From: Candidatus Methanomethylicus mesodigestus
Lineage (GTDB): Archaea > Thermoproteota > Methanomethylicia > Methanomethylicales > Methanomethylicaceae
Direction: 5' to 3'
DNA length: 42,361 nucleotides
NCBI GenBank assembly: GCA_001717005.1
Contig: MAGS01000030.1
Span: 46,517-88,877, forward strand
Shown: in pieces, positions 1-42,361 of the stretch
Layout of the letters: each line of letters begins with the position of its first letter
Position numbering within the stretch: the stretch's first letter is position 1
Made by a program: the position numbers and the translations under genes
The notes under the pieces: generated by a model
Databases searched by the model: none
What the model saw: the letters and a program-made list of their open reading frames with translations, nothing else
Told to the model about the DNA's origin: nothing

Positions 1-1
1 A

Positions 2-184
2 TCCATGGGAGGGGATAGTACAACATGGGACAGGAAGCAGCAGAGATGCACGTCGATGCGTGCTCAGGGCTTGGGCTGGTTAACAGGGGAGAGGGCAGCT
101 CTGAAGGTAGAGGATTGCCGGGCAATTAAGGAATGCTACGATGCGATCTTGGACGCATTATTTAAAAGTATAGCGCTGGTTTAG
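2..184 (+). CDS. possible C-terminal end of a gene entering from the left
   Basis: One plus-strand frame is open from the first bases of the window to a TAG at 182-184, about 60 codons. The other two plus frames close early (frame 1 after a few codons, frame 3 near position 99). The last residues (KVEDCRAIKECYDAILDAL) look like an amphipathic helix, so this may be the tail of an upstream gene, or a spurious open frame. I do not recognise it. No conserved motif is visible and codon use is not decisive. A TATA-like ATTTAAAAG at about 159-167 lies inside its end and could belong to the next gene. Confidence 0.25.
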   Translation, partial: SMGGDSTTWDRKQQRCTSMRAQGLGWLTGERAALKVEDCRAIKECYDAILDALFKSIALV

Positions 185-251
185 CTTAATTATCAATCTA
201 CATATCCATGAGGTAAATTCAAGTAGAGGTACATTTACCCAAATATAACTT

Positions 252-1157
252 ATGGGGTGTCGTGCATTGAAAGAAGCGTTTTATGTGGACAATGCGTCAA
301 AATCGTTTGCAGGGTTCCAGACCGAATTTTCCGAGGCAGACTTCGTTCTCTTCGGAGTGCCGTTTGACAGCACGTCCAGTTTCAGACCGGGCTCAAGATT
401 TGCGCCCAATGCGCTGAGGCAGCTCTCGTCGAACCTTGAGACTTGGTCCTGGAGGACCGGGATGGATTTTGAGGACATTAAGATGCACGATCTGGGCGAT
501 CTTGCGGTAGTCCATGGCGATTCGGCAGAGACGGTAAGGAGGGTCAGCGAGACGGTCGAGGACATCGTCGCAACGAGGAAGATACCAGTGATGGTTGGAG
601 GGGAGCACTTGGTCTCGCTTGGGGCCGTGAAGGCGATAAAGGACGTAACGGTCGTCTCATTCGATGCCCACTTCGACATGCGGGACGAGTACCTGTCCAA
701 CAGGCTCTCGCATGCGTGCGTGATGAGGAGGTCGCTTGAGGCGATAACTTCAGGAAAGGTCATCCTTGCAGGGGTGAGGGCGACGTATGGCGAAGAGGTC
801 GAGATGGTAAGAAAGAAGGGGATAGACTACATCAGTGCCCTTGAGATGCTAAGGTCCGATGCAAGCACATCGGCCAGATGGATGAAGAAGCGGCTTGAGG
901 GGGCCAAGAAGATATACATATCGATAGACATAGACGTCCTCGATCCATGCTATGCGCCAGGGATAGGCAATCCGGAGCCCGAAGGCATCTCGCCGACCTA
1001 CATTCTGGACATGCTCAACGACGTTGTAGATGACAGGGTCGTAGGATTTGATCTTGTTGAAGTCTCCCCTCCCTACGACAACGGGAACACGGCGGCGGTG
1101 GCTTCAAAGATAATATTCGAGCTGTGCTCGATGATAAAGCTGGCAAGGAAAGGATAG
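252..1157 (+). CDS. speB: agmatinase (ureohydrolase family)
   Basis: This arginase/agmatinase-family enzyme probably hydrolyses agmatine to putrescine and urea in the cytoplasm. The dimanganese site motifs are present in order: GGEH (about residue 117), the DAHFD motif (about 139-143) and DIDVLDPCYAPG (about 226-237). The SFRPGSRFAPNAL segment near residue 42 is typical of agmatinases and differs from arginases. The length of 301 aa is normal for the family. The ATG at 252 follows an A/T-rich AAATATAAC stretch and has no clear Shine-Dalgarno sequence. A TTG five codons later is an alternative start. It stands alone, and the next gene (rpoP) converges on it. Family-level substrate choice is known, but the exact substrate is inferred. 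Confidence 0.88.
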   Translation: MGCRALKEAFYVDNASKSFAGFQTEFSEADFVLFGVPFDSTSSFRPGSRFAPNALRQLSSNLETWSWRTGMDFEDIKMHDLGDLAVVHGDSAETVRRVSETVEDIVATRKIPVMVGGEHLVSLGAVKAIKDVTVVSFDAHFDMRDEYLSNRLSHACVMRRSLEAITSGKVILAGVRATYGEEVEMVRKKGIDYISALEMLRSDASTSARWMKKRLEGAKKIYISIDIDVLDPCYAPGIGNPEPEGISPTYILDMLNDVVDDRVVGFDLVEVSPPYDNGNTAAVASKIIFELCSMIKLARKG

Positions 1158-1178
1158 CCGGCATTCTTAAAAAATGGA

Positions 1179-1334
1179 TTACTTGGATTGCACGACCCGT
1201 ACGATTTGGGACCGCGCCTTGTAGAGGATCCTGTGCCCGCATGCAGGACAACGGATTCCAGGAAGACCGCTAAGGTCGCCGCTCTCGATGACCTTGCCGC
1301 ATTTTTCACATAAGTACTGTGTCAACGTGGCCAC
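1179..1334 (-). CDS. rpoP: DNA-directed RNA polymerase subunit P (Rpo12), small zinc-ribbon protein
   Basis: The ORF track misses this gene because it is only 51 residues. Read on the minus strand from the GTG at 1334, it gives a zinc-ribbon protein with YLCEKCGKVI and then GIRCPACGHRILYKARS, ending VRVVQSK. That is the hallmark of archaeal Rpo12/RpoP: a CxxC...CxxCG zinc site followed by RILYKAR. A TATA-like TTTTAAA lies about 25 nt upstream (plus positions about 1357-1364), which suits a nearly leaderless GTG start. A TTG at 1325 is an alternative start. The protein is a structural subunit of RNA polymerase. The neighbouring ribosomal protein gene often found beside it (L37ae) is not visible here. 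Confidence 0.9.
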   Translation of the reverse strand: MATLTQYLCEKCGKVIESGDLSGLPGIRCPACGHRILYKARSQIVRVVQSK

Positions 1335-1390
1335 CGATAGCCTACAATTGATACAGGTTTAAAAGCCTTTGTATGGCAATGGCAGTGGCC

Positions 1391-2287
1391 TTACTCGGAA
1401 GGGGCAGCATCCTTCTTTGTTCGTCGCCTTGCCCTGCTCGGGGGGGCGGCATCTTGGTCCCAGATCAGATAGTTGCGGATCGAAGGGAACTCGATGCCGT
1501 TCTGGTCAAACTCTTTCTTGGCAGCGGCCATGATGTCTCGAGACATCGAGAATGCAGTCGGCTGGTCCTTAGCCCGGCTGAGGAGCCGCAGCTTGACGCC
1601 TGTCGTGTCGAAGTCCATTATGACGGCATTTGGGAGGTCCCCTGTCGGGAAGCAGGCGGGATGCTTCTTTGCGATATCGACCAAGATTGCCATGGCCTTG
1701 TCGGCGTCGGACTTGTAGGAGATCGTTATCATAATGGGGACCAGGACCGATGGATCGACAGTGGTGTAATTTATGATGACCTCGGACTGCATCAGCGAGT
1801 TGGGCACCATAAGCCGGCGGTTGTCCCAGGTCCGCAGGACGGTGTACGTGAGGCGTATGTCCTCGACGAAGCAGAAATCATTTTTGAACGTCACGGCATC
1901 GTTGATCTTGAAGGGCTGCGACAAGGAGATCGTTATCCCGGAGATTATGTTTGAGAGCGTTGATTGCGCAGCCATGCCCAGCACTATCGACGCGAACCCG
2001 GCCGCCACGAATATGGATGCGACTGCGGTGCCCAGATTTGGAAAGACTGAGAAGACTGTAATTGAAACGCCTATGACTACAACGGTCGCCAGAATCAGGC
2101 GCCGCAGTACAACGTATATGGTCTGCAATGAAGGGGACTTCTCAGAGATCCGCTTCAGCCGGCGGTTCAGTAATGCGTTCATGACATACATGACTAGGAA
2201 GGTCGCTCCAAGGCCTATCGAGAGGGCCACTATCTGCCAGAAGAACGTCTCGAAGTACGATATGATCTCAAGGATGATGTCGACCAT
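1391..2287 (-). CDS. small-conductance mechanosensitive channel, MscS family
   Basis: This is a membrane channel that releases solutes under osmotic downshock. Three hydrophobic segments are visible at about residues 12-38, 62-84 and 88-120. The last is the pore-lining helix, Gly/Ala-rich (VAAGFASIVLGMAAQSTLSNI), followed by the family's QPFKINDAV beta-domain entry and the PNSLM motif (about 163-167). The mixed alpha/beta C-terminal domain and the basic tail (RARRRTKKD) follow. The 298 aa length is typical of short MscS proteins. The gene appears to be a single transcription unit, convergent with rpoP and divergent from the 2.3-2.8 kb gap. The large plus-strand ORFs over it are antisense shadows. 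Confidence 0.9.
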   Translation of the reverse strand: MVDIILEIISYFETFFWQIVALSIGLGATFLVMYVMNALLNRRLKRISEKSPSLQTIYVVLRRLILATVVVIGVSITVFSVFPNLGTAVASIFVAAGFASIVLGMAAQSTLSNIISGITISLSQPFKINDAVTFKNDFCFVEDIRLTYTVLRTWDNRRLMVPNSLMQSEVIINYTTVDPSVLVPIMITISYKSDADKAMAILVDIAKKHPACFPTGDLPNAVIMDFDTTGVKLRLLSRAKDQPTAFSMSRDIMAAAKKEFDQNGIEFPSIRNYLIWDQDAAPPSRARRRTKKDAAPSE

Positions 2288-2818
2288 TATTATGCGCCAA
2301 CCTTAACAAGGCGTGCAGATGTCAGGCCGCAGCTTCAGGAGCGGACTTACAGCCAGCACCACATATGCGCGACGGCATCATGAAGTATAACAAAAACAGA
2401 TATATAAACAATACAGGAAGAGGGGTTGTTGGGTTGGCGCATGAAGACGGCCCAGTCCGTTGGCGAGCCAAAGGACGAGCCGCAGACGAGCCAGTCAGCC
2501 AGATGATCGGGGACACATGGACTGCGAGAGGATCGAGAGCCGATCGTCTCGCCAATAGCAAAAGGATGGGGGTTTCTTATGCCTTCGCTAGTTGCGGCGC
2601 CTAAAGAAGGGAGATGTTTGCGTTTACATTAAACGTATTAGCAGGGGGCAAGCAATGGTTTGGCTGGAGCGGCAGAGGGATAGCTAAATATGGATGAGGA
2701 CAGCTATGACAGGGAAGAATTGAGTGCCAAAACGCATACCATGGCATTCGCCACCTGCAGAAGAGCAGGAGGTTCATGGTCAGCGTATCGGAAAAGAGAT
2801 CGAGTGTAAGGGGAAGGG
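2288..2818. other. 530-bp gap without a convincing protein gene; possible ncRNA
   Basis: No protein in any frame here looks real. The track ORFs at 2322-2561 and 2365-2604 have low-complexity Arg/Ala-rich translations and no motif. A strong TATA-like ATATATAAAC lies at about 2399-2408. It is followed by GC-rich sequence with repeated GACGAGCC/GCGAGCC units (2463-2493) and local complementarity (GATCG...CGATC around 2531-2546), so an uncharacterised structured RNA is possible. A second AT box (CTAAATATGG, about 2685-2694) precedes a 39-codon ORF starting at ATG 2691 and may be a promoter for the downstream operon. I recognise no known RNA family. Confidence 0.4.
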
Positions 2819-4468
2819 GTGGAAAGAGAGTTGCGCGTGATTAATTTTGCATTTCTTCAGAGAAAGGATGGTACGAAGAAAGCCTTGCCACCCGAGGCGG
2901 GCGATGCATTGGTCCTTCTGCAGGCATTCGATGTCCTGGGCAAGAAGTGGAGAAGCGTCTTTAGGCTCTTTCTGGAAGACAAGAGCAAGATCGAGTTCGT
3001 TTACAAGATGTATTACCCGATCTACCTAATACGGGAGGGGGACGCGGTTGTAGCTGTGGACGCGATGATGCTACACAGCTACAGGGTGAGCGAATATTTA
3101 GGGGGAAGCGAGGATTACCAACTTTATGCATTGAAGGCATATGAACTCCCGCTCATCGGCGACGGCAAATGCATGAGCCTCTCGGAGTGGAATGTTGCGG
3201 CATACGACATGGAGATCAAGGACGGGTTGGCGCTCTGGCCTGCTTTGGATGAGGGCAAGGCCAAGAATGTTGCCGACGGGCTGTATAACATTTACCTCAA
3301 GACGAAGAATTCGGCTTTGAACATACGTAAGACGATTGATGAGATGGAGAGGAAGTATAAGGCAGAAACAGAGCCCCTTGCCAGCGAATACGGGCAGCTC
3401 CAGAAAGAGTATGAGGAGAAGATTGCGCAGAAGAACCAAGAGATAGAGAACCTTGTGGCCAATGTCGAGAGGTCAGTCATAAAGGAATTCAGGACGGAAT
3501 TGGAGAAGAAGATGGACAGCCTCAAGAATGAGCGCGACTTCATTGAACGGACGCTCAAGGACATAAGGTCAAATGCAACGGAGATAGAGAAGGCAATCGG
3601 CAAGGCTTATGATGAGAGGGAGCAGGCCAAGAACGAGATAACAAGACTTGAGAACGCCATCGTGTCCTTGAGTTCGAAGAAGGAGAAGATAGAGAACGAC
3701 ACGGTGAAGCTCCTTGAGATTAAAGATGTGGTCATGGAAAAGGAAGAGATGAAGAAAAAGAAGGAGATGCTGGCAGAGCGCGTCTTTGCACTAATCGAAG
3801 AGATCTCTGAACTCAAGGAGAAGCAATCAAAAATTAACAAAAAAATCAGGTTGTTCGAGGTTGACCTTGGCAAGATCGTTGAGAAGGAGAAACTTCTGCC
3901 GTCCAACGAAGACCTTGAGCGCAAGAAGATCGAAGAGTGCTTCCTGAAGAGACGGGAGTTCGTGATCAAAGAGCTTGACGACCTGATAGCAAAGAAGGAG
4001 CGGGCACTCCTTGAGATCAAGACGAAGATGAACGAGAAGAGGATGGCCTATGTGAGGCAGAAGGCGCTACTCGAGGACGTCTACAAGAAGGCAGAAGAAG
4101 AGCTGAGCAAGTACAGGGAGCTGTTCATGAAGGCGGACTCTGTCCAAGGAGACCTCGAGGTAATCTACGTGCCGTTCTACCTCGTTTCAAGGGATCAGAA
4201 GATGAGCATCATAGAGCCGCCCATCATACTCAAGGAGAACGGGAAAGAAGAGTGGTGCGATAAAATCAATGTAACGGACCAAGTGGTAAGCTACATCGAG
4301 GGGAACTGGGACAACATCGCGGTGATCCTATTCGAATCGAGAGAGCTATTTGACATACTGAATTCGAAGAACAGGGACAGGCTGAAAAGCGGAATCGCTG
4401 TCCTGAGAAGGCTTGGTGCGGTCAACAAGGTTCAGCTTTCAATAATAACTAATGGTGGGCTGAGTTGA
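2819..4468 (+). CDS. large coiled-coil protein of unknown function
   Basis: I do not recognise this 549-residue protein. It has a globular N-terminal part (about 1-160). A very charged, heptad-rich coiled coil follows at about 165-455 (repeated E/K with DEMERKYKAE, AIGKAYDERE and similar). A globular C-terminal part (about 465-549) includes VIYVPFYLVSRDQKMSI and a short alpha/beta end. No signal peptide or membrane segment is seen. It starts at a GTG preceded by a purine-rich GGGGAAGGGG stretch, and a second GTG five codons downstream is possible. The stop overlaps the TTG start of the glycosyltransferase (TTGA), so the two are probably translationally coupled. A structural or scaffolding role is possible but is only inference. 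Confidence 0.75.
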   Translation: MERELRVINFAFLQRKDGTKKALPPEAGDALVLLQAFDVLGKKWRSVFRLFLEDKSKIEFVYKMYYPIYLIREGDAVVAVDAMMLHSYRVSEYLGGSEDYQLYALKAYELPLIGDGKCMSLSEWNVAAYDMEIKDGLALWPALDEGKAKNVADGLYNIYLKTKNSALNIRKTIDEMERKYKAETEPLASEYGQLQKEYEEKIAQKNQEIENLVANVERSVIKEFRTELEKKMDSLKNERDFIERTLKDIRSNATEIEKAIGKAYDEREQAKNEITRLENAIVSLSSKKEKIENDTVKLLEIKDVVMEKEEMKKKKEMLAERVFALIEEISELKEKQSKINKKIRLFEVDLGKIVEKEKLLPSNEDLERKKIEECFLKRREFVIKELDDLIAKKERALLEIKTKMNEKRMAYVRQKALLEDVYKKAEEELSKYRELFMKADSVQGDLEVIYVPFYLVSRDQKMSIIEPPIILKENGKEEWCDKINVTDQVVSYIEGNWDNIAVILFESRELFDILNSKNRDRLKSGIAVLRRLGAVNKVQLSIITNGGLS

Positions 4469-5715
4469 AGATCCTCTATGTGAGTCAATCGTTTTACCCC
4501 AGCACCGGCGGGGTTTCATACTACCTCATATGGCTGGGCCGCAGGCTGAAGCAGCTCGGTCACACCCCCGTATTCGTGAATCTTAAGACCAAGGGGAATT
4601 CGGACACAGTAGTGGAGGGGATGAATGTGTACCGGGTGCCTAGAGATGGAGCCATGGACAGCATCGCCATGTCAGGGTACTCGAAGTACAAGGAGTTGGT
4701 TCTGAAGATATTTCACGGGAAGGATCCCGCACTGGACAAGTTCTATAACAAACACCTCTATGGGTATGAGGGGTATGTCAAGGTAAACGAGAAATTTGCA
4801 GAGAGGGTGAAGGAGGTGGCAGACATCTCAAAGCCCGATATCATCCATGTTCATGACTTTCAGCTCCTTCCCCTCGGGGGAATGCTGAAGGGATTAGGCT
4901 TGCCGATGCCGTTCACGTGGCATATACCATTTACGGAGGATGCCCACCAGAGCTGGAGAGAGCTGATAGTAAAGAACCTGAACGAGTATTCGAAGGTAGT
5001 ATTTTCAACGAAGCCCTACATAAACGCGGCATTGAAATCAGGCATCGCCTGGAGCAAGCCCTGCTGCATACCCCCATTCATCGACGTGGAGGAGCCGAAG
5101 CGATCATTCAGGAAAAGCTATGGCATACAGAAGAACGTCAAGGTCATACTCTGCGTGGCAAGAATTGATAAGCTAAAGGGACAGAGCGTCTTGCTTGATG
5201 CTGCCGCGCGATTAAAGTCGAACTACAGGATCATCTTCATAGGGAATGGGTCCGTAACCAAGGAGTTCCTCAAGATCAAGGAGAAGGAGGATTACGAGAG
5301 AGAGCTGAAGTCGAAGGTTGATGATTATAACCTCAAAGAGAAGGTATTATTCACAGGCGCGATAGACAGAGACTCCCTCATGAGTGCCTACAAGGAATGC
5401 GATCTCGTGGTTCTTCCTTCCCACCAAGAGGGATTCGGTCTGGCAATCACAGAGGCCATGGCATTTGGGAAACCGGTCATTGGAAGCGCGGTCGGGGGCA
5501 TACCTACACAGATCTGGCCGGGCGTCAATGGATATATTGTAAAGCCGAATGATCCAGGGGCGATGGCAGAAGCCATAGATTACATCCTCTCTAACGTTGG
5601 GAGGTCACGAGAGATGGGGGAGAACGGCAAGAAGATATATCAGACCAACTTCTCAACAGAGAGGGGAGTCCAGGACCACCTGGCCCTCTATCGGGAAGTG
5701 CTGACAGGGGCATAG
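4465..5715 (+). CDS. glycosyltransferase family 4 (GT-B fold)
   Basis: This retaining glycosyltransferase moves a sugar from a nucleotide-sugar donor to an unknown acceptor. The N-terminal Rossmann domain begins KILYVSQSFYPSTGGVSYYL with the glycine-rich donor/acceptor loop, and HVHDFQLLPLG is at about 131-141. The C-terminal domain carries VARIDKLKGQ (about 231-240) and the catalytic E-x7-E region HQEGFGLAITEAMAFGKP (about 320-337), followed by SAVGGIPTQI. The length of 416 aa is normal. TTG is chosen as start because it overlaps the upstream stop and leads directly into the conserved first strand. It is followed by a HAD phosphatase and HMG-CoA reductase, so a glycolipid or a compatible-solute product is possible. 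The acceptor cannot be read from the sequence. Confidence 0.88.
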   Translation: MKILYVSQSFYPSTGGVSYYLIWLGRRLKQLGHTPVFVNLKTKGNSDTVVEGMNVYRVPRDGAMDSIAMSGYSKYKELVLKIFHGKDPALDKFYNKHLYGYEGYVKVNEKFAERVKEVADISKPDIIHVHDFQLLPLGGMLKGLGLPMPFTWHIPFTEDAHQSWRELIVKNLNEYSKVVFSTKPYINAALKSGIAWSKPCCIPPFIDVEEPKRSFRKSYGIQKNVKVILCVARIDKLKGQSVLLDAAARLKSNYRIIFIGNGSVTKEFLKIKEKEDYERELKSKVDDYNLKEKVLFTGAIDRDSLMSAYKECDLVVLPSHQEGFGLAITEAMAFGKPVIGSAVGGIPTQIWPGVNGYIVKPNDPGAMAEAIDYILSNVGRSREMGENGKKIYQTNFSTERGVQDHLALYREVLTGA

Positions 5716-5734
5716 ACAACGGGGATTGTTTTTG

Positions 5735-6421
5735 ATGAGAATAAATGTCGACACGGTAGCCATGGACTACGATAGGACCATAGCCGACGAGAGCAAGGGA
5801 TTCATCATTAGCGACGAGGTCAAGCAGGAGCTCATGCGGTTCAGCCATTTTAAGCGCATGCTCGCGACAGGCAGGAGGTTTGAGGACATCCCGGACAGGG
5901 ACGTGCTGAAAGTTTTTGACGTCATATTAAGTGAGAATGGCACAATAATGAACAGCGACGGGGGAAAGAGGAAGGAGGTCATGGTCAAGAGCGAGGGATG
6001 GGCGAGGATAAGGTCAGAGATCACGGGCATAATGAACAGGAGCGGGATGAGGGTTTATACAGGCGAGGTTGTGCTTGCAGGTTACAAGGATGACGCACCG
6101 GAGCTGGCCAACAAGATAAGGGCAGCAGGCCTAAACGAAGAGGTGGAGCTCGAGTTCAATAAGGAAGGGCTCCTAATAATGCCAAAGGGCTGGAACAAGG
6201 GCAGAGGGGTCAGAGAGGTGATGAGGAGGCTGGGATGCACCAGGCTCCTTGGAATCGGCGATGACCTTAACGATTTGTCGCTTCTCAGGGCGGCAGAGAT
6301 CGGGGTCGCCGTGAAGAACGCCGTTCCCGAACTCAAGATGATTGCAGACATAATCTGCGAGAAGGAGAACGGCTACGGCGTAATAGAGGTATTGAGGCTC
6401 ATAGAAGGGTACAAAGAATGA
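5735..6421 (+). CDS. HAD-superfamily phosphatase, archaeal phosphoglycolate phosphatase / Cof type
   Basis: This cytoplasmic Mg-dependent phosphatase shows HAD motif I as DYDRTIAD (nucleophile and acid/base Asp) near the N-terminus, a Lys in the KGWNKGRGV region, and motif IV GIGDDLNDLSLL (about residues 183-194 from this start). The layout, with the cap inserted between motifs II and III, fits archaeal phosphoglycolate phosphatases and sugar phosphatases. The track starts at TTG 5726, but ATG 5735 sits about 10 nt after GGGG and is preferred. The last codons overlap the HMG-CoA reductase start (ATGA). The substrate may be phosphoglycolate. Beside a glycosyltransferase, a sugar-phosphate intermediate is an alternative. 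Confidence 0.8.
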   Translation: MRINVDTVAMDYDRTIADESKGFIISDEVKQELMRFSHFKRMLATGRRFEDIPDRDVLKVFDVILSENGTIMNSDGGKRKEVMVKSEGWARIRSEITGIMNRSGMRVYTGEVVLAGYKDDAPELANKIRAAGLNEEVELEFNKEGLLIMPKGWNKGRGVREVMRRLGCTRLLGIGDDLNDLSLLRAAEIGVAVKNAVPELKMIADIICEKENGYGVIEVLRLIEGYKE

Positions 6422-7659
6422 CCGGCTCGCAACTACCTGGATTTTATAAGCGAGGATTGGATGAGCGGCGCATGCTGCTCAAGGAGGCGGCAGGCATCTC
6501 CAACGACGATCTCAAGGCGCTTGCTGAGGGGCTTACGCTGGCATCGGCAAACCTGATGGTCGAGAACGCGATCGGCACAATGCAGGTCCCCTTGGGCGTG
6601 GCAACTAACTTCAAGATAAACGGAAGGGAACTCCTGATCCCGATGGCGACTGAAGAGGCGTCGGTTATTGCTGCAGCGAGCTATGCTGCAAAGCTCGCGC
6701 TCCCCACCGGATTCACGGCGACAAGCACCAGGCCGGTCATGAGGGGTCAGATGCAGCTGGTCGATGTCGAGGACGCATCGGCAGGGAAGTCCCGGATTGA
6801 GGCGGAGAAGGATAGGCTGATTGCCGAGGCGAACAAGCTTGCGGGGCTGCTACCGTCGCTTGGGGGCGGCGTGATTGACCTAAAAGCAAGGGTTCTCGAG
6901 GCAGGGGAAGAGATGCTTATTGTCGAATTCTTTATCGACTGCAGGGACGCGATGGGAGCGAATACGATAGACACGGTGGTCGAAGGCATGACCGCCGAGA
7001 TCGAGTCGATAGTCAAGGGAAGGGCGCTCCTGCGAATCCTCTCCAACCTAGCGACCGAGCGGCTCGCGAAGGCGACCGTAACTTACAAAAAGGAGAGCAT
7101 AGGCGGCGAAAGGGTTGTTGACGGAATAATCCGCGCATATAGATTTGCTGCCGCTGACCCTTACCGCGCAGCGACCAACAACAAGGGCATCATGAACGGG
7201 ATAACTGCGCTGGTGCTCGCCACGGGCAACGACACGAGGGCGGTTGAGGCGGGGGCGCACGCATATGCCGCGGTGGGGAAGGGATACACATCGCTCTCGA
7301 AGTGGAGCAGAGATGCCGAGGGTAACCTTCACGGGGAGCTGGAACTTCCCATGGCGGTTGGCACGATAGGAGGGGCGACGAAGACGCACCCCACATCGCA
7401 ATTCGCGCTCAAGCTGATGGGAATCAAGAGTGCGAGGGAGCTTGCGGAGACGATGGCCGCTCTAGGGCTTGCTCAGAACTTTGCTGCCCTCAGGGCGCTG
7501 GTGACTGAGGGGATTCAGAAAGGGCACATGCAGCTGCACGCGCGGAACGTTGCAGCCATGGCAGGAGCCACTGGGCCTGAGGCTGAGAGGATTGCCGATG
7601 TTCTTGCGAAGGAAGGGAATTTCAGCATTGCGAGGGCAAAGGAGCTGCTGGGCAGATAA
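6418..7659 (+). CDS. hmgA: hydroxymethylglutaryl-CoA reductase, class II type
   Basis: This enzyme reduces HMG-CoA to mevalonate, the committed step to archaeal isoprenoid lipids. Class II signatures are clear: the start LPGFYKRGLDERRMLL, ENAIGTMQVPLGVATNF (about 50-66), INGRELLIPMATEEASV with the catalytic Glu, DAMGANTIDTVVEG (about 178-191), and the C-terminal catalytic His region KGHMQLHARN (about 363-372). The length of 413 aa fits class II, which in bacteria works oxidatively or reductively with NAD(H). Class I is the more common archaeal form, so class II implies transfer or an ancient alternative. The ATG overlaps the HAD gene's stop by 4 nt, so the gene belongs to that operon. Confidence 0.92.
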   Translation: MTGSQLPGFYKRGLDERRMLLKEAAGISNDDLKALAEGLTLASANLMVENAIGTMQVPLGVATNFKINGRELLIPMATEEASVIAAASYAAKLALPTGFTATSTRPVMRGQMQLVDVEDASAGKSRIEAEKDRLIAEANKLAGLLPSLGGGVIDLKARVLEAGEEMLIVEFFIDCRDAMGANTIDTVVEGMTAEIESIVKGRALLRILSNLATERLAKATVTYKKESIGGERVVDGIIRAYRFAAADPYRAATNNKGIMNGITALVLATGNDTRAVEAGAHAYAAVGKGYTSLSKWSRDAEGNLHGELELPMAVGTIGGATKTHPTSQFALKLMGIKSARELAETMAALGLAQNFAALRALVTEGIQKGHMQLHARNVAAMAGATGPEAERIADVLAKEGNFSIARAKELLGR

Positions 7660-7665
7660 CAGAGG

Positions 7666-7860
7666 CTAACGTTCAACGATCGAGATTGCCTGGACCGGAC
7701 ACGAGGAGACGGCAGCGTCGAGGTCGCAGGTTGCATCCTCCTTGATGACGTGAGATTTGCCTTCAGGGAGGAGCTCGAACACCTCAGGGCACAATGCGAC
7801 GCAGTTTCCGCACCCGATGCAGAGGTCTTGATCTACACGAGGGATCCTCAATGGAAACAC
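7666..7860 (-). CDS. single-cluster [4Fe-4S] ferredoxin
   Basis: This small electron carrier has 64 residues. Cysteines lie at 14, 17 and 20 with Cys24-Pro (CIGCGNCVALCP), then Cys45 and Cys54-Pro. This is the pattern of archaeal monocluster ferredoxins of the Thermococcus type: three N-terminal ligands, one C-terminal ligand, and an extra Cys pair that can form a disulfide. The second ligand is Cys rather than the Asp seen in Pyrococcus. The track start is GTG 7860. A TTG at 7851 has AGGTG six nt upstream and may be the real start. The gene converges on HMG-CoA reductase and is divergent from the HD gene across an AT-rich promoter region. Confidence 0.9.
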   Translation of the reverse strand: MFPLRIPRVDQDLCIGCGNCVALCPEVFELLPEGKSHVIKEDATCDLDAAVSSCPVQAISIVER

Positions 7861-7867
7861 CTAGGTC

Positions 7868-7905
7868 AGAAGAGCGGATTAGGTTTTTAAGCATTTATAT
7901 CAAAC
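7868..7905. promoter_or_regulatory. divergent AT-rich promoter region (ferredoxin / HD protein)
   Basis: The short space between the divergent ferredoxin and HD-hydrolase genes holds TTTTTAAGCATTTATATCAA. Read on the plus strand, TTTATATC lies about 24 nt before the HD start codon. Read on the minus strand, ATATAAATGCTTAAAAA lies a similar distance before the ferredoxin start. Both look like archaeal TATA boxes for leaderless or short-leader transcripts. Confidence 0.55.
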
Positions 7906-7917
7906 ATAACGCAGTGC

Positions 7918-8478
7918 ATGGGCATGGATCACAAGAAGCTCCTGGAAAAGGCAGCGGTGCTGAAGAATATACCTAGAACGGGATGGCTGCAGCGAGGAGT
8001 GCCGCCCGCTGATGCGGAGACGATCGCCGAACACACGTTTGAGGTCACCTCCATATTGACCATCATAGGCATCGCCGTCCAAGGCTTGAATAAGGACAGG
8101 CTGCTGTTCATGGGTGCGGTGCACGACTGGGGCGAGTCGGTTTCAGGAGACATCCCCAGGAGCCTAACAAGCAGGATCGGGAAGGATATGAAGAGCAGAA
8201 CGGAGATCGAGATAATCAAGGAGATGGCAGAGGAGAGCGGTCTCGAAGAACTTGAGGGCATCTTCCGCGAGTATGAGGAGAGAAAGACCGACGAGGCCAA
8301 ACTTGTCAAATTTGCCGACCTCCTCTCGACGTTGAGGCAGGCCAAGGCATATGCCGAGAGAGGGTTCCGCACGGAAGACATCGTAGCTAGCTGTGGGCAG
8401 GAATTGGAGGAGATAATGGCGCAGCTTGATGGCAAGCTTAGAAGGCAGCTTCGAGCACTTTTATATGATGGAAATTGA
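7918..8478 (+). CDS. HD-domain hydrolase, YfbR/HDDC2-like nucleotidase
   Basis: This is a metal-dependent phosphohydrolase of the HD superfamily, probably a 5'-deoxynucleotidase acting on dNMPs. The motif series is H in AEHTF (about 38-42), HD in AVHDWGES (about 67-74) followed by GDIP, and a late Asp in KFADLLSTL (about 129-137). This AEH...HD..E...GDIP order matches YfbR/HDDC2. The length of 186 aa is usual. ATG 7918 is close behind a TATA-like box. ATG 7924 is an alternative start. The downstream small gene is 29 nt away and probably cotranscribed. Confidence 0.82.
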   Translation: MGMDHKKLLEKAAVLKNIPRTGWLQRGVPPADAETIAEHTFEVTSILTIIGIAVQGLNKDRLLFMGAVHDWGESVSGDIPRSLTSRIGKDMKSRTEIEIIKEMAEESGLEELEGIFREYEERKTDEAKLVKFADLLSTLRQAKAYAERGFRTEDIVASCGQELEEIMAQLDGKLRRQLRALLYDGN

Positions 8479-8507
8479 AGATAGATGAACTCTAGGAGGC
8501 AAAAGGA

Positions 8508-8762
8508 ATGGCAGATAAGGCAAATCAGGATGGCAAGACGTTCTATTTTCCGGTACCTGCGGGCACGCCATACTCGATCATAGCTGAAGCCGTGAACAAA
8601 TTCGATGTGGAGTTGGCGGACAAGGAAGTGAATATTCCGGAGATGTCGGATAGCCCAACGATGCCAAAATCGTGGGTAATCAAGGGAGAGAAGGATCAGC
8701 TCATCAAGGCGCGGGAGCATATAATCAAAAAGATGGAAGAGATGCTTGAGAAGTTCAAGTAA
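8508..8762 (+). CDS. small conserved-looking protein, KH-like, function unknown
   Basis: This is an 84-residue acidic/basic protein beginning MADKANQDGK, with a GGAGG-type ribosome-binding site (CTAGGAGGC) about 10 nt upstream, which supports real translation. It has two predicted alpha/beta halves. The second (SWVIKGEKDQLIKAREHIIKKMEEML) reads like the strand-helix pair of a KH or similar nucleic-acid-binding fold. I do not recognise a named family. It is probably cotranscribed with the HD hydrolase and converges on the HTH regulator of the mcrD-mcrC-mmp5 unit. Confidence 0.7.
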   Translation: MADKANQDGKTFYFPVPAGTPYSIIAEAVNKFDVELADKEVNIPEMSDSPTMPKSWVIKGEKDQLIKAREHIIKKMEEMLEKFK

Positions 8763-8766
8763 CCGC

Positions 8767-9282
8767 TCATCTCTTTTTGTCATCGTCGACAAGTGCCTTG
8801 CTCAGGGCCTTGTCTTCATCAGCGATCTCGGATTGCAGGTCCTTCATTATCAACGAGAATGAGGAGAGAAAGAGCTGCTCGATCGCCCTCCCGGGCGATA
8901 TGCCGATATTTTGGCATGAGGCAGATACCCCATCGGCATTGGACTCCAGAAAAGAGTGGAGGGTCTTTGAGAGGTCTGACGCGAGCGGCTCTGCGATCTT
9001 CTTGTCATACGGGCTGCCCAATCGCTCGATGGAGAAGTCCAAGGAGAAGATCGGAACGCCCCCGTGCACGCAGGTCTTTCTGACCAAGCCGGCCGAATGA
9101 AGCCTCTCAAGCCTGCCTTCCGAATCCTGCTGGGTTATGCCAAGAATCTCAACAATCTTTTCCGCGTTGAGAGGGCCGTCGCTGAGCAGCAGTATTGTCT
9201 CGCGCAGCTGCTCATCCATCATCGAGCTGCAGAAAGCAGGCAGTTTATCGTCAGCTATTGTTAGGCTTGCCATCCTTTTCAC
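8767..9282 (-). CDS. winged helix-turn-helix transcriptional regulator (ArsR-like) at the end of the mcrD-mcrC-mmp5 operon
   Basis: This 171-residue protein has an N-terminal winged HTH (about residues 22-75: MDEQLRETILLLSDG, then LNAEKIVEILGITQQD as the recognition helix region, then GLVRKT...GVPIFSL as the wing). A helical C-terminal half may form a dimer or sensor domain. No metal or ligand site is evident. Its start overlaps the 3' end of mmp5, so it is the last gene of an operon devoted to MCR assembly. ATG 9273 is an alternative start. A role in regulating mcr-related genes is inferred from position only. Confidence 0.75.
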   Translation of the reverse strand: MKRMASLTIADDKLPAFCSSMMDEQLRETILLLSDGPLNAEKIVEILGITQQDSEGRLERLHSAGLVRKTCVHGGVPIFSLDFSIERLGSPYDKKIAEPLASDLSKTLHSFLESNADGVSASCQNIGISPGRAIEQLFLSSFSLIMKDLQSEIADEDKALSKALVDDDKKR

Positions 9283-9724
9283 CCATGGTTTTCAGGAAAG
9301 ACTTGATCTTGGAGACCATTATTTTTGCATCTGCCTCGCCCTTAGGATACGGGACCCGCACGCTAGGGATGCCCCGCCTCTTGATCAGATGGAGTAGGAA
9401 TTCGTTGGTACGCCCGCAGCTGGCGCACCCAAAGAGGGCTTCAGGCTCCTCCACAACTATGGCACCGTCGGCTTCCTCAATCAAAGGACCGATCAAGGCA
9501 AGTCGCCCTCTGACGCCCGCAGGAACCTCTATTGCGGCATATTTGAGCCCCCTTCGGGGAAAATCAGGAGTGATGTTCATTGGAGGTGAGTCGATCTCTG
9601 GCTTGCTCAAGTTCTTGGAGACCTCTTCGCCAAGACCGAGGGGGGTGTGACCCTCCCGGACCACCAAATCGTAAAGTATGAGGCTATTCGGCGGGAATAT
9701 GAAGATCTTTGCCAAACGATCCAC
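9251..9724 (-). CDS. mmp5: methanogenesis marker protein 5
   Basis: This is a methanogen-specific protein of unknown biochemical function that co-occurs with MCR. The 157-residue product has the family's features as I know them: KIFIFPPNSLILYDLV at the start, the IDSPPMNITPDFPRRGLKYA block (about 45-64), EVPAGVRGRLALIGPLIEEA, and the CASCGRTNE cysteine motif near residue 100. The gene overlaps mcrC by about 41 nt upstream and the HTH gene by about 30 nt downstream. TTG 9715 could be the true start. It lies in one operon with mcrD and mcrC, which supports a role in MCR assembly. Confidence 0.85.
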   Translation of the reverse strand: MDRLAKIFIFPPNSLILYDLVVREGHTPLGLGEEVSKNLSKPEIDSPPMNITPDFPRRGLKYAAIEVPAGVRGRLALIGPLIEEADGAIVVEEPEALFGCASCGRTNEFLLHLIKRRGIPSVRVPYPKGEADAKIMVSKIKSFLKTMGEKDGKPNNS

Positions 9725-10376
9725 CTCCTAAGGAGATCTCTCCACTGTTCGCCTTGCTCAACCAGTACTTCACTTTTATAACTATCTCATTCAGCTTGTC
9801 CCTAGGGCAGCTTACGCCCCGCACGACCCCGGTGATGGTGTCCACTATGACTCCGGCGACTTCCACCTTTCCGGGCGGGGGTCTGACTAGGCGCGTGATT
9901 ATGCCAACCTTTGCAAAATCCTCATAGTCCACCGGCGCTTCGCATACAATGATGGTGGGGATATCAGCGTAACGTAAGAAAGACTTCGCCTTGTAGACGA
10001 CATGACCCGTTATGCCGCCCAGATGGAACAGGGCAATCTTAAACCGCCTTACCTGGAAGATCTCCTTTTCATTAATGCCTGCCATTGACCCGCCGGGGGC
10101 GCCACCGTACGGAGATTCGGGAGGCACGCCCGAGCCCGACTCCAGCACAAGGACACTCGTCCGGATCCCTTGCTCTCTCAGACCGTAAGTGATCTCGCAT
10201 ACAGGCTTCGTGATGTGCCTTTTTGAGGGGGACATCGCTACAGCGACAACCTCGAATGTCTCTGATTCCGATATCGTTCCCCTCTGGGCCAGCCCGCCGC
10301 CCTCTCCGATGCCCATCGACTCCCTGCAATCGACGATCTGAGCCTCTCGCCCTATCGACTCTTTCAATGTGATCAC
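9684..10376 (-). CDS. mcrC: methyl-coenzyme M reductase operon protein C (McrC)
   Basis: McrC is a conserved accessory protein of MCR. In Methanothermobacter work it is part of the ATP-dependent activation complex with component A2 and several marker proteins. The family signature is strong: VDCRESMGIGEGGGLAQRGT near the N-terminus, VAMSPSKRHITKPVCEITYG (about 47-66), VLVLESGSGVP, the HLGGITGHVVYKAKSFLR block, VCEAPVDYEDFAKVGI, and a C-terminal SCPRDKLNEIV. At 230 aa it is slightly longer than many McrC proteins because of a C-terminal tail that overlaps mmp5. Its start overlaps the mcrD stop by 4 nt. It lies about 28 kb from mcrBGA rather than inside that operon. Confidence 0.92.
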   Translation of the reverse strand: MITLKESIGREAQIVDCRESMGIGEGGGLAQRGTISESETFEVVAVAMSPSKRHITKPVCEITYGLREQGIRTSVLVLESGSGVPPESPYGGAPGGSMAGINEKEIFQVRRFKIALFHLGGITGHVVYKAKSFLRYADIPTIIVCEAPVDYEDFAKVGIITRLVRPPPGKVEVAGVIVDTITGVVRGVSCPRDKLNEIVIKVKYWLSKANSGEISLGGGSFGKDLHIPAE

Positions 10377-10702
10377 CCACGAACTTTGCCAGAGAGGTAA
10401 TCCTTGACAGTAGGCTTTGGCTTTGTGAATCGCCCCGTTCGTACATCGTACCCGAAGGGCATCGTGGATTCAAACATCGTCTTGAAAGCTTCCAGAACCT
10501 CGTCCGGCGCGGTGCCTGGCGTTAGCCTGATTATGAAACGCCCAATTACCTGTTTGCCATCATGGTATTTTGGACCGTGAATGAGGACCTCGGCGACCCT
10601 ATCATCTGCATCTAGCGCACACATTAGAGGCTCGCCTTGCTTGAGGTTCATCAGCCTTCGGGGCATGAGATCTATTTCCTGTAACTCGATGGAGTCTGAC
10701 AC
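10373..10702 (-). CDS. mcrD: methyl-coenzyme M reductase operon protein D (McrD)
   Basis: McrD binds MCR and is thought to help its assembly or cofactor F430 delivery. Family features are EIDLMPRRLMNL near the start, VLIHGPKYHDGKQVIGRFIIRL, and the highly characteristic C-terminus MPFGYDVRTGRFTKPKPTVKDYLSG. The track ORF begins at ATG 10756, but that region contains a TATA-like CTTTTTATCC (about 10736-10745). GTG 10702 has AAGGTG six nt upstream and leads directly into the conserved region, so it is preferred, giving about 109 aa. GTG 10711 is another option. It is the first gene of the mcrD-mcrC-mmp5-HTH unit, divergent from mmp3. Confidence 0.88.
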   Translation of the reverse strand: MSDSIELQEIDLMPRRLMNLKQGEPLMCALDADDRVAEVLIHGPKYHDGKQVIGRFIIRLTPGTAPDEVLEAFKTMFESTMPFGYDVRTGRFTKPKPTVKDYLSGKVRG

Positions 10703-10735
10703 TGCAGGCACCTTAGCTAAATAGCCCAAGCAGGA

Positions 10736-10790
10736 GGATAAAAAGATTAGCTTCAACTGCGCCCGAACGAGCAGTTTTTATTATTCCATT
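10736..10790. promoter_or_regulatory. divergent promoter region between mcrD and mmp3
   Basis: The minus strand has CTTTTTATCC about 35-40 nt before the preferred mcrD start. The plus strand has AGTTTTTATTATTCC (about 10773-10787) about 40-50 nt before the mmp3 start. This short region would drive both halves of the MCR maturation cluster, so it is a candidate site for joint regulation. Confidence 0.5.
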
Positions 10791-10824
10791 CTATTAACTA
10801 GACTACAGGCTGGGAAAGCATCAG

Positions 10825-12348
10825 TTGAAGGTCACTATAAACGGGCAGATCACCGATGCGGCATCCGGGACAACGGTCGAGCAGGCGTTGAAGCGGATGG
10901 GCGAGCCCGACAAGGGATGCATCCTGTCCGTAAGGAAGAAGGTCGCAGTCGAGAAGGTGGCGACGGATCTCTTCCGGATCGAGACGACGAGAGGCAGCCT
11001 CATAATCAGGATAGATTGTCAGAGGGTGTTCGACGGATGGAGGAGGCACTTCAAATCGTTCGAAGGAACGAGCGTAAGATGGTCTACGAGGGATGCGACG
11101 GTATTTGGGCAGATAGTAACTGATTTTGAGCCCTCCGACGAGCAGTTTGAGATGAAGAAGAATGAGGTTGCGCTAAGCCTCTCAGGGTTCAGTAGCGAGA
11201 ATACCCATCTAGTCTTTGGGAAGAAGACCCACGTAGGGAACTATTCCCCTCCGAAGGGGTGCGGCGCTATAGGCAGGGTGGTGTACGGGAGGCACCTCAT
11301 AGGGAATATGAAGATGGGAGACAAGATAATCAAGATCGAACCGATCATAGAAATGAAGGAGGCGGCCAAATCGGTCCTCAAGATCGACGGCGATTATGTG
11401 CTTGAGGATGGCGACAGCATAATCACCAAGATGCTCATAGAGCTGGAGGGCACGTCCCCGGCGTCGAGCGAGCACGTCTATAATGTGCTGGGGAAGGGTT
11501 GGCTGGAGGTCAGGTCTAAAACAAGCAGGTTCATATCGGACAACAGGGTTGGCCTCGCCTCGCTTGCGACTGAAGGTCTGGGCGTGAGGCAACGTGGGAC
11601 ACTGACCGTGAGAAACACGGGGAGCAGCGCGGGCGGGATCTACGTGTATACGTCCGAGGCGCCGCTCAGCGCGAGCCACTCGATAGTAGGGCATGTTGTC
11701 AGCGGCATGGAGCTTGCTGATGTGTCGGATGAGGGAGACAGAATTGCGGTGGCCATTTCCCAAGAACGCATAGACCTGCTGGGCAAAACACAGAGCGAGG
11801 CTGAAGCGTTCCTGGCAAAGCTTGGGATAAAGGCCGAGAGGCAGGGCGACACATCTGACTCTGCGATCGTGGTCGAGCATTCGCCGAGCAACTCCTTGGA
11901 GATCGTTTCGAAGAGGGAGGTGCAGACGATCGGCGCAGGCAAGGAGAAGATCCTGAAGGTCCGCCTTTACGTCAAGGATGCGCCGGCATCTGTAAGGTAC
12001 TTCAGGGTTGCCACCGGTCTTGAACTGCGGAGGTTTGGGAAGCTGAAGACATACTTCTCAACCCCGAAGATGGACCTGATACTATTCAAGGGCAATGATG
12101 CGCTGGCCAAGGGGCTGATGCCAGAGAATATTCCGGGTGCGATAGTCAAAAGCGGTCAGATCGGCGTTACCAACACTGTGAAGAAGTTCACTGGAATGAT
12201 TGGCGTAAGATTCACAAGCAGCGACAAATTCGGACCCACGGCCGAAGCCTTTGATGGGACGAACCTGATTGGCGAGGTCGCCGGCAACATTGAGGTGCTA
12301 AGGGAGCTAAAGGAGGGGACCGAGATTTACATCTTGGAGGCACGGTGA
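10825..12348 (+). CDS. mmp3: methanogenesis marker protein 3 (UPF0288 family)
   Basis: Mmp3 is a methanogen-specific protein reported in the MCR activation complex. The 507-residue product opens with a ubiquitin-like strand pattern (VTINGQITDAASGTTVEQAL, with ILSVRKK soon after). A cyclophilin-like segment contains IYVYTSEAPLSASHSIVGHVVSGMELADVSDEGDRI (about 272-307). A C-terminal repeat region includes VRYFRVATGLELRRFGKLKTYFS and KKFTGMIGVRF. Size and order match the family. The start is TTG 10825 with GGGAAAG about 8-14 nt upstream. The stop overlaps the mmp6 start. It is the first gene of a seven-gene plus-strand operon. Confidence 0.9.
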   Translation: MKVTINGQITDAASGTTVEQALKRMGEPDKGCILSVRKKVAVEKVATDLFRIETTRGSLIIRIDCQRVFDGWRRHFKSFEGTSVRWSTRDATVFGQIVTDFEPSDEQFEMKKNEVALSLSGFSSENTHLVFGKKTHVGNYSPPKGCGAIGRVVYGRHLIGNMKMGDKIIKIEPIIEMKEAAKSVLKIDGDYVLEDGDSIITKMLIELEGTSPASSEHVYNVLGKGWLEVRSKTSRFISDNRVGLASLATEGLGVRQRGTLTVRNTGSSAGGIYVYTSEAPLSASHSIVGHVVSGMELADVSDEGDRIAVAISQERIDLLGKTQSEAEAFLAKLGIKAERQGDTSDSAIVVEHSPSNSLEIVSKREVQTIGAGKEKILKVRLYVKDAPASVRYFRVATGLELRRFGKLKTYFSTPKMDLILFKGNDALAKGLMPENIPGAIVKSGQIGVTNTVKKFTGMIGVRFTSSDKFGPTAEAFDGTNLIGEVAGNIEVLRELKEGTEIYILEAR

Positions 12349-12761
12349 TGATAAAGACATACCTTGTGGTGCTCGCCTCAGACTCCAACTTGACGCCGTC
12401 CATGCTCGCAGAGAAGGTTTCGGCCCGAGGGGACGTTGATTACAAAGAGACCTGCTACGGCCTGCTTCTGGAGGGTGAGGAGGAGAAGGTGATGAAGGCA
12501 ATCGATGAGTTAAAGGCCATGGATCCAAGCAGGGTCTTTTACAAGCAGAGAGGGTACAAAATAGGCGACAGCCGCATCTGCCGCGCTAAGAGGGGAGGCG
12601 GCCCCCGACCTGGCTACCATATGCTTTCCATGGAGAGGGAGGTTCTGAAGAATGTTTCAAAGGCGCTGGAGAGCCCGGTGGTCGAGGTCAAGGAGGGTGA
12701 CGAGAAGCGCAAGATCGCGGTCGACAAACTCAAGAAGATTGTTGAGAGCAGTGAGAGCTGA
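12345..12761 (+). CDS. mmp6: methanogenesis marker protein 6
   Basis: This is a methanogen-specific protein of 138 residues with no established biochemical function. It shows a ferredoxin-like alpha/beta N-terminal half (YLVVLASDSNLTPSMLAEKV; VDYKETCYGLLLEGEEEKV) and the characteristic ending SRICRAKRGGGPRPGYHML at about residues 79-97, which I recognise from the Mmp6 family. The gene overlaps mmp3 by 4 nt and is followed directly by mmp17, so all are cotranslated. Its position inside the MCR activation gene set suggests an assembly role. Confidence 0.87.
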   Translation: MMIKTYLVVLASDSNLTPSMLAEKVSARGDVDYKETCYGLLLEGEEEKVMKAIDELKAMDPSRVFYKQRGYKIGDSRICRAKRGGGPRPGYHMLSMEREVLKNVSKALESPVVEVKEGDEKRKIAVDKLKKIVESSES

Positions 12762-13310
12762 ATGCAGACATTCGTTGATTCGACAGATAGAACGGGCGGC
12801 GAGCAGTACAAGTACATAGCCGAGAAGATGGTCGAGGATCTTGGGCTGACGGGCACTGTAGAAGGGATCTGGATGTGCATAAGGCCTGAAGAGCCCTTCT
12901 TCATAATCAGCATCAGATACAAAGAATTCGTTGGCAAGAACACGATAGCAGAGCTAGGGAGCGTGGAGTCCCGCAACGAAGGGGTCAAGATAACACTGTT
13001 CAGCGAGGTTGATGTTGGAGATGCCCTCAAGACGCTCTGGGGGGCTTACGGAAGAGACAGGGTAGAGCAGGGCGGCAGGATGGATATTAGGGTCAACGGT
13101 GTTGAGGCGGAGGATGTGAAGGGCATTAAGATACGAGAAAAGCCCGTAGATGTTGGGTCAAAGGTGAATGAGCTCGCACTGCGCATAATACCTGAGGGGT
13201 TCCGCGTGAGGCATGTGACGAAGAAAGAGGGGGAGATCACAATAGTCGCTGCCGAGGATCCGATAAAGGAAGAGTGGAAGAGGCAAGCCGAAGCTGCATG
13301 GAGGGCATGA
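12762..13310 (+). CDS. mmp17: methanogenesis marker protein 17
   Basis: Mmp17 is one of the proteins co-purifying with the MCR activation machinery. The 182-residue product has GGEQYKYIAEKMVEDLGL near the N-terminus, a central alpha/beta part with VGKNTIAELGSVESR, and LKTLWGAYGRDRVEQGGRMDI (about 89-109), with a final basic/acidic C-terminal segment. Length and order fit TIGR-type Mmp17. The start codon follows the mmp6 stop directly (TGA then ATG), and the gene is two nt from mmp7. The assignment rests partly on the gene order mmp3-mmp6-mmp17-mmp7. Confidence 0.8.
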   Translation: MQTFVDSTDRTGGEQYKYIAEKMVEDLGLTGTVEGIWMCIRPEEPFFIISIRYKEFVGKNTIAELGSVESRNEGVKITLFSEVDVGDALKTLWGAYGRDRVEQGGRMDIRVNGVEAEDVKGIKIREKPVDVGSKVNELALRIIPEGFRVRHVTKKEGEITIVAAEDPIKEEWKRQAEAAWRA

Positions 13311-13311
13311 T

Positions 13312-14220
13312 ATGCTGAAGTACCTCCTCTTTGAGGGCGGCATATACAAGCACGAGATGATAACGGAATTCCTAGAGGATGTTGGCGGATTCATCGTCCA
13401 GAAGAATGTTGCCGGGCTGGACCTGATAATGAATCTGGCAGTTCCAGAGGAGGAGCTTGAGAATGTAAAGAAATTGGCAGCCGAGCTCAAGGGCAAGATC
13501 AAGCTAGCGCCGCTCATCGGGGTCGAGGTTGCAGTCGTAGCGCCGACCCTTTCGAGGCATCATCTCCCGCATCCGGCTTGCGACGTTGCGGAGAACCTCA
13601 GGAGGCACGGGGCGAAGACAAACATCATCGGGCTCTCGCGCGGCGTCGGGCAGAAGATAGTGCACAGCTCCCCCATGGAGAGGGAGCTGATAGAAGAGCA
13701 TGATATAGCGGTATTCACGCTTGGCAATTTTGAGAGATGTTTAACCAAGTATAAACCCCCTCTCTACAAGGATCTGGCAATCCCGGTGATTGTAACAGGA
13801 GGGCCACAACTCGGGAGCATGGAAGGGGCGCAGGGGTACGTCGGCGGGATCGGAAGGTATCCCGAACGAGCAAGGACGGGAGACATGATAGACAAGCTCA
13901 GGTCGGTCTCGGAACTGGCGGGGACGGTGGTCGAGGAGAGGCGCCGGGAGCTGGATCTAGACCCGCTGGTCCTAGAGCCGACAGTCGTAAAGGAGGAGGT
14001 TGAGAGGCAGATACCTGAGGCGAAGGAGGCGCTCTCGCCAAACCCGGTTACCCTAAAGATAGACGGGGTAAGGATCAAGCTCCAGTATGACGACTACAAG
14101 GAAAAGGTGAGCAACACAGTAATTAATGGCAAGCGCCTAGGGGAGTTCTCAGTAGTTAAGAGATCGCAGATGAGGGATTACATACTAGTGAAGATTCTTC
14201 CAGCATCGATGTTCCAGTGA
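13312..14220 (+). CDS. mmp7: methanogenesis marker protein 7
   Basis: Mmp7 is a conserved methanogen protein found in the MCR activation complex. Clear family blocks are YLLFEGGIYKHEMITEFLED at the start, VAPTLSRHHLPHPACDVAE (about 75-93, with a His-His and one Cys), LRRHGAKTNIIGLSRGVGQK, HDIAVFTLGNFERC and IPVIVTGGPQ. The 302 aa length is normal. The HHLPHPACD motif and the FERC cysteine are possible metal or cluster ligands (inference). The gene sits 2 nt after mmp17 and 9 nt before the AtwA paralogue. Confidence 0.9.
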   Translation: MLKYLLFEGGIYKHEMITEFLEDVGGFIVQKNVAGLDLIMNLAVPEEELENVKKLAAELKGKIKLAPLIGVEVAVVAPTLSRHHLPHPACDVAENLRRHGAKTNIIGLSRGVGQKIVHSSPMERELIEEHDIAVFTLGNFERCLTKYKPPLYKDLAIPVIVTGGPQLGSMEGAQGYVGGIGRYPERARTGDMIDKLRSVSELAGTVVEERRRELDLDPLVLEPTVVKEEVERQIPEAKEALSPNPVTLKIDGVRIKLQYDDYKEKVSNTVINGKRLGEFSVVKRSQMRDYILVKILPASMFQ

Positions 14221-14229
14221 GGGCTGACA

Positions 14230-15906
14230 ATGTTTCTTGAGGTTAGGGGATTAAAGAAGACATACCTTGACGGCAAAATAATGGCGTTGAACGACATATC
14301 ATTCACACTAGGTAATGGCGAGATACTTGGAGTCCTGGGCGGGAGTGGTGCCGGAAAGAGCAGCTTATTGCGGATATTGAGAGGGTTTGAGCCATTTGAC
14401 AGCGGCCTGATCAAGATCGGCGATATTGAAGTAAGGCCTGATTCGCCAAAGAGCACTTACCTTGAGCTCCAAGAAAAGACTGCGATCCAGCTGCAGAGGA
14501 ACTTCGGCCTATGGCCAGACTCGCCGGCAGAAAATGTGATCAGGGCGATCAGGTACTCCGAAACTGGCGAGGAGTCGATGCCGCAGGATGAGGCGGAATA
14601 CGAGGAGTACAGGGCAAAGGCTATGGAGCTGCTTAAGATAGTGCGGCTGGAGGGGAGGGCAGACCTGTGGTCGGAGGTGCTGAGCGGAGGGGAGAAGCAG
14701 AGGCTGATCGTCGCAAGGCAGATTGCTAGGAGGCCAAAGCTGCTTCTGCTGGACGAACCCGGGACGATGACGTGCCCTGAGACCAGAATAGACCTGATCG
14801 ATGCGCTCAGGAGGGCAAACAAGGAGCTCGACATGGCGATAATATTTGCCTCCCACAACCCCGATTTCCACAGGGCGCTTGCCAAGAGGATGATACGGAT
14901 TGATGCCGGAAAGATTGCGGACAGCGGCGACGTGGATGGCGTTTTGAGCAGATATCTCTCGAAGATCGATGCGCCGCTGCCAAAGACCGCACTGAAAGGG
15001 CCGGTGGCAATGACTTTCAAGGACGTTTCAAAGGTTTACAAGCTCATACCGTACGGCAAGGTCTTTGAGCTGCATAATACAAACCTTGAGTTCAGGCGCG
15101 GGGAGATAACAGGCATTATCGGCCCATCAGGGGCAGGGAAGACAGTGATACTGAGGATGCTGGCAGGGCTCGAGATGCCCGACGCCGGAGAGGCCAGCGT
15201 CCTATACAAGGACGAGTGGATCAAGCTTCAGAAACTTGGCAGGGCCAGCATGCATGCAAGGAGGCAGATCGGGATCCTTCACCAGGAGTTTGACCTATCA
15301 TACTGGTCGAGAGTCCTGGAGCTCTTCGCTGCAAAGGTAGGGATCAAGGATTACAATATGGTAGAGGGGGCGCTCGAGAGGGCAAGGAAGGCGGGGATCA
15401 GCGATGAGACCGTCGATGCGATCCACAGGGTAGCTGAAATGCCGGATTCGGAGATCCAAGCAAAGTTGAGGGAGATTGGGATAGATCGCGATATCCTCAA
15501 GGAACTCTTCAGAAGCAAGGACCCAGAGACGGCGAAGGACGTCGCGCTCTCGGCTTTGGGTTTGATGGGTCTTGGCGGTGAGATGCTCGACAGGCACGTG
15601 TACGAGCTCTCTGGGGGCGAGAAGGTCAGGATCGCGCTCGCGCTGGCGGTGATCGCAAAGCCGCGCATACTGATACTTGATGAGCCGTTCGGGGACCTAG
15701 ATCCGCTGACGCTCAGGAAAGTTTCCAACTCGCTGAAGCGAATAAAGCAGTCGTTGAAACCAGCCATTGTGCTTGTGAGCCACCAGCTTGACTTCGTCGA
15801 GGAAGTATCAGATAGATGCGTTTTGATTGAGGATGGGAAAGTGGTAGCGGACGGGCGGCCGAAAGAGGTAGTAAGTAGATTCATGGAGAGATGTGAACAT
15901 GTTTGA
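14230..15906 (+). CDS. MCR component A2 (AtwA)-like double ABC ATPase, paralogue without zinc ribbon
   Basis: This soluble protein has two fused ABC nucleotide-binding domains and no membrane part. NBD1 has Walker A GGSGAGKSS (about 37-45), LSGGEKQR (about 153-160), Walker B LLLLDEPGTM and H-loop ASHNPDF. NBD2 has GPSGAGKTV (about 297-305), LSGGEKVRIALALAV, ILILDEPFGDLDP and VSHQLDF. Component A2 supplies ATP-driven conformational change in MCR reductive activation. This 558-aa copy lacks the CxxC...CxxC zinc ribbon found in NBD1 of the second A2 in this window (30480-32078) and has a longer helical insert in NBD2. Its place between mmp7 and a RACo-like gene suggests a specialised activation partner. 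Confidence 0.85.
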   Translation: MFLEVRGLKKTYLDGKIMALNDISFTLGNGEILGVLGGSGAGKSSLLRILRGFEPFDSGLIKIGDIEVRPDSPKSTYLELQEKTAIQLQRNFGLWPDSPAENVIRAIRYSETGEESMPQDEAEYEEYRAKAMELLKIVRLEGRADLWSEVLSGGEKQRLIVARQIARRPKLLLLDEPGTMTCPETRIDLIDALRRANKELDMAIIFASHNPDFHRALAKRMIRIDAGKIADSGDVDGVLSRYLSKIDAPLPKTALKGPVAMTFKDVSKVYKLIPYGKVFELHNTNLEFRRGEITGIIGPSGAGKTVILRMLAGLEMPDAGEASVLYKDEWIKLQKLGRASMHARRQIGILHQEFDLSYWSRVLELFAAKVGIKDYNMVEGALERARKAGISDETVDAIHRVAEMPDSEIQAKLREIGIDRDILKELFRSKDPETAKDVALSALGLMGLGGEMLDRHVYELSGGEKVRIALALAVIAKPRILILDEPFGDLDPLTLRKVSNSLKRIKQSLKPAIVLVSHQLDFVEEVSDRCVLIEDGKVVADGRPKEVVSRFMERCEHV

Positions 15907-17791
15907 AGTAATATTTTTGCCGGAGGGCAAGAGGGTCACGGTGCCTGAGGGAACGACACTCATGGCAGCCGCAATCAAAGGCGAGGTCGACATAGCAACA
16001 ATCTGCGGAGGCAAGTCATTCTGCGGCAAATGCCTTGTCGAGGTAATAGAGGGGGAACTCTCGCCCATCACGGATGTTGAGCTGAAGAGGATCCCCCCGG
16101 AGAAGGTCAAGAAGGGCTACAGGTTTGCTTGCCAGGCGCAGGTTAAGGGGAATGTTACCATAAGGGTTCCAGACCAGAGCAGGGTCGGAAGGCAACGCCT
16201 GGTGATAATGGGCAAGGAGCCCCCAATCAAGATCAGGAGCAACGTGGAGAAGGTTTACCTTGAGATGGATCCGCCAACGCTCCACGACACGGTTGCTGAT
16301 GACATCAGACTGTATGCCGCGCTTGGCTCAAAAGGCATCCTTAATGCGAGGCTGGATTACAGGACAGGGACGAAGATCACTGAGATGCTTAGGACCGCCA
16401 ACTGGAAATCGACGGCAGTGGTTCTCGGAGGAAAAGAGGTCATAGGGATCGAGGCGGGGGACACTCGAAAGAGGTCCTTCGGCGTAGCGGTCGACATTGG
16501 AACTACGAAGCTGGCGGTATTCATTGTCGACCTCATAGACGGCGGTATCGCCTTTGCAGACGGCATGATGAACCCGCAGATAAGGTTTGGCGAGGATGTG
16601 ATATCGCGCATCAACTACGCCGCCCAGGGTGAGAGAGAGCTTGGCGACGTGCAGAAAACAATAATCAATGGCATAAATGAGCTCATAGAGAAGGGCCTCG
16701 CGGAGACGGGAATTGACAGACGGGAGCTCTATGAGCTGGTCGCGGTGGGCAACACTGCGATGCACCACCTCTTTGTGGGGGTCGACACGAAGAGCCTTGG
16801 TCTATCGCCATACCCGGCTGGATTGGGCAGGGCATATGACATCAAGGCGAGGGACATGGAAATAGCTATCAACCAGTCAGGCAACGTCCACGTCCTTCCG
16901 AACATCGCCGGATTTGTGGGAGCGGATGCCATAGCCGATGCGCTTGCTTGCAGGCTGCATGAGAAGGAGAAGCTGACATTACTGATGGATGTCGGAACGA
17001 ACACAGAGGTCATGCTCGGGAGCAGGGATGGCATATGGTCCTGCTCGACGGCTTCTGGTCCTGCGTTCGAAGGGGCGCACATAAAGAACGGCATGCGTGC
17101 CGCAAGTGGGGCAGTGGAGAAGGTAAGGATTGCCGACGATGAGGTGAGCTGCAAGACGATTGACGACGACAAGGCAAGGGGCATCTGCGGCTCGGGGATA
17201 ATCGATGCTTTAGCGGAGATGCTCAAGTGCGGAGCCCTCGACACCTCCGGGAAGCTCGTAGAGGGGCACAAGGGCGTCAGAGTCACTCCGGCAGGAAAGG
17301 AGTATGTGCTTGTGCCGAAGGAGGAGACCTCGTCCGGAAAGGAGGATATTGTCGTTTCGCAGGACGATGTAAGGGAGATCCAGAAGGCGAAGGCGGCAAT
17401 GTTCGGCGGGTATATGACACTCATGAGGAAGAGCGGACATCCAACGACGGACCTTAACGAGATAATCATCGCGGGCGCCTTCGGCAACTACATTGACCCT
17501 GCCAGCGCCAGGATACTTGGCATGATACCCGAAGTACCGCTTGACCGCATATCGTTTACAGGAAATACCGCAGGATCCGGCGCAAGGATATGCCTGAAGT
17601 CGCTCGACATGAGGCGCGAGGCTACCGAGGTTGCAGATAAGATGAAATACATCGAATTGGCCGCTGAGCCGGTATTTATGGAAGAGTACATCAATGCGAT
17701 GTATATGCCGAACAGCAGGCTCAACATGTTCCCTGAGACCGTAGAGACGATTAAGGCACCCAAGGTGGTCAGAGTGTATGTCAGCAAATAG
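15899..17791 (+). CDS. RACo-like corrinoid activation protein: 2Fe-2S ferredoxin plus ASKHA ATPase (DUF4445)
   Basis: This protein is a reductive activator coupling ATP hydrolysis to low-potential electron transfer. Its relatives re-reduce Co(II) corrinoid methyltransferases. The N-terminal plant-type 2Fe-2S domain has the Cys-X5-Cys-X2-Cys pattern CGGKSFCGKC (about residues 36-45 from ATG) and a fourth Cys in FACQ (about 78). A middle linker domain follows. The ASKHA-type domain holds VAVDIGTTKLAVFIVD (about 198-213), VGNTAMHHLFVG, LMDVGTNTEVML, GICGSGIIDALAEML and IIAGAFGNYIDP. The track start is GTG 15893, but ATG 15899 has a better-placed GGAGAG and is preferred. It overlaps the upstream ATPase gene by 8 nt. 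The client here could be corrinoid protein or MCR itself. Confidence 0.88.
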   Translation: MFEVIFLPEGKRVTVPEGTTLMAAAIKGEVDIATICGGKSFCGKCLVEVIEGELSPITDVELKRIPPEKVKKGYRFACQAQVKGNVTIRVPDQSRVGRQRLVIMGKEPPIKIRSNVEKVYLEMDPPTLHDTVADDIRLYAALGSKGILNARLDYRTGTKITEMLRTANWKSTAVVLGGKEVIGIEAGDTRKRSFGVAVDIGTTKLAVFIVDLIDGGIAFADGMMNPQIRFGEDVISRINYAAQGERELGDVQKTIINGINELIEKGLAETGIDRRELYELVAVGNTAMHHLFVGVDTKSLGLSPYPAGLGRAYDIKARDMEIAINQSGNVHVLPNIAGFVGADAIADALACRLHEKEKLTLLMDVGTNTEVMLGSRDGIWSCSTASGPAFEGAHIKNGMRAASGAVEKVRIADDEVSCKTIDDDKARGICGSGIIDALAEMLKCGALDTSGKLVEGHKGVRVTPAGKEYVLVPKEETSSGKEDIVVSQDDVREIQKAKAAMFGGYMTLMRKSGHPTTDLNEIIIAGAFGNYIDPASARILGMIPEVPLDRISFTGNTAGSGARICLKSLDMRREATEVADKMKYIELAAEPVFMEEYINAMYMPNSRLNMFPETVETIKAPKVVRVYVSK

Positions 17792-18332
17792 TTCCAAAAT
17801 CGACATCAGAGAAGAGCTCGCCAGGATGCAAGGAATCCTGAAGACAGTTGAGCTGAACATGGAGGATCGGGCCGAGATTGAGAGACTCGAGAGCGAGGCC
17901 GAGAAAGGCGTCCTGATGGGATTATGCAGGGGAGTCAACGTCGGCGTGCGTGAGGCCCTGAGGAAGAGGCATTTGATCGGGGGGCTCTCAGATGGAACGA
18001 TGCAGTGGCCCCGTTGCTCTCTGATAAAGATGGTGTGCGGCTCTGAACTAGTGGGGGAAGAGGTCATCGACCCGTCAACGAGGGAAGGGTGCAAACAGAA
18101 GGGCGACATAGTTGTCGGCGAGATAGTCTTCTACAAGGACAAGATAGAGATAATGAGGAGCAAACATGACGAGATGAGGGTTCAGATATTGCCGCTCGAG
18201 ATGCCAGAGAGGTTCGGATCGTCTGCCGTCGTCGGGAGCCCCTCGCCTCCCACGGATATCTACATAAAAAGGAGGATGGGGCTAGACACAAAGGATCCGA
18301 AGCTTGGCACGATACTCGTTGGATTCGATTAG
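17778..18332 (+). CDS. unknown protein translationally coupled to the RACo-like gene
   Basis: I do not recognise this 184-residue protein. It starts with a charged helical part (IREELARMQGILKTVELNMEDR, about 10-31). A Cys-containing alpha/beta segment follows (LMGLCRGVNVGVREALRKRHL; MQWPRCSLIKMVCG; STREGCKQKGDIVVGE), with four cysteines spaced so that a cluster or metal site is conceivable but not proven. It ends in a strand-rich region. Its start lies 14 nt inside the end of the RACo-like gene, so the two are coupled and probably work together. It is the last gene of the mmp3 operon. Confidence 0.7.
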   Translation: MSANSSKIDIREELARMQGILKTVELNMEDRAEIERLESEAEKGVLMGLCRGVNVGVREALRKRHLIGGLSDGTMQWPRCSLIKMVCGSELVGEEVIDPSTREGCKQKGDIVVGEIVFYKDKIEIMRSKHDEMRVQILPLEMPERFGSSAVVGSPSPPTDIYIKRRMGLDTKDPKLGTILVGFD

Positions 18333-18396
18333 GAGCGGCCCCGTTGATTTTACCGAGATGCTGCCGTACCACATTGCCAGTGCATAGCACACCCAA

Positions 18397-18412
18397 TAAT
18401 CATATATAGTCA
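18397..18412 (+). promoter_or_regulatory. TATA-like promoter for the ACT-domain regulator
   Basis: AATCATATATAGTCAC lies about 25-35 nt before the GTG at 18435, the usual distance for an archaeal promoter giving a leaderless or short-leader transcript. No other gene begins nearby. Confidence 0.5.
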
Positions 18413-18434
18413 CTCACGTACAAAAATATACATA

Positions 18435-18947
18435 GTGGGAGCCATGTGGAAGGAGATCACGTCGTTCTTCGGATGCGCCCCTGCAAAGCTCAAGGTCGCC
18501 AGGCTGATGGTTGAGCTGGGATTCAGGATTGACGACGACCTCAAGATAGCCTGCGGCGAGGTCGAGATAACGGATTCCAGCATAGCCAGAGCTGCCAAGG
18601 TGGACAGGAGGGTCGTCAGGGAAACCGTGGATGACATTCTTCGCGATCCAAAGATGAAGAGGGTATTTACCGGGCTGAAACCGGCGGGGAGCTTCCTAAA
18701 GGATGTCGCTCCGACGTTTGGCTTCGGCGTAGTGGAGATCAGGGCGCGCCCGGATGCAGTCGGAGTGATCTCAAAGACGACGGAGATCATAGCAAAGGCG
18801 AACGTGGGCATAAGGCAGATACTTGCAGAGGACCCCGACGTGAATCCTGACCCTAAGTTGCTCATAATCACGGAGAGGCAGGTTCCGGGCGAAGTGGTTT
18901 CGGAACTTTTGAAGGTGCCCACGGTCACCAAGGTTTCGCTTAGTTGA
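18435..18947 (+). CDS. HTH plus ACT-domain regulator of amino acid metabolism (COG2150-like)
   Basis: This 170-residue DNA-binding regulator has an N-terminal HTH part (about 15-80, with VEITDSSIARAAKVDRRVVRETVDDIL as helix-turn-helix). A C-terminal ACT domain covers about 95-170 (VVEIRARPDAVGVISKTTEIIAKANVGIRQIL, then LLIITERQVPGEVV). ACT domains bind amino acids, so it probably senses one. GTG 18435 is the track start and ATG 18444 is equally possible. The gene is monocistronic, between the mmp3 operon and alba, with a TATA-like box upstream. Confidence 0.82.
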   Translation: MGAMWKEITSFFGCAPAKLKVARLMVELGFRIDDDLKIACGEVEITDSSIARAAKVDRRVVRETVDDILRDPKMKRVFTGLKPAGSFLKDVAPTFGFGVVEIRARPDAVGVISKTTEIIAKANVGIRQILAEDPDVNPDPKLLIITERQVPGEVVSELLKVPTVTKVSLS

Positions 18948-18986
18948 ATGAGCAGACGCGTGATCGCCCCGCCAGTCGAACAATGT

Positions 18987-19010
18987 GGTAAAAAATGGAA
19001 AAAAGGGGTT
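18987..19010 (-). terminator. T-rich terminator after alba
   Basis: On the minus strand the sequence just past the alba stop reads CCCCTTTTTTCCATTTTTTACC. Two T-runs of six without a strong hairpin are the usual archaeal terminator type. Confidence 0.6.
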
Positions 19011-19017
19011 TCTGAGA

Positions 19018-19326
19018 TCACTTCTTTGCCTTGTTCACTACCTTGATCTCGATTGTAGAAACGTTCCTTTCTGGTTCGCCTAGCTTTACTGTACCGATCG
19101 TCACTGATTCAGTGAATGCCTCGTCTCTCATGAGTTTCTTGGTCAACACTTCAGCAACGTCGACTGCAGAAGAAATAGACATACCCCTGGCCTTGATAGT
19201 TATGGAGTTGCTCTCCTTAAGCTGCATCAGCGCAGCTGTCGCATAGCTCATTGTTGGTTTCTTGCCGACCAGGATGACGTCCCTAGGCATTGCAGTGTTT
19301 ACAGGAGCTTTTACTTCTTCAGCCAC
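19018..19326 (-). CDS. albA: DNA/RNA-binding protein Alba
   Basis: Alba is an abundant dimeric chromatin and RNA-binding protein of archaea. Family features are DVILVGKKPTMSYATAALMQL with the conserved Lys-Pro surface loop, ITIKARGMSISSAVDVAEVL, and VTIGTVKLGEPERNVSTIEIKVV. The track starts at ATG 19347, but GTG 19326 has GGAGGTG six nt upstream (the SD would otherwise lie inside the coding region) and leads straight into the family's usual start, giving about 102 aa. A TATA-like TTTTTATCC lies further upstream. It is downstream of, but separated by a hairpin terminator from, trpB. Confidence 0.93.
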   Translation of the reverse strand: MAEEVKAPVNTAMPRDVILVGKKPTMSYATAALMQLKESNSITIKARGMSISSAVDVAEVLTKKLMRDEAFTESVTIGTVKLGEPERNVSTIEIKVVNKAKK

Positions 19327-19393
19327 ATTGTTCACCTCCGAAAGCAAAGTATTCGGGGATAAAAATAAGTCGCAACTGCCTTTTAAAGGTTTT

Positions 19394-19421
19394 AAAAAAG
19401 AGGGGTGCGCTTCATGCGCAC
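19394..19421 (-). terminator. hairpin terminator overlapping the trpB stop codon
   Basis: Read on the minus strand, GTGCGC-ATGAA-GCGCAC forms a perfect 6-bp stem with a 5-nt loop that includes the TGA stop. It is followed by CCCCTCTTTTTT. This is an intrinsic-terminator-like structure separating trpB from alba. Confidence 0.7.
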
Positions 19422-20776
19422 TTCATTACCCCTTGGAAGTCTATTGGTCCTGGAGGGCAATCGTTCAGCTTTCCCGCAAGGTATTCGCCGTAACCGCCCA
19501 AGTCAAGCAGCCCGTGTCCGCTCATGTTGAAGAGTATTACCTTCTTCTCGTTCTTCTTCCTGCACTCCTCTGCAACCCTCATTGCCACTAAGAGTGCGTG
19601 GGCGCTTTCCGGAGCGGGCAGTATGCCTTCCAGCCTGCAGAAGGTCTTGCCTGCCTCGAATACCTCGCACTGGTTGACGGAAACTGCCTTCACGACCTTG
19701 CTCTTGACCAGCGAGCTGAGCGATGGAGCCTTTCCGTGGTACCTGAGGCCGCCGGCGTGTATAGGAGGCGATACGAACTCGTGTCCGACGGTATACATGG
19801 GCAGAAGCGGAGTCAGGCCAGCGGTGTCGCCGAAATCGTAGGCGTATGTCCCCTTGGTAAAGGACGGGACAGCGCTCGGTTCGACGGCTATGAACTCCGA
19901 CTCCAGGGAACCCTTAAGCTTATCCTGTATGAAAGGATATGCGATCCCTCCGAAGTTACTGCCTCCGCCAACGCAGGCAATCACGTAGTCCGGCTTGCGG
20001 TCGATCAGATCCAGCTGCTTCTTCGCCTCCTGCCCAATAATTGTCTGATGAAGCAGGACGTGGTTCAGCACGGACCCCAGGGAGTACTTCGATAGCGGGT
20101 CATCCAACACAACCTCGATAGCCTCGCTTATGGCGACGCCTAGGCTGCCGGGATGGTCAGGGCGCTCTTTCAGGGTCTTCCGCCCGAATGTGGTTTCCTT
20201 GCTGGGTGATGCGAAGACCTCGGCCCCATACATCTCCATCAGCATGCGCCTGTAAGGCTTCTGGTCGTGCGATGCGCGCGTCATGAAGACTCTGCACTTC
20301 ATCTTGAAGAGGCTGCAGGAGAGAGCGAGAGCCGTTCCCCACTGCCCGGCGCCGGTTTCGGTTACTAGGCGCTGCGTGCCGTCAATCATGTTGTAGTATG
20401 CTTGGGCAACCGCGGTATTGCCTTTATGGCTTCCCAGCGGCGAGATGCCCTCATACTTGAAGTATATCTCCGCAGGGGTCTTGAGATATTCCTCCAGACG
20501 CTTCGCCCGAATTATTGGCGATGGCCTCGAGAGGTTGACGTATACGGACCGGATCTCCTCGGGTATCTTTATGAATCGCTCAGTAGACATCTCCTGAGCC
20601 AGCAGGCTCTTTGTGAATATCTTGCTGAGGGATTCAGGCCCAGCCGGAGCCTTGGTCTTCGGGTCCAGCGGCGGCGGACACGGTTCAGGCAGATCCGGCA
20701 TAATGTTATACCAATATTTCGGAATTTCATCGACTGGCAGGTCGATCCTTACGGCATTGGTGCCAAAGACAGTCAC
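19412..20776 (-). CDS. trpB: tryptophan synthase beta chain, TrpB2 type
   Basis: This PLP enzyme condenses indole with serine to tryptophan. The 454-residue length, the N-terminal extension ([14 protein letters not shown]) and sequence blocks fit the TrpB2 subgroup rather than the canonical TrpA-bound TrpB1. The PLP lysine is K118 in [30 protein letters not shown] and the phosphate-binding [10 protein letters not shown] are present, and the C-terminus has [13 protein letters not shown]. No trpA or other trp gene is adjacent, and standalone TrpB2 copies are thought to salvage indole or use another serine source. The start is GTG 20776 with AAGGTG upstream. A TATA-like GCTTAAATATG lies about 45 nt upstream. 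Confidence 0.93.
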
Positions 20777-20850
20777 CCATAATTTACACCTTAGACTAAA
20801 TTAGCAATAAGTCTGCATATTTAAGCATTTATGTATAAAAGTGTACAAAG

Positions 20851-21537
20851 TTAAGCATGTAGCGCCTTCGCAAAGTCGATCAGCACAGCCTTGGGGTCCT
20901 TGGCCTTTACGACGCCTGATGCGACCAGGACGCCCTCTGCGCCCAGCCTTATAGAGGAGGATACGTCCTCACCTGTCGTTATGCCAGCGCCGCACAGCGG
21001 CCGTACGTTCCTGCTGACGCTACGTATTGCCTTGACAGACTCGGAGATGACCTCGGGCTTGGCCTTCGAAACGGAGATACCACTGCCTATCAGCTCCGGT
21101 GGCTCGACGGCTATCATGTCCGGCTCCAACGCCGCAAGAGATTTGCCCACAAGCGACGAATTTGCGCACGTGCAGGTCAGGAGGCCCAGAGATCGGCACC
21201 TCTTGATCGTGTCTTCAATGATGTCTAAGCGAAGCCTGTGCTCCGAGTGGTTAACGAGGGCCCCGCACGCCCCGGCCTCTTTTACCGATTCAGGCGTGAC
21301 ATAGCCCGTATGCGACCCGGGCTTCTCTGCATCGACATGCTGCGCAAAGACGGGTATCCCGACCGCCGCGGTCACCCGCAGTATGTCAGCGGGCTGAAGT
21401 GCAACGGCTATTCTTGCGCCATACTCTTTGCTGACTTGCTCGGCATACCTCGCTATGGCAAGGGCATTTGCGCCTGTCGATTCAGAGTATGTCTTGAAAT
21501 TGACCATTATCAGAGGGTATTGGATGCTCAATCTCAT
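20851..21537 (-). CDS. tpiA: triosephosphate isomerase, archaeal type
   Basis: This enzyme interconverts glyceraldehyde-3-phosphate and dihydroxyacetone phosphate. The 228-residue length is the short archaeal form. It shows MVNFKTYSES (Asn-x-Lys, about 11-20), the catalytic His region FAQHVDAEKPGSHTGYV, NHSEHRLR (about 96-103), catalytic Glu in VEPPELIGSG (about 144-153), and the phosphate loops CGAGITTGED and GVLVASGVVKAKDP. It is read after the small membrane protein gene but separated from it by a hairpin terminator, so it likely has its own promoter. Confidence 0.95.
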   Translation of the reverse strand: MRLSIQYPLIMVNFKTYSESTGANALAIARYAEQVSKEYGARIAVALQPADILRVTAAVGIPVFAQHVDAEKPGSHTGYVTPESVKEAGACGALVNHSEHRLRLDIIEDTIKRCRSLGLLTCTCANSSLVGKSLAALEPDMIAVEPPELIGSGISVSKAKPEVISESVKAIRSVSRNVRPLCGAGITTGEDVSSSIRLGAEGVLVASGVVKAKDPKAVLIDFAKALHA

Positions 21538-21642
21538 TCACCTGTAATCGGGCCACGATCGGAATGGCACAGTCGTTTCCAGATCCGGCCACAAGATGTA
21601 GAGGAGTATGGAATACGGATGATTTAACCATATTGATTTATC

Positions 21643-21667
21643 AAAAAAGGTAGGGCATGGTGCCCTA
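21643..21667 (-). terminator. hairpin terminator after the small membrane protein
   Basis: Read on the minus strand, TAGGGCA-CCA-TGCCCTA is a perfect 7-bp stem with a 3-nt loop, 14 nt past the stop of the membrane protein gene. It is followed by CCTTTTTTGAT. This is the layout of an intrinsic terminator. Confidence 0.7.
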
Positions 21668-21680
21668 GAAATCAAGAACG

Positions 21681-21992
21681 CTACTTCTGCTCTTGTGGTG
21701 GCGGAGGGGGGGTCGACGCGCCTTTGTTCTCCGCGCCCTCAGAGAACTCAGGTATGTCCTCAAGAGGTTTCGGAGGCGGCGTTGTTGCCATAGTGTAGCC
21801 GATCCAGCCCGCTATTGCCAAGACGCCCAAAACGAGAATTGCCACAGGCAGAATGAACATCCAATATCTGAGCGGATAATCTCCAATGACCATATCCCAA
21901 GGCGAGAAGAACAGCGCCCATATGTAGACGATTACGAGAATGATGGCAATGCCTAGAATTCCGGCGCCCATCGTCTGATCCTTTGATGCCAT
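21681..21992 (-). CDS. small membrane protein with two transmembrane helices
   Basis: This 103-residue protein has a short charged N-terminus and hydrophobic segments at about 9-28 (GAGILGIAIILVIVYIWALFF) and 43-66 (WMFILPVAILVLGVLAIAGWI). A Pro/Glu-rich cytoplasmic or external tail ends in a proline run. I do not recognise a characterised family. It is divergent from nadE across an AT-rich promoter region and ends at a clear hairpin terminator, so it is probably a real single-gene unit. Confidence 0.78.
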   Translation of the reverse strand: MASKDQTMGAGILGIAIILVIVYIWALFFSPWDMVIGDYPLRYWMFILPVAILVLGVLAIAGWIGYTMATTPPPKPLEDIPEFSEGAENKGASTPPPPPQEQK

Positions 21993-22035
21993 AAACGATA
22001 CACCCTGTCTTATCAGTTGAAGCTATTTATGGATT

Positions 22036-22052
22036 TAAGCTTTTATATACTC
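22036..22052 (+). promoter_or_regulatory. TATA box for nadE
   Basis: AAGCTTTTATATACTCA places TTTATATA about 25-30 nt before the nadE ATG at 22073, at the usual archaeal spacing. A second AT stretch on the other strand serves the divergent membrane-protein gene. Confidence 0.6.
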
Positions 22053-22072
22053 ATCGATATGGTATTCCTAGG

Positions 22073-22864
22073 ATGGTTACATTGAACGTTGCTGCGGTCC
22101 CTTCCATCAACTGTGACGACGTTGAGAGGAAGATCACCAGGTTCTTGAGGCGCGAGGCGGGGAAGAGAGGGGTCGTGCTTGGGCTGAGCGGCGGCATCGA
22201 CTCGGCAACTGTTGCGGCGCTTGCGGTAGAGGCGCTGGGCAAGCAGAAAGTGCTTGCGCTTATAATGCCTGAAGACGGATCCACCCCCAGCGAGGATAGC
22301 GATGACGCAATCAGCTATGCGGAGGAGCTGGGCATAAGTTACAGGATCGTGAACATAACGGATGCCACCAGATGCATAATCTCGTCTGTAGCGAACGGAG
22401 AGGGCAAGGTTGCAGAGGGCAACATCAAGGCCAGGATCAGGATGCTGACGCTGTACTATTTTGCCAACACGGAAGGCAGGATCGTCGTCGGGAGCGGCGA
22501 CAGGAGCGAGCTGTTGATAGGGTATTTCACGAAATACGGAGATGGAGGAGCTGACGTGTTCCCGATCGGCGGGCTTTACAAAACGCAGGTCAGGCAACTT
22601 GCCAAATGCATCGGCATCCCAAGCAGGATAATATCAAAGAAGAGTAGCCCCTGCCTCTGGGACGGCCAGACGGCAGAGGGGGAACTCGGAATAAACTACG
22701 ATCAGCTCGACCTTATACTGCACATGATGGTGGATAGGAAGATGAAAAGAGAGGAGATGGCAGGCCGCCTTGGAGAGGGCGGGGAGGCGCTGGTCGACAA
22801 GGTCAGAGAAAGGATAAACAGCAATGCCCACAAATTGAGATTTCCCCCGATACCCAAGATTTGA
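22073..22864 (+). CDS. nadE: NAD synthetase, ammonia-dependent
   Basis: This enzyme makes NAD from deamido-NAD, ATP and ammonia. The 263-residue length without a glutaminase domain indicates the NH3-dependent form. The ATP pyrophosphatase P-loop is SGGIDS at residues 39-44. Downstream blocks are ALIMPEDGSTPSEDSDDA, VAEGNIKARIRMLTLYYFAN, GSGDRSELLIGYFTKYGDGGADVFPIGGLYK, and the C-terminal SSPCLWDGQTAEGELG. All match the family. It is followed after 15 nt by a nuclease-like gene that may be cotranscribed. Confidence 0.95.
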   Translation: MVTLNVAAVPSINCDDVERKITRFLRREAGKRGVVLGLSGGIDSATVAALAVEALGKQKVLALIMPEDGSTPSEDSDDAISYAEELGISYRIVNITDATRCIISSVANGEGKVAEGNIKARIRMLTLYYFANTEGRIVVGSGDRSELLIGYFTKYGDGGADVFPIGGLYKTQVRQLAKCIGIPSRIISKKSSPCLWDGQTAEGELGINYDQLDLILHMMVDRKMKREEMAGRLGEGGEALVDKVRERINSNAHKLRFPPIPKI

Positions 22865-22879
22865 GAGGCACATGCAGGC

Positions 22880-23413
22880 ATGCCGAGCCCATCTTTGGAC
22901 GACCTAGAATCGATGCTGAGAGAGGGAGAGGGCATCGAGAGCATCGTCAAGGATATGACTTGGCAGGATTTCGAGGGCATCGTTTCCGAGATCTTCTCAG
23001 CCAACGGGTTCAGGACCTTCCGGAACTTTAGGTTCTCATCGAAGAAGAAGAGGTACGAGATAGATGTGGTAGCGGTGGCACCGCCGAGGATAATTCTTAC
23101 GGACTGCAAGCATTGGAGCGTAAGGCAGGGCAAATCAACGGGGCTTAGGGCAGCGGCGGAGGGGCAGGGTCGGAGGGCGGAGGAATTTGCTTCCAAGATG
23201 CAGGAATTTGGAATGCTGGGGGTCGAGAGATGGAAGAGGGCAGCCATAATACCCGTTGTGGTCACCCTCTATCAGGAGTCCGTCATCGAGAGCAATGGGA
23301 CGTTCGTGGTGCCGGTCTTCAAGCTTAACAGCTACATAGAGGAGGTAAGAAGCGGCTTGTGCGACGGCAAAGAGGTCAGAGCCCGCCGTATTGACGAGTG
23401 GCAGAATCAATAG
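22880..23413 (+). CDS. PD-(D/E)XK (Mrr-like) nuclease-fold protein
   Basis: This 177-residue protein has a restriction-endonuclease-like core: MTWQDFEGIVSEIFSANGF (helix with Glu, about 32-50), then RYEIDVVAVAPPRIILTDCKHW (about 68-89), which provides the Asp and Asp-x-Lys of the PD-(D/E)XK site. A Gln/Glu helix follows. The set of visible catalytic residues is intact, so it could be an active DNase. No methyltransferase or specificity gene is nearby, so it is not an evident restriction system. A DNA repair or chromosome maintenance role is possible. It lies 15 nt after nadE and overlaps the 3' end of thiDN tail to tail. Confidence 0.8.
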   Translation: MPSPSLDDLESMLREGEGIESIVKDMTWQDFEGIVSEIFSANGFRTFRNFRFSSKKKRYEIDVVAVAPPRIILTDCKHWSVRQGKSTGLRAAAEGQGRRAEEFASKMQEFGMLGVERWKRAAIIPVVVTLYQESVIESNGTFVVPVFKLNSYIEEVRSGLCDGKEVRARRIDEWQNQ

Positions 23414-24798
23414 GGAGTGGCGGGTCCGCGCCCCAGCATCTGCCGGACTATCGAGATGGCTTTCATCGAGACCTCAACGGAGTCCTTGCCCAGTATATTA
23501 AGCATGGGCTCCTTGCCCAAGTCCCCCTTGTGGAAGATCACATCAGGCACCTTACCCGCGGCATTTATCGCGGCGGTCACCCCCCATGGGATGGAGGCGC
23601 CCTCGGTCCGCTTGACATCGTCTGGCTCCTTGGAACGGTCATAGGAGGATACAGTGAAGCCGGTCCTAAGGCAGGCATCCAGTATGGAGTCGGAATATCT
23701 TATGTTCATTGCGGATCTGATGCGCGGATCGAAGGACATCGCGGTCAGTATGACCTTAGCAACATGACTGGAGGCGCCGAAATGGGGGCAGGCGCTCGCC
23801 TTCAGGTGGGAGCCCAACTTGACCATCCTGCCCGGGATTGCGCAGACATCATCAGGGACGCGGGCATACTGCATAGGCAGAGCCATCCCTATGTTTATCT
23901 GACACTCGGGGCAGAGCAGTGAAAGGCCATCGGTGGACTCAAGTATGGCGAGGGCGTCGCTCATGTTTGAGAGCACGCGGTACTTCTCGGCATCAATCTC
24001 AATATTGCTCATGGGGTTGGCGGGGCCGACGCCGCCACCAATCCGGATGCCGTAGAGTATGGCATTTGATACAAACGCCTTTGCACCAAGCACGGACTCC
24101 TCCAGAGAGTGTCCTTTTGAGAGCAGTGCAGTCATCGCTGCAGAGAATGTGCAGCCGGTCCCGTGCGTAGAAGCCGATGTGATCCTCGAACCGCCGTACT
24201 GCCTTATCGTCCCATCTCCGGTGATGAGCAGATCGATGGGAGGGCCGCTGAGATGGCCTCCCTTGATTATAACCGCCTTTGGGCCCAGCTTCAGGATGGC
24301 CTTGCCAGCAACAATCGCATCATCAATATCGTCGATAGCCATACCTGAAAGTGCCTCGGCCTCGTCGACGTTGGGAGTGACCGCTTCTGCAAGTGGGAGC
24401 AGCTGCAACTTGAGGTTTCGGAGTGCATCCTGCTTCAAAAGCGGCGCACCGGACTTTGCTATCATTACAGGGTCCACAACGAGGTGCAGCCTGTGATCCG
24501 AGATTGCGCGGGAGACGGCTTCAACTATCGATGGGGAGGATAGCATGCCTGTCTTTGCATACTTAACGCCGAAGTCGGTGACTACTGCGTCGATTTGGCT
24601 GCGGACGATCTCCGGAGAGACCTCGCTCACCGCGCTGACGCCCATTGTATTTTGGGCGGTTACGGCGGTGATTGCGACGACCCCATGAACTCCCAAGGCA
24701 GCGAATGTCTTGAGGTCTGCCTCTATGCCTGCGCCTCCGCCTGAGTCGGACCCAGCGATGGTCAGCGCGACAGGAATGTTGCTCAAGGATGTCCCCAT
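23407..24798 (-). CDS. thiDN: bifunctional HMP(-P) kinase / thiamine-phosphate synthase ThiDN
   Basis: This two-domain thiamine enzyme has an N-terminal ThiD kinase (about 8-260) that phosphorylates hydroxymethylpyrimidine twice. It shows [26 protein letters not shown] and the late [20 protein letters not shown] anion-hole motif. The C-terminal ThiN domain (about 275-463) joins HMP-PP and thiazole phosphate, with [23 protein letters not shown] and [11 protein letters not shown]. The 463-aa length is typical. The start is ATG 24798, with a TATA-like AAATAAAA about 20-28 nt upstream on the minus strand. It is divergent from the thiR-type regulator, which carries the same ThiN fold. Confidence 0.93.
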
Positions 24799-24817
24799 GA
24801 GTTTTAGGCAGTCTTTT

Positions 24818-24910
24818 TATTTAAACTTTGAACTTTGCGGATCCAGAGAGGGTTGCGGGGCAGTCTGATAAGAAAAACAAGTTTATAATAACCTTATAAG
24901 GCAGTGATAT
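24818..24910. promoter_or_regulatory. thiDN/thiR divergent regulatory region with repeat and palindrome
   Basis: The space between the divergent genes contains a tandem direct repeat AACTTTG-AACTTTG (24824-24837) next to the thiDN TATA box, and a perfect palindrome CCTTATAAGG (24892-24901) upstream of thiR. ThiR-type proteins are known to repress thiamine genes in archaea, so these are candidate operators. The palindrome could alternatively be part of the thiR core promoter. Confidence 0.45.
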
Positions 24911-24944
24911 AATATTTCAAATAAACCAGTTATGGTGAAGATTA

Positions 24945-25910
24945 TTGAATCCGCCATGCGAGCTTACAGTTAGATCGTTGCTGCCGACACTCAGGACACT
25001 AGTTGCGAAGGAACTGGCACACAGCTATGGCTGGACACAGACAAGAATAGCCAGGAGGCTTGGAGTGACGCAGGCCGCCGTGAGCGGCTATCTCACGCAG
25101 GACGTGGAGGCGATGGCGCCTCCGCCTTTCAGCATCGAGGAGCTCAGGAGCATCTCGAAGAGCCTCACCGCAGAGATTGCTACGAAGAGGCTCACATACG
25201 TCGATTTGGTCAACAACATATGCGAGATTTGCCTTAGCTTGCGCAGGGGCGGGGCGATCTGCCACGCGCATAAGATCAAGGTCCCTGAGCTCGAGGAGGA
25301 AAGGTGCATCATCTGCATGCAGCTTCATATGAGTCTGGCAGATATATCCGACGTCAGGAGGGTAATACTAGGCGATCTCAGGGCGGCAGTCTCGCTCTTG
25401 GAGAGCGCCCCGGAATTCACGGAGCTGGTGCCGGAGGTATGCAGCAACATTGTCATGGCGCTGAAGGATGCGCAGGGGATTGCAGATGTCGCGGGAATCC
25501 CGGGCAGGATGGTAAGGGTAAGGGGAAAGGTGAAGGCGCTGATGGATCCAGAGTTTGGCGTCTCGAGCCACCTCGCAAAGCTGCTGCTTGCGGTAATGAG
25601 GGTCGACCTAAAGGTCAGGGCTGCGATCAATGTCAAGTATGATGAGGGCGTGCTTGAGGCAGTCAAAAAGCTCAACCTCAACTATGCGGTCCTGAAGAGG
25701 GCGCAGAAGTACAGGGGGAACGAAGACGAGCTAATCAAATTCGCGGAGTCAGCCATGAAAGAGAGGGGCGGGTGGATCGATGTTGTTATCGATGAGGGCG
25801 GTTTTGCCATCGAGCCAAATGCTTACTTCTTCGAGGAGAACGCAGCCAAGCTAGCGGACAGGATAATCAGGATATCCCGGATCTATACCAACGGGAAACA
25901 GAAACGGTAA
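24945..25910 (+). CDS. thiR: ThiR-type transcriptional regulator: HTH plus ThiN effector domain
   Basis: This 321-residue regulator has an N-terminal HTH (LAHSYGWTQTRIARRLGVTQAAVSGYLTQ, about 22-50). A Cys-rich linker follows (CEICLSLRRGGAICHAHK, then CIICM, about 90-125, a possible zinc site). The C-terminal ThiN-like domain (about 165-321) has IPGRMVRVRGKV, GVSSHLAKLLLAVMRVD and VRAAINVKYDE. In the known archaeal ThiR, the ThiN domain senses thiamine phosphates and the protein represses thiamine genes. Its divergent position from thiDN agrees with that. The TTG start is the track's choice; it follows a purine-rich stretch GTGAAGAT. Confidence 0.85.
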   Translation: MNPPCELTVRSLLPTLRTLVAKELAHSYGWTQTRIARRLGVTQAAVSGYLTQDVEAMAPPPFSIEELRSISKSLTAEIATKRLTYVDLVNNICEICLSLRRGGAICHAHKIKVPELEEERCIICMQLHMSLADISDVRRVILGDLRAAVSLLESAPEFTELVPEVCSNIVMALKDAQGIADVAGIPGRMVRVRGKVKALMDPEFGVSSHLAKLLLAVMRVDLKVRAAINVKYDEGVLEAVKKLNLNYAVLKRAQKYRGNEDELIKFAESAMKERGGWIDVVIDEGGFAIEPNAYFFEENAAKLADRIIRISRIYTNGKQKR

Positions 25911-25937
25911 TGGGATAACGGAATCATTATTATCCCA
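25911..25937. repeat. perfect 8-bp inverted repeat after thiR
   Basis: TGGGATAA (25911-25918) and TTATCCCA (25930-25937) are perfectly complementary with an 11-nt spacer, directly after the thiR stop codon and about 30 nt before the GTPase GTG. It could be a terminator hairpin, although no T-run follows, or an operator over the GTPase promoter. Confidence 0.6.
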
Positions 25938-25965
25938 AGAATACATTCTAATCACGGTGTAGCGC

Positions 25966-27120
25966 GTGCCGGCAAACATACCTCCGCAGGCGAAGGCAGC
26001 AGAGCAGAGGTACATAAACGCCAAAACGCTCCCTGAGAAGATCCAATACCTCCAGGAGTTCATATCGAGCATACCCGAGCACAAGGGAAACGAGAAGATG
26101 AGGGGGTACCTCAGGAGAAGGCTCGCGAAACTGAAGGAGGAGCAGGACCTCCAAAGAAGGAGAAAGGCCACAGGCAGCGGCGGAGGGGGATTCTCAATAA
26201 AGAAGGAGGGCGCTGCGCAGATAGTAATACTGGGGACGACCGGCGCCGGAAAGAGTTCGATCCTTGGATCGCTTACCAATGCTAAGGTGGAGGTCGGGGA
26301 CCATCTCTTCGCCACAAAGGAGCCGGCTCCGGGAATGCTGAGGTATGAGGACATCCAGTTCCAGCTCCTAGATACGCCCGCCATGTTCAAGGGAGCGTAT
26401 AAGGGGGCAGCTTGGGGCGCGCAACTATTGAGCCTGGCGAGGAATGCGGATGGCCTGCTGATTGTTCTGGATGCGACGGATGCGGTAGGCCAATTCAACA
26501 CGATAGTGAAGGAGTTGACGCTGGCAGGCATAACCCTAGACAAGAGGACGAGGAAGATCGAGATAGAGAGGTCGAACGGTGGCGGCTTCCAAGTGGCGTG
26601 CACGGGAAGGATACTGTGCGGAGTCGATGAGATCGAAAGGGTCTTGAAGGAGGCGGGGGTCAGGAACGCGATCGTAAGGATCTGGGGGGATGCCACCAAA
26701 GAAGATTTGATGGAGTCGCTGGAGCAGACCAGGATCTACAAGCCGTCGCTGATTCTCATAAACAAGGCAGATCTGGTGCCGAATGCGCCCGCAGAGTTCG
26801 AGATGGCAACCAAGAGGGGGGCAATTGGGACGTCGGCGAGGCTTAATCGGGGGCTTGCAGACGTCAATAAAAGGCTCTTCGAGTCGCTGGGGATACTGAG
26901 GATCTATACGAAGGAGGTCGGCGGAGAGCCGGCGAAGAAGCCTATAATTGTCAAGTCAGGAGCCACCGTAAGCGACATCGCGAAGATCGTCCACTCGCAG
27001 TTCTTCAAGCAGTTCAAGCTAGCGAGGATATGGGGAAGCTCCGTGAACTATGGGGGGGAGAGGGTCGGCTCGGACCATATCCTCGAGGACAAGGATATCG
27101 TTGAGATAAGAATAAAATGA
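25966..27120 (+). CDS. Drg-family GTPase with C-terminal TGS domain
   Basis: This translation-associated GTPase of the Obg/DRG family has an N-terminal helical region (about 1-65), then the G domain: P-loop GTTGAGKSS (about 89-97), Ala/Pro-rich switch region, G3 as DTPA (DxxG with Ala in place of Gly), and G4 NKAD (about 265-268) before the SAR-type G5. The C-terminal TGS-like segment (about 320-384: PIIVKSGATVSDIAKIVHSQFFKQFK, then DHILEDKDIVEI) matches DRG proteins. The 384-aa length is close to the family norm of about 365-390. The start is GTG 25966, and the upstream inverted repeat may regulate it. It is monocistronic. Confidence 0.88.
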   Translation: MPANIPPQAKAAEQRYINAKTLPEKIQYLQEFISSIPEHKGNEKMRGYLRRRLAKLKEEQDLQRRRKATGSGGGGFSIKKEGAAQIVILGTTGAGKSSILGSLTNAKVEVGDHLFATKEPAPGMLRYEDIQFQLLDTPAMFKGAYKGAAWGAQLLSLARNADGLLIVLDATDAVGQFNTIVKELTLAGITLDKRTRKIEIERSNGGGFQVACTGRILCGVDEIERVLKEAGVRNAIVRIWGDATKEDLMESLEQTRIYKPSLILINKADLVPNAPAEFEMATKRGAIGTSARLNRGLADVNKRLFESLGILRIYTKEVGGEPAKKPIIVKSGATVSDIAKIVHSQFFKQFKLARIWGSSVNYGGERVGSDHILEDKDIVEIRIK

Positions 27121-27215
27121 TAGAAAAGGCAGACGAGCGCATAATTCAGGAAAGTTTATTTGAAATAGCGACTTTCATTGAGATTAACGAGTTCGTTACG
27201 CCACAGGTGTTCTAG

Positions 27216-28454
27216 ATGGTCAGAATTGCGCAGATCTCATGCGGCTCGGAATACAGCGGCATACAGCAGGAAATCGAGAAGGCAGCGCAGATAGTTGGCG
27301 GAAGCATATTCGTCCCCGAGATCGAGGCGGCAGAGATCAGGGCTGCCGAGGAGGAGATTGGGTTCCATGTTGCCAGCCCTGGGCTCAGGGTGATGATGGC
27401 AAGGGCCAAGGCGATAGTGGAGGGGAGGGTTGACGCGGACGGAGTGTTCATTGCGAGCTGCTTCAGATGCGCTGAGGGTGCGCTGGTCAGGAGCGTGATC
27501 AGGAGATATATCCAAAGCCAGTCGAAGATCCCTGTCGTGTCATATTCATTCACAGAGAGGTCAAAGGCGGGCGCGCTCCTGCTCAGGATGGAGGCGCTGG
27601 TGAACATAATAGGGAAGAAGCCCCTCTTCGCAAGGACAAAGCAGGAGGGCATAACCGCCGGAATCGACTCCGGTTCGACAACGACCAAGGCGGTGATAAT
27701 GAAGAATAACGAGATACTGGGTTCGGGCTGGTTCCCAACAACGGGCGTTCTGGAGTCGGGCATGGCGGCCCTGAACCAGGCTCTGAAGGAGTCGGGGCTG
27801 AGCGAGGATGCGCTGGAGGCGGTCGGCGTTACAGGGTACGGCAGGACGATTCTCAAGGAGAAGTACAAGGCCCAACTCGCTATGGAGGAGGTCTCTACAT
27901 GCTCGAAGGGCGCGCTATTCCTCACGGATAAGCAGAAGGGGGATGCGACAGTCATAGACATAGGCGGGATGGACAACAAGGCGATAACGCTCTACGACAG
28001 CATCCCCGACAGCTTTACGGTAGGAGGGGCGTGTGCAGGCGCCTCCGGTAGGTTCCTGGAGACCAGCGCGAAGCGGCTGGGGGTCTCCATTGAGGACTTT
28101 GGCGATATGGCGGCCAAAGGGCAGTACAAGGCCGTCCCCATGAACGCCTACTGCATAGTATTCGGTCTGCAAGACCTCGTAGCGGGGCTCGCGGGAGGGG
28201 CCAAGCCAGAGGACGCGGCGGCTGCAGCCTGCCACAGCGTTGCTGAGCAGGTATTTGAGCAGCAGCTGCAGGAGATCGACATAAGGTACCCCATCATACA
28301 GGTCGGCTCTACTGCCATGATCAAGGGCCTTGTCAAGGCACTGTCGGAGGTCCTGAGTGTCGAGATGATAGTCCCCAAGAGGCCGAACCTCATAGGGTGC
28401 GTTGGGGCAGCGGTAATGGTTTCGGGGATGAAGGACCTCGAAGAGGCAAAGTGA
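27216..28454 (+). CDS. mmp15: methanogenesis marker protein 15 (BadF/BcrA-type ATPase fold)
   Basis: Mmp15 is a methanogen-specific member of the activator ATPase family that reduces benzoyl-CoA or 2-hydroxyacyl-CoA dehydratases. The N-terminal extension (about 1-145) is specific to Mmp15 and has CFRCAEGALVR. The ASKHA core follows: GIDSGSTTTKAVIM (about 149-162), GVTGYGR, DIGGMDNKAI, and the helix-cluster-helix region GGACAGASGRFLE with a Cys that is a cluster ligand in relatives, then CIVFGLQD. The 412-aa length is normal. A likely role is ATP-driven electron delivery for MCR maturation (inference). It leads the mmp15-mmp1-tfuA operon. A TATA-like AAGTTTATTTG lies about 60 nt upstream. Confidence 0.9.
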   Translation: MVRIAQISCGSEYSGIQQEIEKAAQIVGGSIFVPEIEAAEIRAAEEEIGFHVASPGLRVMMARAKAIVEGRVDADGVFIASCFRCAEGALVRSVIRRYIQSQSKIPVVSYSFTERSKAGALLLRMEALVNIIGKKPLFARTKQEGITAGIDSGSTTTKAVIMKNNEILGSGWFPTTGVLESGMAALNQALKESGLSEDALEAVGVTGYGRTILKEKYKAQLAMEEVSTCSKGALFLTDKQKGDATVIDIGGMDNKAITLYDSIPDSFTVGGACAGASGRFLETSAKRLGVSIEDFGDMAAKGQYKAVPMNAYCIVFGLQDLVAGLAGGAKPEDAAAAACHSVAEQVFEQQLQEIDIRYPIIQVGSTAMIKGLVKALSEVLSVEMIVPKRPNLIGCVGAAVMVSGMKDLEEAK

Positions 28455-29701
28455 GCGCGGCAAGGGGGATTGCGGATCTGATGATGCTTAAATCGGCCCC
28501 CAAGGACTATACGCTGGACACGCACCGCGCCTCCTCGCCCGCGGCAACGCTCAAGCAGGTTCAAGGAGCAGTCCAAAAGGCCGGGATCACGAGGGTCGCG
28601 GATATCACAGGGCTCGACAGGATAGGCATACCGGTCTTCACATCGGTTAGGCCCGGCGCCGCCGGCGGGGCGGTAACGGTCTATGCCGGTAAGGGTTTCA
28701 CGAAGGAAGAGGCGCAGGTCTCGGCAATAATGGAAGGGGTCGAGAGGCACGCTGCCGAGCCCCGGTGCTGCGGATGCGTGGTCGAGAGCTATGACGAGCT
28801 CGAGCTGGCCCACGCCAAGGGGGGCGACGCAGCCCTTGATCCGGCTAGGCTCATACTTCCAGCGACGGTGAATTACCGGAGCTCAGACCGGATCGAGTGG
28901 TTCAGGGGATTTTCGATCACAAACGGCAACTGGATCATGGTCCCAGCGGAGGCGGTTTTTCATCCATATCGCCGCACAAACCAGCTATTCAGGACGAACA
29001 CGAATGGGCTTGCGGTCGGCAACATATTGGAAGAGGCGGTCCTCCACGGATTGATGGAGGTCATAGAGAGAGATGCGTGGTCGCTCTTCGAGCATGGCAC
29101 GCTAAAGGGCAGAGGCCTCAAGATAGGCCCTGAGACGCCCGGGCCGATCGGCGAGATCGCCGGCAAGCTGATCGGGGCGAACGTGAAGGCGCACGCGAAG
29201 GACATAACTTCCGACGTCGGTATCGCGACAGTCGCGGTCGCGCTTGACGATGAGACGACGAGGGATCCCGCACTACTCTCATTGGGAGTGGGGACGCACC
29301 TGGATCCTGAAATTGCAGCGATGCGGGCATTCACGGAGGCCGTCCAGAGCAGACTCACGACAATACACGGCACCAGAGAAGACACCTACAAGGCGGATTT
29401 TGCCAGAAGGGCAGGGTATGAAAGGATGAAGCGGATCAATCGGAAGTGGTTTGAAGAGGCAGGGGCAGCCGTGTCTATGGGCGAGATGCCTGCTTACAGG
29501 AGCACAGACTTCCTGGATGACATAAGATATACTCTTCAGAGGCTCGCATCAGTCGGCCTCAATGAGGCGGTGGTTGCCGAATTGACGCGCAGCGAGACGG
29601 CGGTGCCGGCCGTTAGGGTAATCGTCCCGGGTCTGGAGGTCTATGCCATGGACAAGGACCGGGCAGGCAAGAGGTTGAGGGGCGCGAATGCATCGAGGTG
29701 A
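28451..29701 (+). CDS. mmp1: methanogenesis marker protein 1, YcaO-type McrA thioglycine synthetase
   Basis: This YcaO-domain enzyme activates a backbone amide with ATP. In Methanosarcina the ycaO-tfuA pair is required for the thioglycine in McrA. Family blocks are ITRVADITGLDRIGIPVF, then AQVSAIMEGVERHAAE (about 78-93), NGLAVGNILEEAVLHGLMEVIERDAWSL (about 181-208), and LDPEIAAMRAFTEAVQSRL. The track ORF begins at 28397 inside mmp15. GTG 28451 overlaps the mmp15 stop as GTGA and is preferred. The C-terminus overlaps tfuA. It lies in one operon with mmp15 and tfuA. Confidence 0.92.
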   Translation: MSAARGIADLMMLKSAPKDYTLDTHRASSPAATLKQVQGAVQKAGITRVADITGLDRIGIPVFTSVRPGAAGGAVTVYAGKGFTKEEAQVSAIMEGVERHAAEPRCCGCVVESYDELELAHAKGGDAALDPARLILPATVNYRSSDRIEWFRGFSITNGNWIMVPAEAVFHPYRRTNQLFRTNTNGLAVGNILEEAVLHGLMEVIERDAWSLFEHGTLKGRGLKIGPETPGPIGEIAGKLIGANVKAHAKDITSDVGIATVAVALDDETTRDPALLSLGVGTHLDPEIAAMRAFTEAVQSRLTTIHGTREDTYKADFARRAGYERMKRINRKWFEEAGAAVSMGEMPAYRSTDFLDDIRYTLQRLASVGLNEAVVAELTRSETAVPAVRVIVPGLEVYAMDKDRAGKRLRGANASR

Positions 29702-30369
29702 TGGGCTTGAGCAAGAGGCGCAGCAGAGCGGTCATTTTTTTGGGACCGAGCGCGCCGATCTCTGAGGCAGGCAGGATACTGCCATCGGCAACCTTCCGAC
29801 CGCCCGCCGGCAGGGGCGATATCGTGGCCGCTGCGGACGAGGGGTTTGAGATAATCGGGCTCATAGACGGCGTCTTCTACCAGCGCAATGCAGTGGCGCA
29901 CAGGGAGATAACATACGCCATAGGGAGAGGCGCCATCGTAATAGGTGGATCAAGCATGGGCGCATTGAGGGCGTCAGAGATGGACGCCTGCGGCATGGTA
30001 GGTGTCGGCAAGATCTACAGGTGGTACAAAGAGGGGAAGATTGTCTCGGATGACGAGGTTGCGCTAGTTTTCCATCCTGAGACATTGGCGCCGATCTCTG
30101 AGCCGATGGTCAACATAAGGGCGACATTGGAAGGGCTGGCGGAGTCGGGAGACATAAGCGCGGAGGAGGGGGAAACGTTGGTGAGGGCTGCAAGCGAGAC
30201 GCCTTTCCAGTTCAGGAATATCAGCAGGATATGCCAGAGGGCGCTTCGCTCGGGGTTGCCGCCTGAACGCTGCCGAACGATCGCCGCACTCCTCAAGGAG
30301 AGGCGCATCGATCAGAAACGCATCGACGCAATAAAATTGCTGGAAGAGGTGCGGGCATTAATGGGATGA
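29698..30369 (+). CDS. tfuA: TfuA-like protein, partner of YcaO in McrA thioamidation
   Basis: This 223-residue TfuA-domain protein has VIFLGPSAPISEAGRIL at the start, PPAGRGDIVAAADEGFEIIGLIDGVFYQ (about 39-66), and GAIVIGGSSMGALRASEMDACGMVGVGKIYRWY (about 79-111). These are the characteristic TfuA core blocks. TfuA probably delivers sulfur or assists YcaO during thioglycine formation in McrA. The track starts at GTG 29698; the overlapping ATG 29701 is equally possible. Its start overlaps the mmp1 stop, which supports coupling. Confidence 0.9.
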   Translation: MMGLSKRRSRAVIFLGPSAPISEAGRILPSATFRPPAGRGDIVAAADEGFEIIGLIDGVFYQRNAVAHREITYAIGRGAIVIGGSSMGALRASEMDACGMVGVGKIYRWYKEGKIVSDDEVALVFHPETLAPISEPMVNIRATLEGLAESGDISAEEGETLVRAASETPFQFRNISRICQRALRSGLPPERCRTIAALLKERRIDQKRIDAIKLLEEVRALMG

Positions 30370-30431
30370 GCTGAGGGGCAGGCGGCTATGATTGGGCAAT
30401 CCCAAGAAGGCGAGGCCCCGGGAATTCAGTT

Positions 30432-30445
30432 TGTTTATATATCAC
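30432..30445 (+). promoter_or_regulatory. TATA box for canonical atwA
   Basis: TGTTTATATATCAC lies about 35-45 nt upstream of the preferred ATG 30480. This suggests that atwA has its own promoter even though it follows tfuA by about 110 nt. Confidence 0.55.
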
Positions 30446-30479
30446 GATTTTCAAGATAAAGTGTTCTGCGGTGTGCGAT

Positions 30480-32078
30480 ATGGGTGAGCCATTCATCATA
30501 ATTGATGGAGTATCAAAGAAGTTTGGCACGAAGGAAGTACTAAGGAACATATCATTGACGATAGGAGAGGGGGAGAGGCTGGGAATAATTGGCAGGAGCG
30601 GCTCAGGAAAGACTGTGCTTCTGTCCATGCTTAAGGGCATAGCCGATTATGCCCCCACGACAGGGAAGGTAGTATACAGGATTGCTATCTGCAAGGAATG
30701 CGAGTATATAGACGGGCCCAGCAAGGCTGAGAAGGTCTGCCCGAGATGCTTCAGCAAGATGGAGCTGTTGGAGGTGGACATCTGGAAGAACGATGCCCAC
30801 GCCAGAGCGCTGCGGAACAGGGTCTCGATAATGTTTCAGAGGACTTTTGCCCTTTATGGGAGCATGACGGTTTACGAGAATCTGGTCGAGGCGCTGGGCA
30901 GGACAGAGATACCTGGGACGGACATAAACAAGCGGGCAATCGAGATTGCAAAGAGCATAGGGCTCTCGAACAGGCTGATCCACACCGCGCGGGACCTCAG
31001 CGGCGGAGAGAAGCAGAGGGTGGTACTCGGCAGGCAACTGGCGGTGAACCCGGTCTTGCTCCTTGCTGATGAGCCGACGGGGACGCTGGACCCGATAAAC
31101 GCCAAGATAATCTACAGGATCCTCATCGAGGAGTGCAAGAGGGAGGGTACAACTCTCCTAGTCACGTCGCATGTCCCTGAGGCGATCGAGGCAATCTCCG
31201 AGAAGGCAATACTTCTCGAGGACGGTAGGATAGACATGCAGGGCGACACGAAGAGCGTTGTCGCGAAATTCATGAGCAGACTCAAGCCTGAGGACGTTCC
31301 GGTGCCGAAGGAGCCGGGAAAGGCGATTCTTAAGATATCGGACTTGAAGAAGCACTACTTCTCCATAGACAAGGGAGTTGTTAAGGCACTAGACGGTGTA
31401 AGCTTCGAGGTGAAGGAGAAGCAGATATTCGGGATAATCGGGCTGAGCGGCGCAGGCAAGACGACGCTGTCCCGGGCCATATGCGGGGTGACTGCGCCCA
31501 CGTCCGGAACGATTGAGATGAAGATCGGGGACGAGTGGATAAACATGCTCGAGCCGGGACCGCTTGGCAGGGGCAGGGCTACGCCATACATGGGGCTGCT
31601 CCACCAGGAGTATACGCTCTATCCGCACAGAACGGTGCTTGAGAACCTCACGGATGCGATCGGGCTGGAGCTGCCGGACGAGTTTGCGAAGTTCAAGGCG
31701 CACAGCGTGCTTATTGCTGCCGGCTTTGAAGAGGGGTGCATAGAAGACACCGTTCAGAAATATCCCGATGAGCTCAGCGAGGGGGAGAGGCACCGCGTCG
31801 CACTGGCACAGGTGCTGATACGAGAGCCGATAATCGTGATCCTAGACGAGCCTTCAGGGACGATGGATCCCATAACACAGCAGGACGTTTCGCGCTCGAT
31901 AAAGACGGCGAGGAACGAGCTTGGTCAGACGTTCGTCATAGTCTCGCATGACCTCGGGTTCGTGTTGAACACCTGTGAGGAGGTCATACTCATGCGGGAC
32001 GGTAAGATCGTAAAGATCGGCAAGCCAGCAGAGGTGATCCGGTTCTTTACGCCGGAGGAGAAGAAGGAGCTAACGTAG
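30480..32078 (+). CDS. atwA: methyl-coenzyme M reductase component A2 (canonical)
   Basis: Component A2 is the ATP-hydrolysing partner of MCR reductive activation. The protein has two ABC domains in one chain. NBD1 has GRSGSGKTV (about 39-47) and then an inserted zinc ribbon CKECEYIDGPSKAEKVCPRC typical of AtwA. LSGGEKQRVV and LLADEPTGTLDP follow. NBD2 has GLSGAGKTT, LSEGERHRVALAQVL, ILDEPSGTMDP and VSHDLGF. The length is about 532 aa. The track starts at GTG 30471, but ATG 30480 is preferred. Compared with the paralogue at 14230, this copy keeps the zinc ribbon and is the likelier true A2. It converges on mmp2 with a 9-nt overlap. Confidence 0.92.
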   Translation: MGEPFIIIDGVSKKFGTKEVLRNISLTIGEGERLGIIGRSGSGKTVLLSMLKGIADYAPTTGKVVYRIAICKECEYIDGPSKAEKVCPRCFSKMELLEVDIWKNDAHARALRNRVSIMFQRTFALYGSMTVYENLVEALGRTEIPGTDINKRAIEIAKSIGLSNRLIHTARDLSGGEKQRVVLGRQLAVNPVLLLADEPTGTLDPINAKIIYRILIEECKREGTTLLVTSHVPEAIEAISEKAILLEDGRIDMQGDTKSVVAKFMSRLKPEDVPVPKEPGKAILKISDLKKHYFSIDKGVVKALDGVSFEVKEKQIFGIIGLSGAGKTTLSRAICGVTAPTSGTIEMKIGDEWINMLEPGPLGRGRATPYMGLLHQEYTLYPHRTVLENLTDAIGLELPDEFAKFKAHSVLIAAGFEEGCIEDTVQKYPDELSEGERHRVALAQVLIREPIIVILDEPSGTMDPITQQDVSRSIKTARNELGQTFVIVSHDLGFVLNTCEEVILMRDGKIVKIGKPAEVIRFFTPEEKKELT

Positions 32079-32999
32079 GCCAAAGACGGACTCACGGGAT
32101 AAGTCCATAAAAATCCCCTTCTCTTTTCCTATCGACACGACGATCTGTTTCTGCTCAGTGAAGCTGCCTACGACCTGTGCAGAGAACCCAACGCCGCGCA
32201 GAAGATCCAGGATGGCGTCGTCTTTTGAGGCGAATATGAAGCCCATTGCGGGGTATGAGATCAGCCACTCCGAGAGCGATATCATCGGAGGTTTTGGAAT
32301 CAGCTCGAGATCCACAGTCGCGCCCGTCCCGCTGGCTTCGCAGAGCATCGCCAAGCTTCCAAGTATCCCGGGGGCACTGATGTCTCTTGAGGAGGAGATA
32401 TAGCCATTGTCGATGGCAGCCACTATGGTGGAGATCATCCGCTGCAGCTCCTCCTTCGTGCGCTTCAACGTGCTGTCGAAGCACCTCACCCAGCCCTTTG
32501 TTCCGAAGGCCCCTTCGAGGTCTATCGCCATGATCAGCTTGTCGCCCGGTTTCGCGTCGGTCCCTTTGGCAACCCTCTTTGCGATCCCGACTACCGCGGC
32601 ATCGATCGCCTCGTATGAAGAGTCAGGATGCGTGTGACCTTTGAGGAGCTTCAGGCCATATTTTTCGAGGCCGGTCTTTATCCCCTCGGCCATCTTGCGC
32701 CTGGTGGCGGGTGATCCGGAGAGTACGTCAACATATCCCAACGGCTTTGCGCCTTTCACAACGACATCGTTGACGTTCACGAGCACGGAGTAATACCCTG
32801 CAAACCATGGATCGGACTTCACAAGATCCTCAGTGATCCCGTCGGCCGAAACGACAATCTTAAGGTCAGCGACATCGAGAACGCCGGCGTCGTCATAGTC
32901 TGACTCGCCGAGTATCTGGAGGATCTCGCCAATCTCAAGCTTCCGCTTCAATCCTTTGTAGTTCCTCGCAGCAGAGATTACCTGAGCAAGACTCTCCAA
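32070..32999 (-). CDS. mmp2: methanogenesis marker protein 2 (AIR-synthase/ThiL/SelD-like)
   Basis: This 309-residue protein of the PurM/AIR-synthase fold is specific to methanogens. The N-terminal domain shows GESDYDDAGVLDVADLKIVVSADGITEDLV, the Asp-rich nucleotide/phosphate region. FAGYYSVLVNVNDVVVKGAKPLGYVDVLSG (about 67-96) and a C-terminal domain with KGHTHPDSSYEAIDAAVVG and ISSSRDISAPGILGSLAMLCEASGTGATVD follow. Relatives phosphorylate thiamine phosphate or make selenophosphate, so it probably makes or transfers a phosphorylated intermediate. The client is unknown. The start is TTG 32999 with GAGGGT about 5 nt upstream. It is convergent with atwA. Confidence 0.88.
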   Translation of the reverse strand: MESLAQVISAARNYKGLKRKLEIGEILQILGESDYDDAGVLDVADLKIVVSADGITEDLVKSDPWFAGYYSVLVNVNDVVVKGAKPLGYVDVLSGSPATRRKMAEGIKTGLEKYGLKLLKGHTHPDSSYEAIDAAVVGIAKRVAKGTDAKPGDKLIMAIDLEGAFGTKGWVRCFDSTLKRTKEELQRMISTIVAAIDNGYISSSRDISAPGILGSLAMLCEASGTGATVDLELIPKPPMISLSEWLISYPAMGFIFASKDDAILDLLRGVGFSAQVVGSFTEQKQIVVSIGKEKGIFMDLSRESVFGLR

Positions 33000-33234
33000 A
33001 TTCGACCCTCACGATAAAAGAAGAGAGTAAGCGTCAGAATAATAAGCATTATGACGTGGCAGTCCCTGAATTAACAGGGCTACTTCATGCAAAGATAAAT
33101 GCGAGGGGCCGTGGTGTTGAGTTGTGCTGTTCTGTGCTGTGCCGTTAGCATACCTTTTTTAAGGCTTATGATGTAGCGTTTTCAATGAATGTGCTGGTTC
33201 AAGGCGATAGCCGGAGTGCTGGGGCGCATGATAA
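33000..33234. other. 235-bp AT-rich gap before the scrambled ABC operon
   Basis: I see no gene here. A small hairpin, CCCTG-AATTAA-CAGGG (about 33064-33079), and an imperfect repeat GTGCTGTTCTGTGCTGTGCC (about 33123-33142) are present. A TATA-like CTTTTTTAAGG (about 33154-33164) lies about 70 nt before the ABC ATPase start codon. Confidence 0.45.
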
Positions 33235-33632
33235 ATGAGTAAGGCATCCTACCACACGCCTGACGACGTTGCCGTTAAAGTCATGGGGCTGACAAAACGC
33301 TTTGGCAATTTAACCGCCGTTAACGACCTGAGTTTCGATATAAAGAAAGGCGAACTCTTTGGCTTCTTGGGTCCGAATGGTGCGGGAAAAACCACAACTA
33401 TTCGCATGTTAACGGGTCTTACAAAACCGACTTCCGGGACCGCAGCAATCGAGGGCTTTGACGTCGTGAAACAGACCGTGAAAGCGAAAGGGAAGATGGG
33501 AGTTGTTCCAGAAGTTTCAAATATTTTTGATGAAATGAGCGCGTGGGATAACCTGATCCTCTCAGCACAACTTTATGGCATACCTCAAGAGGAAAGAGGC
33601 CCGCGAGCGAAGGAACTGCTTGAAAACAACAC
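33235..33632 (+). pseudogene. ABC exporter ATPase, N-terminal fragment (cut by inversion)
   Basis: The first 130 or so residues are a normal DrrA/CcmA-type ABC ATPase: VMGLTKRFGNLTAVNDLSF, Walker A GPNGAGKTTT (about 44-53), the Q-loop region replaced by VVPEVSNIFDEMSAWDNL, and LYGIPQEERGPRAKELLE. The signature, Walker B and H-loop are missing here. The track ORF continues to 33936, but that part is the antisense of an ABC permease and not a real protein. The missing half lies inverted at 34021-34648. Base composition is more AT-rich than the neighbouring genes, which suggests acquisition from elsewhere. Confidence 0.88.
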
Positions 33633-34037
33633 AGGATTAGCTATGCCCGTTCCTGAAAGAAGCATTAATGGAATCGTCATGCCCGCTGACAAAATTACTC
33701 CAAACAAAACACCTGCGATTGCCTTTCCAGAGATCAATGCAAAGAAGGGAACGGGCGCGACCATTAACCTTTCAAAGGTGCCAGTCTGTTTCTCCAATAC
33801 CACTGCAACTGCCTCAATAGACGTTGTCCCAAACAGTACTGCAAGCGCAGTCAATCCAGAAATTGCAGTTGAGAGGTTAACCTGCCCTGCAAGCGAGAAT
33901 GCCAAGAATAACGAAATAGGCATCAACAATGCGTAGGTGAAGTTTGGCGCCTTAAAAAAATAGACTTTAGCATCCTTTTTTGCTATGCATAAAGCCTTGC
34001 TCAAATCTTGGCGAAGACCGTCACCCAACGCTTGCAC
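33622..34037 (-). pseudogene. ABC-2 type permease, N-terminal fragment (inside the inverted segment)
   Basis: On the minus strand this encodes the start of an ABC-2 exporter membrane subunit: an amphipathic N-terminus (KKDAKVYFFKAPNFTYALLMP), then hydrophobic helices such as ALLMPISLFLAFSLAG and ISGLTALAVLFGTTSIEAVAVVLE, then the ABC-2 loop TFERLMVAPVPFFALISGKAIAGVLFGV. It runs out at NPVLF where the 11-bp repeat lies. The last three helices are missing and are found on the plus strand at 34660-34978. The track start ATG 34076 overlaps the ATPase; GTG 34037 or TTG 34028 is more likely. Confidence 0.82.
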
Positions 34038-34648
34038 TTTTGCTCTTGCCCTCCTTTTCCCGGTGCATGATATCAAGGTTCAATCCAGTCAGCTTTACAA
34101 ACGCATCTTCCAAGCTTGGCTTCACAGTATTGATTGATACTATCCTTATGCTGTTCAGACGTGCAAAATCAGCGATAGATGGAATGGCATCCGAAACGCT
34201 CTCTACAGTAATTTTGAATTTGTTCGCATACTCTGAAACCGCGATTACCCCTCTCAAAGACTCGAGTCTGCTTCTCACGTTTTCCTCGATATCGAAAACG
34301 ACTTCAATCATGGGTTGGTTCTCTAGACTTGCCTTAAGTCTACCGGGGCTATCCATGGCTACAATACTCCCCTTATTGAGGATAGCAATCCTTTGGCAGA
34401 ACTGGTCGGCTTCTTCAATGTAGTGGGTGGTCATAAAAACAGTAGTTCCATCCTCGTTCAGGTCTCTAATTAGGGCCCTTATAATTCGGGCACTTTGAAC
34501 ATCAAGACCCGTAGTTGGTTCATCCAAGAAAAGTAGAGGCGGCTTATGCATCAGAGCCATTGCAATGGTCACTCGCCTTTTCATGCATTTTGAGAAAGTT
34601 CCCACGCGGTCATACCGCCGATCATAAATGTCAAACCATTTCATCGCG
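34021..34648 (-). pseudogene. ABC exporter ATPase, C-terminal fragment (inside the inverted segment)
   Basis: This fragment holds what the N-terminal part lacks: the signature region VGTFSKCMKRRVTIAMAL (FSKxM type, with Cys in place of the usual Gly), Walker B LLFLDEPTTGLD, D-loop, and H-loop MTTHYIEEADQF, then the C-terminal extension to KSKSASVG. The track ORF starts at 34680 from a fortuitous ATG. The real reading frame would enter from the other half of the gene. Joined to 33235-33632 through the repeat, it gives a frame-perfect 341-residue ATPase. Confidence 0.88.
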
Positions 34649-34659
34649 GTGTTTTTTTC

Positions 34660-34978
34660 TTCATTGACTTTTTCTTCCATGGGCGTCTTAGTGTCGGCTT
34701 ATGCCAAACGGGTTCCTGAAGCGCAAATGCTCGATAACTTCATCCGTTTTCCGATGGCTTTTCTTTCAGGAATATTCTTTCCATTAGCCAGCATACCTGT
34801 TCAATTGCAGTTCATCCCACGCCTATTGCCTCTGACTTATTCGGTGGAAGCATTGGATCTTTCGGTATCACAATTAGGTTTAAGTTACATTTATTTAATT
34901 GATATTGTAGTAATGGCTTTGTTTTCAGTTGCTTTGCTTCTTCTAGCCACTTTTGTACTACGCAAGAAAATGACTTGA
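34660..34978 (+). pseudogene. ABC-2 type permease, C-terminal fragment
   Basis: The plus-strand frame contains FSSMGVLVSAYAKRVPEAQML, NFIRFPMAFLSGIFFPLASIP (the ABC-2 family's FPL region), VQLQFIPRLLPLTYSVEAL and a final membrane helix YLIDIVVMALFSVALLLLATFVLRKK. This is the typical last third of an ABC-2 exporter permease. There is no proper start: the track's ATG 34628 lies in the inverted part. Joined to the N-terminal fragment through the repeat, it gives about 244 residues, a normal length. Confidence 0.85.
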
Positions 34979-35057
34979 TGTTTGGATTAGGCGGCGAATG
35001 GAGCATGACGCATTATAGAAAAAATTCCTTCTTCGTCCTAAAAAATCAAAAAAAAGC

Positions 35058-35071
35058 AGATTTAAGTATCG
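35058..35071 (+). promoter_or_regulatory. TATA-like box for the pilin-like gene
   Basis: GCAGATTTAAGTAT lies about 30-45 nt before the start codons at 35097/35103, the expected distance for an archaeal promoter with a short leader. Confidence 0.45.
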
Positions 35072-35096
35072 CGGTGCAGTGATGCTCTACGAGTGA

Positions 35097-36563
35097 GTGA
35101 ACATGAGGAGCAGAAAGGGAGTAACGCCAGTCATCGCGACAATTCTGCTTATCAGCATTGCCACGGCCACTGCAACCGTAATCTATTCGTACATGAGTGA
35201 TACAAGCGCCCTTCCGGAAGCAGAGCCGCTGGCATCCAGCATGCTGGAGTCGCTCAAGACAGTCGGCGTTAAAGGCTCCTCCAACGGGATATTCGACGTG
35301 TATGTAATGAACATAGGCGATATCGAATCAGTCGTCGACGTGCTCTACGTGAAGGACTTTACCGGAGCCGCAGTGGCCACTATTCCTGTCAATGTCTCAA
35401 TAGCGGTGGGACAGATCGTCGACTTCCAGCTCGACTCGTACCTTTATGGGAACGGCCCTTGGTCATGGTACGAGATACAGGGGGTCACCGCGCGTGGGAA
35501 TAAGTTCGACATGAGCCTCTTCGCCTCCCAGTCCGGCGCGCAGGCAATAGGTGAGCTGCCCGAAGGGGAGACGGACTCGTTGTACCCTGTCGTAAGGGTC
35601 ATCGTCAATGGGACAGATGTAACCACTGGCGAGGTCCTGCAGAATTTGACTTATGTGGATGGGCAGTTCTTCGACGTCACGACCGGAAAGCTGGTCTTCG
35701 ATGAAGCGTCGAGCCCTGCCACCGCCGTTGGGTTCGACTTTGAGACAGGTGCCTACAACATCAATCCTAATGGCGATGTGGCCAATCTTCGTTATGCGGA
35801 AGGAAATCCAAGCTCTAACAACGTAATATCGATCAACGTCCATGGCGACAGCTCTGGATCGATGATGAGCGCTAACTTCAGCGGCATCACATCCAACTAT
35901 AGATACTCCGCGTTAGTGCTATCATTTGGGTTCGAGTTGAACCCTAACGATTTCAATTCTATGAACGGTACGGTTCAATTCTGGGATTGGAGCAAAAACC
36001 AATACGTGACATCGGGCAACGGATACTGGGAATTCGACTCGTCCTCCATTTATTGGGTTTCCTATGGTCAAAATAACAAATGGCATAACTTTACTGTGAC
36101 TATGGATCTTGGATCTTTGATCGGCCCGAACGGGGAATGGTCGCTAATTCTCAACATAAGTACCTCCAATAATAACCTTAATGCGCTGAAATTCGATTAT
36201 TTGCACGTAAAGGAGGTTACTGAGAACGTTAACGGCATCGACACGCTCTTCTGCTACCAGCTCGTTGGCATCGACGAGTCAGTAGTTACCAAATTGCTCT
36301 TCTCGACCACAGGCATCTTCTCCGCAAACTCTGACTACAACATGGCGGTCTTCAATTTCGACACGCAGAGCTGGAACTACTTCAGCGTGATAAAGGGCAG
36401 TTCGGAGCTTCAGACAGTTGCCATTGAGGTCACATCCTCCTGCTCAAGCTACATCAATTCGACCAACTTCGTGATCATCAAGATCTCTCCTATTCAAGGG
36501 TCAAACTCAGTTGAGACGATCTTCACCGATCAGTCGAGGCTGATTGTGAGGACTCTAGAGTGA
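35097..36563 (+). CDS. large type IV pilin-like secreted surface protein
   Basis: This 488-residue protein has an archaeal pilin N-terminus: RSRKGVTPVIATILLISIATATATVIYSYM, with a short basic leader ending in Lys-Gly and then one hydrophobic helix (about 9-30). It fits the archaeal Pilin_N pattern processed by a PibD-type peptidase. The rest is strand-rich and exported. The segment at about 250-370 (FGFELNPNDFNSMNGTVQFW, then FTVTMDLGSLIG) looks like a beta-sandwich and is Asn-rich. It is much larger than ordinary pilins (about 130-200 aa), so it may be an adhesin or minor pilin. GTG 35097 and ATG 35103 are both possible starts. No pilus motor genes are nearby. Confidence 0.75.
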   Translation: MNMRSRKGVTPVIATILLISIATATATVIYSYMSDTSALPEAEPLASSMLESLKTVGVKGSSNGIFDVYVMNIGDIESVVDVLYVKDFTGAAVATIPVNVSIAVGQIVDFQLDSYLYGNGPWSWYEIQGVTARGNKFDMSLFASQSGAQAIGELPEGETDSLYPVVRVIVNGTDVTTGEVLQNLTYVDGQFFDVTTGKLVFDEASSPATAVGFDFETGAYNINPNGDVANLRYAEGNPSSNNVISINVHGDSSGSMMSANFSGITSNYRYSALVLSFGFELNPNDFNSMNGTVQFWDWSKNQYVTSGNGYWEFDSSSIYWVSYGQNNKWHNFTVTMDLGSLIGPNGEWSLILNISTSNNNLNALKFDYLHVKEVTENVNGIDTLFCYQLVGIDESVVTKLLFSTTGIFSANSDYNMAVFNFDTQSWNYFSVIKGSSELQTVAIEVTSSCSSYINSTNFVIIKISPIQGSNSVETIFTDQSRLIVRTLE

Positions 36564-36751
36564 CCGAAGGCAGACGATATTCACCCATGCTGAGTATGAA
36601 AGAGACGGATGCATGCCAATTCCGGCGTTTCGACCAGCCTATTCTTTTTCCTGTCGACTTGTATCGAGAGATGAAGTTGTGCTTGGAAAAAAATATAGGA
36701 GGCAGAGAAGAACAAGAACGAGAGATGAGGGAGCTTCTTGAAGATTACTGA
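36560..36751 (+). CDS. doubtful short ORF between the pilin-like gene and DUF2098 gene
   Basis: This is a 63-residue frame starting at a GTG that overlaps the pilin-like gene's stop (GTGA) and running 14 nt into the DUF2098 gene. The translation (PILFPVDLYREMKLCLEKN) has no motif I recognise. Overlaps on both sides favour coupling, but an AT-rich box (AAAAAAATATAGG, about 36687-36699) inside it looks like a promoter for the next gene, which argues against it. Confidence 0.3.
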   Translation: MTEGRRYSPMLSMKETDACQFRRFDQPILFPVDLYREMKLCLEKNIGGREEQEREMRELLEDY

Positions 36752-37016
36752 GGGGCAAACGGTGATTTATGCCAAGACAGGTACCGAAGGGAAGGTCGTC
36801 AAGATACATGAGCTGGATGGAAAGGTATGGGCAGAGCTCGACACTACAGGACTCCTCTATGAGGAGAGCGCGTTGGAGCCAAGGGCCGAGGAGAAGAAGA
36901 AGGAAGTTGCGAAGGCAATACCCAAGAAGGCCGGCGATCGCGGGGACGCTGCGCTGCCAGAGATAAAGGACGAGGGCAGGCCCGACGGTAGCGGTACAGT
37001 AAGCGGCGGCGGATAA
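36738..37016 (+). CDS. DUF2098 protein (methanogen-associated)
   Basis: This 92-residue protein has a DUF2098-like N-terminal part: VIYAKTGTEGKVVKIHELDGKVWAELDTTGLLYEESALEP (about 9-48). It is a small SH3-like barrel pattern with GT.G.V..I....G..W...D.TGL.Y, which I associate with DUF2098 in methanogens. The C-terminal tail is charged and low-complexity. The start is TTG 36738, with GAGGG about 6-10 nt upstream. The gene lies 30 nt before the HAD-like gene and is probably cotranscribed. Its function is unknown. Confidence 0.75.
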   Translation: MKITEGQTVIYAKTGTEGKVVKIHELDGKVWAELDTTGLLYEESALEPRAEEKKKEVAKAIPKKAGDRGDAALPEIKDEGRPDGSGTVSGGG

Positions 37017-37046
37017 CCGCAAAGGGCGGATAAGGGGCACGGATTG

Positions 37047-37817
37047 ATGCGAAAAGCAGTAGTGCTGGACAAATCAGGGACCATATTTGACCCCTGCAGA
37101 GTCATCTATGACCTCAGTTCCAAGAAGTGCGTCTTCCATGAGAATGCGCTAAGATATGTCGTAAGAAGAGGGGAGGCGCTTGTCAACATACGCGGTGCGG
37201 TGGGTGCGGTAATCAAGGGCGATCTGCATGGGGTCAGCTTCAAAGCAAGCTGCGCGGCATTCGTGCCAGTCCCCGAGGTCAGGCCTTGTGCCTTGTGCGA
37301 GAAGGATGTTTTGGATGGCATCAGGCTGGTATCCGAGTTGGCGCAGTCGCATTGCAATTCCGAGCTTGGCGTCTGTGTAGCCGTAATAGTCAACAGAGCG
37401 GGAAAGGTTACGGGGATCGTGGGCTTGGGTGGCAGGCTTTATGGCGAGGTGAGAGACGCCGTCAGCAGGATGCAACGTGGCGGATCAGATGTTTTTCTTG
37501 CGACAGGAAATTGCATGGAGATGACAATGAAATGTGCAGGCATCCTTGGGATACCAAAGGAGTATGTCCTCTTCGACGCATCACCTGAAGATAAGAGGGA
37601 CCTGGTGAAGAGACTAAGGGGCTTTTATGGCGCGGTAGTCATGGTTGGGAACGACATAAATGATCTCACGGCCATGAGGGAGGCGGACATATCAATAATC
37701 GTCAGGAGGGAGGGGGCGACCTCCGATGACAGGGTCAGCAGATGCGAAGACGTGGATCATGTCGTGCCAACCCTTAACGAAGTCGAGGGCATAGTCAACG
37801 CGATAGGATCAACCTGA
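37047..37817 (+). CDS. HAD-superfamily protein with a P-type-ATPase-like DKSGT motif
   Basis: This 256-residue protein has HAD motif I as VVLDKSGTIFDP (about residues 4-15; DKSGT resembles the DKTGT phosphorylation site of P-type ATPases). An insert follows with CALCEKDVLDGIRLVSEL (CxxC) and QSHCNSELGVCVAVIV. Motif II lies in FLATGNCMEMTMKCAGILGI, and motif III/IV in ASPEDKRDLV and VMVGNDINDLTAMREADISI. It is soluble, with no membrane segments. ATG 37047 is preferred to TTG 37044. Related soluble HAD proteins occur in methanogens next to DUF2098-like genes. The substrate is unknown. Confidence 0.75.
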   Translation: MRKAVVLDKSGTIFDPCRVIYDLSSKKCVFHENALRYVVRRGEALVNIRGAVGAVIKGDLHGVSFKASCAAFVPVPEVRPCALCEKDVLDGIRLVSELAQSHCNSELGVCVAVIVNRAGKVTGIVGLGGRLYGEVRDAVSRMQRGGSDVFLATGNCMEMTMKCAGILGIPKEYVLFDASPEDKRDLVKRLRGFYGAVVMVGNDINDLTAMREADISIIVRREGATSDDRVSRCEDVDHVVPTLNEVEGIVNAIGST

Positions 37818-38409
37818 TCTCGTAATATCTTCCCTGATATTCAGAGTGAAAATGGGGCAGGGAACGCGCAATCTCGGCCTCGAGCGACCGCATCGCACGC
37901 ACCTGGGCGTCGTCTGCGAACGCTATAAGGCGCCTGCGGTGGGACTCCTCGCACAACACGCTGCAGGGAACAAACCCTGAGATCGTGACGAAGTAAGGCT
38001 TTGTACCGCCTCTGCTGCCCAGTTCTGCCAGCTCATGCTCGTGCTGCTCGTCCAGCGCATACCTTATGCGTTCGCTGAAGGAACGGATGCAGCAATCGGG
38101 ATAATCCAAGAAGTGCCCGGTCTCACTGTCCTCAAAGTTCTTCGAGAATACGCCGATCTGGGTGGAGATATAAGGGTCCAAAGCAGGGCGGACTGGCGGC
38201 TGCCATCTCTTGACCAGGTCCTGCTGGACCTGGAGGCGGGGCAGGACATCAAAGAGGCGGTCGTCCATGAAGAGCTGGGCGATGTGCTCGGCGAGATTCG
38301 GAAACTCAGGGTACGTCGCCCTTGCGTCTGCGGCCGAGCTGCACGAGGACAGGGCATTCAGAATGCCCGATATCCGCGATAAAGAGTCAAAACCGTTGCT
38401 TGGGAGCAT
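37795..38409 (-). CDS. DUF483-like protein with a PDCC motif
   Basis: This 204-residue protein (from ATG 38409; the track uses TTG 38418) is mostly helical in the first 110 residues. It then has GHFLDYPDCCIRSFSERI (about 95-112) with adjacent cysteines, followed by SGFVPCSVLCEESHRRRL (about 142-159) with CxxxxC. The four Cys could form a metal site. The DYPDCC block reminds me of the archaeal DUF483 family, although I cannot confirm the assignment by search. It ends tail to tail with the HAD-like gene (23-nt overlap). It is downstream of mcrA but separated by a T-rich terminator. Confidence 0.65.
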   Translation of the reverse strand: MLPSNGFDSLSRISGILNALSSCSSAADARATYPEFPNLAEHIAQLFMDDRLFDVLPRLQVQQDLVKRWQPPVRPALDPYISTQIGVFSKNFEDSETGHFLDYPDCCIRSFSERIRYALDEQHEHELAELGSRGGTKPYFVTISGFVPCSVLCEESHRRRLIAFADDAQVRAMRSLEAEIARSLPHFHSEYQGRYYEIRLILSR

Positions 38410-38426
38410 AGAAACCAACTGATGAG

Positions 38427-38452
38427 GTTAAAAAAAAGAAAAAAGGGAGGGT
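38427..38452 (-). terminator. poly-T terminator after mcrA
   Basis: On the minus strand the sequence directly after the mcrA stop reads CCCTCCCTTTTTTCTTTTTTTTAACC. This long T-rich tract is typical of strong archaeal terminators and ends the mcrBGA operon. Confidence 0.8.
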
Positions 38453-40123
38453 TTAGTGCGACGGGATGATCAAGTTCCTCTCGCCGGCTGGGACGAACTC
38501 CCTCAGCGCACCTTTTCCGAAGCAGAGCCTCGGGTGCGTGAAGTCGAACTTCAAGTCCTTGTCGGCAAAGGCTACCTTGACTAGCGGGTTGGTCGTCCAG
38601 GCGTCGTTCCTTCCACCGTGCGCTGCTGAAACGATGCCACAGTATGCTGACTGGTGGCCTACGTTGAGCGCATAGTTCGGGTAGTTGGTGCCCCTCAGGT
38701 TGAACGGCAGACCCTCGTCGCTCCTGTAAGAGAAGCTGTTGACTGAACCGCACTGGTCCTGCTGGTCATAGCCATAGAACCCAAGCCTGCCCATCTCCTC
38801 CTTATGGAGCAGCTGGCTCAGATACCAAGCGTTGATACCGGCAGTAGAGTGGCCTGTCGCCAGAGACACTGCAACGCCTGCACCTGCAGATACGACTGCT
38901 GCCCTCTGTGATCCACCGAAGTGGGTCTCCATGAGCGCCGGGAACTTCTCGTATTGCTCAAGGCCGTATAGGGTTACCTCTGTCCCTACATCCTTGATCA
39001 GGTCCCAGCTCGGCTTGCTCTTGCCGAAGCCGCCGAATTTCTTCTTGACGTAGTCTGCACCGTAGTAGCAGTAGTCGTCAAGGACGTCATCAGTGTAGGT
39101 GCATGTTGCGTATTGGGTGAATCCGACACCACCGGACATGTAGCTACCAAGGTAGATCTGGTCGTAGAGGACTGCAGCCATTGAGATTGCCTCAAGTGCA
39201 ACCCATACAGGGTCCTGCGGCTTTACCCTCGATGCCTGGCAGATATCCGCCATGTATCCGAGAGGTATACCACCGGGCTCGTTCGGGCCCCTTGCGCGCC
39301 TCCATGGCATGAGCGTCCCCATCTCGATGACCTCCGCGTGCTTTGCAGCGAACGCGAACTCACCGATTGCGGCCTCACCAGCCATCAGCTTGTAGGCGTT
39401 CACCATTGCCATGCAGATCTGCATAGCGGCCCACCTTGACATGGTTCCACCGTCGCAAGTCATTGAAACGATGGTTGGCATGTGGCAGACCTGGTAGATC
39501 TTCTTGCCGATAGCCTTCTTTAGAGAGGCAGCTTGGTCAGCAGGGAATGCCTTGTTTATGTCGATCAGCATCCTCTTGTCAATCTCATCGGCCAACTCGT
39601 CGTCGCCGGTGAAGACCTTGACATAGCTGTCCGACACAAGACCTGGGTCGGTCTCAACCATGTGCTCTTGGATGACTGCTGCGCCTGGGAGTGCGTGGTT
39701 CAGCACCTCAAGGTAGTGGTTGACAGTTTCAGGAGTCACTTCCTTGCCAAGACGCTTCTGCAACACAGTATGGGCAGAATCAAGACCTACTATCACGGTC
39801 CTCCTAATGTCGTGCCACATCTGCTGCATCGCGGCGTTGTTGACAAAGTGCAGATCGTCGCCCTCTACGTATATGTCAGTGTTGGAAATCCTGTATGGCA
39901 TCAGTACCCTCTGCCCCATCGGTATGCCACCGAGGTGCATGTCAGGGTTGTAGAATGGGACGGACCTCTCCTTTGCCACCTTCTTGGCAGCTTCTACGAA
40001 CTCCCTCTTCCTCTTCGACTGCTTCCAGCCGTCATAGATGTAGTATTTTGTGTTCTTATCCTCTGGCGCCTCTTTGAACTTCTTGCGAAGCGCTTCTATG
40101 AACATTTTCTTCTCTGAGCTCAT
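38453..40123 (-). CDS. mcrA: methyl-coenzyme M reductase alpha subunit
   Basis: McrA is the catalytic subunit of MCR, releasing methane from methyl-CoM and CoB with cofactor F430. The 556 aa length is normal. Visible landmarks are the F430 axial Gln region [15 protein letters not shown], the methyl-His region [12 protein letters not shown], the [11 protein letters not shown] Arg site, [27 protein letters not shown] (Gln that can be methylated), and [13 protein letters not shown] holding the thioglycine and adjacent Cys. These fit a true methanogenic MCR, not an alkane-type Mcr (inference from conserved active-site blocks). ATGAGC follows GGAGGT by 8 nt. It is the last gene of mcrBGA. Confidence 0.97.
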
Positions 40124-40137
40124 TTCATGCTACCTCC

Positions 40138-40914
40138 TTAGATCCCCTTGACCCTATTCGGATCAAAGCCTGCCTCCGTCCTGAGCATATGGAGTCGTTC
40201 GATGAAGCTGACGACCTCTTTGTCGGTCCTGAAGGCTACATCTTCGACTCTATATTCGCTCGTCCTCTTTCTGAGCTCGTCTTCCTTGATTGGCTTGCCA
40301 ACCGAAATTGGCTTGTCCAGAGGAACGCCGATCTGGTCCTTGACATAGACCACTTCGCCGGTCTTCTTGTCGAACTGGAACCTGCGGAGCGCGTCGAACA
40401 TCATGCCATTCTCGTCAAGTCTCAGTGAGTGGCCGTGGACGGTTGCACCCCTGATCCCGCACCTTGCTGGATCAAAGATTTCAGTCTCAACAAGCTCCTT
40501 GGCAACCTTCTCAAGATCCCTTTCCCTAGCTTCGAGCGGAACGCGTCCTGAGAGTACACCAATGTCTACACCACGGTACCTTGTGTGACCTGTCCATGCT
40601 CTCATGTACGGGGTCAACGGCGTGAAGTAGACGGAGTCGGTCATTTGTATGTACCTGATCCTGTCGCCAGCCTTTGCGCCTGGTGTCGGCTCGACAAGCT
40701 CCCTGATAGGGCACGCCGGCTCACCCATCTCTTCCAGAGGCGGGTGGACGCTCTTGTAAGCCTCGCCTGGGACTCTGTGGCCCATGAGCCTCACAATATC
40801 GTCATCGCTGACGGTCCTTAGCTTCTCAAGCTTGTAGGATGGGTCCATGTACTTCTTCCTATTTGCGGCAACCTTGGATTTGCCAGGATAGAATTGTGGT
40901 TTATAAGTTGCCAT
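40138..40914 (-). CDS. mcrG: methyl-coenzyme M reductase gamma subunit
   Basis: McrG is the gamma subunit of the (alpha-beta-gamma)2 MCR complex and contributes to the active-site channel. The 258-residue product has the family blocks [94 protein letters not shown] and [26 protein letters not shown]. Its start follows the mcrB stop by 1 nt, with GGAGGAG at the end of mcrB. It ends with TAAGGAGGT, which supplies the ribosome-binding site of mcrA. Confidence 0.97.
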
Positions 40915-40915
40915 T

Positions 40916-42250
40916 TTAGACTCCTCCCTTGATTGCTACTGCTGCCTCGTTGACATACTTCAGAGGCTCCCTCAGTTCAGGTACTTCACTGAGCACTTCA
41001 CCAGTCGTGCCGGAGATCTTCTCTGGCGTGTAGATGGTTGTGCCAGCGTCAAGAGCTACTGCAGCTGCGACGCACGGGATTGTGAAGCCCTTGCTGTGCC
41101 TTGTCACGATATGGTTGCCGGCAAAGACTGCAGGATTTCCTCCGCCGTATATCGAGTGGCTGAAGAAGGCCATCTCTACACCTGTACCTTCAACTCTGCC
41201 GAAGTCTACACCTGGCAGGCTCGTCTCCCTTTCGACGAGGTCGTTGAAGTAGATGAAGACAGACGGGGTATGCTGCATAGACCTTGCTGCGCCGCAGGTC
41301 ACCATTGTTCCTGCAAGCAGGCCTGCAGAGGCATATGCATTCCATTTGCTGAGGTCATCAGTTGTGTAGTTGACATAGCCCGAAGGCGCCTTCGCGAGCG
41401 GCTTGATTATGCCATCTGCGATTGCCCTCTTGACAGTTGAGACAACAACATCGCCGAGGGTTCCCTTCTTGGCATTTTCCTTGACTATATCATAGACCAA
41501 ATTGTTCACATTCAGCCCCTGATAAGCAAGGCCCATTAGGTGAAGCCTCTCGAAGTCGCCAATGGCATCGCCCATCTCGAACATTGCCGCCTGCTCCAAG
41601 ATTGAGGATAGGGCCGCAGCGTTCATGGCGTTCTTCTTGGTAATCAAGGCAATGTGTGCGCATGGAACGTTCCTGAGCGCATAACCCATGCCTTCATTCT
41701 GTTGTGGAACTGAGAGTAATGAGGCCACGTTTCCGCCAAGCATTTCCATTGTTTGAGGATACCTCCCCCAAACAGAGGCATGAACCAAGTCCGCATCCCA
41801 GATGTTGACTTTGAATTGGTCAACGATTGCACAACAGAGGGCTGCTGCCGTTGAGGTTGCTCCAGTAGTGTATTCTACGCCTGCATTAAGCCTCTTGGCT
41901 GGGACCTTAACGAGAAGGTGCTTCCCACCCTTGAGGACTTTCACTTCTGTATCATCGTTTGCGCTAACCTGGAGGTTCTTCTTGACTTCGTCGGCTATGC
42001 TTGCGGCGCTCTTAACGAGATCCACTTTGAGGGACCTGCCGTTAATGACGCACCCCTTGCCACCGACTGCTCCAGTCGCAAGAGCTTTCTCAACGCCCTC
42101 TAGATTGACGGAGACGCACTGTTTAACGTAGGATACCATCTTTTGTATCGCTGGGTTTTGCAATGGACTCAATGCCTCTAAAGGAACCTTAGAGGCGAAA
42201 ACTCGTCCTCGATCGTCGTATAGATCTACTTTATCTGAATATTTCGCCAT
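40916..42250 (-). CDS. mcrB: methyl-coenzyme M reductase beta subunit
   Basis: McrB is the beta subunit of MCR and binds coenzyme B and F430 together with McrA. The 444 aa length is typical. Features include [27 protein letters not shown] at the start, [35 protein letters not shown], the loop [20 protein letters not shown] (a conserved active-site tyrosine lies here), and [28 protein letters not shown] lies about 6 nt before ATG 42250. It is first in mcrBGA; mcrD and mcrC, usually between B and G, are instead at 9.7-10.7 kb. Confidence 0.97.
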
Positions 42251-42292
42251 AGGACTCCTCTCTAGAGTTTTGTTGCGGTCTAACTAACATTG

Positions 42293-42308
42293 CGGAAATA
42301 TTAAAGCA
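42293..42308 (-). promoter_or_regulatory. TATA-like promoter of mcrBGA
   Basis: The minus strand reads GCTTTAATATTTCCGC, about 45-55 nt before the mcrB ATG, giving an expected leader of about 25 nt that contains the GAGAGGAG ribosome-binding site. A second A/T block (GGATATATATGAC) is at the very end of the window and could be a further upstream element or another promoter. Confidence 0.5.
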
Positions 42309-42361
42309 TTGCTTACAAATACAAGCGGTTGCATTAAAACCTAAAGAAGTCATATATATCC

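Follow-up and report, generated by a model that had tools for sequence, protein, structure and literature searches.

Between positions 33235 and 34978 of the window, the whole 42,361-nucleotide stretch of DNA that was analysed, four gene pieces represent only two genes, an ABC exporter ATPase and its ABC-2 permease. The outer two pieces are on the plus strand and the inner two on the minus strand (Table 1). The question raised by this arrangement is whether it reflects a phase-variable switch, a fixed inactivation or an assembly error, the three outcomes offered by the sequence-only reading of the locus. Inactivation that is fixed, or at least accidental, fits best. We consider that a real and recent illegitimate (microhomology) inversion probably knocked out a laterally acquired DrrAB-type exporter, a reading to which we assign a probability of roughly 0.75.

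Table 1 Features of the split exporter operon and its surroundings (window positions; a caret marks a cut)
Feature	Position	Strand	Remarks
Low-G+C island: broken exporter operon and pilin-like gene	33055..36677		3.6 kb
DrrA-like ABC ATPase, N-terminal part	33235..33624	+	residues 1-130
Left arm of the proposed inverted repeat	33622..33632	+	spans left junction (GAA^AACAACAC)
Inverted segment	33625..34638	-	1014 bp; cuts slide by 2 bp: 33623-33625 / 34638-34640
ABC-2 permease, N-terminal part (...TGIANPVLF)	33625..34076	-	right-hand limit approximate
ATPase, C-terminal part, from WFDIYDRR...	34021..34638	-	Walker B LLFLDEPTTGLD; DrrA1-3_C domain
ABC-2 permease, C-terminal part, FIAVFFSSLTFSS... 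to stop	34639..34978	+	
Right arm of the proposed inverted repeat	34649..34659	+	10 bp outside true right junction, in native permease
Secreted protein, archaellin/type IV pilin N-terminal domain	35097..36563	+	second gene of the island
McrBGA	38453..42250		

The minus strand of the inverted segment encodes first the C-terminal ATPase part and then the N-terminal part of the permease, which overlaps the ATPase 3' end as it does in homologous operons. The ATPase pieces fall on positions 1-90 and 82-137 of the Pfam family ABC_tran and the permease pieces on positions 29-123 and 135-206 of ABC2_membrane; each half of the permease scores above the Pfam threshold of PF01061. The open frames and these complementary positions confirm the anatomy first proposed, two split genes with their middle pieces inverted. 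Once restored, the ATPase scores 327.7 bits against TIGR01188 (DrrA-type) and passes the curated cut-off of 312.45. The best NCBIfam match of the restored permease is drrB, at 61.9 bits, below the drrB cut-off of 223. An intact DrrA-type ATPase would be expected to keep Walker A, Walker B and the ABC signature. Here Walker A (GPNGAGKTTT, in the N-terminal part) and Walker B are intact, and the signature in the C-terminal part, FSKCMK within FSKCMKRR, has Cys where Gly is expected. Judged by its sequence, the restored ATPase is a broken member of the DrrA-type exporter ATPases and is predicted to be non-working.

Intact homologous operons in other archaea bear out the proposal that a single inversion split both genes. 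When named archaeal genomes were searched, closer pairs emerged in L070 and L071 (two Bathyarchaeota MAGs) and in L072 and L073 (uncultured archaea). The two Bathyarchaeota operons are 58-61% (ATPase) and 62-66% (permease) identical to the restored proteins, and the closest orthologues are those of Bathyarchaeota and of two species of another genus (G008 and G012); an orthologue of the exporter was sought in G001-G003 and was not found. The halves that are separate here are single genes in L070, L071, L073 and L003 (the G012 locus), as would be expected if the locus is a rearranged pseudogene. Archaeal DrrA/DrrB-type operons (L070, L071 and L003) resemble the restored pair in having both families, at 55-66% identity, and in their gene order, the 3' end of the ATPase gene running into the 5' end of the permease gene. 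They are intact, whereas here one inversion has split both genes and the signature Gly has become Cys. The comparison with related genomes that had been proposed as a check supports the flipped order, since both proteins of L070, L071 and L073 align without gaps to the restored proteins across both junctions. More widely, the length around the junctions is unchanged in 69 of the 77 ATPase matches and in 23 of the 30 permease matches. In L071 (6216-8708) a tandem of two related permease genes stands behind the ATPase gene. Their identity to the restored permease is 39% and 66%, and the exporter may thus have a form with two permeases. A gene adjacent to the exporter is one 475-aa frame in G012 (L038 12876-14303) and appears to be split into two shorter frames in G008:C50 (L039 15452-16024 and 14595-15455). 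A second apparently broken permease in the genome under study (C45:10225-10413) is a piece at a contig end and was probably just cut off there.

The cuts were located by a scan of every cut pair lying no more than 30 nt from the junctions, 3,721 in total; the proteins that each pair would yield were scored against eight homologues. The best pair is 33625/34638 (score 5809), and it brings both proteins back to the length of their homologues. Both frames are open in 762 of the 3,721 pairs, so open frames are weak evidence for any particular cut, and a flip made by hand that yields two open frames cannot by itself locate the breakpoints. The cut position can slide by exactly 2 bp with the ancestor unchanged. 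The restored sites are CTGCTTGAA^TGGTTTGAC and GTGTTGTT^TTTCATCGCGG, with CTTGAATGGTTTGAC and GTGTTGTTTTTCATCGCG as the probable intact junctions (junction bases CTTGAA^TGGTTT and GTTGTT^TTTCAT). As far as the homologues show, the inversion is thus one of 1,014 bp, conservative to the base. Apart from the 2-bp overlap, the likeness of the two cut sites is at the random level: 7 of 30 flanking positions are identical, against a random mean of 7.5. Longer inverted repeats occur near the cuts (I7, I8 and I10), none of them positioned at a cut.

The sequence-only reading had placed the breakpoints at an inverted repeat with 10 of 11 bases matching, and had held that a flip there reverts perfectly. 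Such a flip does open both frames, giving a 341-aa ATPase and a continuous permease frame, but the reversion is not perfect, nor are the breakpoints at the repeat. Compared with every aligned homologue, the ATPase gains 6 residues (LLENNTAMK-WFD; LLENNTAMKWFD) and the permease lacks 6 (IANP------VFFSS). The outcome is the same for flips made both ways, with and without the arms: open frames and lengths off by 6 residues. The cut at the repeat scores 5657, which is 152 points below the best pair. A 10/11 match was reached in 1 of 150 random boxes of equal size and is thus not wholly expected by chance. Its origin lies in the restored permease gene, where the two copies of the near-repeat GTGTTGTTTTTC / GTGTTTTTTTC lie 18 nt apart and encode VLFF and VFFS within a single hydrophobic stretch. 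The inversion moved one copy of this T-rich near-repeat across, and the inverted repeat arose as a by-product. The 18-nt offset is a multiple of three, which is why a flip at the repeat keeps both frames open.

The restored frames are free of further stops and frameshifts over 1,740 coding sites. A stop would arise from 3.8% of the single substitutions possible in these frames, so the inversion is probably recent, and we estimate a neutral divergence since the break of less than roughly 2-4%, depending on the assumed indel rate. Some change in the ATPase is nevertheless apparent. The signature position is Gly in 76 of 76 homologous ATPase matches and Cys in the restored ATPase; the sole other match with Cys (L042) is this genome itself. 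The ATPase branch measures 0.50, about four times longer than the 0.13 of the nearest Bathyarchaeota pairs. Both the Gly-to-Cys change and the long branch fit relaxed constraint. Private changes at ATPase sites otherwise invariant in ingroup and outgroups number 11 here versus 3-4 in the other sequences, counts that are uncorrected for branch length. The decay would be slight, because most of the private substitutions are conservative, and this speaks against the inactivation reading.

The operon shares a low-G+C island with a pilin-like gene. The G+C content is 0.471 for the island, 0.448 for the operon and 0.542 for the remainder of the window. On one side the island is flanked by a gene resembling methanogenesis marker 2, on the other by HAD and mcr genes. 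Its neighbours are genes of methanogenesis, namely those for McrBGA, the component A2 ATPase (TIGR03269, 743 bits) and the marker 2-like protein. In G001, the closest relative compared, about 155 bp stand between the flanks in place of the island, and the flanks are about 80-85% identical in nucleotide sequence where aligned. The island is missing at this position from all three relatives checked (G001, G003 and G012), and in G003 and G012, too, the marker 2 gene lies close to the HAD gene. Inspection of the island ends by eye for a target-site duplication gave no clear one. Acquisition by lateral transfer would be the simplest reading of the island. The exporter seems dispensable in G008 too, because the orthologous ATPase gene of that genome (L004, G008:C50:30874-31866), which lies near a contig end, is interrupted by an in-frame TAA and encodes Asp instead of the first Gly of Walker A. 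More than one lineage thus seems able to do without the pump.

For an assembler to turn a segment round in error, a long repeat has to mislead it. No repeat of sufficient length lies at the cuts, and there is no N in the window. The possibility that the cell carries an intact operon and that the inversion arose during sequencing or assembly draws some weight from the state of the genome, a draft of 1.43 Mb with 88 contigs and a completeness of 89.6%, and from the finding that amplification chimeras are mostly inverted joins (PMC1855051). These chimeras, however, have an intervening deletion and one junction (PMC1855051), so the two junctions seen here, base-exact complements without loss, are not what they would be expected to produce. 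The Gly-to-Cys change in the signature is independent evidence of a damaged gene. Assembly error, and artefact in general, is thus an improbable source of the inversion.

We regard it as decidedly unlikely that a site-specific recombinase flips the segment to and fro, switching the exporter on and off. One flip does restore two genes that hold no other nonsense or frameshift, otherwise intact frames are what a reversible switch would also show, and a minority of cells might carry the segment in the other orientation; there is in addition the 10/11 repeat near the junctions, and the assembly has three tyrosine recombinase matches. All three are on contigs other than that of the window. The evidence against a switch can be summarised as (i) the actual cut sites form no inverted repeat, having a 2-bp overlap and 7/30 identity where an inverton would have terminal inverted repeats; (ii) a flip at the repeat makes each protein wrong by 6 residues; (iii) the ON form would carry Cys at the near-invariant signature Gly; (iv) known phase switches typically have terminal repeats of 10-20 bp and are often intergenic, and six archaeal data sets yielded no such switch (PMC5903667). 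A search for a serine recombinase across the assembly gave no match, although a missing recombinase is possible since the assembly is about 90% complete. Serine-type recombination sites, which would have a 2-bp core, were considered and rejected on the same absence of a match and on flanks that have no similarity. Described invertons (PMC5903667, PMC11892184) resemble this inversion in its size of about 1 kb and its conservative joints. They differ from it in that here the cuts are without an inverted repeat and both in coding sequence, no recombinase is adjacent and the assembly has a single orientation of the segment; a second copy of the operon or a contig with the other orientation was sought in the assembly and none was found. 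A reversible archaeal switch that dispenses with conventional inverted repeats and uncouples ATPase and permease at once is very improbable. Such a switch, if true, would matter far more than an accidental inversion, but the evidence points the other way.

Scarcely credible is a one-off recombination, without any switch, between the short inverted repeat GAAAACAACAC/GTGTTTTTTTC: the repeat is present and equally good matches are as rare as stated above, but the ancestor would need 6 more ATPase and 6 fewer permease residues, which no aligned homologue has, the cut falls 152 points short, the arms are a near-repeat of the intact permease gene, and the true cuts have only 2 bp in common, the repeat lying off the right-hand one.

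We propose that a DrrAB-type ABC exporter operon would have arrived by lateral transfer, in the 3.6-kb island next to the mcr region. More recently the 1,014-bp piece, which begins midway through the ATPase gene and ends midway through the permease gene, would have been excised and rejoined in reverse, the number of bases staying the same, by illegitimate recombination with at most 2 bp of microhomology, either end joining or replication template switching. Conservative joining at 2 bp fits these two routes and does not fit homologous or site-specific recombination. The exporter would thereby be lost: translation from the original start is predicted to yield only a shortened ATPase with a tail of about 100 antisense-coded residues, and no complete permease could be made from the inverted order.

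Such an accidental illegitimate inversion has partial counterparts. The spontaneous small inversions of Salmonella (PMC3411829) are likewise accidental rearrangements without a dedicated recombinase; those with experimental support have inverted homology of at least about 12 bp at their ends, compared with 2 bp here, which places this case at the low end. Rearranged pseudogenes in acquired genes share with this locus the recent gain, the lower G+C and the loss of function by a dispensable pair, and the homologue in G008 is itself broken by a stop codon. Those pseudogenes carry stops, frameshifts or deletions, whereas the damage here is one clean inversion. The locus is a well-preserved, clean micro-inversion with joints almost without homology, probably seen shortly after the event, in a methanogenic archaeon that is uncultured. 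Micro-inversions of this kind may serve in studying the rejoining of broken DNA in archaea.
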